In this document: positions 1 to 64,000 of the stretch, piece after piece | Layout: each line of letters starts with the position of its first letter | How positions within the stretch are numbered: the stretch's first letter is position 1 | NCBI RefSeq assembly: GCF_010882175.1 | Contig: NZ_WKLH01000003.1 | Location: 434,001 to 498,000 of the forward strand | Reading direction: 5' to 3' | Length of the DNA stretch: 64,000 bases | Source of the DNA: Mangrovibacterium lignilyticum | GTDB lineage: Bacteria > Bacteroidota > Bacteroidia > Bacteroidales > Prolixibacteraceae | Position numbers and translations under genes: made by a program | The notes under the pieces: model-generated | The model's input: only the letters and a program-made list of their open reading frames with translations | Database searches by the model: none | Told to the model about the DNA's origin: nothing

Positions 1-1270
1 GTTGGGCAGCATTAAAAATGCTATAGTTAATGGAGCCGTAGTTGAAAACTTCCTTCAAGATACTTGAGTATTCAGTTTTGATGGTCTTCGTTGTTTTGTA
101 CAACGATATGAGATCGTTCAATTCTTCTGGTGTTTCAAACTTGTCATTTAGTCCTCTCAATATTTCGTTTTCATTGAATGAGTATCTGAAAGCAGGAATT
201 CCCCAAAGCATCGATTCATAGTATGCAGTTGTATTGTATGTAATTGCGAAGTCAAATAGGCGAGACTGAAATAATTCTTTGAGAGTAGTTTCTTTTCCCA
301 CAATTTCTAGCTTTAGTTCGCTAGTCAGCCTTCCGTAAAACAGACTGTCAAGTGTTGGGTGCAATTTGACATAAAAACTTACATTTAGGATTTCTTTATA
401 TTTTGACAAAAGTTTTAATAGTAAAATATTGCCCTCATGATATACTGATCTTCCTAGCAATATAAGTCCTGAGTTATAAGTATTTTTTACATTAGGCAGA
501 ACAACTTCCTTATATCTTGGATTTCCAGCGATAATGCATCTGTTGGGGGAAAATCCAAATTGGGATAATAATTTGACAGTACTTTCTCCCCAGCACAGGA
601 AATAATCAGACGTAATATTTTCATAGTTCAAGACATCAATTTCTATTTTTTTCCTATAAGGGACAAAAGCTCCATGTTGTAGTCCATAGGTTGGAATTTG
701 AAGACGGTTGAAGAATAATGTTAGTATATTGTCTGGATATCTGGCACAATTAAAGGCAATGAAGTATTTAATCAAAACCTCTTTCTCAACAAATTTATGT
801 AACCCATCCAAATAGTTTTTATAATATGTCAAGGAGGCCGAGTAGTATAAAATTTCAGTAATTTTCAAATACTTGAAGTTTCTTATCACCTCCTTGGCAG
901 ATGTGAAAATATTTTTAACGTTTAATATTATAGATACTTTCTTGTTTGACTTATAGTCAAAGATGACAGACGGTAACCCAATTTCTTTCTTTACTGACCT
1001 GGTAAGGGACACATAGTCAGCCCTTTCGGGGAATAGGTTCGAAATTAATATCTGACGTTTATTAACATAGGGGATAAAAAATTTTGGATGAGGAATTAAA
1101 AAGTAGCGATAAATTGATTTTGCTTTTGGAAACTTCTTTTTAAATGTTATCCTAGCAATGTCTTCAGCAAGCAACTGTGAAATATTATAATCTTTATAAT
1201 TGCATGATTTAAAGAGACTTTTGACAAACTGATATCGCTTGAAGTCATTCGAATCTTCGGTATAATTCAT
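1..1270 (-). CDS. Surface-polysaccharide glycosyltransferase, QHG/KLHP type (C-terminus outside window)
   Basis: The minus frame is open from the ATG at 1270 to the window edge, giving about 423 codons without a stop. A QHG motif in the context YGLQHGAFVPY lies near residue 196, and VKLHPT lies near residue 300. This pairing is known from GT-B-like capsule and wall-polymer transferases (KpsC/KpsS, TagF and related families), in which histidines of the two motifs lie at the active site. No signal peptide or membrane segment is visible, so it is probably cytoplasmic or peripheral. A KdsB-like CMP-sugar synthetase follows upstream on the same strand with a 44-bp gap, so a CMP-activated acidic sugar is a plausible donor. 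Donor and acceptor are inferred from context only. Confidence 0.6.
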   Translation of the reverse strand, partial: MNYTEDSNDFKRYQFVKSLFKSCNYKDYNISQLLAEDIARITFKKKFPKAKSIYRYFLIPHPKFFIPYVNKRQILISNLFPERADYVSLTRSVKKEIGLPSVIFDYKSNKKVSIILNVKNIFTSAKEVIRNFKYLKITEILYYSASLTYYKNYLDGLHKFVEKEVLIKYFIAFNCARYPDNILTLFFNRLQIPTYGLQHGAFVPYRKKIEIDVLNYENITSDYFLCWGESTVKLLSQFGFSPNRCIIAGNPRYKEVVLPNVKNTYNSGLILLGRSVYHEGNILLLKLLSKYKEILNVSFYVKLHPTLDSLFYGRLTSELKLEIVGKETTLKELFQSRLFDFAITYNTTAYYESMLWGIPAFRYSFNENEILRGLNDKFETPEELNDLISLYKTTKTIKTEYSSILKEVFNYGSINYSIFNAAQ

Positions 1271-1314
1271 ATTTGTTAATGTCTTTAATTAAGCGGCTTG
1301 TTTGAGAAAACCTA

Positions 1315-2043
1315 TTAATTTTTGTCCGTTAATGCTTTCTCGACAGCAATAACATCTTTAGGAATATCAACAGCTAAGGAAGAAGACTGTGTTTCAACCA
1401 TTTTTATTTTTATACCTAAATCAAAAAAACGTAAAATTTCAATGTCTTCAAATTTTTCATAATCGGCTTTTTTACCTTGAGTTCCAAAAGCTTTTAACTC
1501 ATTGAAAGAAAAAGCATATATGCAGACTTGCTTGTAGTACACTGGCTTTCCGTTAGCTTTTACCCCTGGGATTGGTAATCTGGACATATATATTAAGTCA
1601 TTATTCTTGTTGGTTAATACCTTTGGGAGATTGATGTTGTTGGGATCCTCTGAGTCACTAATTTTAACCATGCCGTTTATAACATAGTCTGCATGCTTTT
1701 TTTTCATTTCAATAAAATGTACTATCTCATTAGGGTCTAATAAGGGTTCGTCTCCTTGGATATTGATATAAATATCTGCCTCAATTTTTTGTGCGACTTC
1801 CCAGATTCTATCGGTGCCGGTAAGGCAGTGGGAGGATGTCATGATTACGTTATATCCATATTCCGATACTAATCCCCTAATTCTTTCATCATCAGTGGCA
1901 ATAAATGTATTTTCTCTACCCAATGCTTTCTCCACAATTTCACATACCCAAATAATCATCGGTTTCTCAAGTATCAATGCAAGGGGCTTCCCAGGAAACC
2001 TAGATGATTTATATCTGGCTGGAATTACTCCAATAATTTTCAT
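1315..2043 (-). CDS. kdsB: CMP-ulosonate synthetase, KdsB-like (3-deoxy-manno-octulosonate cytidylyltransferase family)
   Basis: This 242-residue protein has the family N-terminus IGVIPARYKSSRFPGKPL (nucleotide-binding loop) and NIQGDEPLLDP near residue 95, which carries the metal- and substrate-binding aspartate. The length is close to the usual 245-255. The family activates Kdo with CTP to give CMP-Kdo in the cytoplasm. The gene sits between a capsule-type glycosyltransferase and an aldolase fusion, not with kdsA or kdsD. It may therefore serve a dedicated surface polymer and activate Kdo or a related 3-deoxy-ulosonic acid. The cytidylyltransferase family assignment is secure and the exact sugar is not. 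The aldolase gene lies 9 bp upstream, consistent with one transcript. Confidence 0.8.
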   Translation of the reverse strand: MKIIGVIPARYKSSRFPGKPLALILEKPMIIWVCEIVEKALGRENTFIATDDERIRGLVSEYGYNVIMTSSHCLTGTDRIWEVAQKIEADIYINIQGDEPLLDPNEIVHFIEMKKKHADYVINGMVKISDSEDPNNINLPKVLTNKNNDLIYMSRLPIPGVKANGKPVYYKQVCIYAFSFNELKAFGTQGKKADYEKFEDIEILRFFDLGIKIKMVETQSSSLAVDIPKDVIAVEKALTDKN

Positions 2044-2052
2044 ATTCGTCAG

Positions 2053-3606
2053 TTATAATTTACTATAAATTGATTCTGTTTCAAGTCCTTGATATTTTGA
2101 GGGGGTGAATGTCTTTAGTCTCATGTTCAAAAATAAAAGTCTGTCAACTAATATTTGATTTTCTTTTGAAACTTCGATCATTTGTTCGTCTGTTTTTAAG
2201 TCATAGCCATCTAATCCAAATAGGAAAATCTCTTGTGCTTTTAAATTAACAGTAAGTTGAAAGGCCAAAGTCAGCAGAGAGTTTGGGTAATCATCGATAA
2301 AATTTATCTCTGACAATTCATATGTGGTCGCGATTATTTTGTCTGGTAAAATAGTTCCCATTTTTCTAGGAGATGGTTCTATTATACATTTTACGTTGGA
2401 TAGATCAAGTTTCGGTAGCGATTTCTCTAATTTATAACCTTCAGATCCTAGAAGGCAATAATATTGTAGATTCGGTAATTCGTTAAATAAATGAACAAAT
2501 CTTGTTCCTGCGTGGATAATAGCCGTTTGAGGGTTTTTCAAGCAGAACAGCTTGAGTGCATGGGAATGTTTCATTGAGTTAGAGCCCCCACCAACGATGA
2601 CTACTTGTTTAATTGGTGATTCGTTTCTTAACAAAGGCACATCGAAGTTATCTATTATTTTATTCTTTTTGTTCTGCAAGGCATTAATAATACTTTCGGT
2701 AGTGTAGCGTCGTTTTGAAATCCAATTCATGACTTCTTTTTGAGGCAATGAATAAGCGCCAGAAATCATATAGGGTAGATTTGTTCCCCAGGCATACTTC
2801 AATTTCATTTTTTCAAATCTGGCAACAATTGGATTAAGTTTGTTATAATCGACTTTGACCAATTTTTTTGCATTTAGGCTGGTGAGTAGTAACTCTGTTC
2901 TCAGGTTTCCTGCTCCTCTTCCAATTCCCGTAATTGTCGCGTCAATAATTTGACAACCATTTTCAAGTGCTTTCAATGAATTTGCTAAACCGAGTTCCAG
3001 ATTATTGTGTCCATGAAACCCAATAGGTATGTTTGTTTCCTTTTTAATATTTTCGATTGCGTATTGTATATCTTCGGGATAGATACTGCCAAAAGAATCC
3101 ACCAGATAAATAAAATCTGCTAGTCCATCCAGCTTCTTAAGTTGCCTAATAAATATATTGTCATTTATCCAATTGGGCATGTACATTATGTTAAAACCAA
3201 TCTCGAATCCTTTCTCTTTTATTACTCTGCATAAAGTGATTGCACGATTTAAATTTTTAGGGTCAACAGCAAGTCTCACTACATGGATGTAGCTCAAGCA
3301 TGGGGCTAAGAGTCGGTCTAAATCTTTGACTTGTGTATCCCTTTCATTTAGCATTATTGCGATCTTCTTATTTTTACAGAGTTGGGAAGCCAGTTTTAAA
3401 ACATGATCTGGACAATAAAAATATTCTCCATGATATTCTGGAACTGGATTACTACGATAACCTATTTCGATGTGTGTGATCGCGGGATTTTCATTCATCG
3501 AGGATAAATAACTTTTAACCAAATCGACATCGAAGTCCCAATTGGTATAGTAGCCTCCGTCACGTAATGTGCAATCGCATATCTGGATTTTATTGTCATT
3601 CTTCAT
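2053..3606 (-). CDS. DRE-TIM aldolase fused to a C-terminal Rossmann-like domain
   Basis: This 517-residue two-domain protein has an N-terminal part (about 5-300) of the HMGL-like/4-hydroxy-2-oxovalerate aldolase type. CTLRDGG places the metal ligand at D16, and HGHNN gives H198 and H200 as the other expected ligands. Such enzymes form or break a C-C bond beside a 2-oxo acid, typically pyruvate. The C-terminal part (about 330-517) starts with QVVIVGGGSNS, a glycine-rich beta-alpha turn reminiscent of MptE/DUF115-like sugar-associated domains. That assignment is tentative. The KdsB-like gene is 9 bp downstream and a flippase is upstream, so it probably makes a surface-polymer precursor. One untested possibility is aldol addition of pyruvate to a sugar aldehyde, giving a 3-deoxy-ulosonic acid. 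Confidence 0.65.
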   Translation of the reverse strand: MKNDNKIQICDCTLRDGGYYTNWDFDVDLVKSYLSSMNENPAITHIEIGYRSNPVPEYHGEYFYCPDHVLKLASQLCKNKKIAIMLNERDTQVKDLDRLLAPCLSYIHVVRLAVDPKNLNRAITLCRVIKEKGFEIGFNIMYMPNWINDNIFIRQLKKLDGLADFIYLVDSFGSIYPEDIQYAIENIKKETNIPIGFHGHNNLELGLANSLKALENGCQIIDATITGIGRGAGNLRTELLLTSLNAKKLVKVDYNKLNPIVARFEKMKLKYAWGTNLPYMISGAYSLPQKEVMNWISKRRYTTESIINALQNKKNKIIDNFDVPLLRNESPIKQVVIVGGGSNSMKHSHALKLFCLKNPQTAIIHAGTRFVHLFNELPNLQYYCLLGSEGYKLEKSLPKLDLSNVKCIIEPSPRKMGTILPDKIIATTYELSEINFIDDYPNSLLTLAFQLTVNLKAQEIFLFGLDGYDLKTDEQMIEVSKENQILVDRLLFLNMRLKTFTPSKYQGLETESIYSKL

Positions 3607-3674
3607 TTATGCCTCTTTATATTTTAATAGTTCTTTGTCCTATGAAGCGTAAAGTTATCAATAAATGGCTGAGA

Positions 3675-5144
3675 TTAAATCAAGGCTCTTATCTTATTCC
3701 ACAATTGTATAATTTCAGTCGATACAGGTATTATTGTCAAAAATGTCCCAGAAAATAAAGTAATTAATCCTCCTCTAGTAACGATATCCCAAATTAGTGG
3801 CTGCTGCGGGATAAATTTGAGGACCAGGTACACGCCAATATAGAACCCCGCCACAATCAAAAATTTAGAGTTGAAGGGCTGTAGCTTAAATTTGTGCCAA
3901 AGGAAGAGATAGCGCATTAAGTTGTTCGACAGTAGTGCGATGGCGATGGCAATGGCCGCCCCGGTTATTCCCCAAATTGGAATTAGGAAATACAACAGAG
4001 ACGTGGAAATAACAATCATTGTGACGATAAAAATGAGCGCCACTTTATAGTATTTTGAATAAGCGATGATTAATCCGTTTGCGCCTGTTGACATATCGAT
4101 CAGATAGCCAAGCCCAATAAAAAAGATGACCCATTTCGATTGTAGGTAGGCGGGTCCAAGAATCGTGAGAATGTTATCAATATTGGCCCAGATACCGAGG
4201 AACAGGAAACCTCCTATGATGAATTGATTCAGACAGCTTTTGTAATAGATGTTTTTGATTTGGCTGATGTCATTTTGTTTCCAGGCCTCGGCGATTAATG
4301 TGCCTGATATTTTAAGCAAGGGTCTCGAAGGAATGACAACCAATGTTCCAAAATAAAAGGCGATGGTGTAAACACCGGTATTCGACAGGTCAAGCATCTG
4401 GTTGATAAAGATCTTGTCGATGTTGAACACGAATATGGACCCCATGCCAACAAGAACGCTGTAGGTAGCAACGCTAAGCATTTCTTTCCCTAATTCCGGA
4501 GCTAAAAAGCTCAGGTTTGGTTTGAACCCAATTTCTCCTCGTTTTGCCAAGGTGATGAAGATCAGTAATCCCTTGAGGCAAATAGCTGTCGCATAAAACA
4601 AAATTAGTTGGTGAAGATTAATGGCGCTGAAACTGTAAGCCATTAAAATTGAGAACAGTAAAACCCGCTGTATGAATTCCTGATAAAATGTACCGGTTAC
4701 TGCATCATATAGCAATCGGTTGTAGTTTTCAAGGAAAATGAAGGCCATTGAAAAGAATGTCAAAGGAACCAAAAGGAAAACATACTTGGCAAAAAGTGGT
4801 GATTTTTCGAGATTGCTTGCAACGATGATCGGTTTGAAAAAATAATAGGCAACTAAAAAGACGAGGAATCCCGATATAATTACCAGTAAGGCAATGAACA
4901 GAAATCCATTGTGTTTATTCTCCGGATTTCGAAAATATGGGAATAGTCTGGAGGTTACTCCCTGGATCCCAAAAAGAAATAATTGACCGGTCAATGCGGA
5001 GTATGCAGCCAACAATCCGAATAGCCCGACAACCTCGGTTGATAAGTATTGGGAATAGAGGTAGGTAGTTGTCACAAAGCCAATAATCACACCCAAATAG
5101 GACCAGATGCTGCCTTTGATTGATTGCTTTATGATAATGCCCAT
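3675..5144 (-). CDS. Wzx-like polysaccharide flippase (MOP superfamily)
   Basis: This 489-residue protein is almost entirely hydrophobic, with about 12-14 predicted membrane segments. It starts with the amphipathic KQSIKGSIWSYLG stretch typical of Wzx/RfbX O-unit and capsule flippases. The family moves undecaprenyl-linked oligosaccharides across the inner membrane. It is the first gene of the leftward cluster visible here and lies 68 bp from the aldolase fusion. It is transcribed divergently from the YfhO gene, with 71 bp between the start codons. Its presence supports a Wzy-type surface polysaccharide pathway. The substrate cannot be deduced from sequence. Confidence 0.8.
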   Translation of the reverse strand: MGIIIKQSIKGSIWSYLGVIIGFVTTTYLYSQYLSTEVVGLFGLLAAYSALTGQLFLFGIQGVTSRLFPYFRNPENKHNGFLFIALLVIISGFLVFLVAYYFFKPIIVASNLEKSPLFAKYVFLLVPLTFFSMAFIFLENYNRLLYDAVTGTFYQEFIQRVLLFSILMAYSFSAINLHQLILFYATAICLKGLLIFITLAKRGEIGFKPNLSFLAPELGKEMLSVATYSVLVGMGSIFVFNIDKIFINQMLDLSNTGVYTIAFYFGTLVVIPSRPLLKISGTLIAEAWKQNDISQIKNIYYKSCLNQFIIGGFLFLGIWANIDNILTILGPAYLQSKWVIFFIGLGYLIDMSTGANGLIIAYSKYYKVALIFIVTMIVISTSLLYFLIPIWGITGAAIAIAIALLSNNLMRYLFLWHKFKLQPFNSKFLIVAGFYIGVYLVLKFIPQQPLIWDIVTRGGLITLFSGTFLTIIPVSTEIIQLWNKIRALI

Positions 5145-5171
5145 TTTTGTCGGTTTCCGTAATTATTTCTT

Positions 5172-5179
5172 TACTTTTG
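5172..5179 (+). promoter_or_regulatory. Candidate -7 element for the yfhO-ftsX-uppP run
   Basis: TACTTTTG fits the Bacteroidota -7 consensus TAnnTTTG and lies 36 bp before the yfhO ATG. A TTG at 5147-5149 could be the -33 box, but the 22-bp spacer is longer than the usual 19-20. Confidence 0.4.
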
Positions 5180-5215
5180 CTTCAACTCAAAAAATTGAAA
5201 TCCATTTATTGAACT

Positions 5216-7693
5216 ATGGCAAAGATAAAAGGCAATCGCAATTTATTAGTCACAATCGGAATTATTCTCTTTTTTATCATCCTTTCCTTTGTTTATTACT
5301 CGCCCCAATTGGAAGGAAAAAAGCTTTTAGCTTCCGACAATGTTAACTACCAGGGAATGGCGAAAGAGATTGGAGACTACCGGGCAGAAACAGGCGAGGA
5401 AGCACTCTGGACCAATAGTATGTTTGGAGGAATGCCGGCTTACTTGATTTCGGTTCGTTTTAGCGGAGAATTGTTGGCCAAAATACAGTCGGCGTATTTC
5501 TCTGTTATTCCGCGACCAGCGGGTTATTTAGCATTGGGTTTTATCTGTTTTTTTGCCATGTGTATTTTGCTGGGGATCAATCCGTGGATTGCAATGGCTG
5601 GAGGAGTGATGTATGGCATGGCGACTTATTTCTTTGTCTTGACTGAGTCGGGGCATTACACGAAAGTGCATACATTGATGTACATGCCTTTAATTGTCGG
5701 CGGTGTGTTGAGTGCCTTTCGGGACAAACCCTATTGGGGAGCTCTGATTACTGCATTGGGCCTCTCGTGGATGCTAAGTGCCAACCATCCGCAAATGACA
5801 TACTATGCCGGTATTATGGTCTTAATAATTGGGATTACGTATTTCATTTATGCGCTTAAGGAGAAAACATTGCCGAAATTTTTCAAATCCGTTGGATTGC
5901 TTGTGATCGCTTTGGTTCTGGCAGTCGGAACTAATTTCGGCCGTTTATATACAGTCTTTGAATACGGGCATTATTCAACACGGGGAAAGTCGGAGTTGAA
6001 AGTCGATGAGCAGAACCAAACTGCAGGCTTGGATAAGAATTACATTCTTGAATATAGTTACGACTTAGGGGAAGCAATGACTGCGTTTATTCCCCGGTTC
6101 AAGGGCGGCGGTATGAGCGAACCATTGGGTGAAAACTCTGAGGTTTATTCATTCTTTGAAAAGAATCAAGGGAAAGCAGCGGCCAAAAAGGTAACAGAAG
6201 CACTGCCGCTTTATTGGGGGAGCCAACCGATATCAGCCGCTCCGTTTTATTATGGGGCTGTTGTTTTTTTTCTGTTTGTGCTGGGTTTGTTTATAGTGGA
6301 AGGGAAAGACAAATGGTGGATTCTGGCTGTTTTTGTGGTCTCGTTATTACTGTCGTTAGGTAAAAACTTAGGATTTTTAAGCGATTTGATGATTGACTAT
6401 TTCCCGGGTTACAACAAGTTTCGCGATGTGAAGAACATTATCGTTATCCAGCATTTTGCAATGGTGGTAATGTCTATGATGGCGGCTCGGGAATTACTTT
6501 TGGCGCGCATGGAAAAAGGGGAATTGTTGAAGTCCTTGAAATACACTTGGTTTATTTTAGGTGGGTTGACTTTGTTGTTTGCGCTTCTACCGGGAATAGC
6601 CGGAGATTTCAGGGGACCTTCAGATGTGCGGCTGGCTCAAGCCGGTTGGCCGGAGCAATTGCTAAACGCGCTTCGTGATGATCGGCGGTCGATACTTCGG
6701 GTTGATGCTTTCAAGGCTTTCATTTTTGTCACGCTTTCGGCCGGCGTTGTATGGCTTTACATTCAGAAAAAAATAAAAGCCTCTTATGCAATTACCCTGT
6801 GGGTTTTGCTCGTGTTGGTTGACCTGTGGCCGGTCAATAAAAAGTACATGAACAATGACAGCTTTGTGTCGAAATCGAAAGTAGAGAAACCCTACACTGC
6901 TACCAAGGCCGATCAGGCAATACTAAAAGATAAAGACCCTGATTTTAGGGTTTTGAATTTGACCGTTAGTCCTTTTCAGGATGCTTCTACTTCTTATTTT
7001 CATAAATCTATTGGTGGTTATCATGGGGCCAAAATGGAGCGCTACCAGGAACTGTTCGATCACCAGCTGTATCCTGAGATCCGTCGTTTAATCGGAGGGT
7101 TTCAGAAACCAAATACGCTTGATTCGGTTTTAACTTCTCTGAGTGTTATTAACATGCTCAACACGCGCTATGTAATTTATGATCCGAACAGCGCCCCGCT
7201 CGAAAATCCGGTCGCCCTGGGGAATGCCTGGTTTGTAAACGATTTTAAAGTAGTTGGCAATGCGAATGAAGAAATAGATGCCCTACAGGATTTTAATGCT
7301 GCTGATGAAGCGGTTGTTGATGAACGTTTCTCGGATCAGTTGAAAGACGTTCAAATTGGCACCGGACATAATTCACAGATTAGGTTAGAGGAATATCAAC
7401 CCAATTATTTGAAGTACGAAGCAACAGTGTCTGGAGGAACAGCGTTAGCTGTGTTCTCTGAAATCTATTATCCCAAAGGATGGGATGCGTTTATCGATGG
7501 TAAGAAAGTTGATTATTTGAGGGCAAATTATGTGTTGCGCGCTATGGCCGTTCCTGCAGGGGAGCATGTCATAGAGTTTAAATTCGAACCAAGCTCATAT
7601 TTTATTGGAAACAAGATTTCGCTGGCGAGCTCGCTTATATTGATTCTTGCAGCGGCCGGGCTTATTTTTGTAGAATGGAAAAGAAAAGCATGA
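5216..7693 (+). CDS. YfhO-family multispanning membrane protein
   Basis: This 825-residue protein has an N-terminal helix followed by many hydrophobic segments to about residue 530. A soluble region follows (about 540-800) and a last membrane helix sits near the C-terminus before the basic end EWKRKA. This is the layout of YfhO/GT-C-like proteins. Bacillus YfhO is implicated in glycosylating lipoteichoic acid. The role in Bacteroidota, which lack that polymer, is unknown, although sugar transfer from a lipid carrier at the periplasmic face is plausible. It starts 71 bp from the divergent flippase and its stop overlaps the ftsX start (ATGA), so translation of the two is probably coupled. Confidence 0.8.
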   Translation: MAKIKGNRNLLVTIGIILFFIILSFVYYSPQLEGKKLLASDNVNYQGMAKEIGDYRAETGEEALWTNSMFGGMPAYLISVRFSGELLAKIQSAYFSVIPRPAGYLALGFICFFAMCILLGINPWIAMAGGVMYGMATYFFVLTESGHYTKVHTLMYMPLIVGGVLSAFRDKPYWGALITALGLSWMLSANHPQMTYYAGIMVLIIGITYFIYALKEKTLPKFFKSVGLLVIALVLAVGTNFGRLYTVFEYGHYSTRGKSELKVDEQNQTAGLDKNYILEYSYDLGEAMTAFIPRFKGGGMSEPLGENSEVYSFFEKNQGKAAAKKVTEALPLYWGSQPISAAPFYYGAVVFFLFVLGLFIVEGKDKWWILAVFVVSLLLSLGKNLGFLSDLMIDYFPGYNKFRDVKNIIVIQHFAMVVMSMMAARELLLARMEKGELLKSLKYTWFILGGLTLLFALLPGIAGDFRGPSDVRLAQAGWPEQLLNALRDDRRSILRVDAFKAFIFVTLSAGVVWLYIQKKIKASYAITLWVLLVLVDLWPVNKKYMNNDSFVSKSKVEKPYTATKADQAILKDKDPDFRVLNLTVSPFQDASTSYFHKSIGGYHGAKMERYQELFDHQLYPEIRRLIGGFQKPNTLDSVLTSLSVINMLNTRYVIYDPNSAPLENPVALGNAWFVNDFKVVGNANEEIDALQDFNAADEAVVDERFSDQLKDVQIGTGHNSQIRLEEYQPNYLKYEATVSGGTALAVFSEIYYPKGWDAFIDGKKVDYLRANYVLRAMAVPAGEHVIEFKFEPSSYFIGNKISLASSLILILAAAGLIFVEWKRKA

Positions 7694-8568
7694 AGAAAAA
7701 ACGTCCGACAAAGCTTAGAAGACGATTGCTCCGTTCTTATTTGACTGCTACCATCAGTATAACCTTGATCTTATTTTTGGTTGGCCTAATGTCGCTGTTG
7801 GTACAAAATGCCGGTCGGTTATCAGATTATGTGCGAGAACACGTCGGTTTTACCTTGGTTTTGCAAGACAATGTGAAAGATGTTGAAGTGCTTCGGTTGC
7901 AGAAAATGCTCAGCGCGACACCTTACGTCAAATCAACGGAGTATATCAATAAGGAAGATGCGGCTGTTAGCCTGGCAAACGACTTGGGGGAAGATTTTGT
8001 CGATTTCTTGGGTTTCAATCCCTTGTTTTCGTCGCTTGATGTAAAGTTGTATGCTTCATATATGGAGCAGGATAGCTTATTGGTACTGGAAAAGAACTTT
8101 CTGGAATACCCGCAGGTTCAAGAGGTCTATTATCAGCGCGATTTAGTTCGTGTTATTAATAATAACGTTCGTAAAATCACCATTTTTTTGATGGTCTTTG
8201 CCTTCTTGTTGCTTTTCATTTTTACGGCGCTAATAAATAACACGATTCGGATATCAATCTATAGTCAGCGGTTTGTTCTGAACACGATGAAGTTGGTCGG
8301 TGCGACTCGTCCGTTTATTCGGCGTCCTTTCGTTTTGAAGAGTATCACCTACGGACTAATTGGTGGTTTAATCGCCAATTTGACGATCCTTTTGTTAATT
8401 TATTCTTATCAGAAAGATTTCCAGGGGATTTTAGATATTAGACAACTGGACACTGTAGGCCTTACATTTCTAGTGGTTTTAGGATTTGGGGTGCTAATTT
8501 CAGGTCTATCCACCTATTTTGCCGTGAATAAATTTCTAAAACTGAAGTTTGAGGAATTATATTATTAA
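7690..8568 (+). CDS. ftsX: Cell-division ABC transporter permease FtsX
   Basis: This 292-residue protein has a basic N-terminus, a first membrane segment (about 20-45), a periplasmic domain (about 46-160) and three further segments separated by the conserved MKLVGATRPFIRRPF region (about 200). This is the FtsX topology. FtsX works with FtsE to activate cell-wall hydrolases at the division site. No ftsE is in this window. I chose the ATG at 7690 because it forms an ATGA overlap with the yfhO stop. An upstream ATG at 7675 lies inside yfhO and would add five residues. Confidence 0.88.
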   Translation: MKKKRPTKLRRRLLRSYLTATISITLILFLVGLMSLLVQNAGRLSDYVREHVGFTLVLQDNVKDVEVLRLQKMLSATPYVKSTEYINKEDAAVSLANDLGEDFVDFLGFNPLFSSLDVKLYASYMEQDSLLVLEKNFLEYPQVQEVYYQRDLVRVINNNVRKITIFLMVFAFLLLFIFTALINNTIRISIYSQRFVLNTMKLVGATRPFIRRPFVLKSITYGLIGGLIANLTILLLIYSYQKDFQGILDIRQLDTVGLTFLVVLGFGVLISGLSTYFAVNKFLKLKFEELYY

Positions 8569-8592
8569 CTACATTTGGTTATCAATCAAAAC

Positions 8593-8853
8593 ATGAAAAT
8601 GACAAAGAAAGATACAGGCGAAGCGAGCGCTCAGTTTGCTATAGGAAAAGAAAACTATCGATTGTTACTGATTGGATTTGCGATTATTGTAATAGGATTT
8701 ATTTTGATGGTCGGTGGGAAAAGTGAAGATCCCGCAGTTTATAATCCTGATATCTTCAGTTTCAGACGTATTACGCTAGCCCCCGTGGTGGTTCTCTTCG
8801 GATTTCTTTTCGAAATCTACGCCATCATGAAGAAACCCAAAACAGGAAAATAA
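8593..8853 (+). CDS. DUF3098 small membrane protein
   Basis: This is an 86-residue protein if started at the ATG at 8593. A TTG at 8575 would add six residues and is less likely. Two hydrophobic segments (about 25-45 and 60-80) flank a short loop containing DIFSFRRITLAPVV. DUF3098 proteins commonly sit between ftsX and uppP in Bacteroidota, as here (24 bp after ftsX, 3 bp before uppP). This suggests a link to envelope biogenesis, but the function is unknown. Confidence 0.75.
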   Translation: MKMTKKDTGEASAQFAIGKENYRLLLIGFAIIVIGFILMVGGKSEDPAVYNPDIFSFRRITLAPVVVLFGFLFEIYAIMKKPKTGK

Positions 8854-8856
8854 TAC

Positions 8857-9639
8857 ATGAGTACATTACAGGCCCTGATTTTGGGGTTCATTCAAGGATT
8901 AACCGAGTTTCTACCAGTTAGTTCCAGCGGTCATTTGGAGATTGGACATGCATTGTTAGGGGTACATGGGCATGATCATCTGCTTTTTGCGATGGTTGTT
9001 CACGGAGCCACGGTGCTCAGTACACTGGTGGTTTTTCGTAAGGATATTCTGGCTCTGTTTAAGGGCCTTTTCCAATTTAAATGGAATGAGGAAACGAAAT
9101 ATGTCACCTATTTGTTGGCTTCGTCAATTCCGATTGTCCTGCTTGGATTATTTTTCAGAGAGCAAATCGAGAACTTGTTTTCAGGCGATTTGTTTTTTGT
9201 TGGCTGTATGCTACTTATAACTGCCAGTTTGTTGGCATTCACTTATTTTTCAAAATCAAAAGGGAAACCCATTGGTCTACCTGATGCACTGATTATCGGT
9301 ATTGCTCAGGCCCTGGCGGTCATGCCGGGAATTTCACGCAGTGGAACAACCATTGCAACCGGTCTTATTTTGGGGAAGAAGAAGGATGAAGTTGCCCGCT
9401 TTTCATTCCTCATGGTTTTGATACCAATTTTAGGTGCCAATTTTCTCGACCTCATCAGTGGTGAAATAAGTTCAGGAGAGCAGGTTGGATTTGTTCCTTT
9501 GGCGGTTGGTTTTGTCGCGGCATTTTTATCCGGGTTGCTGGCTTGTAGTTGGATGATTAATATTGTGAAAAAAGGAAAGCTGATTTATTTCGCTGCTTAT
9601 TGTCTGATTGTCGGGTTAATTGCTATTTTTGCAGCCTGA
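8857..9639 (+). CDS. uppP: Undecaprenyl-diphosphatase UppP (BacA)
   Basis: This 260-residue integral membrane protein carries both BacA signatures: EFLPVSSSGH near residue 20 and MPGISRSGTT near residue 155. The enzyme dephosphorylates undecaprenyl diphosphate to regenerate the lipid carrier for peptidoglycan and surface polysaccharides, and it confers some bacitracin tolerance. It follows the DUF3098 gene by 3 bp and precedes truB by 51 bp, so it is likely in the same operon. It also serves the carrier lipid pool used by the polysaccharide cluster at the left end of the window. Confidence 0.95.
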   Translation: MSTLQALILGFIQGLTEFLPVSSSGHLEIGHALLGVHGHDHLLFAMVVHGATVLSTLVVFRKDILALFKGLFQFKWNEETKYVTYLLASSIPIVLLGLFFREQIENLFSGDLFFVGCMLLITASLLAFTYFSKSKGKPIGLPDALIIGIAQALAVMPGISRSGTTIATGLILGKKKDEVARFSFLMVLIPILGANFLDLISGEISSGEQVGFVPLAVGFVAAFLSGLLACSWMINIVKKGKLIYFAAYCLIVGLIAIFAA

Positions 9640-9690
9640 AAATTTGGCTTGGCCGGATTTTTGTTAATTCGATAATCAAAGCGCTTTTCC

Positions 9691-10404
9691 ATGGGGCAAG
9701 AACCCAAAAAATACGATTTTCAACAAGGCGAAATTTTATTGTTTGATAAGGAGTTGGATTGGACTTCTTTCGATTTGGTAAAAAAGGTCCGTAATAAGCT
9801 GACCAAGGCTATTGGTGTGAAGAAATTGAAGGTTGGACACGCCGGGACACTTGATCCTAAGGCAACAGGCCTGATGATTCTATGCACCGGTAAGGCAACC
9901 AAGAAGATTGAAAGTCTGCAAGCTGAAATCAAAGAATATGTTGCGACCTTGAAGTTAGGTGCGACAACACCATCATTCGATCTGGAAACAGAAGAAGATG
10001 CTACTTTCCCAACTGAGCACATCACATTGGATTTAATTCAGCAAGTTCTCAATGATTTCAAAGGAGAACAACTTCAGGTTCCACCACTTTTTAGTGCTGT
10101 TCGGGTCGAAGGTAAACGTGCTTACGAACACGCCCGCAAGGGTGAAGATGTAAAGTTGAACGCTAAGTTGATTCAATTCCACGAAATTGATGTTGTTGAG
10201 TTTGATGGAATACAGCTGGTGTTGCGCGTTGTTTGCAGTAAGGGAACTTACATTAGGGCGTTGGCACGCGATTTGGGAGAGGCGTTAAATTCAGGTGCTT
10301 ATTTAGTTGGTTTGAGACGCACTAAGATAGGTGATAATCAAGTTGATGAGGCCATGTCGATAGAGTGGTTCTTAGAAAATTTGAATCTTTTTGTAACAAA
10401 TTAG
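9691..10404 (+). CDS. truB: tRNA pseudouridine-55 synthase TruB
   Basis: This 237-residue protein has the TruB signature GHAGTLDPKATGLM near residue 50, which includes the catalytic aspartate, and KGTYIRALARDLG near residue 182, typical of the family. It isomerises U55 in the T-loop of tRNAs. The protein is slightly shorter than E. coli TruB and lacks an extended C-terminal PUA domain, as is common in Bacteroidota. It lies 92 bp upstream of queA, forming a small tRNA-modification group. Confidence 0.95.
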   Translation: MGQEPKKYDFQQGEILLFDKELDWTSFDLVKKVRNKLTKAIGVKKLKVGHAGTLDPKATGLMILCTGKATKKIESLQAEIKEYVATLKLGATTPSFDLETEEDATFPTEHITLDLIQQVLNDFKGEQLQVPPLFSAVRVEGKRAYEHARKGEDVKLNAKLIQFHEIDVVEFDGIQLVLRVVCSKGTYIRALARDLGEALNSGAYLVGLRRTKIGDNQVDEAMSIEWFLENLNLFVTN

Positions 10405-10496
10405 AAGTTGCCCCGTAAAAGGGACCTTCGGATTGTAGTGCGCCTTGTTATCCGGCTAACTACGCATAATATTGAAATATTCAGAAATAGATACGT

Positions 10497-11546
10497 ATGA
10501 AGTTATCCAAGTTTAAATTTGATTTACCAGAAGAATTAATTGCTTTGCATCCCGCTCAAAATCGCGATGAATCGCGTATGATGGTCGTTGATCGGAGTAC
10601 CAGAAAGATTGAGCACAAATTATTCAAAGATGTTACTGAATATTTTGATGATCAGGATGTAATGGTTTTTAATGATACGAAGGTATTTCCTGCTCGCCTG
10701 TATGGTAATAAGGAAAAAACCGGTGCTGAGATTGAAGTATTCTTACTAAGAGAATTGAACCGTGAACAGCGTTTGTGGGATGTTCTGGTAGATCCGGCTC
10801 GTAAAATCCGTATCGGCAATAAATTGTATTTCGGTGAAGATGATTTGTTGGTTGCCGAGGTAATTGATAATACGACATCAAGAGGGCGTACGCTTCGCTT
10901 TCTATTCGATGGCCCTTATGACGAATTCAAACAAACACTATACAGTTTAGGTCAAACGCCGCTTCCAAAGTTTATTCAGCGTCCCGTTCAGCCTGAAGAT
11001 AAAGATCGTTACCAGACTATTTTCGCGAAACACGAAGGTGCTGTTGCGGCTCCTACTGCTGGCTTGCATTTTAGTCGCGAGTTGATGAAGCGCCTGGAAA
11101 TTATAGGTGTAGATTTCAGTTTTGTGACTTTGCATGTTGGACTTGGAAATTTCCGCAGCGTTGATGTCGAAGATTTGACCAAGCATAAGATGGACTCGGA
11201 GCAGATTTGGATAACTGAAGAGGCTTGCGACATTGTTAACAAGGCGAAAACAAATAAAAGAAATGTGTGTGCCGTAGGAACTACGGTCATGCGTACACTT
11301 GAAACTTCGGTGTCTACTCAGGGGTTTCTGAAGCCATTCGAAGGATGGACGAATAAATTTATTTTCCCTCCTTACGAGTTTAGCGTGGCTAACCGCATGA
11401 TTACCAATTTCCATTTGCCATTGTCAACACTGATGATGATGGTTGCAGCTTTCGGTGGTTACGATTTGACCATGGAAGCCTATAAAGAGGCGATTAAAGA
11501 AGGTTATCGTTTCGGAACTTACGGCGATGCGATGTTGATTTTATAA
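10497..11546 (+). CDS. queA: S-adenosylmethionine:tRNA ribosyltransferase-isomerase QueA
   Basis: This 349-residue protein has the N-terminal [20 protein letters not shown] motif and the C-terminal stretch [20 protein letters not shown], both diagnostic of QueA. The [12 protein letters not shown] motif near residue 182 is also present. QueA transfers the ribosyl part of SAM to 7-aminomethyl-7-deazaguanine at the tRNA wobble position, forming epoxyqueuosine. Length is standard. A rho-independent terminator follows at 11570-11600, which ends this transcription unit. Confidence 0.96.
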
Positions 11547-11569
11547 TTCGTGTTGATAAGATATTGTGA

Positions 11570-11600
11570 AGGCTGTCATATTTGGCAGCCTTTCTTTTTG
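11570..11600 (+). terminator. Rho-independent terminator after queA
   Basis: AGGCTGTC (11570-11577) pairs with GGCAGCCT (11584-11591) with one GU pair and a 6-nt loop, followed by TTCTTTTT. Confidence 0.8.
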
Positions 11601-11632
11601 ATTTCAATTTAGCGGCACTTAGGCTGAAATGT

Positions 11633-11640
11633 TATCTTTG
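11633..11640 (+). promoter_or_regulatory. -7 element of the rnhA promoter
   Basis: TATCTTTG matches TAnnTTTG and ends 15 bp before the ATG at 11656. It overlaps the upstream in-frame ATG at 11629, which argues that this ATG is not used. No clear TTG -33 box is seen. Confidence 0.55.
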
Positions 11641-11655
11641 CACGAAACAACTGAA

Positions 11656-12129
11656 ATGGCAACAGGACCCCAAATAACAATTTATACCGACGGTGCGGCA
11701 AAAGGAAATCCGGGACCCGGAGGTTATGGCGTAGTGCTTATGTCGGGCCAGTACTGGAAAGAGCTTTCCGGTGGTTTTGAGCTCACCACTAATAATCGTA
11801 TGGAGTTGCTAGCGGTCATTGTTGGTCTGGAGGCGTTGAAGGTTGAGAATAGCCAGGTGACAATCTATTCCGACTCGAAGTATGTTGTTGATGCCGTTGA
11901 GAAACGTTGGGTTTGGGATTGGGTGAAAAAGCGTTTTAAAGGAAAGAAGAATGCCGATTTGTGGCAGCGTTTCCTGAAAATTTACGACAAACACCAGGTG
12001 CGGTTTGTTTGGGTGAAGGGACACGCCAATATTCCCGGGAATGAGCGTTGTGATCAGTTAGCCGTCGAAGCTGCTACGTCTCCCGGACTTAAAAAGGACT
12101 TTGGATACCTGCAGGCACAAGGCAGTTAA
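11656..12129 (+). CDS. rnhA: Ribonuclease HI
   Basis: This 157-residue protein has the RNase H fold motifs IYTDGAAKGNPGPGGYG (first catalytic Asp), TNNRMELLA (catalytic Glu), IYSDSKYVVD (second Asp) and VKGHANIPGNERCDQLA (histidine and last Asp). All four catalytic carboxylates are present. It degrades the RNA strand of RNA-DNA hybrids. I take the ATG at 11656, because the frame's first ATG at 11629 overlaps a good -7 promoter element and the extra nine residues are not conserved-looking. It stands alone between the queA terminator and the waaA promoter. Confidence 0.95.
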   Translation: MATGPQITIYTDGAAKGNPGPGGYGVVLMSGQYWKELSGGFELTTNNRMELLAVIVGLEALKVENSQVTIYSDSKYVVDAVEKRWVWDWVKKRFKGKKNADLWQRFLKIYDKHQVRFVWVKGHANIPGNERCDQLAVEAATSPGLKKDFGYLQAQGS

Positions 12130-12168
12130 AACCTGATTTTACAATATTCTTCACACGAATCTAATTTG

Positions 12169-12176
12169 TACATTTG
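12169..12176 (+). promoter_or_regulatory. -7 element of the waaA promoter
   Basis: TACATTTG matches TAnnTTTG and lies 22 bp before the waaA ATG. A one-mismatch -33 box (TTC) is at 12147-12149 with the expected 19-bp spacing. Confidence 0.5.
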
Positions 12177-12198
12177 CTCCGCTTAAGCAAACTTATTC

Positions 12199-13434
12199 AT
12201 GAATTTACTATACCAGCTTGGAATTTATTTCTACCGTTTAGCTGCGGCTGTCGCTGCTCCTTTTAATGAAAAAGCGCGTTTTTTTCACCAAGGGCAAAAG
12301 CAGGTGTTTGCCTATTTAAAGGCGAGTTTTCCGACTAATTCAAAGGTGATTTGGGTGCATTGCGCTTCGTTGGGCGAGTTTGAGCAAGGGCGGCCGTTAA
12401 TTGAGGCTATTCGTAAGCAGCATGGAGACCGTAAAATTTTGTTGACTTTCTTTTCACCGTCAGGTTATGAGGTGCGAAAGAATTACGATCAAGCTGATTG
12501 GATTTGCTATTTGCCGGTTGATACTAAAATGAATGTATCCCGATTTCTGGATCTTATTCAACCCGAAATGGCCTTTTTCGTAAAATACGAGTTCTGGAAA
12601 AATTATATAGAAGAGCTTTCAAAGCGTTCAATCCCGTTGTATCTGGTTTCTGCGATTTTTCGTCCCGAGCATTTGTTTTTTAAGGAAGGTGTCAAGGCGA
12701 AATGGTATCGTAATGTATTGCGGGGAGTGGCTCATTTCTTTGTTCAGAACGCGCAGTCCGCAGAATTGCTACAGAAAGTTGGTTTGTCAAATTATACCAT
12801 CACGGGTGATACCCGTTTCGATCGGGTGGCAGAAATTGCAGCTAACCGCAAGGATCTTCCGTTGATTGAAAGGTTTAAAGGGAGTTCGCAATTATTAGTT
12901 GTTGGCAGTTCCTGGCAGCCTGACGAGGAGTTGCTTGTTTCTTATTTGGATCAGAACCCGGATGTGAAGATGGTTTTTGCCCCTCATGAAGTAAAGGAGA
13001 CCAATATAAAGCGCTTGATGAATCTGGTGGGTAGTAAGGTTGTTCGTTATACGCAGGCCGAAAGTGCTGATCCGGTAAACGCCCGCGTTCTAATAGTCGA
13101 TTGCATTGGAGTTCTTTCCAGTGTTTACGGGTATGCTGATGTTGCCTATATTGGCGGTGGTTTTGGTGTTGGTATTCACAATACGCTCGAAGCGGCTATT
13201 TATAATATCCCTGTTCTGTTTGGTCCCAATTATCTCCGTTTTCAGGAGGCTGTCGAGTTGGTCAATCGTAAACTCGCTTTCCCGGTTGCCAAAACGAACG
13301 AAGTCCATGCGAAATTGGGCGAGCTATTCAGTCAGCCAGACATGTTGAAACAGATTGCGAGTGGTTGTCGCCAATTTATGGGAGAGAATGTTGGTGCCAC
13401 GCAACAGGTTTTGGAAAAAGTTTTTAACAATTAG
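12199..13434 (+). CDS. waaA: 3-deoxy-D-manno-octulosonic acid transferase WaaA (GT30)
   Basis: This 411-residue protein has an N-terminal hydrophobic anchor followed by IWVHCASLGEFEQGRPLIE (about 50-70), the GT30 motif bearing the catalytic glutamate. VKYEFWKNYIEEL lies near residue 130, and GGGFGVGIHNTLEAAIY near residue 318 forms the nucleotide-sugar site. It transfers Kdo from CMP-Kdo to lipid IVA at the inner membrane, so the organism makes a Kdo-containing lipid A core. Kdo must therefore be activated in this cell, either by the KdsB-like protein at 1315-2043 or by a second KdsB elsewhere. Confidence 0.94.
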   Translation: MNLLYQLGIYFYRLAAAVAAPFNEKARFFHQGQKQVFAYLKASFPTNSKVIWVHCASLGEFEQGRPLIEAIRKQHGDRKILLTFFSPSGYEVRKNYDQADWICYLPVDTKMNVSRFLDLIQPEMAFFVKYEFWKNYIEELSKRSIPLYLVSAIFRPEHLFFKEGVKAKWYRNVLRGVAHFFVQNAQSAELLQKVGLSNYTITGDTRFDRVAEIAANRKDLPLIERFKGSSQLLVVGSSWQPDEELLVSYLDQNPDVKMVFAPHEVKETNIKRLMNLVGSKVVRYTQAESADPVNARVLIVDCIGVLSSVYGYADVAYIGGGFGVGIHNTLEAAIYNIPVLFGPNYLRFQEAVELVNRKLAFPVAKTNEVHAKLGELFSQPDMLKQIASGCRQFMGENVGATQQVLEKVFNN

Positions 13435-13759
13435 CTTTTTTCGCAACCCTTTTTTTGTTCATCTCGTAGCAGGTGTTTTTCCCCTCTAACCACTTCATTT
13501 TCTGTTAGCTTTTTCGTTTCTATCTTTTCTCGAAATTTCCGTTTTGGTAAACATTTAGTAATTATTAAAACTGTAGTTGGTTGTCTGTAAGATAATTAAC
13601 GCACAAACGTTGATAACTTTGTTGTTTTGTCGAAAATAAAGTATTCCTTTTTTTTAATCCAGGTGGTATCTTGCATGTAGCATTTCTGATGTGGAATAAG
13701 CTGGTTTCTCTCTTCTTAAACAACCAGTTATATGATTAACCGTTTTTAATTTTTGGTGT
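13435..13759 (+). other. 325-bp non-coding region upstream of the ribonucleotide reductase
   Basis: No credible gene is present. TAACTTTG at 13614-13621 fits the -7 consensus but lacks a -33 TTG at the right spacing. I looked for a cobalamin riboswitch B12 box and for paired NrdR boxes upstream of this B12-dependent enzyme and found neither. Confidence 0.5.
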
Positions 13760-16324
13760 ATGGCTTTTAAAAATGTGGTAACAGCGCCTCTAGTGGGCAA
13801 GGAGACTTTTTCTCAGGATGAAGCGTTTCAGGGAACGCTCAAGTATTTTAACGGCGATGATTTGGCTGCTCGTGTTTGGGTTAACAAATACGCTTTGAAA
13901 GATTCCTATGGTAATATCTATGAGCAAACACCGGACGATATGCACAAGCGTCTGGCGAAAGAGATTGCCCGAATCGAAAAAAAGTATGACAACCCAATGG
14001 GCGAACAGGAGATCTATCAACTGTTGAAAGACTTTAAGTACATTGTACCGCAAGGTGGTCCTATGACTGGTATTGGAAACGATTATCAGATTGCCTCCCT
14101 TTCTAATTGCTTTGTAGTTGGAAACGAAGGTAACTCTGATTCTTATGGCGGGATCATGAAAATTGATCAGGAACAAGTACAATTGATGAAGCGTCGCGGT
14201 GGTGTAGGTCACGATTTGTCGCATATCCGCCCCAAAGGCTCGCCTGTGAAAAACTCAGCGTTAACGTCAACCGGAATTGTACCGTTCATGGAACGTTATT
14301 CAAATTCGACACGTGAGGTTGCACAGGATGGACGTCGTGGAGCGTTGATGCTGTCTGTTTCAATTAAGCACCCCGATTCGGAAAAATTTATTGATGCGAA
14401 ACTGGAGCAAGGTAAGGTGACCGGGGCGAATGTATCTGTCAAAATTCATGACGATTTTATGAAGTCGGTTGAAAGCGGCGTTCCATACACGCAGCAGTAC
14501 CCGATTGATGCGCAAGTGCCTACCTATTCAAAAGATATTAATGCCAATGGCTTGTGGGAAAAGATCGTCCACAATGCCTGGAAATCGGCTGAGCCAGGAA
14601 TTTTGTTCTGGGATACGATTATTAAAGAATCAGTACCGGACTGTTACGATGATCTGGGATACAAAACAGTTTCGACAAACCCTTGTGGTGAAATTCCATT
14701 ATGTCCTTATGATAGTTGCCGTCTGATCGCTGTTAACTTGTTTTCTTACGTTGACAATCCTTTTACTGCTGAAGCAAAATTCAACTTTGATTTATTCAAG
14801 GAGCATGTGGCTTATGCACAGCGTATGATGGATGACATCATTGATCTGGAATTGGAAAAAATTGATGCTATTATTGGTAAGATCGATTCTGATCCGGAGG
14901 ACGAAGAAGTTAAACATACAGAACGTCGCTTGTGGGAGAAAATTCAAACGAAGGCGCGCGACGGTCGTCGTACCGGAGTTGGTATTACGGCAGAAGGAGA
15001 TATGCTGGCAGCTTTAGGATTGCGCTACGGAGCAGACGAAGCTACTGACTTCAGCGAAGAGATCCATAAAACACTGGCTATTGAAGCTTACCGTTCATCA
15101 GTAACTATGGCCAAAGAACGTGGTTCGTTTACAATCTACGATGCCGAGCGTGAGAAAAACAACCCGATGATCAACCGCATCCGCAAAGAAGATGAAGCTT
15201 TGTACCAGGACATGGTGAAGTATGGTCGTCGTAACATCGCTTTGCTGACCATTGCTCCTACCGGAACAACCAGTTTGATGACTCAGACGACTTCAGGTAT
15301 TGAGCCCGTATTTATGCCTGTTTACAAGCGTCGTCGTAAAGTGAATCCGAACGATAAAAATGTTCGTGTTGATTTTGTTGATGAAGTTGGCGATAGCTGG
15401 GAAGAATACATTGTGTTCCACCACAAATTCATCACCTGGATGAAGGCCAATGGAATTGATACGAGCAAGAATTATTCGGAAAAAGAACTGGACGATATCG
15501 TTAAGGAGTCACCTTACTATAAAGCTACTTCGAACGATGTAGACTGGATGAATAAAGTTCGCATGCAAGGACGTATTCAGAAATGGGTTGACCATTCCAT
15601 TAGTGTAACAATCAACCTGCCTGCTGATGCTGAGGAGGAATTGGTTGGAAAACTTTATTTCGAGGCTTGGAGAAGCGGATGTAAAGGTGTTACTGTTTAC
15701 CGCGATGGTTCCCGGTCGGGTGTGTTGCTTTCAAATAAAAAGGAAGTAAGTAAAGATGACGAATACAGCATGTTTTTCCCCACTAAACGTCCGGAAGAGT
15801 TAGATGCTGAAGTTGTACGCTTTCAAAATAATAAAGAAAAATGGGTTGCTTTCATCGGTTTAATTGATGATCTGCCTTATGAGATCTTTACCGGCTTGCA
15901 GGATGACGAAGATGGAATTTTACTTCCTCGTTCAGTGACACATGGTAAAATTATTAAGAGCCGCGATGAGCAAGGGAATTCACGTTACGACTTCCAATAC
16001 GCCAATAAACGTGGTTATAAAACAACCATCGAAGGATTGTCATACAAGTTTAACCCGGTATTCTGGAACTACGCCAAGCTAATTTCCGGAATCCTGCGTC
16101 ACGGTATGCCGATTCACAAAGTGGTTAATACAGTTACCAGTTTGCAATTGGACAACGATACCATCAATAGCTGGAAAGCCGGTGTGGCTCGTGCCCTGAA
16201 AAAATACATTCCGAACGGAACAGTTGCTGACGGAACGACCTGCGGCGAATGTGGTTCAAAGAATGTGATCTACCAGGAAGGATGTTTGACATGTCCTGAT
16301 TGCGGATCGTCGAAATGCGGATAA
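13760..16324 (+). CDS. nrdJ: Adenosylcobalamin-dependent (class II) ribonucleotide reductase
   Basis: This 854-residue protein reduces ribonucleotides to deoxyribonucleotides. SLSNCFVVG near residue 117 carries the first redox cysteine. STNPCGEIPLCPYDSC near residue 310 holds the expected thiyl-radical cysteine and active-site loop. LLTIAPTGTTSLM near residue 500 is the phosphate-binding region. The C-terminus has a CxxC-rich tail (CGECGS...CPDCGSSKCG), a probable zinc ribbon and redox tail. There is no adjacent nrdB, consistent with a cobalamin cofactor. The gene is monocistronic, with a promoter region upstream and a terminator at 16351-16384. It converges on the DUF4837 gene across the repeat array. 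Confidence 0.92.
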   Translation: MAFKNVVTAPLVGKETFSQDEAFQGTLKYFNGDDLAARVWVNKYALKDSYGNIYEQTPDDMHKRLAKEIARIEKKYDNPMGEQEIYQLLKDFKYIVPQGGPMTGIGNDYQIASLSNCFVVGNEGNSDSYGGIMKIDQEQVQLMKRRGGVGHDLSHIRPKGSPVKNSALTSTGIVPFMERYSNSTREVAQDGRRGALMLSVSIKHPDSEKFIDAKLEQGKVTGANVSVKIHDDFMKSVESGVPYTQQYPIDAQVPTYSKDINANGLWEKIVHNAWKSAEPGILFWDTIIKESVPDCYDDLGYKTVSTNPCGEIPLCPYDSCRLIAVNLFSYVDNPFTAEAKFNFDLFKEHVAYAQRMMDDIIDLELEKIDAIIGKIDSDPEDEEVKHTERRLWEKIQTKARDGRRTGVGITAEGDMLAALGLRYGADEATDFSEEIHKTLAIEAYRSSVTMAKERGSFTIYDAEREKNNPMINRIRKEDEALYQDMVKYGRRNIALLTIAPTGTTSLMTQTTSGIEPVFMPVYKRRRKVNPNDKNVRVDFVDEVGDSWEEYIVFHHKFITWMKANGIDTSKNYSEKELDDIVKESPYYKATSNDVDWMNKVRMQGRIQKWVDHSISVTINLPADAEEELVGKLYFEAWRSGCKGVTVYRDGSRSGVLLSNKKEVSKDDEYSMFFPTKRPEELDAEVVRFQNNKEKWVAFIGLIDDLPYEIFTGLQDDEDGILLPRSVTHGKIIKSRDEQGNSRYDFQYANKRGYKTTIEGLSYKFNPVFWNYAKLISGILRHGMPIHKVVNTVTSLQLDNDTINSWKAGVARALKKYIPNGTVADGTTCGECGSKNVIYQEGCLTCPDCGSSKCG

Positions 16325-16350
16325 TTAAGCGTTCGATTACCATACACAAG

Positions 16351-16384
16351 AGAGGCTGTCCCCAAAGGATGACCTCTTTTTTTT
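16351..16384 (+). terminator. Rho-independent terminator after nrdJ
   Basis: AGAGG (16351-16355) pairs with CCTCT (16373-16377), with further partial inner pairing, followed by eight T (16377-16384). The repeat array begins only a few bases beyond. Confidence 0.7.
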
Positions 16385-16389
16385 GCGGC

Positions 16390-16750
16390 CCTGTTGCTTC
16401 TCTCTCGGCCCTGTTGGTCGGACAGGTCGCCCTGTTGCTTTTTTCACGGTCCTGTTGCCGCGGCAGTGCGCCCTGTTGCTTTTTTCGGCCGTCCTGTTGT
16501 TGGGTGAACCATCCCTGTTCAAAAATCGGCCGCCCTGTCGGGTGGGGGGCTTCCCTGTTGGTTCGCCGGGGCGTCCTGTCGAACAGGGCGCTAAAAATTC
16601 CGACAGGGAGCACTGCCGCGGCAACAGGGAGCCAAATTTTCCGACAGGGCGGGTTTCCGGCTAACAGGGCGACAGCAAAACCGGCAGGACCGGGGCCTTG
16701 GTAGCAGGACGACAAAACAATCAACAGGGCGAAAAAAAGAACAGCAGGGA
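16390..16750. repeat. Two-armed 20-21-bp periodic array (10 direct CCTGT units, then 9 inverted units)
   Basis: CCTGT(T/C) cores start at 16390, 16410, 16431, 16451, 16472, 16493, 16514, 16534, 16554 and 16575, so spacing is always 20 or 21 bp. The complementary core (A/G)CAGG then starts at 16583, 16603, 16624, 16644, 16664, 16684, 16704, 16724 and 16744, spaced 20 or 21 bp. Between cores the sequence is diverged, but 16451-16469 and 16610-16628 are a perfect 19-nt inverted repeat. The whole region could fold as a long imperfect hairpin centred near 16540. Mixed 20/21 spacing breaks any reading frame, so it is not a coding repeat. It fills the gap between two convergent terminators. Confidence 0.85.
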
Positions 16751-16765
16751 GTCTTTCCCTGCTGT
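16730..16765 (-). terminator. Rho-independent terminator after the DUF4837 gene
   Basis: A perfect 10-bp stem (16741-16750 with 16756-16765) and a 5-nt loop read on the minus strand are followed by a T-rich run (TCTTTTTTT). The left stem contains the last unit of the array. Confidence 0.8.
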
Positions 16766-16841
16766 CGGCTATTCCAATTGACGCGTTGGTCAACCTTTTT
16801 CGTGTATATTTTACGCGTAAATTTCAGTATCGGCGGGCTGC

Positions 16842-17876
16842 TTAGTTGCCCATATTGATCTGGCTGTTGATCTTGTCATTCTTCGCCTGATCCGGAAGCA
16901 CAAGAGAATAAATCATCGCTTCTACTTGTCTCAGATAATTTCTTTTGTCGTAGCGCGGCGCATAAACAAATCCATCAGCAACGACCACCCGGTTGTTCGA
17001 AGCGTCCAAAACCGCTAAGCTAACGAAGGGGCCACCCATGAAATCATTTTCAACACGCCACAGTCCCCGAAGCTCGGCCGCATAATTTTTCTTAAAGTGA
17101 AACACATTAACTGTTGCAGGCACGCGGTGCTCAGTTGTCATATAGCTTCCGTTTGTTGGACCTTCGATATATTTTTTCAATACCGAGTCTCTTTTCGCCA
17201 ACAGGTAAGCTTCGGTGAAAGTACTGTCGGAAGTATACGGGAAAGCATAAACAGCGATGCCCTGCATAATCTCCGGGGTATCATAGCGCATCCAAATAAA
17301 GTCAGGGCCTTCATTGGCAACTTTAAAGCCAACCGGAATGGTCATTGCAACGTTAACATCTTTTTTGAGCGGTGCAATAACGGTCTTTTCATTGTATTTC
17401 GCGTAATTACCCATGGTGCGTTCCCGTTCTGCTTTCAGCAGGTAGGCCACAATTCGATCACCGTTTGATTTGAATACCTGTTCAAAGTCTTCACCCGATT
17501 TGGCCGAAATATTGATCACCGCCTGGGGCCATGCCCAAATATCCTTCTTAAACTCCACTTTTGCGGTGTCGATAGTCGGAGAGATACGCACATTAACAAT
17601 GTTGCGGCTTGTTTTGAAAATCTCTTTAAATGCTGAAGGAGGTACGCTGATGAGGTCGAAGATTGGTTCCTCCTGGGGAAGTGATATTTGCGGTTGAGCC
17701 AACGTTTTACGGATGCTCTCGCCCACATTTCCGTTCCAGGTTTCTTTGGGGATGACGACCACAACTTCTCCAGCTTTGCCGGTTACTTTTTTCCTTAGCT
17801 TGGTGTTATCACCACACGAACTTAATATCATACTAAAACTAAGGAATGCAAAGAAAATGAGGCTAATGCGTTTCAT
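16842..17876 (-). CDS. DUF4837 lipoprotein
   Basis: This 344-residue protein has a lipoprotein signal (basic start, hydrophobic stretch, lipobox LSSC near residue 20). The first part of the mature protein contains GKAGEVVVVIPKETW, and the sequence matches the Bacteroidota family DUF4837 as I recall it. No catalytic motif is recognised and the function is unknown; it is probably outer-membrane or periplasmic. Its own terminator lies at 16730-16765. It is separated by 122 bp from tatA, which has its own terminator, so it is probably transcribed independently. Confidence 0.75.
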   Translation of the reverse strand: MKRISLIFFAFLSFSMILSSCGDNTKLRKKVTGKAGEVVVVIPKETWNGNVGESIRKTLAQPQISLPQEEPIFDLISVPPSAFKEIFKTSRNIVNVRISPTIDTAKVEFKKDIWAWPQAVINISAKSGEDFEQVFKSNGDRIVAYLLKAERERTMGNYAKYNEKTVIAPLKKDVNVAMTIPVGFKVANEGPDFIWMRYDTPEIMQGIAVYAFPYTSDSTFTEAYLLAKRDSVLKKYIEGPTNGSYMTTEHRVPATVNVFHFKKNYAAELRGLWRVENDFMGGPFVSLAVLDASNNRVVVADGFVYAPRYDKRNYLRQVEAMIYSLVLPDQAKNDKINSQINMGN

Positions 17877-17949
17877 GTTGCTGAATTTTACGGATGTGTA
17901 AGAAGTCTTACAAAAATCTTACCAGAGTGATGAATTAGAAGGTTTTAAT

Positions 17950-17979
17950 AAAAAAATCCCGTCAGAAGAGTGACGGGAT
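17950..17979 (-). terminator. Terminator after tatA
   Basis: ATCCCGTCA (17956-17964) pairs perfectly with TGACGGGAT (17971-17979) over a 6-nt loop. On the minus strand the stem is followed by six T. Confidence 0.85.
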
Positions 17980-17998
17980 AGTACAAATATCGGTGTAT

Positions 17999-18199
17999 TT
18001 AATCTTTGTTCTTTTCTTTTGAGGTATCCTTTTCGTCTTCATCGTCTTCCGACGAAGCTTTTTTGAATTCTTTCATGCCTTTTCCCAAACCCTTCATAAG
18101 TTCCGGAATTTTACGACCTCCGAACAACAACAGTACAATCACGAGTATGATGATGATCTCTTGTGGACCGAACATGCCCAGAATAATTGATAAAAGCAT
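17999..18199 (-). CDS. tatA: Twin-arginine translocase subunit TatA
   Basis: This 66-residue protein has a short N-terminal membrane helix ending in [12 protein letters not shown], an amphipathic helix ([14 protein letters not shown]) and an acidic, charged tail, which is the TatA/E pattern. TatA oligomers form the pathway for folded proteins carrying RR signals. A plausible Tat substrate, the GH43-like protein at 35702-36793, is encoded in this window. No tatC is nearby. The gene ends at a strong hairpin, and a CAAAATTA sequence (minus-strand -7, TAATTTTG) lies at 18224-18231. Confidence 0.9.
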
Positions 18200-18247
18200 A
18201 GTCTATACGTTTAATGGTTTTTACAAAATTAGAAAAATAATTCCTTC

Positions 18248-19582
18248 TTAGTTAAAGAGTTTAATTATATCGTTGGCATTGGCGAAAAGCACCAGCCCCA
18301 ATAAGATAATCATTCCCGTAATTTGCGCATATTCCAGGAATTTCTCTCCCGGTTTTTTACCTGTAATCATTTCAAAAAGCAGGAATGTTACATGGCCACC
18401 GTCCAGTGCCGGAATTGGTAGCAGGTTCATCACCCCTAAAATGATTGACAGAAAAGCTGTCATGTTCCAGAAGGAATACCAATCCCATGCTCCCGGGAAG
18501 ATATTCCCGATAGAGATGAAACCTCCCAGCGATTCGTAGGCCTTTGTTTTGGGTGAAAAGATCAGCTTAAACTGCTTCAGGTAATCTTTGACCGTATTTA
18601 CGCCGCGCTTAATTCCTGCCGGGATCGATTCGGCGAACGTATATTTGATCGTTTTTGTGACCAGATAAGCAGTCGCTTCTTTGTCGAACTCAGGATAAAA
18701 TCCCAGTGTTCCGTCGTCGGCAACAGTAGCCGAGATTGTTTGGGGCTTGTCGTTGCGTACAATTTCAAATGTAACCTCCTGTTCTTTATGATTCCGAAGG
18801 AAACTGGTCAGTTGGTCGTAAAATTCAAAGGTTTGACCATCGACTGATACAAAATGGTCTCCTTTTTCCAGTCCGGCTAAGGCGGCCGGCGAATTCTTGA
18901 GAAGCTTCCGGACAGAGACTGCAAAAGGCATCCGAGGACTCATTTCTACCTTGCCTTTGATCAGCGGTACCAAGTGGTCGTCGGTAATAATGACATCCAT
19001 CTCTTGTCCGTCGCGTAGAACCTGAACGCTATGTGCCTTGTCAAGCACGACAGTTGGAAGGATTTTGTAGAAGTTCTCGATGTACTCGCCATCAACCGAA
19101 AGGATTTTGTCCCCGTTTTTCAACCCGATATCTTCACCGGCTTCATTCACCATAATACCATATTTGGCACTTTCGGTAGGCAGATATTCGGTGCCCCAAG
19201 CGTACAGGATCGCAATGTAAATTACGAAAGCAAGGATGAAGTTCATTAATACTCCACCAATCATGATCAGTAGTCGTTGGTAAGCTTTTTTCGAGCGGAA
19301 TTCCCATGGTTGCGGTTCTTGCGACAGCGCTTCTTTGTCCATCGACTCGTCAATCATCCCCGATATTTTGACATAGCCACCTAAGGGCAACCAGCCAACT
19401 CCGTACTCGGTATCGCCTTTTTTAACTTTAAAAAGTGAGAACCAGGGATCGAAGAAGAGGTAAAATTTTTCAACCCGTGTTTTAAACAGGCGTGCAAAGG
19501 CAAAGTGTCCAAACTCATGTAAAATAACCAAAAGTGAAAGACTTAAGATTAATTGGGCAGCTTTTATCAGTACTTGTTCCAT
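18248..19582 (-). CDS. rseP: Site-2 intramembrane metalloprotease RseP
   Basis: This 444-residue protein has HEFGH in the first membrane helix (zinc site, about residue 22), a PDZ domain (about 205-285) and NLLPIPALDGGH (about 385) supplying the third zinc ligand. This is the complete RseP architecture, slightly longer than E. coli RseP, with a split PDZ-like region after the first loop. It cleaves membrane-embedded anti-sigma factors and signal-peptide remnants. It follows dxr by 6 bp, in the dxr-rseP order that is common in bacteria. Confidence 0.94.
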   Translation of the reverse strand: MEQVLIKAAQLILSLSLLVILHEFGHFAFARLFKTRVEKFYLFFDPWFSLFKVKKGDTEYGVGWLPLGGYVKISGMIDESMDKEALSQEPQPWEFRSKKAYQRLLIMIGGVLMNFILAFVIYIAILYAWGTEYLPTESAKYGIMVNEAGEDIGLKNGDKILSVDGEYIENFYKILPTVVLDKAHSVQVLRDGQEMDVIITDDHLVPLIKGKVEMSPRMPFAVSVRKLLKNSPAALAGLEKGDHFVSVDGQTFEFYDQLTSFLRNHKEQEVTFEIVRNDKPQTISATVADDGTLGFYPEFDKEATAYLVTKTIKYTFAESIPAGIKRGVNTVKDYLKQFKLIFSPKTKAYESLGGFISIGNIFPGAWDWYSFWNMTAFLSIILGVMNLLPIPALDGGHVTFLLFEMITGKKPGEKFLEYAQITGMIILLGLVLFANANDIIKLFN

Positions 19583-19588
19583 TCGTTT

Positions 19589-20761
19589 CTAGTGTGTTTT
19601 TAAACTTCGTTCTTTAATTAATGAAGTTGTTAACAATCGTGTTTCCTTATCGGTTTGAATATAATCACTCAAATCCGGATTTTTTATGAAAGCAACTTTT
19701 TGCATGCTTTCTTCTATGATGTCGGGCATCTCCACAAAACGTATTTTTTCGCGCAGCAAAGCCTGTACCACAACTTCGTTGGCGGCGTTCAGAATACAGG
19801 GCATGTTGCCTGCCTGATCGAGGGCCTCAAAAGCCAGTGCAAGGTTACGAAAAATTTTTGTATCAGGCTTTTCGAATGTCAGGTTTGGGTATTTCATGAA
19901 GTCGAAGCGCTCGAAATCGGAAGGCAATCGCTGCGGGAAATTCATCGCATATTGAATTGGTAGTTTCATATCCGGGAGCCCCATTTGTGCTTTCATTGAG
20001 CCATCGCGGAATTGCACCAGCGAATGGATAATGCTTTGCGGATGAATGACCACATCAATTTGTTCGGGTTTCAGGTCGAATAACCATTTGGCTTCAATTA
20101 CCTCAAAGCCTTTGTTCATCATGCTGGCCGAGTCGATGGTGATTTTCGCTCCCATATCCCAGTTCGGGTGTTTCAATGCGTCGGCTGTGGTCACTTTTTC
20201 AAGTTGCTCCAGACTGAATCCCCGAAACGGTCCTCCCGATGCGGTGAGGTAAATTTTCTCAATCTCGTTCATGTGCTCGCCGGCCAGGCATTGGAAAATA
20301 GCCGAGTGCTCTGAGTCGACCGGAAAAATATTGACCTTGTTTTCGATTGCCTCGCGGGTGATGATTTCTCCGGCAACAACCAGCGTTTCTTTATTCGCCA
20401 AGGCAATGTGTTTCCCGGCGCGAATTGCGTTCAAGGTGGGTAATAGGCCCGAATAGCCGACCATGGCCGTCAGTACCATGTCGATCGAGTCCATCTGTAC
20501 AACTTGTTCCAGCGCATCTTTCCCGGCGTATATTTTAATGTCTTCGCCTGCCAGTGCTTCGCTCAGTACCTTGTAACGACACTCGTTGGCAACCACAACG
20601 GCATTGGGTTTAAATTTGCGGCTTTGTTCAATCAGTAAATCAATATTATTGTTAGCTGTCAGCACTTCAACCTCAAAATGATCGGGGTTTTGTTCGATCA
20701 CGTCGAGTGCCTGGGTACCGATGGAGCCGGTGGATCCAAGTATTGCGATTCTTTTTTTCAT
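19589..20761 (-). CDS. dxr: 1-deoxy-D-xylulose-5-phosphate reductoisomerase
   Basis: This 390-residue protein has an NADPH-binding start ILGSTGSIGTQALDV, the ALANKETLVVAG segment near residue 120, and PVDSEHSAIFQCL near residue 146 with the metal-binding D and E. NKGFEVIEAKWLF lies near residue 216. It catalyses the committed step of the MEP isoprenoid pathway, feeding the undecaprenyl carrier that UppP recycles. It lies 9 bp after the M23 peptidase gene and 6 bp before rseP, so these three are one operon. Confidence 0.96.
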   Translation of the reverse strand: MKKRIAILGSTGSIGTQALDVIEQNPDHFEVEVLTANNNIDLLIEQSRKFKPNAVVVANECRYKVLSEALAGEDIKIYAGKDALEQVVQMDSIDMVLTAMVGYSGLLPTLNAIRAGKHIALANKETLVVAGEIITREAIENKVNIFPVDSEHSAIFQCLAGEHMNEIEKIYLTASGGPFRGFSLEQLEKVTTADALKHPNWDMGAKITIDSASMMNKGFEVIEAKWLFDLKPEQIDVVIHPQSIIHSLVQFRDGSMKAQMGLPDMKLPIQYAMNFPQRLPSDFERFDFMKYPNLTFEKPDTKIFRNLALAFEALDQAGNMPCILNAANEVVVQALLREKIRFVEMPDIIEESMQKVAFIKNPDLSDYIQTDKETRLLTTSLIKERSLKTH

Positions 20762-20770
20762 TGATCAGGC

Positions 20771-21634
20771 TTAAAAGTCTATATATTCTTGTGGGTTTAG
20801 TGGGATTCCTTTGTACCAAAGTTCGAGGTGCAGATGGGGCCCGGTCGACAATTCACCGGTGTTTCCCATGAAGGCGATCGCTTCGCCTGCTTTCACAATA
20901 TCGCCAACTTTTTTCAAAAGTTCCGAGTTGTGCTTGTATACCGAAATAAGGTTGTTGGGGTGTTGAATGTATATGGCATAGCCGGTTTCAACAGTCCATC
21001 CGGCGAAAACTACGGTACCGTCTAATACCGCCGAGATACGGGCGTTGGGTAAACCAACAACATCTACCGCAAAATGATTGATATCTTCGTTGAATCCTTC
21101 AGTGACCATTCCTTTTATCGGACGAAAGAAATGAATATTGGCCAGACTGCTTGAGCTGTTCTCCTGGTCGGCAATCGATAAATCTAATTGTTCCTCCAAA
21201 AGGTGTTGTTCAAAGATCGAGTCGTGGTTATAGCTTTGCATATTTAGTTCGGCCGGTTTGAAAACCGTGTCGATATTCGAAATCTCATTCTCCGGTACTT
21301 CACCGTTCAAAAGGGTTTTTATGGTTTGGAAGTAGTTGTCGCGAAGGGTTAGCTGTGCCTCCAGTGAATCGACCATGATGGCATTTTTTACCATCAGTTC
21401 ACGTACATTGCCCGAGGGATAGCCCGGGATCAGCTCTTTGACCGGCGTTAGTGCAATGATCAGCACAGTGATGAAAATCAGGAAAAAACCACCCAGGCTC
21501 AGAATCAGGAGAACATTGATGCGGGTTAGCCGGGCACTCCATACTGTTTGGAAGGACGTATCATTATAAATGATGAGCCGGTACCGGTTTTTAAGTTTCT
21601 CAAGAATTTTCTTTTTTTTCTTTGTTTCTTTCAT
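20771..21634 (-). CDS. M23 family membrane-anchored metallopeptidase
   Basis: This is a 287-residue protein from the ATG at 21634. An upstream TTG at 21655 is possible but has no support. A lysine-rich cytoplasmic start is followed by one membrane helix (about 38-60), a coiled or linker region, and a C-terminal M23/LytM domain (about 180-287). HFAVD and HLHLE provide the three histidines and aspartate expected of an active zinc endopeptidase. Such enzymes cut peptidoglycan cross-bridges or activate amidases. It heads the dxr-rseP operon. A TAATTTTG -7-like element on the minus strand lies at 21653-21660. Confidence 0.88.
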   Translation of the reverse strand: MKETKKKKKILEKLKNRYRLIIYNDTSFQTVWSARLTRINVLLILSLGGFFLIFITVLIIALTPVKELIPGYPSGNVRELMVKNAIMVDSLEAQLTLRDNYFQTIKTLLNGEVPENEISNIDTVFKPAELNMQSYNHDSIFEQHLLEEQLDLSIADQENSSSSLANIHFFRPIKGMVTEGFNEDINHFAVDVVGLPNARISAVLDGTVVFAGWTVETGYAIYIQHPNNLISVYKHNSELLKKVGDIVKAGEAIAFMGNTGELSTGPHLHLELWYKGIPLNPQEYIDF

Positions 21635-21747
21635 GCTCCTGAATTGGATGGGCAAAATTAGCCAAATTAGGCATATAGCCCGCTTGGAGTGGCTGAAATT
21701 AATACTTTTTAACGCCAGAAGAAAATAAAAAAATATGCAGGCGGGAT

Positions 21748-21777
21748 TTGGATATTGAAAAACTTGTTCTATATTTG
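21748..21777 (+). promoter_or_regulatory. Consensus Bacteroidota promoter for tRNA-fMet
   Basis: TTG at 21748-21750, a 19-bp spacer and TATATTTG at 21770-21777 exactly fit the -33/-7 consensus. The tRNA starts 66 bp beyond. Confidence 0.85.
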
Positions 21778-21843
21778 CATCCGCATTCAGGAAGTGAAAT
21801 ACCTGATACGTTCAAAAAAAGACTAAAAATATTCAAAATATAT

Positions 21844-21916
<73 letters not shown>

Positions 21917-22050
21917 CTTCAATCCGCTGTAAGGCACGTATCACGTGAGTTGCAGCGGATTTTCACTTTTAAGGTGCGCACAAACTGCGCACAATACATT
22001 TCGGTAAATTTCCTCCGGGCTAAAACCTTAATTCCACGTTTTCATTATAC

Positions 22051-22058
22051 TATCTTTG
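22051..22058 (+). promoter_or_regulatory. Candidate -7 element for the GDCCVxC gene
   Basis: TATCTTTG fits TAnnTTTG and lies 38 bp before the ATG. The -33 position (TTA, 22028-22030, 20-bp spacer) has one mismatch to TTG. Confidence 0.5.
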
Positions 22059-22096
22059 ACGGATATTAGGCGTTATTGAAAATATTAAATTGAGTG

Positions 22097-22330
22097 ATGG
22101 AATCCTTCGACTTTCAAGATTTAAAACCAATTATACTTAGATCTGTCATAACATGCCCGAAGTGTGGTTTTCAGAGAGAAGAAATGATGCCCGAAACAGC
22201 GTGCAGTTTTTTTTATGAATGCACCAATTGCAACGCAATTTTGAAGCCAAAACCGGGTGATTGTTGTGTGTATTGTTCATACGGTTCGGTGCCATGTCCA
22301 CCAATTCAACAGGGTAACAGTTGTTCTTAG
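22097..22330 (+). CDS. GDCCVxC-domain small cysteine-rich protein
   Basis: This 77-residue protein starts at the ATG at 22097 (a GTG directly upstream would add one residue). It contains CPKCGFQ, CTNC and the family signature GDCCVYCSYGSVPCPP, with nine or more cysteines. This matches the NCBI family called GDCCVxC domain-containing (seleno)protein, some members of which use selenocysteine. Here all positions are ordinary Cys codons. The CxxC pairs suggest metal or zinc binding. The function is unknown, and heavy-metal handling has been guessed for relatives. It has its own promoter and no operon partner. Confidence 0.7.
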   Translation: MESFDFQDLKPIILRSVITCPKCGFQREEMMPETACSFFYECTNCNAILKPKPGDCCVYCSYGSVPCPPIQQGNSCS

Positions 22331-22561
22331 TTGCCGTTTAGAGAGGCGTGAAAAGTGGCTTGTTTTTAAAGGATTTGGTATTGCCGTCGTCGAATAAATG
22401 ACAACGTTCTATGAGGTTAAATAAATTGACCTTCCCCCGATACATCATCAGAATAAAGGCCGAAAAAGAATCCATTTCTGTTTTAAGACGGGATGTTTTT
22501 GCATATCAGCCGCTGCCCACAGGTTTGGACCCGGACTAATACATCCTATGCGCAAAAAAAA

Positions 22562-22584
22562 AGACCACCCATACCGGGCAGTCT
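22562..22584 (-). terminator. Terminator after the nitroreductase gene
   Basis: AGACCACCC (22562-22570) pairs with GGGCAGTCT (22576-22584) including two GU pairs. On the minus strand a run of T follows (A run at 22554-22562). Confidence 0.8.
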
Positions 22585-22607
22585 TTCATATCTTGCTTGT
22601 CGAATAA

Positions 22608-23237
22608 TTAATATTCAATCACAAATTCTTCTTTGGGGTTACGAACTTTCTTCATGGGTGCCAACCAGTCTTCGTTGTCGCGGTAACCGATCGGTAGCAT
22701 CGTAACACTTTTCAGCCCCTTCGATTTTAAATCAAGCAGCTCGTCCAACTCTTCAGTGGTAAAGCCTTCTACCGGCGTACAGTCAACTTTAAGCTCTGCT
22801 GCCTGCGCAATGGCCAACCCGAAGGCAATGTAAGCCTGTCGGGCAGTGTGTACAAAATTTTCTTCGGCTGTTTGGGGGAGGTAAGCGGCTTTCAGTTTGT
22901 CGGTGTACGAGCCAAAACGGCCGCGAGGCAAGCCACGCTCGTCGGTGGTGTAGTCGTAAATTTTGTCGATGCGCTCTTCAGTATAGCGGTCCCAGGCAGC
23001 AAATACCAGCACGTGTGAGGCTTCGGCCATAATTTCCTGTCCCCAGGCAATGGGTACCATTTTTTCTTTCAATTCCTGGTTCGAAACAACAATTACCCGG
23101 AACTGTTGCAAACCCGATGAGGTTGGTGCCAGGCGGGCAGCTTCAACAATCTTATCGACATCTTCCTGCGCTACTTTGCGCGTTGGGTCGTACTTCTTCG
23201 TGGCGTAACGCCAGTTTAAATTTTCCAGTAATGACAT
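22608..23237 (-). CDS. NAD(P)H-dependent nitroreductase family protein
   Basis: This 209-residue protein begins NLNWRYATKKYDPTRKV and contains RLAPTSSGLQQFRVIVV (FMN phosphate-binding region) and GFTTEELDELL/MLPIGYRDNEDWLAP near the C-terminus, typical of NfsB-like FMN nitroreductases. It reduces quinones and nitro compounds with NAD(P)H. It lies 39 bp downstream of ohrR on the same strand and ends at a strong terminator, so it is probably co-transcribed with and controlled by OhrR. The physiological substrate is unknown. Confidence 0.88.
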   Translation of the reverse strand: MSLLENLNWRYATKKYDPTRKVAQEDVDKIVEAARLAPTSSGLQQFRVIVVSNQELKEKMVPIAWGQEIMAEASHVLVFAAWDRYTEERIDKIYDYTTDERGLPRGRFGSYTDKLKAAYLPQTAEENFVHTARQAYIAFGLAIAQAAELKVDCTPVEGFTTEELDELLDLKSKGLKSVTMLPIGYRDNEDWLAPMKKVRNPKEEFVIEY

Positions 23238-23276
23238 GTTCTGTTTTCTTTTTTATTGTTCTTGTAATTAATAGAC

Positions 23277-23711
23277 TCAGTTTTTGCACGACTTCTTATG
23301 CAGAATTTTCAGAATCACTTCTTTGAGTTCCAATAGTTCTTCAGCCGTTACGTTCATGGCTTCCATCACGTTTTGCGGCAGCTGCGCCGCTTTGGTTTTC
23401 AATTCCCGGCCGGCATCGGTCAGGTTAATTTCGACCACCCGCTCGTCGCTCGGCCTGCGGTTGCGAATCAGGAGCCCTTTGGCCTCGAGCCGTTTCAGCA
23501 GGGGAGTTAAGGTGCCGCTGTCGAGCTGCAACTTACAACCAATCTGGTTAACGCACTGCGGTTCTTCTTCCCACAAGGTCATCAGCACCAGATATTGCGG
23601 GTAGGTAATGTCCAGTTCGTCCAGAAACGGGCGGTACCTGCTGATGATCTCCCGCGATAAGGTGTAAACGGGAAAGCAAACCTGGTTTTCTAATTTCAAT
23701 CGGTCGTCCAT
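23277..23711 (-). CDS. OhrR-like MarR-family redox regulator
   Basis: This is a 144-residue protein from the ATG at 23711. The frame stays open far upstream, but only through the 21-bp repeat array, and a promoter lies just upstream of this ATG, so the longer start is rejected. The N-terminus NQVCFPVYTLSREI has a cysteine at residue 12 in the position of the OhrR peroxide-sensing Cys. The winged helix follows (QLDSGTLTPLLKRLEAKGLL), with the DERVVEI wing. Another cysteine near the C-terminus (KKSCKN) could be a resolving partner, as in two-Cys OhrR proteins. It likely represses its own gene and the nitroreductase. Confidence 0.8.
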   Translation of the reverse strand: MDDRLKLENQVCFPVYTLSREIISRYRPFLDELDITYPQYLVLMTLWEEEPQCVNQIGCKLQLDSGTLTPLLKRLEAKGLLIRNRRPSDERVVEINLTDAGRELKTKAAQLPQNVMEAMNVTAEELLELKEVILKILHKKSCKN

Positions 23712-23729
23712 GACTTTATTTTGATGCAG

Positions 23730-23762
23730 CAAATATAGGTTGAAAATAAATTGTGCGCAATT
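23730..23762 (-). promoter_or_regulatory. ohrR promoter with overlapping palindromic operator
   Basis: On the minus strand TTG (23758-23760), a 20-bp spacer and TATATTTG (23730-23737) form a consensus promoter. AATTG-TGCG-CAATT (23749-23762) is a perfect 5-bp inverted repeat covering the -33 box, a sensible site for autorepression by a MarR dimer. AT-rich AATT-containing operators are known for OhrR in other bacteria. Confidence 0.6.
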
Positions 23763-23803
23763 GAATGGCGTAACATTTAAAGATAAGGTAACAAAACGGA
23801 TGT

Positions 23804-24139
23804 CGATGTCCGGTATTGGAGCGGCGAACGGTTGGGGGAGCGCAGCGAACTGCCGGGTGAAGGTTTCGACGTCCCGGGGTACGACGGCGACCTGCCGGGA
23901 AGTCGTGGCGATGAGCAAAGGTTGAATGGCGAACCAGCCGGGCGATCCGGCGGACAAACAGGATTGTGGTTCGATGTTCGAGGGCAAGCTTTCGATGTTC
24001 CGGGTTGAGCTTTCGATGACCCAGGCTAAGGCTGCGATGTTCGGGGGTGAGGTTTCGATGCTCGGGGTAGAGGCGGCGATGTGGTCGACTGCCCCCGCGA
24101 TGTTGGCCGTTAAGTTTGCGTATGGTGCCGGTTAGCGGG
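23804..24139. repeat. Sixteen-unit array with an exact 21-bp period
   Basis: A CGA(T/A) core recurs at 23804 and then every 21 bp through 24119 (16 positions, none shifted). The approximate consensus is CGATGTTC-SGGGKTGAGGTT. Units at 23972, 23993, 24035 and 24056 are closest to it and the outer units are heavily diverged. Because 21 is divisible by three, several frames are open and show heptapeptide-like repeats on both strands. None has a convincing start or ribosome site. It occupies the whole gap between the terminator at 24146-24181 and the ohrR promoter. Confidence 0.85.
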
Positions 24140-24145
24140 TGAAAA

Positions 24146-24181
24146 TAAAAAGGCCACTCCCTCACGGAAGCGGCCTTTTTC
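24146..24181 (-). terminator. Terminator after the 236-residue helical protein gene (bidirectional)
   Basis: AAAAAGGCC... pairs with GGCCTTTTT around CACTCCCTCACGGAAGC, giving T runs on both strands. Confidence 0.75.
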
Positions 24182-24220
24182 CTTTAAAACCAATCGATGT
24201 ACCAAGTGATGTTTCTGTTT

Positions 24221-24931
24221 TTATTCCGGAACTTCTTCCGTTTTTGTCACGGGATTATTCATGTTGGCGACCACCCGGCTAAAGGTAAACTGGGCAGCCA
24301 GCAAGGGTTTGTCTTCGTAATACTGAGCCGCAATTTTACAAATGCCGATGATCTCGTCGTAAATGGCATTCAGTTCGGCCAGGGCTTCTTCGGTTATTTC
24401 CTGGCTGGTTTGTTTCAGACTTTCCTGGTTTACATTGGCCTGTTCCATTTGTGCGGCATAGCCAATGATGGTTTCAATGAGTACCGGGTTGGTTCCTTTG
24501 CCGGCGATTTCGGTTTTCAGCTCGTCGGTCATTCCTTTATCGAAAGCGTACAGCAGTTGAATTAGTGCTTCCTGATCGTCGTTTTGTACAGCTGCCCAGT
24601 TGGCCTGATAGCCCAGTGTTTGCAATATTTCGGCGGCATTGGGCTTAAAGTCGACCTCGATCTGCGTTTTCAGAAACGAGAGTGCCTTTTGTGCCGGTTG
24701 TTTGATCGATTCGAGCAGATGTGTTGCCTGGCGTTGCTGTGCTTTCTTGTCGAGCCCCAGGTACTTGTTAATGGCACTGGTAATCCGGGTTTCAACGGCG
24801 GTTGCAAACAAATCGGTCCAGTTTGTACGAATAAGCGAGAGCTCGGCCAGGTTTGTTCTGAAACTTATAAGAATGGTTTTGGACGCCATGAGCATATCGA
24901 CGTCTTTGTTATGATAATTTCGGGTTGCCAT
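24221..24931 (-). CDS. Hypothetical helical protein
   Basis: This 236-residue protein has no signal peptide or membrane segment. It is rich in Ala, Leu, Glu and Gln, with predicted helices throughout. Stretches such as LDKKAQQRQATHLLESIKQ and EITEEALAELNAIYDEIIG suggest a helical bundle. I do not recognise a family. It is preceded by about 400 bp of non-coding DNA and ends at a strong terminator, so it is probably monocistronic. The neighbours are redox genes, but nothing in the sequence ties it to that role. Confidence 0.6.
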   Translation of the reverse strand: MATRNYHNKDVDMLMASKTILISFRTNLAELSLIRTNWTDLFATAVETRITSAINKYLGLDKKAQQRQATHLLESIKQPAQKALSFLKTQIEVDFKPNAAEILQTLGYQANWAAVQNDDQEALIQLLYAFDKGMTDELKTEIAGKGTNPVLIETIIGYAAQMEQANVNQESLKQTSQEITEEALAELNAIYDEIIGICKIAAQYYEDKPLLAAQFTFSRVVANMNNPVTKTEEVPE

Positions 24932-25350
24932 AATTTATTAGCTTAAAGGGTGAAGGTTTTTTTTTGAATTAGAAAAAGTTACGATAAATAAGCATGGTGA
25001 TCTTGTTGAAAGTTTATGTTGCTCAGCACCTGTTGCTTGTATGGCCTGTTTTTGGCATTCGTTGGGTGCTTTTTGGGTCGGCAATTCCTGTTGCTGCCCG
25101 AAATTTGAGAACATTTGTGCGGAATCGCCGGGCTGCGTCGGTTTTTAGTGAACCTGATTGCCCGGTCGGTGTTTCATTTTTGTAATTCCCTTGGTTCGGC
25201 GGACTTCAGGCGGGCACCATATCTTAAGCTATGGATTGTAGAAACATGCTGGTTACGCCGAATAAAACTCACCTGGTTATCCGAAATAAATGCGTACCAC
25301 GCATGGTCGTGATCCGAAAGTTCGTAGGTAAACAATTCAACATGATAATA
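24932..25350. other. Non-coding divergent region
   Basis: This stretch separates the helical protein gene (minus) from the peroxiredoxin-like gene (plus). Short open frames here lack ribosome sites and known motifs. Several CCTGTT and TTGGG words occur around 25028-25092 but without the regular spacing of the two arrays. No clear TAnnTTTG promoter was found. Confidence 0.4.
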
Positions 25351-26070
25351 ATGAAACAATTCTTTTTTACACCTTTCTTTTTCACTATGCTAATAGTAAC
25401 AGTTATGGGACAGACAGCTCCGAAGGGAAGCCTTCAGGAAGCATTGGATGGCCGGAAAGCCGAATTTGAAAAAAAAGCGCCTGAGCAATTGAAAGCGATT
25501 TACGCCGATGGACTTGCCTCGGTTGAGCATAGCGGGATTTTGGAAACCGCTAAGCATGTTGGAGATGAGGCGCCGAACTTCACCCTGACCAACGCGGTGG
25601 GCGAAAAGGTGTCGCTGAAGGATTACCTGGCGAAAGGGCCGGTTGTGCTAACCTGGTATCGCGGCGGTTGGTGCCCGTACTGTAACCTCACATTGCACCG
25701 CTTGCAGGAGGAGTTGCCCAACTTCAAAGCTGAAGGGGCGAACCTGCTGGCCTTAACTCCGGAGCTGCCCGACAAGTCGATCTCGACGACCGAAAAACAT
25801 GCATTGGAGTTTGAAGTGCTGAGCGATGTTGGCAATGTGGTTGCCCGCGACTACGGCATTGTTTTTAAGTTGACCGATGGGGTTGCCGAAAGTTACCAGA
25901 AAGCCTTCGACCTGCATACTTATAACGGTGACGACAGCGACGAGCTGCCGCTGGCTGCTACCTATGTGATCGATACCGAGGGTACCATTCGCTATGCCTT
26001 TCTGGATGCTGATTACCGTAACCGGGCCGAACCGGCCGACATTATTGAGGCTTTGCAAAAGTTGAAGTAA
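25351..26070 (+). CDS. Exported peroxiredoxin-like (AhpC/TSA) protein
   Basis: This is a 239-residue protein from the ATG at 25351. An ATG at 25342 would add three residues, and the frame extends further upstream only through non-coding sequence. An N-terminal signal peptide ends near VTVMGQ. The thioredoxin-like domain (about 70-235) has VGDEAPNFTLTN and TWYRGGWCPYCN, a CxxC at the peroxidatic position of the peroxiredoxin-like branch. It probably reduces peroxides or acts as a thiol oxidoreductase in the periplasm. It converges on the FMN reductase gene across a shared terminator. Confidence 0.82.
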   Translation: MKQFFFTPFFFTMLIVTVMGQTAPKGSLQEALDGRKAEFEKKAPEQLKAIYADGLASVEHSGILETAKHVGDEAPNFTLTNAVGEKVSLKDYLAKGPVVLTWYRGGWCPYCNLTLHRLQEELPNFKAEGANLLALTPELPDKSISTTEKHALEFEVLSDVGNVVARDYGIVFKLTDGVAESYQKAFDLHTYNGDDSDELPLAATYVIDTEGTIRYAFLDADYRNRAEPADIIEALQKLK

Positions 26071-26095
26071 ACGCTGAGGCCGAGTTATAAAATGC

Positions 26096-26131
26096 AAAGA
26101 AGCTGTCCCGATCATTCGGGGCAGCTTCTTT
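26096..26131. terminator. Bidirectional terminator between convergent redox genes
   Basis: A 16-bp stem (26096-26111 with 26116-26131) with one GU pair and a TCAT loop, ending in CTTCTTT on either strand, serves both the peroxiredoxin-like gene and the FMN reductase gene. Confidence 0.85.
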
Positions 26132-26154
26132 GGTAATATCTGATTGCTGAAATC

Positions 26155-26715
26155 TTATTCGAAGGAATAGTGTGGAATCTTCGTGCTCGAAAGTAGTTGA
26201 GCCATCAAGTCGAATTTGTTCCGGTAGTCCTCGGTGAATTCCCCTGTTTCGGGGTCCGTCAATAACCGGCGTACGGCCGGAACACAGTAGGGTAGTGTCC
26301 ACGCGCGTAAGGCTTTGGCGACCGAATCCAGGGCATTGATTCCCTGCATGGCTTGTCCGCCGTCGGCCCAGCAAACCATTCCAACAACTTTGTTGGTCAG
26401 GTATGGTTCCGGTTCTTTGGCACTCAATTCAATCCAGTCGAGGCAATTTTTCATGGCACCGGTCATGCTGCCGTGGTAAAGCGGGGTCAGCCAAATGTGA
26501 GCATCGGCCTCGCGAAAGGCCTTGTTCATGGCGATCACCGACTCGGGAGCTTCCCAATTATCAACGTCAAAAATAGGAATGCCCGCATCGGGCAGGTTGA
26601 ATATGGTGACTTCGTTTTGTTTTTGTTCGAAGGCCTGTTTAAAATAGTTGGCTATTTGGGCCGAAGTGGAATTTGCACTTCGCTCGAATGAGCCGTTAAA
26701 TATCAATACTTTCAT
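26155..26715 (-). CDS. NAD(P)H-dependent FMN reductase (flavodoxin-like fold)
   Basis: This is a 186-residue protein from the ATG at 26715. An in-frame upstream ATG at 26754 would add 13 basic residues that do not fit the fold. VLIFNGSFERSANS is the FMN phosphate loop, and LTPLYHGSMTGAMKNCLDWI near residue 75 is the second flavin-binding signature of this family. It transfers electrons from NAD(P)H to FMN, quinones or chromate-like acceptors in the cytoplasm. Together with the nitroreductase and peroxiredoxin-like protein it forms a redox-defence neighbourhood, although it is a separate transcription unit. Confidence 0.85.
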   Translation of the reverse strand: MKVLIFNGSFERSANSTSAQIANYFKQAFEQKQNEVTIFNLPDAGIPIFDVDNWEAPESVIAMNKAFREADAHIWLTPLYHGSMTGAMKNCLDWIELSAKEPEPYLTNKVVGMVCWADGGQAMQGINALDSVAKALRAWTLPYCVPAVRRLLTDPETGEFTEDYRNKFDLMAQLLSSTKIPHYSFE

Positions 26716-26802
26716 TTGAATCTGTTTTCTGCTTCTTGCTTGTTTTCTTCCCAATAATAACGGTTGTGGCCGGGAGCGTTGTTCTTGAAGTCGTTTAAAA
26801 TC

Positions 26803-26849
26803 AAAACCGGCTTCGGGCCGAGATTATCCTAACGTCCGAAACCGGTTTT
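26803..26849 (-). terminator. Terminator region after the GH95 gene
   Basis: AAAACCGGCTTCGG (26803-26816) pairs with CCGAAACCGGTTTT (26836-26849) with a single mismatch, giving T runs on either strand. It lies 143 bp beyond the GH95 stop and could end the long operon. Confidence 0.65.
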
Positions 26850-26991
26850 GTGTTCATGGTTTTTCATTCTTACTGACAGGCTTTGCAGCTTTCCTGATGA
26901 ACAGTTTCCCGAACGATCAGTCGAAAGGCTGTTGAATAAGCGGGCATGCAATAGCGTATGTTGAGCCTGGTATTTCCGGCTGGGTTATTAA

Positions 26992-29526
26992 CTAATCAGC
27001 GTTCACCGTCAAGCTTTGACCCGCAGCAATTGCCACTTCATATAAATAATACGTTTTCACGTTTTTAGGTTGAAGGTCGGGTGTGCCGGCTACTTCGGGT
27101 TTTGGGATAACCGTGCTTTCCATAAACGGATTGCCCTGCTCGTCGGTTGTGGCTTCAGGCAGATCCAGCGGCCATTCTGAGCGGATGAGGCATTGGCCCC
27201 CCAGAGCTGAATGGATGGTGCCCGTAGTGAGTTTGCCATCCTTCCAGCTCATGTCGACGGTAAAACCCCCGCGGGCTTTTAAGCCGCTAACCGATCCGGT
27301 TGACCAGCTGCCTGGCAGTGCCGGAAGCAAATGCAGCGCACCGGCATGACTTTGCAGGAGCATCTCGGCAACACCGGCTGCAACGCCAAAGTTCCCGTCA
27401 ATTTGAAATGGCGGGTGTGCATCGAGCATGTTCTTGTACAAGCCTCCTCCGTGTATTTTTTGTGGCCCGAAGTCGATGGGGGTAAACAGGTTGCTTATAA
27501 TTTTCAGCGCGTGGTCGCCATCGAGCATGCGGGCCCACATGTTTGTTTTCCAGCCCATCGACCAGCCTGTCGCTTCGTCGCCTCGTCTCAATAGTGAGTT
27601 TTGCACAGCGGTAAACAACTCCGGCGTATCCCAAAGGTTGATTTGGTTTGCCGGGTGGAAGCCGTATAAATGGCTCATGTGGCGGTGATGAGGATCAACT
27701 TCCTCAAAGTCTTCATTCCACTCCATTAATACGCCGTTGGTGTTAACCCGGAAAGGTTGCAGGCGTGGAATAAGGCTCTCTAGTTCGGACCGGAACTCCG
27801 GATCGTTATTCAATATTTTGGTTGCTTTCAGACAGTTGTTCAGCAGTTCGTTGGTCATGGCCAGGTCGCTGGCAGGTCCGGCACAAACCGATACCGGCTC
27901 TCCGGTTACCGGGTCGTGAAACTGGTTTTCGGGCGAAGTGCCAAAACGGGTTTGCAGGTAGCCTTCATGGTCTTCGGCTAGCATACCGATCAGGAAACGG
28001 GCGGCACCTTTCAGGCGCGGATACATATCCGACAGGAAGGTGGTATCGGCGGTAAACAGGTAATGTTCCCATGCATGGCTGAGCATCCAAACGCCACCCA
28101 TTGGCCAGTTAGCCCACATCGGATCGTCGTGTCCGTTGTCGCCTACAGGAGCACAATGACCCCAAATGTCGCCGTTGTGGTGACTGGCCCAGCCATCGAG
28201 ATTATAGTACGATTTGGCAACCGCTTCGCCCTTTACGGCATTGGTTTTTATCAGGTTCATTAACGGATCGGTCAATTCGCTGAGGTTGGTGAGCTCGGCC
28301 GGCCAATAATTCATTTCCACATTGATGTTTTGGGTGTAGTTCGAATTCCAGGGCGGTTGCACGGCGCGGCTCCAGATTCCTTGTAAATTGGCTGCTTGCG
28401 ATCCGGGCCGCGAGCTGGAAATAAGCAGGTAACGACCATATTGGAAGAGCAGCGAAACCATCGCCGGATCTTCGTTTTGGTGGAAGTTGATGATCCGCTG
28501 ATCCGTTGGGATAGTATCCGTGCCGGGTAGCTGTCCTAAATCGAGCGAAACCCGGTTGAACAGTGACTGATAGTCGGCGGTGTGTTTTTGTTTCAGCTTC
28601 GTCCAGTCTGAAGCGGCTGCCTGTTGCATGATGCTGTCGGCAATGGCGGCGTAATCCTTACCCTCAAAGGCAGGCGATTTAAAGGGGCCGTTGAAGCTGG
28701 TGGCCGCTGAAACCAAGATCAGCGCTTCTTTTCCTTTAGCGAGCTGAATGCCCTCATCCGAAACTGTTATGTCGGCACCGGGGGCAATTAGCCGAACATC
28801 AACCTGTGCTTCCATGCCTTCGCCGTCCCAGCCAGCGTAATCTCTCGCTTCATCATTCTGGACCCGGTAGTTGGGCAGAATGTCCTTGTCTGCTTTAACG
28901 ACCATTTTGTACACATCGCCATCGGCTTTCAGCTTATAATGAACCTGGCTTTTCAGGCTTAATTTGAAGTTGAGGGAGTCGGCTGCGGAAGCGGTTAAAC
29001 GAATCGCAATCACTTTGTCGGGAAAACTGGAGAACAACTCGCGGGTGTAGGTAACATCGTTGTTCTGATAGCTGACACCGGCAGTAGCGCCGGACAGGTT
29101 GAGGTAGCGGTTGTAGTTGACTGTATGGTGGTGATTAGTTTCCAGCAGCAGATCGCCAAGAGGTTGGTAGGGCTCGCTGTAGGGGCCTTGTATTTTGCGG
29201 ATTAGTTTGTTGGCTTCCGCATACTTGCGTTCTTTCACCAATTGGGCAACCTGGTCGGCAACGCCCGCAGCATTGGGATTGGTGAGGTCGCGTGGATGAC
29301 CGGCCCAAAATTCATCGTGGTTCAGTTTGATAATCTCGGTATCGGTTCGGCCGTAAACCATGGCGCCAAGCGTTCCGTTTCCAACGGGCAAGGCCTCCAT
29401 CCATTCGCCAGCCGGCTGGTTATACCATAATTTTAAATCGGGTTTTTCAGTTTTTGCTTGACAAGCGCACAGAAATACGACAAGTGTTAAGTAAAGGAAG
29501 GTTTTTTGGACCATGATTCGTTTCAT
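26992..29526 (-). CDS. GH95 family alpha-L-fucosidase or alpha-L-galactosidase
   Basis: This 844-residue lipoprotein has a signal ending in a lipobox-like LCAC or CACQ near residue 20. An N-terminal beta-sandwich (about 30-290) contains [18 protein letters not shown]. The (alpha/alpha)6 barrel follows, with [12 protein letters not shown] near residue 398, FGTSPEN near 529 (candidate general acid Glu) and [10 protein letters not shown] near 706 (Asp and Asn of the inverting mechanism). GH95 hydrolyses terminal alpha-1,2-L-fucose or L-galactose. It is the last gene of the RG-I locus, separated from GH105 by 122 bp containing a hairpin, so it may be expressed at a lower level or from its own promoter. 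Confidence 0.9.
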
Positions 29527-29583
29527 TGATAAGAATCCAAAAATACACTAAAATGGGAAGTAGGGTGTGCCCTATTTGATAAA

Positions 29584-29626
29584 AAAGGGTGAAGAAATGT
29601 TTCGTGACCACATTTTTTCACCCTTT
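29584..29626 (-). terminator. Strong hairpin between GH105 and GH95
   Basis: A 16-nt arm (29584-29599) pairs with 29611-29626 at 15 of 16 positions. A T-rich context on the minus strand makes it an intrinsic terminator or an attenuating and stabilising hairpin within the operon. Confidence 0.65.
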
Positions 29627-29648
29627 CAGGTATTTCTTTAGACTTGTT

Positions 29649-30770
29649 TTATTCAGCCATTTTGTAAACTTCGCTTCCGGCTAACAGGTAACAACCCAAG
29701 CCATAGTCCTCAAAATCGGGAACACTGGTATACGTTACCGGTTGACCGTCTTTGGGTTCTTTACCGGTACCCTGCAAGTAGCCTAAGAATCCGTTTTCGT
29801 GAACCGCTTCGTTGGCCATCGCATTCCATGCTTTTTGAATGATGGGTTTGTAAGTGGCTTCGTCAACTAAGCCTTGGTTAACTGCCCAGGCCATTCCGTA
29901 GACAAACAGGGATGTTCCGGAAGTTTCTTTTCCGCCAAAATGATTTGGATCGTGCAAGCTACAATTCCAGAAACCATCTTCGCGCTGAAGAGGAATCAAG
30001 GCTTCGAGCATTTTCAGCAAGGTGGTCTGGTATTCGTCGCGGTGTGGATCGTTTGGTAGTATATCTATAACGCGAACCAAAGCAGCAACAACCCAACCGT
30101 TTCCGCGCGACCAGTAGCAGTCTTCACCATTCGGCTCAGTATACGGAGGCAAGAAGTCTGCATCGCGCCACCACAAACTGTCTTCTTCATTCCAAAGTCC
30201 TTGCGTTACTTTGGAGTCCATGTACATATCGTACGCACGTTCTGAGTATGCAGTGTCACCGGTCAGTTCGGTTAGTTGAGCAAACACAGGCATTGCCATC
30301 TGGATGGCGTCAATCCAGTCCCAGTCATCAATTTTATCGGTCACCATCATCGAGTCAATCGAAGCTTTGATGTCATGGAGACGAACTGAATCTTGTTCGA
30401 TGTTGTACAGATCGATGTATGTTTGACCACAGCACTGGTTGTCGGCATTGCGGGTTGTGATTCCGTCGCGCAATCCCCATTGGTGATTCTCGCCCCATGA
30501 AATCGCATAGTCCAGGTAAGTTTGATCGGGATCGACGCTGTACAAAGCCATCAGTCCCTCGTAGTAAACGGCGCGGGTCCAGATGTTGCTGGGACGTTCT
30601 TTGTTGGTAATGATGCTTTTGCCCGTATCCGGCCATTTGTCCATAAAGTATTGGTTGGTCAGCACCATTTTATCCAGTACTTCCTGTTTGGTGGGAAATG
30701 TTTCCTGCTTAGCCTGGCAGGATGCAAAAGCCACCGACAGAAGCAGATAAATCATGATTTTTGATTTCAT
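29649..30770 (-). CDS. GH105 unsaturated rhamnogalacturonyl hydrolase
   Basis: This is a 373-residue protein from the ATG at 30770. The frame's earlier ATG at 30824 overlaps the upstream gene and lacks a signal peptide. The signal ends in a lipobox (AFASC near residue 16). The (alpha/alpha)6 barrel contains IWTRAVYYEGLMALY, DDWDWIDAIQMAMPVF (catalytic Asp, as in YteR) and YWSRGNGWVVAAL. It removes the 4,5-unsaturated galacturonyl residue left at the non-reducing end by rhamnogalacturonan lyase, acting directly after the PL11 enzyme encoded two genes upstream. The gap to the CE12 gene is 43 bp. Confidence 0.93.
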   Translation of the reverse strand: MKSKIMIYLLLSVAFASCQAKQETFPTKQEVLDKMVLTNQYFMDKWPDTGKSIITNKERPSNIWTRAVYYEGLMALYSVDPDQTYLDYAISWGENHQWGLRDGITTRNADNQCCGQTYIDLYNIEQDSVRLHDIKASIDSMMVTDKIDDWDWIDAIQMAMPVFAQLTELTGDTAYSERAYDMYMDSKVTQGLWNEEDSLWWRDADFLPPYTEPNGEDCYWSRGNGWVVAALVRVIDILPNDPHRDEYQTTLLKMLEALIPLQREDGFWNCSLHDPNHFGGKETSGTSLFVYGMAWAVNQGLVDEATYKPIIQKAWNAMANEAVHENGFLGYLQGTGKEPKDGQPVTYTSVPDFEDYGLGCYLLAGSEVYKMAE

Positions 30771-30813
30771 CGTATAATTAAGTTTAAACATTAAATAATC
30801 CGATACATAGATA

Positions 30814-32148
30814 CTAATTTCCATCCGGTTTTGCTACATCGGCAGCAGGGCTTTCGGGCCAAAAGAAGTCTTCGAAAGAGTCCGGTTGTGAAGGATCGAA
30901 GCTCCCGAAATCGTCTACGATATATTGAGCTAAATCCAGTTTTTGATCCAGAATGCTTTGAGCGACACACTTGGCCAATTCGTAAGCGCCGTATGGGTTG
31001 AAGTGGGTGTTGTCGGCCAGCGGTTCGTCCTGTCCGGGGTAGGTATTTGCCGGATAGTGTACCAAAGCCCGTTTTGAGTTTTCAACACCAAGTGCTTCGT
31101 AGAAAACTTTAGTCATAGCATTCAGGTCGATCAGGGGAACATCTTCTTCTTTGGCCAGTTGGCGCATTGCGTCGGGATATTCCAATAGGGTGTTGATGAT
31201 CTTACCGTTTTCGTCGAAGGCGCGGCGATTGGTTGAGGTTACCAGTACCGGCTTTCCACCTTTTTTGCGCGCCTCACTGATGAAATAGCGCAATTGGTCC
31301 TGGTAGGTTGTAAACGGATCGACATGGTTGCCTCCCGGTTTTTGATCGTTGTGTGCGAACTCGATAAACAGATAGTCGCTGGGTTTCATCACACTGATTA
31401 TTTTTTTCAGGCGATTTTCGCGACGGAAAGCTTTCAGCGTTTCGCCGGATTCGGCGTAGTTGGCAACCACAATATCTTGTTTCAGGAATCGCGGAAACAT
31501 TTGTCCCCACGAAGCCCATGGTTCATTTTCCTGGTCTGTAACGGTAGAATCTCCGGCAATGAAAATAGCCCGCAGGCTATCGGCAGATTCAATTACAATG
31601 GATGAAACGCACGGGTTAGGACCGTTAAATTCGAGGGTCAGGCTGTTGTCCCAGTTCAGATAGGCCATTTCGCGCGCTTTGCGGCGCACTTCCAACGAAT
31701 CGTTGATACGAGGTGTGCGTACATCAACAATAATGGTTTTGGTAAGCACTTCGCCTTTCTTTGTTTGAATATTTTCCAGCATCAGTCGGCGCGATTCCGC
31801 TTTTACTGTGGTAGCTGTTGATTCTTCCGGATTTCCCAACGTGATCGTGATTTTGTATCGGCCTTCCGGCAAGTCAACCTTGAAATAGAAGGGCTTGTCG
31901 GATGTGATCCAGTCACTGGTCAACTTATCCTTTCCGTTTGTTGACCCCTGTTCTACTGTGCTTTCGCTAAGAATACCAAAGCCTGAACAGGGAGTATATA
32001 GCGTATTTTGGTCGACAGCCGTATAGCCTTTCTTTAATTCTCCGTTTCCGAAGTCGAATTTATAAACTGCATCCTGGGCAACTAAACTCTGAAAGCAGAG
32101 TAAGCCTGCCGGAAGCAGAAAGAGTAGTTTTTTTAATTGGCTTTTCAT
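30814..32148 (-). CDS. Rhamnogalacturonan acetylesterase (CE12) with N-terminal beta-sandwich
   Basis: This 444-residue protein has a signal peptide ending near SLVAQ. A galactose-binding-like beta-sandwich (about 28-175) starts YKFDFGNGELKKGY. An SGNH esterase domain (about 180-410) has the GDSTVTDQ nucleophile Ser, YAESGETLKAF, FAHNDQKPGG and the terminal DNTHFNPYG (catalytic Asp and His). This arrangement matches YesT/RhgT-type enzymes that remove acetyl groups from galacturonate in RG-I. It lies 7 bp after PL11, so deacetylation and lyase cleavage are co-expressed. Confidence 0.9.
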   Translation of the reverse strand: MKSQLKKLLFLLPAGLLCFQSLVAQDAVYKFDFGNGELKKGYTAVDQNTLYTPCSGFGILSESTVEQGSTNGKDKLTSDWITSDKPFYFKVDLPEGRYKITITLGNPEESTATTVKAESRRLMLENIQTKKGEVLTKTIIVDVRTPRINDSLEVRRKAREMAYLNWDNSLTLEFNGPNPCVSSIVIESADSLRAIFIAGDSTVTDQENEPWASWGQMFPRFLKQDIVVANYAESGETLKAFRRENRLKKIISVMKPSDYLFIEFAHNDQKPGGNHVDPFTTYQDQLRYFISEARKKGGKPVLVTSTNRRAFDENGKIINTLLEYPDAMRQLAKEEDVPLIDLNAMTKVFYEALGVENSKRALVHYPANTYPGQDEPLADNTHFNPYGAYELAKCVAQSILDQKLDLAQYIVDDFGSFDPSQPDSFEDFFWPESPAADVAKPDGN

Positions 32149-32155
32149 GAGTCGT

Positions 32156-34102
32156 CTATTTTATCGTTTTATTTTCGATTATAAGGTTGGCTTGTTTCTC
32201 GCTTTTCGGCTGGTATTTGATGAGATTCAATTCCGGGTTTGACGGTCTTTCCATTTCATCGCCGATGTAAAATCCCGGGTGAGGAGGTTGGTTGTAGGCA
32301 ATGTTTTGCCAGGCAATGCTTAGCCTGTAAATAGGATCTTGCATGAGTGTAACGAACCGATGTTCTGTCGGAATAGTTGTGGTATAAATGCGGAGTGATT
32401 GGTTGTCTCTCGTCCTTAGAACGACCTCTTCCCGCCAGTCGCCAAATAAATCGGCGCTAAGTGCAGGAGTCGATTTGGTGCCGTTGTTGCTCCAGCAGTT
32501 CTCTGCTTCGACGATAGTATTGAGTTTCTTGTTTTCCCAGTCCCATTTCATGACTCTGTTTTTGTCGAGTAATTCCCGAAGCAGATCACCGTCCCACCAA
32601 ACCGCAAAGTTGCAGGTTCCGGGAGTTGTTTCTGATATCTTTTCACCTTGAGCATTCCACATGCCGCTGATTTCGGCGCCAAAGGCCCAGCATTCATTAC
32701 CCGGATAGCGGGGGTCAACATTGAACGCAACGCCACGTCCGGGGCCTTCACCCTTGTCTCCACCGGACTCGGCAGCTTTAACTGAAGGCACTTTCCATAA
32801 AATTTCGCCTGTTTTGGCATCCCGGAAGTTCATTCCGGCATCGTCGAAACGTTCCTGAATGTTGAATACTTCCAAGCCGGGGCGGGTAGGATCGAGGTCC
32901 GAGAAATGTAAGGCATCGGCGTGACCCAATTGGGTTGAGTACAGACCGGTTCCATCGTTGTTGATAACAGCAGCGCCATAAATTATTTCATCGCAACCAT
33001 CTCCGTCTACATCGCCAACGCTGACGCTATGGTTTCCTTGACCGTGGTAAGCCCGGTTGCCGGGAGTGCCATCATCGCTGTCGAATAGCCAACGTTGCGT
33101 GAGTTTATCATTTTGCCAGTCGAACGCAGCTAAGGTAGCGCGCGTGTAGTACCCGCGGCACATCACGATTGACGGATGGATGCCATCGAGGTAGGCAACG
33201 CAAGCCAGGTAGCGTTCGGAGCGGTTACCACGCCCATCTCCCCAAACTTCATTCAAATCTCTGGGAGTTGGATTTTCGATTGAAGAATGTCGGGCGGGAG
33301 CGAATGGGACAGTTGCGAGAGCTGCTCCGGTCATTCCGTCAAAAACGGTCAGGAATTCGGGGCCTTCAAGGACGTGTCCGTTTTCGTTTCGGTGATCCTC
33401 TTTGGCATCACCAATTACTTTGCCGGTTCCGTCAGTGGTTCCATCAGCGGTTTTCATAGCCACTTCTGCACGACCGTCGCCATTGAAATCGTACACCAAA
33501 AATTGGGTATAGTGGGCTCCTTCGCGAACGTTTTTGCCTAAGTTGATGGACCATAACAAGGTGCCATCTAATTTGTAAGCGTGAAAGATGGGTTCGTCCG
33601 TCAGTCCGTTGTGGCTGTTATCATGTCCTCTACCAGTCATGTGTACGACCAGCTCATAGTCTCCATCGCCGTCCAGATCGGCTGCCGATGCATCTCCCGG
33701 TGAGTAATTCTCCGGTGTTTGCATGGGAATCGTGAAATAAGGATGTCCCTCTGCAGATTTTTCCAGCTGATAGGTTCCGTCCGCTTTCTTTTCTGATCCG
33801 TTTACGACCGGTTTTACCAGGTACGTGTATGTTCCGTCGGGCAAGTTGTCAACATCCATGATCGAAGTTGCGTCGGTCAACGGATTTTCATTCAACTTAA
33901 CAACGTTGTTTTCTCCTGTTTTCCGATAAACATTGAATGCCAGGTTTTCGTCATCGGAATGAAGCAGGCGCCAGCTGACAAAAACGCTGTCTTGTCCGAC
34001 CTGAACAGCGACTAGTCCCCGGGACAAATATTCCATCTGGCGCTGAGCTTGGGCTGCAACGCCAGATAGAAAGAGTAATAAAGTGAGTAGTGGTAGTTTC
34101 AT
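32156..34102 (-). CDS. Rhamnogalacturonan lyase (PL11)
   Basis: This 648-residue protein has a signal peptide cleaved near VAAQAQ and a fibronectin-like beta-domain (about 22-115). An eight-bladed propeller follows, with many DLDGDGDYELV, DFNGDGRAEV and DVDGDGCDEI calcium-binding repeats. This is the PL11 architecture of Bacillus YesW/YesX. It cuts the Rha-(1,4)-GalA bond of the RG-I backbone by beta-elimination, producing unsaturated ends for the GH105 enzyme. It is the central activity that identifies the locus as an RG-I system. Gaps of 24 bp upstream and 7 bp downstream indicate one operon. Confidence 0.93.
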   Translation of the reverse strand: MKLPLLTLLLFLSGVAAQAQRQMEYLSRGLVAVQVGQDSVFVSWRLLHSDDENLAFNVYRKTGENNVVKLNENPLTDATSIMDVDNLPDGTYTYLVKPVVNGSEKKADGTYQLEKSAEGHPYFTIPMQTPENYSPGDASAADLDGDGDYELVVHMTGRGHDNSHNGLTDEPIFHAYKLDGTLLWSINLGKNVREGAHYTQFLVYDFNGDGRAEVAMKTADGTTDGTGKVIGDAKEDHRNENGHVLEGPEFLTVFDGMTGAALATVPFAPARHSSIENPTPRDLNEVWGDGRGNRSERYLACVAYLDGIHPSIVMCRGYYTRATLAAFDWQNDKLTQRWLFDSDDGTPGNRAYHGQGNHSVSVGDVDGDGCDEIIYGAAVINNDGTGLYSTQLGHADALHFSDLDPTRPGLEVFNIQERFDDAGMNFRDAKTGEILWKVPSVKAAESGGDKGEGPGRGVAFNVDPRYPGNECWAFGAEISGMWNAQGEKISETTPGTCNFAVWWDGDLLRELLDKNRVMKWDWENKKLNTIVEAENCWSNNGTKSTPALSADLFGDWREEVVLRTRDNQSLRIYTTTIPTEHRFVTLMQDPIYRLSIAWQNIAYNQPPHPGFYIGDEMERPSNPELNLIKYQPKSEKQANLIIENKTIK

Positions 34103-34126
34103 GGTAGTAGGTTTTCGCGCTAAATA

Positions 34127-35647
34127 TTACGGTATGGCTACGTAGCCATAGAGCGGGCAATCTCTTAACCCTTTGATTTCTTTGGCAAGCGTCAGCGCAT
34201 TTAAACGTGCACCGGCTTCATTGGTATGAGTATGGTCTTTGGGGAAAAACTTCTTGACGATATCAGCCCCCATTGCTTCGTATTCTTCGGCTACTTCTTC
34301 ATTCAAATTAATGAAGAATGCACCTTCAGCCTGAGCTGATTCTGCAGCCCATGTTCCATACGATCCGGTGGCACGTTCTACTTTGCCATCTTTCCAGATA
34401 TTGCGGGGAATCATGCTGATAACAATAACCTGAGTTCCTTTAGCCTGAGCTTCTGCAATGTAGTTTTTCATGTACCAACCATAAGTATGAACGACTTCGA
34501 TGCTGTCGTTTTCGCGGGTTACTTCCTGGGTTTCCTCACCCATTCCTTGCAGTGAACCACGGAACTTGGCTTTGTCAATATTGCCACCGTCGTTGTGACC
34601 AAACTGGATCAGCAGGAAATCGTCTTTACCTAATTGAGACAACACCTCGTCCCACAGTCCTTCATAACGATAGCTGCGGCTACTGCGGCCACCACGAGCT
34701 TTATTGATGATCTCAACGCGTGTTGTGTCGAAAAATCCGGGAAGTTCACGTCCCCAACCGACAATTGTTCCATCACCGTTGGCAACTGTTGAGTCGCCAA
34801 TGATGAAGACTTTCTTTTTTACCGGGAAATTAATCACAGGATTGTCCAACAGGTAGTCTTTCAACCAGCAGTCATCCAGTTCACGAAGACCTTCGACCAC
34901 TTTGTTTGCAGACAATGAAGCGCCTTTGGCGGTGGTGTGCGTATGATCCCAATCATAGAAATAGGTTCCGGTTACTTTTTCCTGTCCGATCGTATCCAGT
35001 ACAGAAGCCATCTTTTCGTTCAGGTTGATGAAGGGAACTTCTTCGAGCTCGGCGATTTCTTTCGCCCACTTGCCGTAGCTAGCATCATTACGGATCATTT
35101 TTCCGTCTTTCCAGTCGTTGCGCGGAATGGGAGCAACAACAATTGGGTGCGCACCTTTGGCTTTTGCTTCGGTGATATATTGACGGATGTACCAGCCGTA
35201 AGAATGTACAATTTCGTGCTCGCCTGTCAGCATGTTGTCAATTTCTTCGGTTTCCTCGCCGATACCTTTAAAGGTGCCGCGGGCACGAATGGTATCGTTA
35301 ATTGGGCCGTTGTCGTTGTGCCCGAATTGCATGAGTACATAATCACCGGGCTGGATTTTACGCAACACTTCGTCCCACAATCCTTTGCTGCGGAATGAGC
35401 GACTGCTGGTTCCACCTAAAGCGTGGTTTTCGATGTTTATTTTGGCCGTGTCAAAATATTGTTGAATCGGATCGCCCCAGCCCCATCGGCCTGTGGCTCC
35501 GTCACCCCGGCCATGTTTCACGGTCGAGTCTCCAATAATGAAAAGACTGGTTTTTCCGGTAGTGGTACTTTCTTCTTGTTTCTCTCGCTTGCTTTGACAG
35601 TTTGTCAATAAAAGTACGAGTAAACTTAGGGTTAATAAACGTATCAT
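34127..35647 (-). CDS. Tandem double rhamnogalacturonan acetylesterase (CE12-CE12) lipoprotein
   Basis: This 506-residue protein has a lipoprotein signal (LLTNC near residue 17) followed by two complete SGNH domains, about 30-265 and 275-500. Domain 1 has IIGDSTVKHG, GGTSSRSF, FGHNDNG and DHTHTTAKG. Domain 2 has IIGDSTVANG, GGRSSRSY, FGHNDGG and DHTHTNEAG. Both therefore keep Ser, Gly, Asn and the Asp/His pair. The domains are clearly related and probably arose by duplication. CE12 enzymes deacetylate galacturonate in RG-I. Two intact sites in one surface protein may target different acetyl positions (inference). Confidence 0.9.
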   Translation of the reverse strand: MIRLLTLSLLVLLLTNCQSKREKQEESTTTGKTSLFIIGDSTVKHGRGDGATGRWGWGDPIQQYFDTAKINIENHALGGTSSRSFRSKGLWDEVLRKIQPGDYVLMQFGHNDNGPINDTIRARGTFKGIGEETEEIDNMLTGEHEIVHSYGWYIRQYITEAKAKGAHPIVVAPIPRNDWKDGKMIRNDASYGKWAKEIAELEEVPFINLNEKMASVLDTIGQEKVTGTYFYDWDHTHTTAKGASLSANKVVEGLRELDDCWLKDYLLDNPVINFPVKKKVFIIGDSTVANGDGTIVGWGRELPGFFDTTRVEIINKARGGRSSRSYRYEGLWDEVLSQLGKDDFLLIQFGHNDGGNIDKAKFRGSLQGMGEETQEVTRENDSIEVVHTYGWYMKNYIAEAQAKGTQVIVISMIPRNIWKDGKVERATGSYGTWAAESAQAEGAFFINLNEEVAEEYEAMGADIVKKFFPKDHTHTNEAGARLNALTLAKEIKGLRDCPLYGYVAIP

Positions 35648-35701
35648 GATTGTTTGTTTTGTAGGGTTAAGCCCTGAATGTTATTTGTTTGAAGTTTCAA
35701 T

Positions 35702-36793
35702 CTAAGTTGTGATTTTGAATACAAAAGGTGAGGCAGTTTGGTATTTTCCACCCTGTGAAGTTACGAATAAATGAGTGGGTTTGCCTTGCTGCATCAGGAT
35801 TTGTGGTCGCTCAAAACGGCCATATTTTTTCAGATGTGGTGGCGCTTCCGGTTGTTCCATGTAATGAGCTGTTCCGAAATAGCTGATCTTTGGTTCCGAC
35901 CAGTGAATGCCGTCTACTGATTCTATGATAATTCCCACTTCGTGGTCGAAACGTCCCATGTCGCGGGCCACCATGTAAAACTTACCATTCTCCATGAATA
36001 CATTCCCATCTTCCAATTGGCGGTTATTGCCGAATTGGGAGTAATCGATAATCGGATTTTTACTGTATTTGGAGTAAGGCCCTTCCGGGTGTTCTGCTAC
36101 GGCCAGTCCGTACTTGCGGTTTCCCCTGATTTTAGGATCAACCGGGTGTTCGTATTCTTCGGTGTTCCACGATTTATAGTAGAGCCAGCAGGCGCCATCA
36201 GGATAGTTAATGAATGACGGGTTGGAGGTGCAATGATCATCCCAGGCACCAGGTTCTCCGGCTTCTAAAATCGGTTGTTCCGATCTTTTCCACGGGCCGT
36301 TTAGTGAGTCGGCAGTAGCCACACCGATTCGCTTCGTATTGGTCCGTCCGTTAGAGTTTCCCATGTAGAAGAGGCAATATTTCCCCTGTGAAAATTTGAT
36401 GTGTGGGTTGTGGCAGGTCGTCGCATCCCAAAAACCTTCACCACGCGGAGCCAAAATTGTTTCAATATTTTCATATGGCCCTTCTGCTTTATCAGCTACA
36501 GCATGAGCTATCTCGCTTCCTTTAATCCAACCACCCATTCCTTTTTTAGCATCCCAGCGCGAAAAAAAAACATGGAACTTGCCGTCAGCGTCTACGATCG
36601 GACTACAGCCCCAAACGTAATATCCCTCCAATTCCAAGATTCGGTTCAGTGGTTTCAATCGCTTCGAAAAATCTGAAATATCTTTTTTGTCGTAAGTTTT
36701 CCCGTCATCTCTGGCCCATAGCGAAACTCCGGGAACCATCAGAAGGCTTCCGGTTAACAAGCTGCGCTGTATAAATTGTCGTCGTGTGCTCAT
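35702..36793 (-). CDS. GH43-like five-bladed propeller glycosidase with Tat signal
   Basis: This 363-residue protein has the N-terminus STRRQFIQRSLLTGS, a twin-arginine signal followed by a hydrophobic stretch ending near LWA. The mature part has propeller motifs VWGCSPIVDADGKFHVFFSRWD (candidate catalytic base Asp near residue 68), FYMGNSN, SNPSFI and LEDGNVFMENGKFYMVARD. These place it in the GH43/GH32/GH117-like superfamily. The exact family and substrate are not clear; arabinose, galactose or a modified sugar of RG side chains is possible. Export in folded form by Tat contrasts with the Sec and lipoprotein signals of its neighbours. Confidence 0.7.
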   Translation of the reverse strand: MSTRRQFIQRSLLTGSLLMVPGVSLWARDDGKTYDKKDISDFSKRLKPLNRILELEGYYVWGCSPIVDADGKFHVFFSRWDAKKGMGGWIKGSEIAHAVADKAEGPYENIETILAPRGEGFWDATTCHNPHIKFSQGKYCLFYMGNSNGRTNTKRIGVATADSLNGPWKRSEQPILEAGEPGAWDDHCTSNPSFINYPDGACWLYYKSWNTEEYEHPVDPKIRGNRKYGLAVAEHPEGPYSKYSKNPIIDYSQFGNNRQLEDGNVFMENGKFYMVARDMGRFDHEVGIIIESVDGIHWSEPKISYFGTAHYMEQPEAPPHLKKYGRFERPQILMQQGKPTHLFVTSQGGKYQTASPFVFKITT

Positions 36794-36831
36794 GTCAGTT
36801 TCAAATTCCGGTACTCACTTATCGTGTTTCG

Positions 36832-39800
36832 TTATTCATCTCTTTTTAAAGTCACCGCCATCAATCCAATCACCAGGTCATTTGAGAGCGTACGAAGCTG
36901 AAGGCTTTTCAGTTCCTTTTTCGGGTTGAGAGGCAAATCGAGCAAGCTGGCCGCTCCACCTTCAATCTTGATGGTTTGGTTTTTTGATAACAACGGATAG
37001 GTTTCCATGCGCCATTCTCCGGTTTTCAATAACAAGCGCGGAGGACGTGGGGCATTTACGTTGAATGCAAAGCCATCCTCGTAATAATCCTGCTCAATCG
37101 GCCACCAATTTTCGGGGCTTCTGAGTTCCAGAACATCACTGCTTCCATCGGTATAATTTACCTCTATCAATCCGTTGACCAGGTTAATGCGCATGTGGTG
37201 AACCGATCCGGCCATTAGCAGGTAGGCGCGTGAGGCTTTCCCGCTTAACGCAAGTTCTGCATTTTCCGGGTAAACGTCCCACTGCGAAGTGAAAATGATG
37301 TTATTCGTTTCGGTTGAAGGGGTTGCAAAAGGAATACCTTGCGGCGATTCAACTTGTCCGTTTCCGGCTACCTTTCGCAGTCCACTGTCATCAATTTCTT
37401 CGTGTTCTTTGTACGAGCACCAGTCTCCAATGCCTTGAATTGGCAGAGACAACGTGGGATGGGGTGAACGTGGCGACGTGTATTGCTCGGTAAAAATATT
37501 GGTTATTCGGTCGTTGAAATAGTCCGTCATCGCAACGGTTTCGAAATGACCTTTTTCCGCAATATGCCAGTTGATGATTACATCGGTGAACCGTTGCTTG
37601 TTAGTCTGAAATTCAATTGGATTGCTGCCGGCTGTCAAATGCCCTTTTGAAACGGAAATCAAAACAGACTTCGATTTAGCGGGAATGGTTATTTTCTTCG
37701 TAAAATCATTCACGCCCAGTATTCCGCTTATGGCCTTTGGGCTGTTGTTCCGAACTGAAAATTCGATTTTACCTTCAGGTTGGTTCTTGGCGTATTCAAA
37801 TTTTATTGCTGGTTGTAGGTTGAATGCAATGGGTTGCCACCAGCTAATTTTGTCCTGTTTTAGCAAGACAAAAAAGGTTCGTTCGCCATGTTCTCCTGTT
37901 AATTGTGCTTTCAGTTCCTTGCTTTTCTGCTGAATATTTTTCAAAACCGCTTGTGGATCTTTAACTGCGAGAATGTCGGCTTGTTTGCTTTGCAAGGTAA
38001 TTGTGCTCCCGTCAGCATAGACCGAATCTGTCCATAATTTTTTGATTTTTTCTTCGCCCCATTCCACCGTGATTTTGTACTTGGTTGCTTTATCAGTTTT
38101 TACCAGGATCACAGGCTTGCCAATGGCATTTTCATCGCAACCCCATTCAGTTTCCATTCCGTTTACTTTAATGGAACGAATTTCGCTGCTACGGGCTGTT
38201 AATGCCAGGTTCAGTCGAAGCTCTTTACTGAAATGATTTTCAATCGTATAGCGGTCGATTGTTCCGTTTCGTTTAAAGTCGACTTTCAGGTAGGGCGTTT
38301 CCATCTCCGCAAACTGCCACTCGGATGGCCATCCCGGCTTCAGACTAATTTCGTTTTGCATCAGATTTGGTTCGAAACCGAACAATCCTTCTACAAATAC
38401 GCGTGATGCTACGCCGATGGGATCCGCAAAATCGCGGTAAAGCTCGCCACGGAAGGTATCGTAATACGACAATTGCCCGTAGTTGCCGGGGCTGCTTCCC
38501 ATAAACATGTAGTCGAGAACACTTCCTTTGGTGAGTTGGAAGGCTTCTTTGCTGCGGCCGCTTTTCCAATAGGCGAGGGCCGTGTGCAATACTTCCGCCA
38601 ACGCAACATTGTTAATCGACCAGGTGTAAGGCATCCAGTTGGTGGTTGAAATGGTGTAAAAGCCTTCCGGAACACCTTCTCCCTGAATCGGAATTCGAGG
38701 AATTTCGTGGTCAACATATTCGGTGCTTTGCCAAGCCTGGAACGGATCGGCAAGTCCTTCGTCAATCGCATGGTAAATGGTCCAAACGGCAGCCGACGGA
38801 TGGACTTGCTGCAGGCCGATCAAATCTTTGTATTCGGCAAACCAACCTTTTTCAGGCAGCCAAAGTTGCGCGTTTACAGCGGACTTAATTTTTTCGGCTT
38901 CGGCCAGGTAGGGTGCCGGATCTTTACCAACAATAGGTGCCAGTTCGGCAGCCATTTGATTTGCCCGGTAGTTGTAGGCTGAAGAGTGGGTGACACCGCC
39001 GCCGCTGTACTGTAAAGCATCGCTGGCCCAAATGCAGCAATAGGCATCGTAGAGCCCGTCGTCGTTGGCATCAAAATTTCTTTTTTCCCAAGCCAGGTGG
39101 CGTTCCAAAACCGGCCAGCTCTCGCGAATGAAAGCAGTGTCGCCTGTCCATCGGTAGTGCCACAACAGCTGGCTGATGAACACCAGATTCATGTCGTAGT
39201 GATGGGGCTTGTTTATTTTTCCGGGGTTGCGGCTAATGTAACCATCAGAAAATAGTTCGGTACCGGCTTCTTCTTTTTGGCGGGCAAGGTGGGTTTTCGG
39301 ATCGGCAGAACTCGGACGGTCTGCCGGCTCGGTATATTGGGCTTTGAAATAGCCACGGAAGTGAGTTTCTGCACGTTCGGACCAGCCCAGCCAGTCGGCG
39401 GCATAGGCTCCGCGCCATCCATTCAGTGGCATGCGCCAGGCAACGGCACCGTGCATGAATGCTTTGCCGTCCCAAACACCATCTGCCGCTGCTGCCAAAG
39501 CAGCTCCTGCCGCGTTAAGGTATTCATCGGGCGTATTCATTCGGAAATGATTTGCCAGTTCAAGCCGTGCTTCTTCTGCGTTGGCAAAAAGCTCCGGCAA
39601 CTCCTCGTAATTGGGTGTTTCTTTTGTTTCAGGATTGAGCAGTAACAGGTATTCGGTCTGCTTGTCCTTCAAATCAAGCTGTCCACAAACGGCCGGAGCA
39701 TCGTCCGCATCGCTGTTGAAGAAATCGTTTGGGCTTTCCTGGTGAGCAGCATCCGACAGTCTCAAACGACATCCTTCAGGGAATACACCGGATATTTTCT

Positions 39801-40560
39801 TTTTACTTTTCAGTCGGCTTGCTTCCAGTTCTTCAGGAGTCGGGGTGTAATCATTCTCATAAACTTCGTTGTCGGACTGGCTGCGTTCGGCTCCGTAATA
39901 CAGATCGAAATTGTTTTCGTTGAGGACGTATTCGTTGGTTGCGCACTTATCTGCGGTTAGGTAAAAAACAGATTCAGGATCAGCGCCCAAGTCGCCTTCA
40001 CGCGAGAAGCGTTTATCTGAAGCGCCACCAAAAGCCCAGAAAAGTTTCAGGTCACCGGGAAGATCTTCACCTTCCATCTGTAAAATCATGCCATCAGCGT
40101 CAGGAAGTGCAAGCAACTTCAAATTTAGTTCTTCGCTGGCGAGCAATTCATCCTTGATTTTATAACGCATGCTGCCGCTGTTGTAACGAGCTTCAATGTG
40201 GTCGCATTCAATTAGCCATTTTGAGCTTGTTGAGGTCTGCAACCCAAGTCGCAAAGTACCTCCCAGCCGGGGCATGTACAAGCTAAATTCAGGTAGATCA
40301 CCAGCTTCAACCCGAAAGCCGGTGTTCGAGCCGTACAGGGCACGGTTGAAACGCTTTTCACCGTTCACGATCACAAAGTCACCATGTTCGGGTGTGTAAC
40401 GCATTTTGCGTTCTTGTTCCGACCAGTGTCTCATTGGCGTTTGTGCCTGGCAATTGAGGGTGAACAGCGCGCAAAAAGAGGCAATAAGCAGCAATCGAAA
40501 CTGCTGCTTATGCCATGATGAACAAACTATTCGTAAACTAATTTTCAAAACAATATTCAA
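36832..40560 (-). CDS. DUF4450 family large putative glycosidase
   Basis: This 1242-residue protein has a signal peptide with an unusually long basic n-region (hydrophobic core about 22-36). An N-terminal beta-sandwich (about 50-330) is followed by an (alpha/alpha)6-like region (about 340-760) with WRMPLNGWRGAYAADWLGW, HHYDMNLVFISQLLWHYRW and NWMPYTWSINNVALAEVLHTALAYW. Two or more C-terminal beta-rich domains follow (about 770-1242). I recall related proteins in Bacteroidota pectin loci under the name DUF4450, without a proven activity. The six-hairpin barrel fits an inverting glycosidase, possibly a rhamnosidase or glucuronidase. It is 7 bp downstream of GH2. Confidence 0.65.
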   Translation of the reverse strand: MNIVLKISLRIVCSSWHKQQFRLLLIASFCALFTLNCQAQTPMRHWSEQERKMRYTPEHGDFVIVNGEKRFNRALYGSNTGFRVEAGDLPEFSLYMPRLGGTLRLGLQTSTSSKWLIECDHIEARYNSGSMRYKIKDELLASEELNLKLLALPDADGMILQMEGEDLPGDLKLFWAFGGASDKRFSREGDLGADPESVFYLTADKCATNEYVLNENNFDLYYGAERSQSDNEVYENDYTPTPEELEASRLKSKKKISGVFPEGCRLRLSDAAHQESPNDFFNSDADDAPAVCGQLDLKDKQTEYLLLLNPETKETPNYEELPELFANAEEARLELANHFRMNTPDEYLNAAGAALAAAADGVWDGKAFMHGAVAWRMPLNGWRGAYAADWLGWSERAETHFRGYFKAQYTEPADRPSSADPKTHLARQKEEAGTELFSDGYISRNPGKINKPHHYDMNLVFISQLLWHYRWTGDTAFIRESWPVLERHLAWEKRNFDANDDGLYDAYCCIWASDALQYSGGGVTHSSAYNYRANQMAAELAPIVGKDPAPYLAEAEKIKSAVNAQLWLPEKGWFAEYKDLIGLQQVHPSAAVWTIYHAIDEGLADPFQAWQSTEYVDHEIPRIPIQGEGVPEGFYTISTTNWMPYTWSINNVALAEVLHTALAYWKSGRSKEAFQLTKGSVLDYMFMGSSPGNYGQLSYYDTFRGELYRDFADPIGVASRVFVEGLFGFEPNLMQNEISLKPGWPSEWQFAEMETPYLKVDFKRNGTIDRYTIENHFSKELRLNLALTARSSEIRSIKVNGMETEWGCDENAIGKPVILVKTDKATKYKITVEWGEEKIKKLWTDSVYADGSTITLQSKQADILAVKDPQAVLKNIQQKSKELKAQLTGEHGERTFFVLLKQDKISWWQPIAFNLQPAIKFEYAKNQPEGKIEFSVRNNSPKAISGILGVNDFTKKITIPAKSKSVLISVSKGHLTAGSNPIEFQTNKQRFTDVIINWHIAEKGHFETVAMTDYFNDRITNIFTEQYTSPRSPHPTLSLPIQGIGDWCSYKEHEEIDDSGLRKVAGNGQVESPQGIPFATPSTETNNIIFTSQWDVYPENAELALSGKASRAYLLMAGSVHHMRINLVNGLIEVNYTDGSSDVLELRSPENWWPIEQDYYEDGFAFNVNAPRPPRLLLKTGEWRMETYPLLSKNQTIKIEGGAASLLDLPLNPKKELKSLQLRTLSNDLVIGLMAVTLKRDE

Positions 40561-40567
40561 TTTTTAC

Positions 40568-43483
40568 TTATCTCAATCCGAAATAAAAGTAGATCGTTCG
40601 GTTAACCGGTTTTTCCATCACATTCAATTCACCGGAAGGACCGTAGTTCCAGGTATCGTTGCTGATACCCATAGCTAATTTTGATCCTACCGGCGGAATG
40701 CCATCCAGGAAGCTAATATTTCCGACAGGTAGTTTCGGGTAGTTTTCAGGACCTGAAATGCCGTAGAAATCAAAGAGTCGGACAAACAAATCCGGTTCCT
40801 GAACGACAACAGTAAACTTGCCATAAACGGAGTTGAATTCCATCCAGTTGATATTGGCGTAGTATCCTTTAAATTGCTCGCCCCAGCTATTTGTAGCTGG
40901 TAGAATGGTATTGTACATGCGTTCATACACATCCAGCTGGCCACCTTGGAGGCGGTTCTTCCAAACATGTGCGGGGCCGTCACCCAACCATTTCGCGCTG
41001 ATGATGTCTGATTCAGGGAAGCTGAAGCTGATACCCGTAAACAACTGCTTGTCGGCTACCTGGTATTCGTAATTCAGTTCCAACCATCCACTGTTGTACA
41101 TGGTCCAGCTCAATTTTTTGATGTCGCCGCTGTAGGTCATTTCCAAAACGTGTGCACCATCAATTTCGTGGTGACTGAGGCTAGTTAGTTCTGCATTTCC
41201 ACTAACCAATATGGGACCATTGCCAAATGGAATCGGCAAACCGAAATCGTTGGTTACTTTTTGGATAGTGCCATCTTTTTTGCTGAAGCTTACACCGATT
41301 CCCGATGCTTTCAGTGTAATTTGGTCGTCGCCTTCGGTTACTTCAACTTTTGTGCTGAGGCCTGAAGCATCGCCTTTTTGTTGCTCAATGGGCAAGATGT
41401 TGTCTTCTTCAACCCCCTGCGCCTTCAATTCTTCTAAAAGAGCTTTTTCTTCTGAACTCAATTGTTTTTCGACCAGGCGTAAAACTTCTTTCTTGTTTCC
41501 GTTGGTTTTCCAACTCCAGCAATACAGTTCGTCGCCGTTTTGATCGAAAGCACGAAGGTAAAGGGCATCGTATTTTTTATAGTCTGAAGGTAAGTTCAGT
41601 TTTAGGTCGCCTTTTGCAACCGGAGCAATATCCGGCGATGTTGCGGTTCCGGTTTCCATTACGTTGTGGCCCGCACCGCGAGCTTCAGGTTGCGTAAAGT
41701 TGACCAGCTCCCAGCTGAATTTGCATTCATTCAGGTTGGTGAAATTGAAGCGGTTTTCGACAGCAATTGTGCCGTCAAAATGGGGGGGTAATTTATTCAG
41801 GTCGATTTTGACAGGGCTGTAAATTTCGCGTAAAGCATAGAAACTGCCTTCTTTTTCGCGGTGTGGCCCCAAAACTCCGTCGGGAGCATTTACCCGGTTT
41901 ACATCGATGGTGCCATTCAGGTCGGTACGAACGATGCCTTCATCGGAGAAGTTCCAAATAAAACCTCCGGCTCCGCGTTTCGAGTTCCAGAACAAGTCCC
42001 AGAAGTCGGCTAAGCCAGCAGCTGCTCCGCCGTCATCCTGAGCGTGCAGAAACTCAGTCGGCATGAAAATTAAGTCGCCATCCAATATTTTTTCGGAGCT
42101 GTGGTAGTTTTCGTAGTGGTTGCAATCAATACCGTTGTAGTCGTTGCCCGGGCGGTGATGCGCATGAATAACCGGGCGGATTGACGGATCGTAAATCGCA
42201 AAATCGTCATCCAGTTCTTTGTTGGTACCACCTTCATTCCCGTTACTCCAGAAAATGATTGATGGGTGATTGACATCGAGGATGACCATTTCGTGAACCA
42301 GTTTGCTACCCACCTCTGTGTCGTAGGCATTTTGCCAACCGGCCAATTCATCCAAAACATAAAGCCCCAGAGAGTCGCAAATATTCAGGAAGCTTTTGTC
42401 GGGTGGATAGTGGGCGCAGCGTACGGCGTTCAGGTTCATTTCCTTCATGAGTTTCACGTCATTCAAATCGATGGTTGCGTTACTGCAACGACCTGTTTCC
42501 GGCCAAAAGACGTGACGGTTGATCCCTTTCATTTTTATTTTGACCCCGTTGAGGTAGATGCCGTCTCCCTGACGAATCTCGATGGTACGGAAGCCAAATT
42601 TTTGGCTCAGTGTGTATTTGGTCGTATTTCCTTCTTTCAGACTAACTTTTACCGAATAACAGTTAGGCGTTTCAGCCGTCCATGTTTTCGGGTTGTCTAG
42701 CTTGCAGGTTAAGGTAACCAGTGAATCTTTCGGACTGATTTTGCTTTCGCAGGTTTGAACGATGGTCCCGTCAGCATCGATGATTTCGACTTGTATCGTT
42801 TGCTTTTTCACAGTGTTTACAGGGAAGGCATCCAAACTGAATGAACCATCAGCTTTTGCTGCGATTGCTACCCGTTCGATGTAACTTTTTGGAAAAGCTT
42901 CTAGATAAACCGGACGGAAAATGCCACCGAAGATCCAGTAGTCGGCGTAGCGTTCGGCACGATTTACCGAGTTGTTTGCCGAATTTTTATGAACCGTCAC
43001 TTCTAGCTGGTTATCGCCGGCCTTCAGTTTGTCGGTAATATTGTAACGAAACTGATAGAATGCCCCTTGGTGAATCGGTCCGGCTGACTCGCCGTTAATT
43101 TTCACTTCTGTGTCGGTCATCGAACCGTCAAAAACAATGAAAACATCTTTCCCATCCCAGTTCGCAGGAACAGTGAAGTTGTGTTTGTAGATACCGGTTT
43201 CGTCCGAAAACTTAAACTTTTTGCCGTAGGTACGGTAGTCTCGGCCATAGTCGTATTCTCCGAAACCTTGTTGCTCCCAATGCGAGGGTACTTCAATTGT
43301 AGACCACACGCCGCTGTTACGGCCGGCAGTGCAGTAAAAGTCCCATGTTACGGTGTTTTCATTGTCAGTACCGGAAAGAAATATCGTTTCTTTCCGGTCT
43401 TGGGCTGACAAATCAATAGTGTAGTTGGTTAGTAGTAGCAATAAAGCCAACAAAAATTTCGTGTTCATCATTATAAATTTCAT
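40568..43483 (-). CDS. GH2 beta-galactosidase-type glycosidase
   Basis: This 971-residue protein has a signal peptide (hydrophobic run, cleavage near LSAQ), a jelly-roll sugar-binding domain (about 30-200) and an Ig-like domain. The TIM barrel has WSNGNEGG near residue 400 (acid/base Glu) and FMPTEFLHAQDDGG near 462 (nucleophile Glu). A large C-terminal beta-sandwich of the LacZ small-chain type follows. Both catalytic glutamates are present. In an RG-I locus it most likely removes beta-galactose from galactan side chains, but beta-glucuronidase or another GH2 specificity cannot be excluded. It lies 30 bp downstream of the GH65-like gene. Confidence 0.88.
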   Translation of the reverse strand: MKFIMMNTKFLLALLLLLTNYTIDLSAQDRKETIFLSGTDNENTVTWDFYCTAGRNSGVWSTIEVPSHWEQQGFGEYDYGRDYRTYGKKFKFSDETGIYKHNFTVPANWDGKDVFIVFDGSMTDTEVKINGESAGPIHQGAFYQFRYNITDKLKAGDNQLEVTVHKNSANNSVNRAERYADYWIFGGIFRPVYLEAFPKSYIERVAIAAKADGSFSLDAFPVNTVKKQTIQVEIIDADGTIVQTCESKISPKDSLVTLTCKLDNPKTWTAETPNCYSVKVSLKEGNTTKYTLSQKFGFRTIEIRQGDGIYLNGVKIKMKGINRHVFWPETGRCSNATIDLNDVKLMKEMNLNAVRCAHYPPDKSFLNICDSLGLYVLDELAGWQNAYDTEVGSKLVHEMVILDVNHPSIIFWSNGNEGGTNKELDDDFAIYDPSIRPVIHAHHRPGNDYNGIDCNHYENYHSSEKILDGDLIFMPTEFLHAQDDGGAAAGLADFWDLFWNSKRGAGGFIWNFSDEGIVRTDLNGTIDVNRVNAPDGVLGPHREKEGSFYALREIYSPVKIDLNKLPPHFDGTIAVENRFNFTNLNECKFSWELVNFTQPEARGAGHNVMETGTATSPDIAPVAKGDLKLNLPSDYKKYDALYLRAFDQNGDELYCWSWKTNGNKKEVLRLVEKQLSSEEKALLEELKAQGVEEDNILPIEQQKGDASGLSTKVEVTEGDDQITLKASGIGVSFSKKDGTIQKVTNDFGLPIPFGNGPILVSGNAELTSLSHHEIDGAHVLEMTYSGDIKKLSWTMYNSGWLELNYEYQVADKQLFTGISFSFPESDIISAKWLGDGPAHVWKNRLQGGQLDVYERMYNTILPATNSWGEQFKGYYANINWMEFNSVYGKFTVVVQEPDLFVRLFDFYGISGPENYPKLPVGNISFLDGIPPVGSKLAMGISNDTWNYGPSGELNVMEKPVNRTIYFYFGLR

Positions 43484-43513
43484 GTTTCTAGTTCTGTATT
43501 TGAAAGCTTTTAC

Positions 43514-45649
43514 CTAAAACATAGGCTCCAGATTCTCCCATTTTACGTTCCATTTTCCGTCTTTCGGAAAGCCCGGATTTGTTTCGGTACAACCTTCCCA
43601 TCCTGCGCACATCATTCCGATAGTTGTTAAGAAACCACCATTGCCCGGCAGATAAACACGCAGACGCTCGCTCTGGTAGTTGTGTCCGTTTTTCAGGTAA
43701 GTATTTTTCTGTACATCTTTCAGCAAAAAGTCAAGTGCCAGCTCGGGTTCACTTAAACGCACAGCCGACATGGCTGCCATTGGGTAATCCCAACCCCAGG
43801 TTGACGGCCAATCCCAGCGTTCGGCAATAACATGCATGGTTTTGCGCATTACCTCAGGATCAATTTTGTCCCAGTCAGGAAGAATTCCATAGGCTCCTAA
43901 AACAACCGGGTGATCTTCCATCAAGTCGTGGTTCGTGTAAGAATCGGTTGCACCTTGCACGCCCAGGTACACGCCATCAGCTTGATCTGGCTTAGCCAGT
44001 TTTAAACGAACATCTTCCCATTTCTCGTTTTTGGATTCATTGGCGCGTTCTTTCCATTTCTGAGCGACGCTTAATGCCCAATGCCAATAGGTCAGTTCGA
44101 AAGGCGGATTTTCTGTTGTTTCGCGCGTCCAATGTTCCTGGGCCGGAATGAGTGGTGGTTCGAGGTTGTATTGTTGCTGTTCTTCGCTCCATACGGGGAA
44201 GTCGGCCATAAAATCAGCTGTTGCGAAGACTAATTTCTTGTAGCGATTAATAGTCTCTTCGCTTGGATTTGCCCGATACATTTGTTCAGCAAACCAGATG
44301 ATATGCGGTTGTTGCCAGATAAGGTACGAACCAACTGATGAAGGACTATTCTCTCCATCGGGTCCAATCATTTTTGGCCAGCGTACGCCTTCGTAACCCT
44401 GATCGATTGCAGTTTGTTTTGCTTTGTCAGAGATTTGATTGTAGTAATCTAGTTGCTTGAGCATGTATTGCGGACGGTCCCATTGCGCAAAATGAGCAAT
44501 ATGCCACCAGTGCATTTCCATGTGAAATTTGCCGTACCAGCTGTTGTAAGTGAGACCTGTTTCAGCAGGAGGTAATGTGCCGGAACTTTGGATTTGAATC
44601 AGGTATTGTGACAGCACAGTTCTTCGTTCCAGTTCTTTGGCACGAGGGTCGGTGCATGCTGAAAAATCGACAGCACCTCCGGATTGCCAGAATGCCGGCC
44701 ATTTCGTTTCGTTGTTTTGTTTGGTTGTTCCAAAATCAGCAATTGTTTGTTCACCTTCTCGCGGTTCAAACAAGCAACTAAATTCAAGACTTTCGCCTGT
44801 TTTGGGTTGAAGAACAAAAGTGTGAGCTTCAGCTTCCGCCAAACTGGCATCACCTGTCCAGTTCATCGCGACTTCATAACTATCCTCATCCAATTGGCGA
44901 TGGATTTTAGCCTGATTCTCTTCATTCTCTTTCAGAATCGACTGGTGTTTTTCAGGCGAATTGAAGTCATATCCGGCATGCGTGTTTTCAGCTACTCCCG
45001 CCGAAAATTTCCATTGTACCGCTAACTGGCCTTTGGCAATTAGGGGGGATTCAATATGGGCTGAAATTTGATCCTGGTCCTGGTGACAGTAAACTTCAAC
45101 TTTAACCGGTTCTCCTTCAAATTCGAATGAACTACTGATTTTGCCTGTCCACATGTCCAATTCGTGATCGGCATTTTTAATATCGGATAGAACGGCTGGT
45201 GTGCCGTCAGTTTTTGTCAGTTTCAGGCCGATCATGCCCAGGTGCAAGCGGTGAGGGTTTTCCCGGAAATAATTGCAGGCAGCATTGGCACGAGGATTAT
45301 CTTTTAGTTGGTGACGATAAGGAACCTGGCGTTCTTCAACATCCCAGTATTTTAGTGTTTCTGACCACTCGTAGCCTTCTGTATTTGGATTTGTGTGCCA
45401 TCCCCAGTTGCTTTGGGTTCCGAGTGGAACACCATTCTCATATTCAGAATAAAAGGATTGAAGTCCTGTCAGATCAGTCGTAAACGCGAAATTGCCGTTG
45501 CCGACCGAAAGGCTTGCCAGTGAGTCAAAACCTTCGACTTGTACATTGTTTCTGGTTACCAGAGCGTGACGGTCAATTTTTTCAACCTGATGCTTGCTAC
45601 AGCCGAAAGCTGTGATCAGCAGCCCTAATGCGAATAGTTTTATTTTCAT
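43514..45649 (-). CDS. GH65-like (alpha/alpha)6-barrel lipoprotein, putative glycosidase
   Basis: This 711-residue lipoprotein (lipobox TAFGC near residue 17) has a beta-sandwich with SLSVGNGNFAFTTDLTG, then an (alpha/alpha)6 barrel with LTYNSWYGKFHMEMHWWH near residue 366. That motif resembles the region preceding the active site in GH65, GH94 and GH95. A candidate catalytic Glu lies in LIPAQEHW near residue 493. I cannot assign it to a numbered family with certainty. It starts 1 bp after the GH106 stop, so the two are tightly coupled. It presumably removes a side-chain sugar of RG-I. Confidence 0.6.
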   Translation of the reverse strand: MKIKLFALGLLITAFGCSKHQVEKIDRHALVTRNNVQVEGFDSLASLSVGNGNFAFTTDLTGLQSFYSEYENGVPLGTQSNWGWHTNPNTEGYEWSETLKYWDVEERQVPYRHQLKDNPRANAACNYFRENPHRLHLGMIGLKLTKTDGTPAVLSDIKNADHELDMWTGKISSSFEFEGEPVKVEVYCHQDQDQISAHIESPLIAKGQLAVQWKFSAGVAENTHAGYDFNSPEKHQSILKENEENQAKIHRQLDEDSYEVAMNWTGDASLAEAEAHTFVLQPKTGESLEFSCLFEPREGEQTIADFGTTKQNNETKWPAFWQSGGAVDFSACTDPRAKELERRTVLSQYLIQIQSSGTLPPAETGLTYNSWYGKFHMEMHWWHIAHFAQWDRPQYMLKQLDYYNQISDKAKQTAIDQGYEGVRWPKMIGPDGENSPSSVGSYLIWQQPHIIWFAEQMYRANPSEETINRYKKLVFATADFMADFPVWSEEQQQYNLEPPLIPAQEHWTRETTENPPFELTYWHWALSVAQKWKERANESKNEKWEDVRLKLAKPDQADGVYLGVQGATDSYTNHDLMEDHPVVLGAYGILPDWDKIDPEVMRKTMHVIAERWDWPSTWGWDYPMAAMSAVRLSEPELALDFLLKDVQKNTYLKNGHNYQSERLRVYLPGNGGFLTTIGMMCAGWEGCTETNPGFPKDGKWNVKWENLEPMF

Positions 45650-45650
45650 G

Positions 45651-48521
45651 TTAGTTTAGGTTTTTTGGTTCAAGAGGAGAGAGCGACACCGGACCTACCA
45701 ATCCTGATGGAAGCGGTTCCCAATTTACTGCGGAAAAAAGTCCGTCCTTACCGCGATTCTTCGCATCGTGAGCGGCAAAGTTAATGTTGTAGAATTTTTT
45801 GTATTTACCGCCTTCTTTGTCCATTTGGATCATTCGGTTGGCCATTAGGTTTGAAACTCTGATCTCCAGTTCGTTATTTTCTTTGAATTTTTCACTCGGG
45901 ATGCTTAGTTGATATACCGGTCCGTAGAGTGTCTGTAATTCTTCACCGTTCAAGATCACTTTTGCCGATTGGTAAACTTCACCCAATTCGAGCAAATAGG
46001 CTGCTGCATTTTCAGCTGGTTTGGCAAATTGCATTTTGTATGAAGCGGTTCCCGAGAAAACTTTTAGTTCGTTAGAAATTTCAGGCCACGATTTCAGTTC
46101 GTTCGTGGTGATCGTTTCAGGGAGTGTTGGTCCTCCGTTAATGAAGGAAACAGTCCAGTCTCCGGTCAACTTGTTTTTAGAGACTTCCTGGTTGTACAAT
46201 GGATAGCTGTTCAGCTCGAAGCCGTAGGGATACCATTGCAGGATAAGGGTTTCTCCTGGTTGCAATTGCAGGTAAACTTCAGACTGGTTATCGGATATCA
46301 TTTTGATTTCCGCTTTTCCAATTGTCTTATTCATGGGGTTGAACCAGGCAGCTTGTTCGCCTGATGATTCAACTTTCACCCATTGATCAACAGCTTTGTC
46401 AGTCCAGTTGCAAATGAAATAGCATTTGCCTTCGACCCTGTTTACCCTGTTAAACCACAAACCCAGTGAGGCCATTTCTTCCGGATATATGGCGCGTCTT
46501 TTCAGCATGTCGGGAACATCTGAGCAACAAACAAAAAAGCCATTGCCAACACGGGCAACTTCCATGTTGTTTTCCGGTTGAAAATCAATGGAACTAATCA
46601 GTTCATCGTAGGTCTGTTGTCGTTCTTTCAGATTCGACGCACCAGGAACATCCAATGGCAATTTGCTTTCGAAAATTACTGTTGCTCCGGCTTCTGCCAA
46701 TTCTTTCAACTTTTGCATACTTTCCAGCGGAATGTATTCGCATGTTGGGATCAGAATCGTTTTATAGGTTGCTCCTTTCGATCTGATTAAATCTTTTTCG
46801 CCTTTCAGCGTTTGAATTTGACGGTCTGAAATATAATCGAATGAGTAGCCGGCTTTCAGCAGCATCTCACTCAACTCTTGGGTTAGTTCTTCGCCGTGTG
46901 TTCCAAAGTGGCGGAGCATACTGCGACCATGTTGCGACCATGCGTCATAAATTGGGAAGTAGAGCAGCATGTCGTTGTCCGGCGCCGAATGTTGCATAAA
47001 CGACTGGCTGTTGGTCACGTATTGGTTCAAACTTTTCAAGTCGGTCCACCAGGAATTGGTAGGCGCGTAATGAACCGCAGCATAAAACATCCAGCCGGGA
47101 TATGTTTCGTTAATCGGTGAATACGGTGTTCCGTGGTAAACGATGTGGTTCACTCCATTGGCCAGGTAGCGGTCGAAATTTTCCTTTGATTCGGAAAGCG
47201 TTGCCAGAAAGTGGTCATTTAACCAAGTGGCGGCCTCGCAGGCGATCAGTTTTTTGCCACTCACATGACCTGCCGAAGTTGCCATTTTGATGCACATGGG
47301 ATTTGTTCCTTCAGTTTCCGGAATATCGCTCGCTTCGTATAAATCGAGAATGTTGGCCGGTGAGCCATGTGCCTGGTTACGGATTCCCGCATTATGACTT
47401 TTGGCCCAGTCGGCCCATACCTTGGTGAAACGGTACAATAACAAATCAGAAATTGTTTCGCGGTAGTCGCAAAGTACACGGCTGTTCATTTCTTCAGACG
47501 CCATTCCGAATAAAGCAGGAAGGTGATCTCTCAAATCATAGCCCCGAAACGCCTTGAATTCGTCGAAGAAAAGCGGAGTCCAGTCCGATTCACCGGATGC
47601 GTCATCAACTTCGTACGAGTCGTTGAAGAAAGCTCTCAAACCTGATAGATCGTGGCCGGTAGCTGTTGAATTGTAAAAAGCCAGAAAATGTTTGGCAGCT
47701 TGTTCCGAGAAATGATCAATGACGTTTCCTTCACCACCTTTGCCGGCACGTTCAACCATTTTTCCATGCCAGCCCTGAAATACAGCGTAAAGTTCCCAAT
47801 CTCCATCGGGTGCAGTCCAATCCAATTGGCCATTGGCATCAACTTTATCGGTTAGATTCAGAACTTCGCCTTTGCTGCTATAAGCCATCAGCGTTTGCAA
47901 CGGAAGCGGTTTGTCGAAGCGGACCTGATCAAGTGCCATATCCTGCAGATTGGTATTGCTGCTAATCGGGAATTTTACGTCCTTCAATGTCAGTTTTGTC
48001 CCAACAGTGCGCAAGATTGGTTTTTGAATAAATTCAATCTTTTCAGTTAGTTTTTGTCCTCTTCTCAGGTGATATTGCTTGTGGGTTACGTATTTGCAGG
48101 CATTATCGGCTTGGATCCAGGGGCCACCAAAAGGCCAGCCCGAAGCGTTTGCCAGGTCTATGCCAATTCCTAGTCGTTTGCTTTCTTTCAGGGTATGTTC
48201 GAACATATCCATCCACTTATCGGATTGGAAGCTGATGTCTTGATCTTCCATGCCTTTAACGCCATAGATTGGGGTAATTTCGAGACCACCAAAGCCAGCT
48301 TCTTTCAACTGTTCCATATTAGCGGTTAGATCCGAAGGGTTGACGGCACTTCCGTGCCACCACCACCTCGTCCATGGGTGGGTTGTGTTTGTTGTATCCG
48401 GCCAGCTTGGTGCAGGACCCTGTTTGCGAGAGCTGCATGCTGAAATCACAAATAAAACAGCCAATAAGGCTGTTGTTGTTTTAAGTGCCAGAATTAGTTT
48501 TTGGTTTAGTTTTTTTTTCAT
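45651..48521 (-). CDS. GH106 alpha-L-rhamnosidase
   Basis: This 956-residue lipoprotein (lipobox VISAC near residue 28) has the mature N-terminus HPWTRWWWHGSAVNPSDL and LKEAGFGGLEITPIYG, hallmarks of GH106. The TIM barrel extends to about residue 640, and beta-sandwich domains near the C-terminus include YLLELGEVYQSAKVILNG. GH106 inverting enzymes remove terminal alpha-L-rhamnose, including from the unsaturated-end-trimmed RG-I oligosaccharides made by PL11 and GH105. It follows the PL22 gene by 54 bp and precedes the GH65-like gene by 1 bp. Confidence 0.92.
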   Translation of the reverse strand: MKKKLNQKLILALKTTTALLAVLFVISACSSRKQGPAPSWPDTTNTTHPWTRWWWHGSAVNPSDLTANMEQLKEAGFGGLEITPIYGVKGMEDQDISFQSDKWMDMFEHTLKESKRLGIGIDLANASGWPFGGPWIQADNACKYVTHKQYHLRRGQKLTEKIEFIQKPILRTVGTKLTLKDVKFPISSNTNLQDMALDQVRFDKPLPLQTLMAYSSKGEVLNLTDKVDANGQLDWTAPDGDWELYAVFQGWHGKMVERAGKGGEGNVIDHFSEQAAKHFLAFYNSTATGHDLSGLRAFFNDSYEVDDASGESDWTPLFFDEFKAFRGYDLRDHLPALFGMASEEMNSRVLCDYRETISDLLLYRFTKVWADWAKSHNAGIRNQAHGSPANILDLYEASDIPETEGTNPMCIKMATSAGHVSGKKLIACEAATWLNDHFLATLSESKENFDRYLANGVNHIVYHGTPYSPINETYPGWMFYAAVHYAPTNSWWTDLKSLNQYVTNSQSFMQHSAPDNDMLLYFPIYDAWSQHGRSMLRHFGTHGEELTQELSEMLLKAGYSFDYISDRQIQTLKGEKDLIRSKGATYKTILIPTCEYIPLESMQKLKELAEAGATVIFESKLPLDVPGASNLKERQQTYDELISSIDFQPENNMEVARVGNGFFVCCSDVPDMLKRRAIYPEEMASLGLWFNRVNRVEGKCYFICNWTDKAVDQWVKVESSGEQAAWFNPMNKTIGKAEIKMISDNQSEVYLQLQPGETLILQWYPYGFELNSYPLYNQEVSKNKLTGDWTVSFINGGPTLPETITTNELKSWPEISNELKVFSGTASYKMQFAKPAENAAAYLLELGEVYQSAKVILNGEELQTLYGPVYQLSIPSEKFKENNELEIRVSNLMANRMIQMDKEGGKYKKFYNINFAAHDAKNRGKDGLFSAVNWEPLPSGLVGPVSLSPLEPKNLN

Positions 48522-48575
48522 TTCAATGCAATCTATGCGTTGGGTGATTTAAGTTCTTTCAATTATTGGGTCGAC

Positions 48576-49787
48576 TTACTTTGTCAATTCCACAGCGTAA
48601 ATATCGCTGTGTCCTTCAAAATTGGCCCTGAAAATAATCCAATTGCCGTCGGGCGAAAAATGAACGTTCGGTTCCAATTTGTAATTGTGATGTTTCATAT
48701 TTACCAATTTCTCGGAGCGAAAATGATCGCCTTCGGGATGAAAAAGATAAATCCACATGCCGTCTTCAGCCTTTGCAACCTGACCGGGATCGCCTCCGTC
48801 TCCGGCAAAAAGTGTTTGGTCGGGTGAGAGCGTAAAATGAATCGACCACTCATTGCGGGTTAATTCGTAGCGTTTTTCCTCTCCGGTTGCTACATCGGTG
48901 CCGCTTACGAAAAATATTTTGCTGCGAGGCATTTGTAGGTCAAACCATATGCGTTTGCCGTCGGGACTGAAAAACTCGTGTCCTGCAATTTCCATGTCCA
49001 TTGTCCGCTTGTGCATCAACTTGGGATTCCCTCCATTGATGTTAATCGTCCAAATACGATCTACCTTGTGCCAGGGGCCTTCATGGCAAAACATCAAAAA
49101 TTCCGGGTCGGTGGGTGAAAACTGAATGTGGTTCAACCAGGCATGATCTGAAAATATCTTCTTCAACTCACCGGTTTGCACATCAATCGTGAAAAGTGAA
49201 CGTTCCAGTTTGGCTTCGTATATAATGTTGAAATAGTCTGTTTTCTCCGGGTTCTGGCGGAACAATTCACGTTCCTTCGGCGAGCTAATGGCTCCCGCTA
49301 ATAAGCTTTCATCGGCATTTACAGTTGTTATGTGCCCGCGAATACTATCGGGAAAAACAAAAATTAACCGGGTTTCTTTAGTTTCTACTTGGGAGACAAA
49401 AACACTATCGCCGCATTGGTAATAGACACTGCGGGTTTTGGTTCCTAAAATTTCGCCGGAAACTCCTTTTTTATTGGTTATCTGATCCGCTTCGTTGGTT
49501 TTTAGATCGACTGCAAACAGTTGTGATCCATCGTCAACTCTTCCCGAAAAAATCATTTTCTCATTGATCTTTTCAGTAGCCGGAAGAAAGGGATTATTGT
49601 GGAAATAGAAGCTTCTGTTGTCCCCTTCCCGATTAACAAGGTGAATGATTTTATGACCGGTGTCCTGATCAATCCATGCGTCAGGCATGGGTGTTTGCGA
49701 ACCGGTTTCAATAACCGGTAGCTTCTGGCTTTGGCAGGCAGAAAAGAACAATACCAGCAGAAGCATAATGATTAAGTTTGTTTTCAT
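48576..49787 (-). CDS. Oligogalacturonate lyase (PL22) lipoprotein
   Basis: This is a 403-residue protein from the ATG at 49787, which starts a clean lipoprotein signal (lipobox FSAC). The frame's earlier ATG at 49823 would add 12 residues in front. The seven-bladed propeller shows repeats such as SPDGKRIWFDLQMP, LSPDQTLFAGDGGDP and HFSPDGNWIIFRANF, with histidines at HHNYKLEPNVHF that fit the Mn-binding site of PL22. It cleaves short (unsaturated) galacturonides to monomers. It is the first gene of the operon, 628 bp from the HTCS stop. Confidence 0.85.
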   Translation of the reverse strand: MKTNLIIMLLLVLFFSACQSQKLPVIETGSQTPMPDAWIDQDTGHKIIHLVNREGDNRSFYFHNNPFLPATEKINEKMIFSGRVDDGSQLFAVDLKTNEADQITNKKGVSGEILGTKTRSVYYQCGDSVFVSQVETKETRLIFVFPDSIRGHITTVNADESLLAGAISSPKERELFRQNPEKTDYFNIIYEAKLERSLFTIDVQTGELKKIFSDHAWLNHIQFSPTDPEFLMFCHEGPWHKVDRIWTININGGNPKLMHKRTMDMEIAGHEFFSPDGKRIWFDLQMPRSKIFFVSGTDVATGEEKRYELTRNEWSIHFTLSPDQTLFAGDGGDPGQVAKAEDGMWIYLFHPEGDHFRSEKLVNMKHHNYKLEPNVHFSPDGNWIIFRANFEGHSDIYAVELTK

Positions 49788-50415
49788 CGTTCTTATTGGT
49801 TTGGCACTGACCGGGAAAATCATTCGTGCAATGACGATTGATCTCCCCGGGCCAATTGCCGGTTCTGTCCAGCTTGAGAAATAATTGAGTAGTAGTAGTA
49901 GCAGTAGTATTTGTAGTAGTAGTTTTTCGTCGAACTAAAATGCTTGGGCAACTGGTCTCCGGATTCAATGAAGGATCCGGAGACATTATCTTGAATTGTG
50001 TAGTTAAGTTTGCGGCAAAGTGCCAAATCTTCTGTTGCCTCTATATAAATAATTGTAGTAGTCGAATTTGATGTGCCAATTGCTGCTGAAGACAAATCAG
50101 TGTGTATTCTGATTGGTGAATTTTGCAATTTGTATTTCGGTTGGTTCAGCATAGCAAATAGTCAAATTAGTTGGTGCTGGTTTTTTGGTTTGAAGCACAT
50201 GACAAAGATCGCAGATTGACCCTTTTCGAACCTGTAATTTTGTACACAAATGCCATGACAAACTGGTTTTTTGGGCGAAAACATAGGTTGTATAGCAGGA
50301 TTTGGAGATTTCGGCAGAATTAAGGATTGAATCTGAAGCTTATTGTTGAAATGACAAACTTAGGCGATCTGAATGCTAAATTTTAGTTTGGCAAAAATGA
50401 AAAACAGGAGGCGAT
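49788..50415 (-). other. 628-bp regulatory gap between the HTCS gene and the enzyme operon
   Basis: No gene is supported. It holds an AGT-rich trinucleotide stretch (49888-49923) and a perfect 9-bp inverted repeat (49955-49963 with 49976-49984, 12-nt loop) without a T run. One minus-strand -7-like word, TAAGTTTG, lies at 50355-50362 without a -33 partner. The operon promoter and the HTCS binding site are expected here. Confidence 0.55.
49888..49923. repeat. AGT trinucleotide microsatellite
   Basis: Interrupted (AGT)n runs (five units, a GCAGT interruption, then three more units) lie about 100 bp upstream of the PL22 ATG, so in the leader or promoter of the operon. Confidence 0.75.
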
Positions 50416-53400
50416 TTATTCGGATGGACTGGATACTTTTTGCCTTTTTTGGTAGTCGGACGGATTCTCTCCGAAGTGCTTTTTAAATTGTCGGCTAAAA
50501 TAATTGGCATCATTGAATCCGATCTCAAAAGCGACCTCACTAACCGAAGTTGATGGATCTGACAGAAGGGCTCCTGCTTTTTTCATTCGGATGATTTTAA
50601 CGAAATCTTTCGGTGAGTAACCGGATATGCCTTTCATCTTTTTATAAAATACTGTCCGGCCAAAGTTGAAATGTGGCAATAAATTGTCGATAGAGAATTC
50701 CTGATCAGTCAGATTTTCTTCTATCAGTCCGATCACTTTGTCCATAAATTCCTGATCGGCGGTTGACGGACTGAGTTCATCTGTTTTAGTCAGCAAGTCG
50801 CGGCTGAAACGCTCCCTTAGCTTTTTACGTTGACGCAAAATGTTTTCGATCCGTTTTTGCAGGTAGATCATGTTGAAGGGTTTCGTGATATAGTCGTCGG
50901 CGCCAGTTTCAATTCCTTCAATTTTATGTTCCTCCAGTGATTTGGCAGTCAGCAGAACGATTGGAATATGGCTGGTGTGGAACTCAGTTTTTAGGATGCT
51001 GGTCAATTCAATACCATCCATTTCTGGCATCATGATGTCGCAAATAATTAATTCGGGGTCTTCATTCTTCGCAATCTCCACACCGATCTTGCCGTTCTCA
51101 GCCTGAAGGACCGTGTATTTTTGTCCCAACTGGGTGGCCAGCCAGCTTCTCAAGTCTGGATTGTCTTCGACAACTAAGATTGTTTGTTTTTTGAGTATGC
51201 GTTTTCCATTCGTTGCTTCCGGGGTTTCTGTTTCAGGTTCTTCTTCGGTTGAAATAAATTGACTGGTATAATCCAGTTCCTGAACCAGGTTAACTGGAGT
51301 TTCTGTTGCGGTGTAGGGTATCACAACGCAGAAACGACTTCCCTTGCCAAACGTACTTTCAACACGAATCTCTCCTCCCATCAGCTCGATGAGTTCTTTC
51401 GTCAGCGATAGTCCAATACCGGTACTCGATTCATCTTTCCAGCGTGAACGTTTGCCAAACGTAAATCGCTCGAACAGGTGAGGAATTTCTTGTTCCCGGA
51501 TTCCTTCACCCTCATCAATAACAGCGATTTCAACTTTCTGGTCGTCCTTGTCCATGTCTAGTCGTAATTCAACCCGCTGGCCTTCACCGGTGTGTTTGAA
51601 GGCGTTAGAAAGTAAATTGAAAATGATCTTTTCCAGCGATTTAAAATCAAGGTTGACGTCCAGGCGATCTTCAGAAGGAATGTATTGGAATTCAATCTTT
51701 TTCTTTTCAGCCAGTGGACGGAAAGCCTGAACAATCTCGGAAAGGAAATAGACCACATTGCCGGGAGTAACTTCATTCTTCAGGAATCCTTTTTGAATTT
51801 TTCGGAAATCCATCAGTTGTTCAATCAATTCCAACAGGCGGCGGGTATTGCGTTTGACCATCCGCAACGGATTTGATACACCCGGAGGGAGGCTTTTATC
51901 GGCCAGCAAATCTTCAACGGGGCCCAAAATCAATGCCAGCGGTGTTTTGAACTCGTGTGAGATACTGGTGTAAAATTTTAGTTTATCGTCGGCTAGTTGT
52001 TTCTCAAATTCTACTTCATGTTTCAGCCTGATTCGCTCCAGCGTGAATCTGCGAACAAGAAAAAGGATTCCGCTTGCAAACAGAATGTAAAACAGATAAG
52101 CCCAGGCTGTTGCCCAAGGGGGAGACTTGATCGTTATTGGTAGCTGAATTTCGGGGTTTACCCACAAGCCATCGCTGTTGCTGGCTTTAAGCCTGAAAAG
52201 GTAGTTGCCGGGCTGAAGTTCCCGGTAGATGGCTTTATTCAGATTGCCTGTTTTATTCCAACTGCGTTCATAATTTTCGAGTTTGAATTCGTACTGAACT
52301 TTTGACGGAGCTTTAAAGTCGAGTGCTGCAAACTCAAACGTGATAAAGTTTTGTTTATATTTTAGCTTGATTGGCTTTCTTGGATCCTCGATACGTTGGC
52401 GGGCTTGTCGAAGTATCGCTTTATCGGTTTGGTTATTGATTTGCAGATCGGTTAGAACAACCGGAACCTGACGTTCCTGTTTTTTTATTTGTGAAGGCTG
52501 AAACCACACGAAGCCGGATAGGTGACCGAAAATAACTGAACCACCGGAGCTAAAGATTCCTTTGCCTTCTGAAAACGAATTTTCCATCAGCCCGTCAGAC
52601 TCGTAGAAATTCTCGATTTTCCGGGATATCAGGTTGAATTTACCCAACCCAAAGTCAGTACTAATCCACAGGTTTTGGTCTCGGTCCTCTACAAATCCAA
52701 GAATTAAGTCGCTCGAGAGTCCGTCAGCAGTCGTTGTCTGCGCGAAGTTGAAGTTGCGGCCGTCTCTTGTTCCCAAAAATTGGTTGACACCGCCTCCATA
52801 GGTACCGATCCAGATCGTTTTACGAGAATCTTGAAAGAGGCAGATGATATCGTTGTATGAGATACTTTCCGGTTGGTTCGTTTGCTGAATCTGAATAAAC
52901 TTTTTGTTATCGCTTTGAAGGTATTCGTGATTCAGAAAATTCAATCCGTTAGCTGTTCCAATCCACATGTTGTGATTGTGATCTTCCAAAAAACAACGAA
53001 CCCGGTTATCGGTTATCGAGAATTTATCATCCGTATTTCGCAGGTAACGCAAGATTTCCTGATCCTCTTTTAGCGGATTGCGGATGACATTGATCCCTCC
53101 GTGATACATGGCCACCCACATCTGCCCCAAGTGATCGGAGTAAAGGTCGAAAACATCGTTGTGCGAAATCGTATTGTCGCCCGAGTATTTGGCATAATTG
53201 ACGATCTCCGGCTCTGTTTGCAGGCGGTTGCCTGTTTTAGGCAATCCTTTTAAAACGATTATACCATTGCCTTTTGTTCCAACCCAGATGTTACCGGACT
53301 GATCTTCCTCGAAGCAATAGGTACCTGTTGAGATTCCCTGTTCCCCCAGAATATCGTTTAGACGGAAAAGAACTTCTAATTTTTGATTATAAACAACGAC

Positions 53401-54816
53401 CTCACCACGCTTATTCCCAGTCCAAATCCAACGGCGGCTATCTTCGAAAACCGCACGGATTTCGCTTTGGAAGTCCACGTTTTGATTGAAGTCGTTCGAA
53501 CGATTGTTGAAGTGGTTCTGTATCAGGTTAATTTTGTCCAGTCCCCGTTTGTAGGTTCCTGCCCATATATTTCCCGAGTTGTCGGCAAACAACGAAAGAA
53601 CTAGGTTCGATGATAGACTTGCCGGGTTGTTTTCTTCGTGAAGGTATTGTTGGAACGTTTCTGTTTCCCGATTAAATCGGGAAATTCCACCTCCGTATAT
53701 TCCAACCCAAAGGGTTCCGTTCCGGTCTTCAACAAAGATTTGTTTTTCACCTTCAACAATCGACTGCCGAATTTCCGGTTTTAATGGAAAGTGCTTAAAC
53801 TGCATCGTTGAGGGTCTGAACCAAATGACGCCACGCAATGCACTAATAAGCCAAAAATCTCCTTTGCGATCCTGATAGCAGCCGGTAATATAGTTTGTTC
53901 CCAAGTCGCTCGTTCGCGCTGTAAGGTGTTTTGTTTCACCTGTTTTTGGGTTGTATTGAAGGATCCCGTTTCGTGTGCCACCGTAAATGAATCCGCCTTT
54001 ACTTTCCTTTATAAAACAAAATTGATTGAATGAACTATTGGAATGATTGCTTTTCCAGATGAGTTTCATTTTTCCGGAAGTAAGCTCATAAAATTCACCT
54101 GTTTTACATCCAATCCAACAGGTATCCCGATGTTCGTATAATTGCGTTGTACTAACCTGATCTTCAGCAAAGTAGTGGGTTGCGGCCGCTTTGTTGTTGG
54201 GATCGATCTGGTCGTTTTCAAAATAGCTGAGTCCGCTTTCGCTTCCAATCCACAGTCCGCCGTTAATCGAACGTTGCATGAAATTGAGACTATTCGTCTT
54301 AAGCAGGTTGTTTTCGTTGAACCAGGTCCAGGTGTAATATGGTGAATCGGGAGATGAGACTATTCGCACACAACCGTGACCTGCCATGTAAAGCCAGACA
54401 ACTCCGGGTGAGCTTTCGTAAGTGAAATGTACGGTGAAATCCGAAAAATCCTTTCCAAACACTGATGGGAAATTGATGAATTCTTCGGTGCGGGGATCAT
54501 ACCTGTGTGTAATATCATCGTAAGTTGTTGTCCAAATATAGCCGGCTCCATCCTGAAAAATTTCCCGAACTTTATTGTTGCTTATGGAATTGGGATCAGA
54601 AGGATCGTAGAAAAAGTTCTCAAAACGCTGACCGTCATAGCGGCTTAAGCCGTTTAGCGTTCCAAACCACAAATAACCATCTTTGTCCTGCAGCATCGAA
54701 CGAACGGAATTGTTGGCCAAGCCATCTTCTGTAGCCAGATGCCCAAAGGTAAAACGCTCCTGTGCATAGGCAAGGCCCGCAAAACAAAGTAGTATTGTCA
54801 GCAAGTATCTCCTCAT
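50416..54816 (-). CDS. Hybrid two-component system (HTCS) sensor kinase-regulator
   Basis: This 1466-residue protein has a signal peptide (cleavage near AYAQ) and about fourteen periplasmic propeller repeats (GYLWFGTLNGLSRYD, NLWISTDFGLGKFN and similar, about 25-780). A Y_Y_Y domain (about 795-885) and one membrane helix (about 895-920) follow. The kinase has SISHEFKTPLALIL (phospho-His), NLLSNAFKHT and GTGIGLSL. The receiver domain (about 1208-1325) has CDIMMPEMDG (phospho-Asp), and the C-terminal AraC HTH ends FNDANYFSRQFKKHFGENPSDY. Such proteins bind oligosaccharide products directly and activate the neighbouring locus. Here it likely senses RG-I fragments. It is encoded on the same strand as, and just before, the enzyme operon. 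Confidence 0.95.
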   Translation of the reverse strand: MRRYLLTILLCFAGLAYAQERFTFGHLATEDGLANNSVRSMLQDKDGYLWFGTLNGLSRYDGQRFENFFYDPSDPNSISNNKVREIFQDGAGYIWTTTYDDITHRYDPRTEEFINFPSVFGKDFSDFTVHFTYESSPGVVWLYMAGHGCVRIVSSPDSPYYTWTWFNENNLLKTNSLNFMQRSINGGLWIGSESGLSYFENDQIDPNNKAAATHYFAEDQVSTTQLYEHRDTCWIGCKTGEFYELTSGKMKLIWKSNHSNSSFNQFCFIKESKGGFIYGGTRNGILQYNPKTGETKHLTARTSDLGTNYITGCYQDRKGDFWLISALRGVIWFRPSTMQFKHFPLKPEIRQSIVEGEKQIFVEDRNGTLWVGIYGGGISRFNRETETFQQYLHEENNPASLSSNLVLSLFADNSGNIWAGTYKRGLDKINLIQNHFNNRSNDFNQNVDFQSEIRAVFEDSRRWIWTGNKRGEVVVYNQKLEVLFRLNDILGEQGISTGTYCFEEDQSGNIWVGTKGNGIIVLKGLPKTGNRLQTEPEIVNYAKYSGDNTISHNDVFDLYSDHLGQMWVAMYHGGINVIRNPLKEDQEILRYLRNTDDKFSITDNRVRCFLEDHNHNMWIGTANGLNFLNHEYLQSDNKKFIQIQQTNQPESISYNDIICLFQDSRKTIWIGTYGGGVNQFLGTRDGRNFNFAQTTTADGLSSDLILGFVEDRDQNLWISTDFGLGKFNLISRKIENFYESDGLMENSFSEGKGIFSSGGSVIFGHLSGFVWFQPSQIKKQERQVPVVLTDLQINNQTDKAILRQARQRIEDPRKPIKLKYKQNFITFEFAALDFKAPSKVQYEFKLENYERSWNKTGNLNKAIYRELQPGNYLFRLKASNSDGLWVNPEIQLPITIKSPPWATAWAYLFYILFASGILFLVRRFTLERIRLKHEVEFEKQLADDKLKFYTSISHEFKTPLALILGPVEDLLADKSLPPGVSNPLRMVKRNTRRLLELIEQLMDFRKIQKGFLKNEVTPGNVVYFLSEIVQAFRPLAEKKKIEFQYIPSEDRLDVNLDFKSLEKIIFNLLSNAFKHTGEGQRVELRLDMDKDDQKVEIAVIDEGEGIREQEIPHLFERFTFGKRSRWKDESSTGIGLSLTKELIELMGGEIRVESTFGKGSRFCVVIPYTATETPVNLVQELDYTSQFISTEEEPETETPEATNGKRILKKQTILVVEDNPDLRSWLATQLGQKYTVLQAENGKIGVEIAKNEDPELIICDIMMPEMDGIELTSILKTEFHTSHIPIVLLTAKSLEEHKIEGIETGADDYITKPFNMIYLQKRIENILRQRKKLRERFSRDLLTKTDELSPSTADQEFMDKVIGLIEENLTDQEFSIDNLLPHFNFGRTVFYKKMKGISGYSPKDFVKIIRMKKAGALLSDPSTSVSEVAFEIGFNDANYFSRQFKKHFGENPSDYQKRQKVSSPSE

Positions 54817-54885
54817 TGAAATCGGTCGATTAGCACCTGCTAAAATAGAAATAATATTGGATAAAGATGCCTGAGAAGCTTGATC

Positions 54886-55890
54886 TTATAAATGTTTCAC
54901 GCGAGATTCCAGACTGAATTTTCGGGCAATTATGCTAATGAAGAACAGTTGAAAAGCATGGTAGATCATTACAGGAACCAGAAAAAGACTTCCTAAGGTG
55001 CTGCCGGCAAATAAAACGCCAACCATTACTGAGCCGTGGACGAGCGACTTTTTAGATCCGCAGAATAAAACGGTGATTTGGTCTTCCCGGTTAAAGTTCA
55101 TCAGGGAGATGATATATTTTGTTCCTTCAAAAACTATGAAAAACAGCGCAATGACGCAGGCCGAAAGGATCAGCAGGGAGTAACCCGGAATACTGCTGAA
55201 TATGCCGTTCAGAAACGAGTCGCTAAAACTGCGATAAACGATTGCCAGAATGACGGATTTGTCAAACAAGCTGATCCTGCTTTTATTTCGGTTCGCCCAA
55301 TTTCCCCAAAACCGATGCATGATTAATCCTGCAGTAACCGGTATGAGAATTTGGATGACTAAATCACGGATGACATCAGCAAAGGCGAAGGCTTCTGCTT
55401 GTTGATCCAGGAACAAGCCCATCCATGCAGGTGTTAGAATGATGCCGATAACGCCCGAAACACTGGCATTGAAAATAGCACTGGGAATGTTTCCTCCAGC
55501 GATGGATACCATCACGACAGATGATGAGACGGTGCTTGGCAAGGCTGCCAAAAAGAAAACCGCAAGCCAAAGGATTTCCTGTTCACTTCCTTTAAATATT
55601 GGATAGAAGAGCAGCAACAACAGCGGAAATATCAAAAAGGTAATAACTTGAATGAGAAGATGGAGCCGCCAGTTGCTCAAGTCGTTTTTAAGTTTCTCCG
55701 GGCTTAATTTCAACCCATAGAAGAAAAAAAGCAAGGCAATTCCGCCTTTGATTATCACCGACAGCTCAAGCAGACTTCCATCGCCACCGATACCGGGAAT
55801 AATTTTAGCTAGCAGGATCATCGCCAGGATTCCCAGAATAAATCCATCCGGTAAAACTTTGCGAATTGCGTGAAGGAATTTGTTGAACAT
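54886..55890 (-). CDS. SBF-like (bile acid:sodium symporter-type) transporter
   Basis: This 334-residue protein has about ten hydrophobic segments and no signal peptide. LPDGFILGILAMILLAKIIPGIG opens the protein, and GIALLFFFYGLKLSPEKL and LPSTVSSSVVMVSIAGGN near residue 125 match the SBF-like family (PF13593 type). Known members are sodium-coupled carriers of organic anions. The substrate is unknown. It lies 69 bp upstream of the HTCS gene on the same strand and could share its transcript, which would fit uptake of an acidic breakdown product, but that is only positional. Confidence 0.8.
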   Translation of the reverse strand: MFNKFLHAIRKVLPDGFILGILAMILLAKIIPGIGGDGSLLELSVIIKGGIALLFFFYGLKLSPEKLKNDLSNWRLHLLIQVITFLIFPLLLLLFYPIFKGSEQEILWLAVFFLAALPSTVSSSVVMVSIAGGNIPSAIFNASVSGVIGIILTPAWMGLFLDQQAEAFAFADVIRDLVIQILIPVTAGLIMHRFWGNWANRNKSRISLFDKSVILAIVYRSFSDSFLNGIFSSIPGYSLLILSACVIALFFIVFEGTKYIISLMNFNREDQITVLFCGSKKSLVHGSVMVGVLFAGSTLGSLFLVPVMIYHAFQLFFISIIARKFSLESRVKHL

Positions 55891-56187
55891 GGTCGAAAAT
55901 AATTAGACGGCAAAGATGGTCAAATTTCAGCAATTTGCCGATTCTCGCTCTGGTTTTGGATTCAAAGCGACGGAAGAAAAAATAATTGCTCTTTGGTGTA
56001 ACGTCGCGCCATTTAGATCGTCGTATGATCATACAGGCTGATGATAGCAGGTATTAGGTAATCCAAGTTACCATGTTTATAAGGTTATTCACGCCAGAAA
56101 ATCCGCAGTTCATCGAAATAGTTCTGTAAAACGATTTTAGAATCGTGAATTTTGAAGCTAGAAAACAGAAACTTTAACAGATAAGCC
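55891..56187. other. Divergent intergenic region
   Basis: This 297-bp gap separates the SBF-like gene (minus) from the efflux operon (plus). It is A/T-rich near the right end. I found no consensus -33/-7 pair and no gene. Confidence 0.4.
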
Positions 56188-56913
56188 ATGATTAAACTAA
56201 CCGACATTCACAAATCGTACGAGATGGGAAGCAATAAGCTGCATGTTTTGAAGGGCATTGACCTGGACATCCATCAAGGCGAATTTGTCTCGATTATGGG
56301 TTCATCCGGATCCGGAAAATCAACCTTACTGAATATTTTAGGGATTTTAGATAATTACGATCAGGGAAGTTATCACCTGGGGGGTAAATTAATTTCGAAT
56401 ATGACGGAAAAGAAGGCTGCCCAATTGCGTAACGAAATGGTCGGCTTTGTCTTCCAGTCGTTCAATTTAATCTCGTTTAAAAATGCCATGGAAAACGTCG
56501 CCTTACCTCTTTATTACAAAGGGGTGAACCGAAAAAAGCGTAATATGATAGCCATGGAATATTTGGATCGGTTGGGATTGAAGCCATGGGCTGAACACAT
56601 GCCGAATGAAATGTCGGGTGGACAAAAGCAGCGTGTAGCGATTGCCCGGGCATTGATTTCGAAACCGCAAATTATTCTGGCTGATGAACCAACGGGTGCG
56701 TTGGATACATCGACTTCATACGAAGTGATGGAGATTCTCCGAGAAATTAATGATGCAGGAATCACCGTGATTATTGTGACGCACGAGCACGATATTGCTT
56801 CGATGACTCAGAAGATCGTCCGTTTGAAAGACGGGCGAATCGATGAAGTGATTCTCAATGGCGAGCTAGCCGATTTCCGTGAACGCTATTCAAAAGAACT
56901 GCAACCTGTCTAA
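56188..56913 (+). CDS. ABC transporter ATP-binding protein (MacB/LolD type)
   Basis: This 241-residue protein has Walker A GSSGSGKST, Q-loop FVFQSFNLIS, signature MSGGQKQRVAIARAL and Walker B ILADEPTGALD followed by the H-loop THEHD, so it is a complete ATPase. It resembles MacB and LolD nucleotide-binding domains, which drive mechanotransmission-type exporters. The first permease starts 10 bp downstream. With two permeases, an adaptor and a TolC-like protein following, it powers a tripartite efflux pump. No resistance substrate can be deduced. Confidence 0.92.
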   Translation: MIKLTDIHKSYEMGSNKLHVLKGIDLDIHQGEFVSIMGSSGSGKSTLLNILGILDNYDQGSYHLGGKLISNMTEKKAAQLRNEMVGFVFQSFNLISFKNAMENVALPLYYKGVNRKKRNMIAMEYLDRLGLKPWAEHMPNEMSGGQKQRVAIARALISKPQIILADEPTGALDTSTSYEVMEILREINDAGITVIIVTHEHDIASMTQKIVRLKDGRIDEVILNGELADFRERYSKELQPV

Positions 56914-56923
56914 ATCGTTTCCC

Positions 56924-58177
56924 ATGTTTGATATCGATAAATGGCAGGAAATTCTTGCCACCATCAAAAAAAATAAAATGCGCACCTTTTTAACCGGCTT
57001 TTCGGTTGCCTGGGGAATCTTTATGCTGATGATTCTGTTGGGCTCCGGAAATGGGTTGAGTAACGGTGTGGCTAAAAACTTCATGGGAGATGCTGTTAAT
57101 GCCATGTGGATTTGGAGCGGTGAAACAACCATTCCTTATCAAGGTCTGAAGTCGGGGCGTCCAATTCGTTTTCACAACGATGATTACGATGTTTTACAAA
57201 GCTTACCTGGGGTCGAAACAGTTTCGGGCCGTTACTTCATGGGAAATACCCGGTACTCTTATGGAAAGGAATCGGGTGAATATACCACGGTTACCTGTCA
57301 TCCGGAATTGAACGATGTGGATCAGAATGTGATGCTGGAAGGCCGGTACATTAACAAGGTTGACATTCAGGAGAAACGAAAAGTGGTTGTGCTGGGAAAG
57401 GACATTCGAGAAGCCTTATTTAAAGATAAGCCTGCTTTGGGCGAATATGTGAAGGTCAACAACGTACCTTTCAAAGTGGTTGGTGTTTGTGTTGAACCGG
57501 AATCGACCAGGAACCGCAATGCGTTTATGCCGGTTAGCACTGCACAAATGATTTTCAACGGATCGAACCGGCTTCATAATTTCGCTATTACCATCAACGG
57601 TAAAACATTGGAGGAAAGCCAGGAAATTGAAGAGAATATTCGGAATACGTTCTCCCGGAAACTTCGTTTCGATAAAACAGATGATAGTGCTTTGGGCATG
57701 TATAATAAGTTGGAGAACTATATCCAAACCATGCGTATTTTCCAGGCAATAAAAATATTTATCTGGATTATTGGTGTCGGTACGCTGATTGCCGGTATTG
57801 TTGGTGTCAGCAATATTATGCTGATTGTGGTGAAAGAAAGAACCAAAGAGATTGGCATCCGAAAAGCGATCGGTGCAAGTCCATCTTCAGTTATTGGGCT
57901 GATCTTACTGGAGTCTATTCTGATTACTACCATCGCTGGTTACATCGGATTAGTACTGGGAACCGGTTTGATGGAGTTGATCAATTTCATGATGGTGCAG
58001 TCTGCCGGAGATGTTGGAGCGCAACAAGGCGATACCCTTTTTCTGAATCCGACCGTTGATTTTGGAGTTGCTGTTGCGTCGACGGTACTGTTGATTGTTG
58101 CGGGAACGATTGCCGGATATATTCCTGCAAAACGTGCAGCCAGTATTAAACCTATTGTTGCCTTAAGAGACGAATAA
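56924..58177 (+). CDS. MacB-type ABC permease (first of pair)
   Basis: This is a 417-residue protein from the ATG at 56924. A GTG at 56879 inside the ATPase gene would add 15 residues. It begins MFDIDKWQEILATIKKNKMRTFLTGFSVAWGIFML-like (first helix about 20-40). A periplasmic MacB core domain (about 45-270) and three C-terminal helices (FtsX domain) with TKEIGIRKAIGASP follow, a conserved coupling motif. It pairs with the next gene, probably as a heterodimer on the ATPase. Confidence 0.9.
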   Translation: MFDIDKWQEILATIKKNKMRTFLTGFSVAWGIFMLMILLGSGNGLSNGVAKNFMGDAVNAMWIWSGETTIPYQGLKSGRPIRFHNDDYDVLQSLPGVETVSGRYFMGNTRYSYGKESGEYTTVTCHPELNDVDQNVMLEGRYINKVDIQEKRKVVVLGKDIREALFKDKPALGEYVKVNNVPFKVVGVCVEPESTRNRNAFMPVSTAQMIFNGSNRLHNFAITINGKTLEESQEIEENIRNTFSRKLRFDKTDDSALGMYNKLENYIQTMRIFQAIKIFIWIIGVGTLIAGIVGVSNIMLIVVKERTKEIGIRKAIGASPSSVIGLILLESILITTIAGYIGLVLGTGLMELINFMMVQSAGDVGAQQGDTLFLNPTVDFGVAVASTVLLIVAGTIAGYIPAKRAASIKPIVALRDE

Positions 58178-58195
58178 CCCTCAAAATAACAAACC

Positions 58196-59458
58196 ATGTT
58201 TGACCTTGATCTCTGGAAAGAAATACTAAGCGCGCTGAAACAGAATCGCATGCGCAGCTTTATGACAGCCTTTGGTGTGTTTTGGGGGATTTTTATGCTC
58301 ATCATTATGTCGGGAGCTGGCCGTGCTTTGGAGAATGGCGTGTTGGAAGGCGTGAAATCGTTTGCGACGAACTCTGCTTTCTTTTGGACCGAGCGTACAA
58401 GTGTTCCTTTTGAGGGATTTCAACGGGGAAGACGCTGGGATTACGACAATCAGGACATCGAATATATTCGTCAAAATGTAAGGGAAGTCGAATACTTGTC
58501 GCCTCGCCTTTTTGGATGGCAGCAAGATGGTGACAATACCGTGCGTGGCGAACGCACCGGAGCTTTCAATATTTATGGCGACTATCCGGATTATTTCAAG
58601 ATCGACGGCTGGACCCCGATAAAAGGGCGCTTGATGAATGAAATAGACGTGCGCGAAAAACGCAAAGTTTGTGTTATTGGCGAACGCGTGGTTGAAGTCA
58701 TGTTTGCGAAAGATGAAGATCCGATCGGTCAATACCTCAAGATTAGTGGTGTCTATTTCCAGGTGGTTGGTGTCATTCATCCGGAAACAAAAATTAATAT
58801 CGGCGGCGGTAAAAAGGAAGAGACCATCATTATCCCGTTCACGACCATGCAAACAGCCTACAATTACGGCAACGTGATTCATTTTTTCTCGGTAACAGCA
58901 AAGAAAGGGCATAGTGTGAGCGATTTGCAGGACAAGTTGAAAACGATTTTGAAAGAACGGCATAAAATTGCACCAGATGATTTACAAGCCGTTGGCTCCT
59001 TCAATATTGAAGCCGAATTTATCAAGTTCAATGCTCTGTTCACCGGTATTCAGGTGCTAACCTGGATTGTTGGAATCGGAACTTTGTTTGCCGGAATCAT
59101 CGGGGTGAGTAACATCATGCTGGTTATTATTAAAGAACGCACGCAGGAAATCGGAATTCAACGGGCCATTGGAGCAACTCCTGGAAAAATCATTACGCAC
59201 ATTGTCGCTGAAAGTGTTTTCCTGACAGTCATGGCCGGGTACGTCGGACTTTCGCTTGGCGTTGGCTTACTGGAACTGCTAAGCATGGCCCTGGAAGCTG
59301 GAGGCGAGGAGCTATTTTTCAGAAATCCGCAGGTCGATTTAAAGATGGCACTTTCGGCTTTGGCCGTGTTGGTAATTTCGGGCATGTTTGCCGGTCTGAT
59401 ACCGGCCAAGCGGGCTATTAACATCAAACCTATTGATGCTTTACGTGATGAAGGCTGA
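58196..59458 (+). CDS. MacB-type ABC permease (second of pair)
   Basis: This 420-residue protein shares the layout and many motifs of its upstream neighbour (MFDLDLWKEILSALKQNRMR, IVGIGTLFAGIIGVSNIML, TQEIGIQRAIGATP), so the pair arose by duplication and has diverged. One helix, a large periplasmic domain and three terminal helices are visible. It starts 18 bp after the first permease. The two most likely form an asymmetric membrane dimer rather than two separate transporters, since only one ATPase is present. Confidence 0.9.
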   Translation: MFDLDLWKEILSALKQNRMRSFMTAFGVFWGIFMLIIMSGAGRALENGVLEGVKSFATNSAFFWTERTSVPFEGFQRGRRWDYDNQDIEYIRQNVREVEYLSPRLFGWQQDGDNTVRGERTGAFNIYGDYPDYFKIDGWTPIKGRLMNEIDVREKRKVCVIGERVVEVMFAKDEDPIGQYLKISGVYFQVVGVIHPETKINIGGGKKEETIIIPFTTMQTAYNYGNVIHFFSVTAKKGHSVSDLQDKLKTILKERHKIAPDDLQAVGSFNIEAEFIKFNALFTGIQVLTWIVGIGTLFAGIIGVSNIMLVIIKERTQEIGIQRAIGATPGKIITHIVAESVFLTVMAGYVGLSLGVGLLELLSMALEAGGEELFFRNPQVDLKMALSALAVLVISGMFAGLIPAKRAINIKPIDALRDEG

Positions 59459-59520
59459 TGGCTGACTCATAATTTATTCATTGAATTCACAAGAAAACAG
59501 AACAATAAAAACCAAGCAAA

Positions 59521-60645
59521 ATGAAAAAGATTTTTAAAATTTTAGGGATCGTGGTGATCGTAGCCATCTTCGGCGGAACGATTTTCTTTCTCTATACAAA
59601 ATCGAAAAAACAACCTGATATTTTCGAAAACAAAACACCATTTGTATCAAATGTCATTAAAAAAACGGTGGCAACAGGATCGGTTGTACCACGGCAGGAG
59701 ATCGAAATTAAGCCACAAATTTCAGGAATTATTGATGAATTATATATTGAGGCCGGCGATAATGTGAAAAAGGATCAGGTGATTGCCCGCATCAAAATTA
59801 TTCCCGATATGGTGACTCTGAATTCTGCCGAGTCCCGACTAAACCGGGCACGGATTAATTTTGAAGATGCGAAGATTGATTTTGATCGTCAGCAAAAACT
59901 CTTCGATAATGAAGTGATTTCTTATGCCGATTATATGAGTTCCAAGGTGGCTTACGATTCGTCGAAAGAAGAGTTGTCGGCAGCTGAGAACAACTTGGAA
60001 CTGGTGAAGAACGGGGTGCTGAAGAAAGCAGAGAGTGCGACCAATACCTTGGTTCGGTCGACCATCAACGGGATGGTTCTGGATGTTCCAATTAAGGTCG
60101 GAAACTCAGTTATTCAGTCGAACACATTTAACGATGGGACAACTATCGCTACTGTTGCAGACATGCAGGACATGATTTTTGAAGGAAAGGTCGACGAAAC
60201 CGAAGTGGGTAAAATTAAAGTAGGGATGCCGATCGAGTTAGAAATCGGTGCCATTGAAAAAGATAAGTTTGCAGCTATTCTGGAATATATTGCTCCTAAG
60301 GGAGTTGAAGAAAATGGTGCCATTCAGTTTGAAATAAAGGCAGATGTGGATCTGAAACAAGACCAGTTTATTCGGGCAGGCTACAGTGCGAATGCCAACA
60401 TTGTGCTCGAACGCAAGGACAGTGTTATGGTGATTCCGGAAGGCATGCTGAAATTTGAGAATGACTCGGCTTATGTTGAAGTTTTAACGAACGAGGAGGA
60501 GAGCACTTACGAAAAACGAAAAGTGCAAACCGGTCTTTCTGATGGTATTAACATAGAAATTGTCGAAGGTTTGTCGAAAGACGAAAAAGTCAAAGGGGAT
60601 AAGATCGATCCTAAAAAACTGAAAGAAGATAAAAACCAAAGCTAA
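59521..60645 (+). CDS. Periplasmic adaptor (membrane fusion) protein of the efflux pump
   Basis: This 374-residue protein has an N-terminal membrane anchor (about 5-27) and the lipoyl-like half motif EIKPQISGIIDELYIEAGDNV. A coiled-coil hairpin (about 100-170) and a beta-barrel domain ending in the charged C-terminus KKLKEDKNQS follow. This is the HlyD/MacA/AcrA adaptor plan. It bridges the MacB-like permeases and the TolC-like outer-membrane channel encoded next. The spacing is 62 bp after the permease and 162 bp before tolC. Confidence 0.9.
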   Translation: MKKIFKILGIVVIVAIFGGTIFFLYTKSKKQPDIFENKTPFVSNVIKKTVATGSVVPRQEIEIKPQISGIIDELYIEAGDNVKKDQVIARIKIIPDMVTLNSAESRLNRARINFEDAKIDFDRQQKLFDNEVISYADYMSSKVAYDSSKEELSAAENNLELVKNGVLKKAESATNTLVRSTINGMVLDVPIKVGNSVIQSNTFNDGTTIATVADMQDMIFEGKVDETEVGKIKVGMPIELEIGAIEKDKFAAILEYIAPKGVEENGAIQFEIKADVDLKQDQFIRAGYSANANIVLERKDSVMVIPEGMLKFENDSAYVEVLTNEEESTYEKRKVQTGLSDGINIEIVEGLSKDEKVKGDKIDPKKLKEDKNQS

Positions 60646-60807
60646 ATTGTAGGTTTGTAGTCGGTTGAAACAATGTTTCTTTTGAAATAAATAGCTTATT
60701 GCATGAAATAGGTAGGGATATCTTCCGTTAAATTGGAACATATAGGAAACAGATCAACTGATTTCGAATTGAATCGTTAATTTAGCACACAAATAAATAA
60801 GTTCACA

Positions 60808-62124
60808 ATGAAACTCATCAATCAATTAACCATTGCTTTTCTTTTGCTCATTTCCACGACTGTTCAGGCGCAGGAAAAATGGGATTTGCAAAAATGTATT
60901 GATTATGCCCTGGAAAACAATATCCAGGTCAAACAGCAACAACTCAACGCCACATATTATGAGAATGAACTCAAGCAAGCTAAATATAACAGGTTGCCGG
61001 GAGTGAGCAGTAGCTTCGGGGGAAATTACAGTTTTGGTCGTTCTCAATTACTGGATGGGACCTATGAAAATTTCGATGTAAATACAGTCACCGGATCGGT
61101 TGACCTGAATATGAGTTTGTGGAATGGTTTCCGCTTGAACAGAGCTGTGACACAGGCGGATTTTACGCTCCAGGCTCGATTGCAGGATCTACAAAAAGCG
61201 AAAGACGATTTGATGCTGAATATAGCTGCAGCTTATCTCGAAATCTTATTTTCCGACGAGCTGGTTCAAGTGGCTAAAGATCAAATGGATGTTACCCGGT
61301 CGCAGGTTGATCGCACCGGTAAATTGGTGAAAGCAGGAAGTTTAGCGAAAGGAAGTCTGCTCGAAATCGAAGCGCAATTGGCGAATGAAGAATTGAATTT
61401 GGTTGAGGCTGAAAACCGGCAGCAATTGGCTTATTTGAATTTATACCAAATGCTTGAACTTCCGGCTACTGAAAGTTTTGTTATTGAGAAACCCATTTTG
61501 CCGGTTGTTGCAGCAAATAGTTCCTTGATGAATTCGATGGATGTATTTAAAAATGCAGTTCAATTTAGACCTGAGGTTAAGAGTGCAGAGTTTCAACTTG
61601 AGGCGTCGAAGACCTCAGTTTCAATTGCCAAAGGATCACTCTATCCGAGCTTGTATCTTGGCGCTAACTTGAACTCTGTGTTTAAAGATTACAATAGCGG
61701 ATCGCTGTACGATCAGTTTAAAAACAACATTGGGAAAAGTGTCGGGCTTAATTTGAGTATTCCGATTTTCAATAAGCTTCAAAGTCGAACAGATATTAGC
61801 AACGCCAAGCTGGATGTCATGAGCAAAGAATTGGATGTTCAGGACACGAAAAATGCACTTCGCCAGGAAATTGAGCAAGCTTATACCAATGCGATCGCAT
61901 CGCTGAAAAAGTATATGGCCAGTTCAAAAGCGGTTGAATCAATGCAGGAGGCTTTTCGTTATACCGAAGAAAAGTTCAACGTAGGGATGGTGAATACGGT
62001 GGAATATAACGAAGCCAAAAATAAGCTGACAAAAGCTCAAAGCGATTTGGCTCAGTCCAAGTATGAATATATTTTCCGCACAAAGATTCTGGATTTCTAC
62101 AACGGGATACCGATTCGGCTATAA
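60808..62124 (+). CDS. TolC-family outer-membrane efflux protein
   Basis: This 438-residue protein has a signal peptide cleaved near VQAQ. Two OEP repeats follow, each with long heptad-rich helices (WDLQKCIDYALENNIQVKQ; later TKNALRQEIEQAYTNAIASL) and the KFNVGMVNTVEYNEAKNKL signature near the end. Trimeric TolC proteins form the outer-membrane exit duct. It is the last gene of the operon and is followed by a terminator at 62161-62192. Confidence 0.92.
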   Translation: MKLINQLTIAFLLLISTTVQAQEKWDLQKCIDYALENNIQVKQQQLNATYYENELKQAKYNRLPGVSSSFGGNYSFGRSQLLDGTYENFDVNTVTGSVDLNMSLWNGFRLNRAVTQADFTLQARLQDLQKAKDDLMLNIAAAYLEILFSDELVQVAKDQMDVTRSQVDRTGKLVKAGSLAKGSLLEIEAQLANEELNLVEAENRQQLAYLNLYQMLELPATESFVIEKPILPVVAANSSLMNSMDVFKNAVQFRPEVKSAEFQLEASKTSVSIAKGSLYPSLYLGANLNSVFKDYNSGSLYDQFKNNIGKSVGLNLSIPIFNKLQSRTDISNAKLDVMSKELDVQDTKNALRQEIEQAYTNAIASLKKYMASSKAVESMQEAFRYTEEKFNVGMVNTVEYNEAKNKLTKAQSDLAQSKYEYIFRTKILDFYNGIPIRL

Positions 62125-62160
62125 TTTGAAGACGAAACAATATTTTCGAGATAGATGTGA

Positions 62161-62192
62161 GATGATGCTTAATTAAGTGTCATCTTTTTTTT
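62161..62192 (+). terminator. Terminator after the efflux operon
   Basis: GATGATGCTT (62161-62170) pairs with AAGTGTCATC (62175-62184), with two GU pairs, followed by eight T. Confidence 0.85.
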
Positions 62193-62452
62193 GCCGGAAT
62201 TTGATGGCTGTAGCCGTGAAATTGGTCAGCGGCTAAACGCGATAAGTTTTACTGGTTTTCGAAATCTTTTATAAGTCATAGTGATTTTTTGTCAACTAGG
62301 TCGTAAATTGGAGTGATAGATTTTCATATAGGATTCGATAAGTAGGACTCTCTAAAGTTGGTTAGATTGATTCATTGGGAGCTTATTTATTATGATTGAT
62401 TATGGTATTGAGGCACCGCTTAAGTGGTGTCTCTTTCCATTTTCCGGCACAA

Positions 62453-62480
62453 AAAAGGCTGCTCCCCAAAGAACAGCCTT
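62453..62480 (-). terminator. Terminator after kbl
   Basis: AAGGCTGCT (62455-62463) pairs with AACAGCCTT (62472-62480). On the minus strand a T run follows (A run at 62451-62456). Confidence 0.8.
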
Positions 62481-62500
62481 CTTTTTGTTCTTTGCTTCAG

Positions 62501-63688
62501 TTAGATTACTTCCAGTTCTTTACCAACCTTGATAAATGCTTTTACGGCCTGATCAATCTGTTCTGAGGTATGTGCGGCCGACAACTGAACACGAATTCTT
62601 GCTTTCCCTTTCGGAACGACCGGGTAAACAAATCCGATGACATAGATTCCTTGTTCCAGCAGTAAGTTTGAAAATTTTACCGCCAGGGGGGCATCGTAAA
62701 GCATAACGGGCACAATAGCTGTTTCGCCTTTTACCAGATCAAATCCGGCTTCTTCCATTTTCTCACGGAAGTGATCGGCATTTTTCATGGTCTTGTTTTG
62801 TAATTCTGAAGAGCTGGTCAACATTTCCAAAACCTTTAGGGTCGCCCCAACGGTTGCCGGAGCCAAAGTGTTCGAAAACAAATAGGGACGGGAACGCTGG
62901 CGCAGCATTTCAATAATTTCTTTACGACCTGAAGTACATCCACCGTTTCCACCTCCCAATGCTTTGCCAAAAGTGGTGGTGATGATGTCAATTTTACCTA
63001 ACAATCCAAAATGCTCGGCTGTCCCGCGGCCTGTTGCTCCGATGTAGCCCGTGGCATGCGAATCGTCGACCATCACGAGGGAGTCGTATTTTTCGCAAAG
63101 CGCTACAATTTCCGGAAGTTTGGCTAAGTCACCGTCCATCGAGAAAACCCCGTCAGTCACCACAATCCGGTATTTCGCCGATTGACTGTCTTTCAGGCAT
63201 TGCTCCAGTTCTTTCATGTTTGAGTGCTTGTAGCGGAAACGCTGTGCTTTGCACAAACGAACGCCATCGATGATGGAAGCGTGGTTCAATTCATCTGAGA
63301 TGATCGCAGAATCGTCGCCCAGCAGCGGTTCAAAAACCCCGCCATTGGCATCGAAAGCGGCACAGTATAAGATGGTATCTTCTGTTCCGAGGAACGCTGA
63401 TGTCTTTTTTTCCAATTCTTTGTGAATGGCTTGGGTACCACAAATAAAACGTACGGATGAAAGCCCAAATCCCCAGTCGTTCATGATTACTTGAGCGGCT
63501 TTTACAACTTCCGGATGACTGGCCAAACCCAAATAATTATTGGCGCAGAAGTTAAGCACTTCCTGCCCTTCACCTACTTTAATTTGTGCGCTTTGAGACG
63601 AAGTAATAATCCGCTCGGTTTTGTACAAACCTTGTTCTTTTAATTCTTCGAGTGTGTTTAGAAGGTCTTGTTTGATTTTTCCGTACAT
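62501..63688 (-). CDS. kbl: Glycine C-acetyltransferase (2-amino-3-ketobutyrate CoA ligase)
   Basis: This 395-residue PLP enzyme of the alpha-oxoamine synthase family has NFCANNYLGLASHPEV near residue 45, DDSHATGYIGATGRGTAEHF near 210 and TTFGKALGGGNGG near 240, which carries the PLP-binding lysine. With threonine dehydrogenase it converts threonine to glycine and acetyl-CoA. No tdh gene is in the window. Serine palmitoyltransferase and BioF are relatives; the start MYGKIKQDLLNTLEELK and the length favour Kbl. Confidence 0.88.
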   Translation of the reverse strand: MYGKIKQDLLNTLEELKEQGLYKTERIITSSQSAQIKVGEGQEVLNFCANNYLGLASHPEVVKAAQVIMNDWGFGLSSVRFICGTQAIHKELEKKTSAFLGTEDTILYCAAFDANGGVFEPLLGDDSAIISDELNHASIIDGVRLCKAQRFRYKHSNMKELEQCLKDSQSAKYRIVVTDGVFSMDGDLAKLPEIVALCEKYDSLVMVDDSHATGYIGATGRGTAEHFGLLGKIDIITTTFGKALGGGNGGCTSGRKEIIEMLRQRSRPYLFSNTLAPATVGATLKVLEMLTSSSELQNKTMKNADHFREKMEEAGFDLVKGETAIVPVMLYDAPLAVKFSNLLLEQGIYVIGFVYPVVPKGKARIRVQLSAAHTSEQIDQAVKAFIKVGKELEVI

Positions 63689-63787
63689 GGTCCGATTTTT
63701 TTAGTTACTACAAATTTAACGGAATGCCGGTTTCGAAAAGGTGATAAAAAGCACTTAAACAGGCAGGCGGGCTAAAATCTGTAAACG

Positions 63788-64000
63788 CTAAAGATTCAGC
63801 TTTAATTGATCGTCCAATAATCGGAAAGTCATGCGGTGATGGGGCGAAACACCAAATTGTTCAATGGCTTTGCGATGTGCAACAGTTGGGTAGCCTTTAT
63901 TTCGATCCCAGGCGTAATGGGGAAATTTGCCGTGAAGCCCGTTCATTAAATCGTCGCGGTAGGTTTTTGCCAGAACAGAGGCCGCAGCAATTGGCAAAAA
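63788..64000 (-). CDS. rnhB: Ribonuclease HII, C-terminal part (start outside window)
   Basis: The frame is open from the right edge to the stop at 63788-63790 (about 70 residues). It contains [36 protein letters not shown] and [10 protein letters not shown], the conserved C-terminal motifs of RNase HII. The enzyme removes misincorporated ribonucleotides and RNA primers from DNA. With rnhA at 11656 the organism has both RNase H types. The N-terminal catalytic motif lies beyond the window. Confidence 0.9.

Follow-up and report, generated by a model that had tools for sequence, protein, structure and literature searches.

Introduction

ParR proteins bind direct repeats and the DNA wraps around ParR. 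The repeats of pSK41 ParR are 20 bp long, and words differ between families (available part of PMC9426499). REP and REPIN sequences are dispersed intergenic repeats in an inverted arrangement. They are tied to a nearby gene; the RAYT is a tyrosine transposase (available part of PMC3116915). BrickBuilt loci of Porphyromonas gingivalis consist of 23-nt intergenic repeats with conserved and non-conserved sites. According to the same source, they have leader and tail parts and IS-like terminal inverted repeats. The older 464/PgRS repeats of this species are 41 nt long (available part of PMC4596501).

Here, we describe an array of phased repeats in a 64-kb stretch of Mangrovibacterium lignilyticum DNA, hereafter the window. 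The array covers ~360 bp (16390-16748). It has two arms, in which ~19 copies of one short word change orientation at the centre. We suggest that it works most like ParR on parC. In both cases, a private array of direct repeats can lie near the gene of a DNA-binding protein, putative in ours. The arrays considered here differ in being chromosomal and two-armed, with dispersed solo copies. No ParM-like neighbour was seen, as judged from the matches of neighbouring genes. With REPINs and RAYTs, our arrays share a dispersed intergenic location, an inverted layout and a nearby gene. However, they are phased at 20-21 bp, there are few per word per genome, and the linked proteins tested have no transposase match. 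For REPINs, near-identical dispersed copies would be expected; spacers look unlike in the genome studied here, but Maribellus sp. CM-23 has related copies. BrickBuilt and 464/PgRS are likewise intergenic tandem repeats in Bacteroidales. Unlike our facing arms at 20-21 bp, BrickBuilt has a period of 23 nt, and the available part of PMC4596501 names no linked protein. The first-pass annotation of the window likened the array to iterons and centromere-like arrays. This is fair as a description of how the array may work, and does not amount to membership in such a class. The literature searched, with most subscription papers outside it, holds no description of such arrays or protein-array pairs. 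We rate private words paired with small proteins as a kind new to that literature.

A phased two-armed array

Features of the window are collected in Table 1. Cores of the forward (F) arm start at 16390, 16410, 16431, 16451, 16472, 16493, 16514, 16534, 16554 and 16575 (gaps of 20, 21, 20, 21, 21, 21, 20, 20 and 21 bp). Those of the reverse (R) arm start at 16583, 16603, 16624, 16644, 16664, 16684, 16704, 16724 and 16744 (gaps of 20, 21, 20, 20, 20, 20, 20 and 20 bp). The positions confirm the first-pass description of ten cores followed by nine inverted ones, all 20 or 21 bp apart. The perfect 19-nt inverted match reported between the arms is also exact. It pairs units of unequal rank from the centre. 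Hence, it is not a mirror pair. The mean core gap is 20.56 bp in the F arm and 20.13 bp in the R arm. Phasing at about two helical turns, as had been claimed, holds, but the cores would share one face of the helix only if the local helical repeat were near 10.1-10.3 bp. With 10.5 bp to a turn, they would drift slowly round the helix. We also considered a codon repeat, which was rejected. Mechanical ORFs of up to 209 aa span the array, yet gaps of 20 and 21 bp together break the reading frame, as the annotation had argued.

Table 1. Coordinates of features in the window.
Feature	Position	Strand	Basis
854-aa ribonucleotide reductase gene (nrdJ of the first-pass annotation)	13760..16324	+	PF02867, E 1.3e-93
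Terminator 3' of the ribonucleotide reductase gene	~16350..16386	+	by eye
F arm, ten cores of CCTGT spaced 20 or 21 bp	16390..16579	+	sequence layout
Left arm, exact 19-nt inverted match (partner 16610-16628)	16451..16469	+	sequence
Centre, CCTGT-CGA-ACAGG	16575..16587	.	sequence layout
R arm, nine cores of (A/G)CAGG spaced 20 or 21 bp	16583..16748	-	sequence layout
Right arm, exact 19-nt inverted match (partner 16451-16469)	16610..16628	-	sequence
Terminator-like site of the DUF4837 gene, includes outermost R core	16740..16766	-	terminator scan
DUF4837 protein gene	16842..17876	-	PF16125, E 1.1e-102
Second array, with one arm; core CGATG or CGAnn every 21 bp	23804..24102	+	chain search; units 23804-23951 by eye
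Family B gene (236-aa product), with its end just short of the CGATG array	24221..24931	-	ORF and family search

To compare the periodicity with chance, chains of at least four equal 5-mers were counted. At 20/21 bp, the window contains only the CCTGT array and a chain at 23972-24102, in the CGATG array. No such chains arose in 20 first-order Markov shuffles, and there were none at six other gap pairs in the window. In 464 kb of the same genome, window included, merged chains numbered four at 20/21 bp, five at 21/22 and three at 41/42. A further two were seen at 15/16, two at 16/17 and one each at 22/23 and 31/32, with none at 13 other gap pairs. For 420 kb of the congener G003, the counts were two at 20/21 (one a 7-bp repeat), two at 21/22, two at 41/42, one each at 13/14 and 14/15, and none at 15 other pairs. 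Across both genomes, therefore, chains are few and mostly at 20-22 bp and double that.

The flanking sequence was examined in the same way. The gene called nrdJ is borne out as a ribonucleotide reductase. A terminator between it and the array was visible by eye, as the annotation had it, but is absent from the terminator-scan list. The other end agrees fully; the last core sits in the stem of the minus-strand site 16766-16740. For replication iterons, a Rep initiator gene is expected beside the array. None adjoins the window array, whose neighbours are the ribonucleotide reductase and DUF4837 genes. By profile matches of both, neither is a small-protein gene of the array-linked kind described below. 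Known structured RNAs gave no Rfam match for the array in a search of 16000-24300, where the sole match over the gathering score is a tRNA gene at 21844-21916. Overall, the view that this is a phased array of short sites, unlike an ordinary terminator, is supported. We conclude that the array is real, and neither a chance pattern nor an ordinary terminator.

Related arrays in the same genome and in other Bacteroidota

The window's genome (G000) has three two-armed CCTGT arrays: that of the window, C8:560201-560602 and C9:1425870-1426209. The latter two share its geometry, with the centre CCTGT-TGA-ACAGG. A reversed-pattern control in G000, with core spacings of 19-22 bp allowed, gave no hits. 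By eye, spacers are unlike among the three arrays. The congeners G001 and G002 also carry CCTGT arrays. A pattern limited to spacings of 19-20 bp matched in nine of 61 genomes; this figure does not count 20/21-bp arrays as such, and the matches in G029 and G004 are repeats of another kind. The third congener, G003, has a CGAGT array with a period of 21 bp and the same centre geometry. Centres of 6+1+6 form were also seen, by eye, with the words GGTTAC, CCTTCG and AGTACC.

We scanned a genome collection (84,980 species) with the pattern CCTGT-N15/16-CCTGT-NNN-ACAGG-N15/16-ACAGG. This identified 41 places, 37 of which are in Bacteroidota by title. They belong to Maribellus, Draconibacterium (Prolixibacteraceae), Mariniphaga, Sunxiuqinia, Labilibaculum (Marinifilaceae), Ancylomarina and MAGs. 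G011, of the same family as the window, is 100 per cent identical to Mariniphaga sediminis over 2596 and 2189 bp. The four remaining matches are in Acidobacteria, Anaerolineae, Citreicella and Pantoea. For anatomy, we kept 35 of the 41, having dropped L081, L082, L088, L093, L095 and L109 as short or non-Bacteroidota. According to the first-pass annotation, relatives without such arrays would have pointed to chance or a decaying minisatellite. Related genomes carry arrays of the same kind, so this objection falls away.

No gene family recurs beside the arrays in more than three of 48 loci. The annotation had also suggested a comparison with convergent gene ends. Crude ORF calls were made at 46 CCTGT loci, 40 of which have a gene on each side. 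Flanking genes converge in 16 of the 40 (two rows, L091 and G011_C19, being one place), but are co-directional in 18 and divergent in six. Two of the three CCTGT arrays in G000 have convergent flanks. An association with convergent gene ends is thus borne out only in part.

Between the same two genes, the congener G003 has no array, and its flanks at this site are much diverged. At the corresponding site of G001 and G002 (ends of L114 and L113, respectively) there is a different array, made of TCTACAAATTGTAGA-type TCTAC palindromes ~41 bp, or four helical turns, apart. Hence, the site is open to different arrays. The 41-nt PgRS repeats may be worth comparing with these TCTAC arrays, to which the P. 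gingivalis repeats are possibly akin. The array word varies between species and, as CCTGT versus CGATG, inside the window itself.

Cores are kept and spacers are not

Corresponding arrays were aligned in twelve comparisons, eleven between genomes and one of an in-genome duplicate (L087/L089). We excluded the central four cores, by which the loci had been identified. Differences affect 20 of 443 core sites and 450 of 1810 spacer sites, figures that are rough because core positions were taken from the first member (one mismatch allowed at most), comparisons share members and two with G025 align poorly. The contrast is also seen in close pairs: cores differ at 1/45 sites and spacers at 16/171 for L070/L077, and at 0/35 and 13/141 for L097/L107. 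It is weaker for L071/L110 (1/35 and 10/184). Corresponding arrays also include an internal 61-bp gap, equal to three units, and gaps of 19-20 bp, some at array ends. Single-base indels occur inside them too.

A mirror-image hairpin or cruciform was considered and rejected. Arm-to-arm spacer likeness is 0.410 for units of equal rank (139 pairs) and 0.392 for those of unequal rank (932 pairs). Per array, the difference is 0.007 ± 0.010 (37 arrays). Equal-rank spacers are no more alike than others; hence, a specific long hairpin is not what is kept. Cores differ at few sites and spacers at many, and the arms are not mirror copies. Consequently, going by these alignments, it is the cores, as DNA, that seem to be kept.

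Mean unit length is 20.0 bp in G001 and 21.0 in G003. Between these values lie most Maribellus and Draconibacterium arrays (~20.2-20.45), those of G000 (20.35-20.5) and those of some MAGs (20.7-20.8). We also asked if the order of 20- and 21-bp gaps, the gap word, is coherent in phase. Residual variance was 0.090 versus 0.129 after permutation (31 arms). However, one arm alone fell below 0.05 (G000_C8 F, 0.016), and gap words are common within clades, whose arms inherit them. Phase coherence is therefore given little weight.

In CCTGT arrays of other genomes, offset 12-15, counted from the core, is marked by an A-rich stretch. It is also present, roughly in register, in 11 arrays built of other words, and is weak in the three CCTGT arrays of G000. 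A-run length is not greater in 20-bp than in 21-bp units (p 0.21). Across 37 related arrays, longer A-runs go with a shorter mean unit (rho -0.40, p 0.015, uncorrected for relatedness). Mean unit length does not track AT content in the 37.

Genes for small proteins adjoin arrays

In five loci (L080 of Draconibacterium mangrovi, L096, L100, L106 of Maribellus luteus, and G025) the gene of a ~245-aa protein, family A, is followed by a CCTGT array. Six bases separate the stop codon from the outermost core in L080, L100, L106 and G025, and fourteen in L105. A family A relative precedes the CGAGT array of G003. We collected family A from 41 and 295 genomes, with matches in 6 and 15, respectively. 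The first set provided nine of 13 places, four fragments being dropped. The second provided 28 of 35 (30 loci given, minus one duplicate and one fragment). Chains of at least three units at 20/21 bp within 700 bp lie downstream of 18/37 genes and upstream of 1/37. At other gap pairs, downstream and upstream counts are 15 versus 3 (21/22), 19 versus 4 (41/42) and 5 versus 0 (19/20), and 0 or 1 at the remaining pairs from 12/13 to 32/33. Without nine loci seen beforehand, the 20/21 figures are 14/28 and 1/28 (Fisher p 5e-10 versus control ORFs). The control ORFs, chosen mechanically at 180-300 aa from two genomes only, have such chains downstream in 5/164 cases and upstream in 2/164.

The gene beside the second array of the window belongs to family B, and a terminator at ~24150-24185 (by eye) lies between them. 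Family B has chains downstream in 15/30 loci and upstream in 3/30, a count that covers 30 of 51 places and retains likely mispicked ORFs (for example L259, L269 and L278). Leaving out the two loci of G000 gives 13/28 and 3/28. In family A and in family B alike, contig ends shorten four upstream regions, which biases the comparison towards 'downstream'. No downstream chain of three at 20/21 bp was found for 19/37 family A and 15/30 family B members. The words in family A arrays include ATGGG, GACTC, GGTAC, GCTAA, GTAAC, CATTC, CGAAG, TGCAA, TCCGA, TAACC, CTAAT, TCGGG and GCAGG. They differ from locus to locus, and many of the arrays are one-armed.

Both members seen of another group, family C, have a 21-bp array downstream (L170 and L171). 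The family C protein is 222 aa long, the two loci have two neighbour genes in common and the units of L171 are nearly identical. PQLLE proteins (NCBIfam NF052641) have an array upstream at three of the seven places over the cut-off (L202, L204 and L205). The same is true of L210, below the cut-off. The rest of the 11 PQLLE loci inspected have a chain of three at most. NF052641 is the sole model that touches both family A and family B, and does so weakly; some of its members have 21-bp arrays, on the upstream side. Family A is not a member, scoring 18.4 (L080) and 15.1 bits (L069) against a cut-off of 80. Places in G000 score 24.7 and 21.3 bits against the same cut-off. The library row for NF052641 gives no function.

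Profile-profile comparison by hhalign found no match of family A with B or C, for which the profiles have two rows each. None of the proteins tested from families A, B and C, among them family A of L080 and L106, has a Pfam match, and PADLOC found none for four proteins. Searches of linked proteins with Pfam, NCBIfam and PHROGs gave no transposase match. In viral contigs, family A was confirmed in none of 48 pattern matches, and the exact array pattern did not occur. One family A protein had no match in plasmids. We conclude that protein genes and arrays are linked in Bacteroidota groups of ~220-250-aa proteins.

The C-terminal helix of family A varies with the array word

A structural model of family A, built from five sequences, is all helical (mean pLDDT 87.3, pTM 0.67; the last residues are of low confidence). 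ParR has a ribbon-helix-helix; Foldseek found no match to the model at E 0.001 in PDB or BFVD. The best VIA row (2rld, Z 8.4) does not rise above the noise given for helical bundles. For the family B protein of the window, a single-sequence model (pLDDT 43.5) was set aside. Two short predicted helices, 220-226 and 229-240, end the family A model. They follow a conserved stretch, GKYVFW..P.R.KGY.S.Y, and the residues past its last Y change with the word.

At this position, YW...N is found in seven proteins or fragments linked to CCTGT. Four are full length (L080, L106, L066 and L105), one is cut by a contig end (L100), one has a broken frame (L096) and one is a 99-aa C-terminal fragment (L065). 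Of the other CCTGT-linked tails, that of L083 (partial) is YF...N and that of the remnant L073 is YRRKQH. Two GGTTAC members have YMK.KVAKSK. Body identity of L155 is 74 per cent with L080 and 81 per cent with L106, yet L155 has YRRKHR and another word, CTTTCC. L105 is ~42 per cent identical to L080, and still has YW...N and CCTGTT.

We compared helix identity between proteins with the same and with different words. For body identity of 0.50-0.80, it is 0.74 (13 same-word pairs) versus 0.27 (45 different-word pairs). For body identity of 0.35-0.50, it is 0.34 (13 pairs) versus 0.21 (163 pairs). Permutation of labels attained the observed value in 0/2000 trials, with same-word pairs mostly from one clade and several of their proteins fragments. 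There are exceptions. A CGAGTA-linked protein has FWRKKN, near the CCTGTT type YW...N, and the helices of TTTGCA and ATTAG proteins are 0.8 alike. Short-tailed family A members have arrays but not the variable helix. We conclude that, in these alignments, the predicted C-terminal helix of family A covaries with the word beyond overall identity.

Solo arrays

Six of the 35 CCTGT arrays kept adjoin a family A gene or part of one, and one adjoins a remnant. No family A gene was detected beside the others, the window array among them, some of which have one flank off the contig. Linked and solo arrays with the same word also coexist. In G229, a single contig, GTAAC has one linked array and two solo, and each solo site has a counterpart in G314, flanked by the same genes. 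For CGAGT in G003, there is one of each. Reversed-pattern controls of these word scans gave matches in some genomes (G001 3, G229 9, G128 1, G308 1), so that arrays were judged by unit layout. Solo arrays at the same place across species are L070/L077, L071/L110, L097/L104/L107 and the two sites of G229/G314.

Maribellus sp. CM-23 has three related copies (L077, L087 and L089), and the flanks of L087 and L089 are 91 per cent alike over 419 bp. Hence, duplication spreads some arrays. A family A search of G000 found no CCTGT-linked gene; the sole family A gene has a CCATTGG array. The candidate reader of the G000 arrays may be an unrecognised protein, or the arrays may be orphaned.

Discussion

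We give a slightly better than even chance to the following reading: the window feature is a solo two-armed operator array of half-sites for a putative small protein, and acts as DNA. Briefly, a small sequence-specific protein would bind each CCTGT(T) core. Assembly would begin at the near-palindromic centre (a 6-mer, 1 nt and the inverted 6-mer). From there, an ordered nucleoprotein, one-faced or gently wrapped, would grow along both arms. The A-rich stretch would bend the DNA in phase, and a repeat of ~20.3 bp, set against 10.5 bp per turn, would suit DNA winding gently round protein. The likely readers are Bacteroidota proteins of ~220-250 aa, many of them encoded next to an array with a word of their own. 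Elsewhere in the genome, solo arrays of the same word would be sites in trans. That a protein binds the array, nucleates at its centre and wraps the DNA is inferred, as is any role; an architectural or anchoring role would be a guess.

Alternatively, the array could be a non-autonomous mobile or duplicating element, REPIN- or MITE-like, with the linked protein as part of its machinery. The array-free site in G003, the TCTAC array in its place in G001 and G002, the dispersal of solo arrays, the gene remnants that adjoin some arrays and the plainly related copies in Maribellus sp. CM-23 would all fit. Nevertheless, spacers look unlike in the three G000 arrays, solo arrays stay at the same sites between species, and transposase matches were absent from the linked proteins tested. 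We consider this explanation unlikely. An RNA-level function, in which the transcribed array forms a long imperfect hairpin, acts as a double terminator or RNA stabiliser and keeps its cores by pairing, is quite improbable in our judgement. The fold is strong (377 nt, z -8.0; 0/100 shuffles as good). Both array ends merge with terminators, and there are six terminator-like sites versus 1.1 expected. Against this, complementarity between the arms of the 37 arrays is no higher for spacers of equal rank than for the rest. Moreover, gap words differ between arms of one array, many such arrays are one-armed, and no Rfam family other than tRNA was found in 16000-24300.

An old minisatellite, with a core surviving by chance or gene conversion, would explain the 61-bp gap of three units, the gaps of 19-20 bp and the near homogeneity of array L171. 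Homogenisation would keep spacers as well, yet cores alone are kept, which speaks against this origin. So does the A-rich stretch, found at about the same offset with unrelated words. It is, to our minds, very unlikely.

The operator-array reading can be extended, with a little less than even confidence, to a wider class. Bacteroidota would then have protein-array pairs of a class not described before. Every small protein would read its own word, via an exchangeable C-terminal recognition helix, in an array with a site every two helical turns. Solo arrays of the same word, the window array among them, would be dispersed in the chromosome, with an ordered or wrapped filament growing outward from the central palindrome. 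Such arrays would be a bacterial analogue of satellite DNA and have a binding protein of their own. If true, there would be a natural set of matched pairs of word and recognition helix in one protein scaffold, and a code readable from sequence. Bacteria would have their own version of satellite DNA, dedicated binders included, and intergenic repeats of a class overlooked by annotation would be accounted for. As the proteins tested from these three families match nothing in Pfam or PADLOC, any binding result would open a new family.

Further arrays

Other arrays were seen in passing. G000 has three CGAGT arrays (C9:290266-290396, C9:782312-782400 and C10:362244-362395; L242, L243 and L244) with a partly common 21-bp unit. 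One is upstream of a 208-aa protein of another family and two are without such a neighbour. In G003, a CTAACC chain at ~21 bp (L146:10770-10900) lies between two genes, and no small-protein gene adjoins it. At L155, an ORF that resembles a REP-associated tyrosine transposase by eye is downstream of the family A gene and array. Finally, at L128 (4881-4948, 5270-5839 and 6449-6553), an AAACT chain lies downstream of a 189-aa protein of a further family, with a CTGTAC chain farther along.
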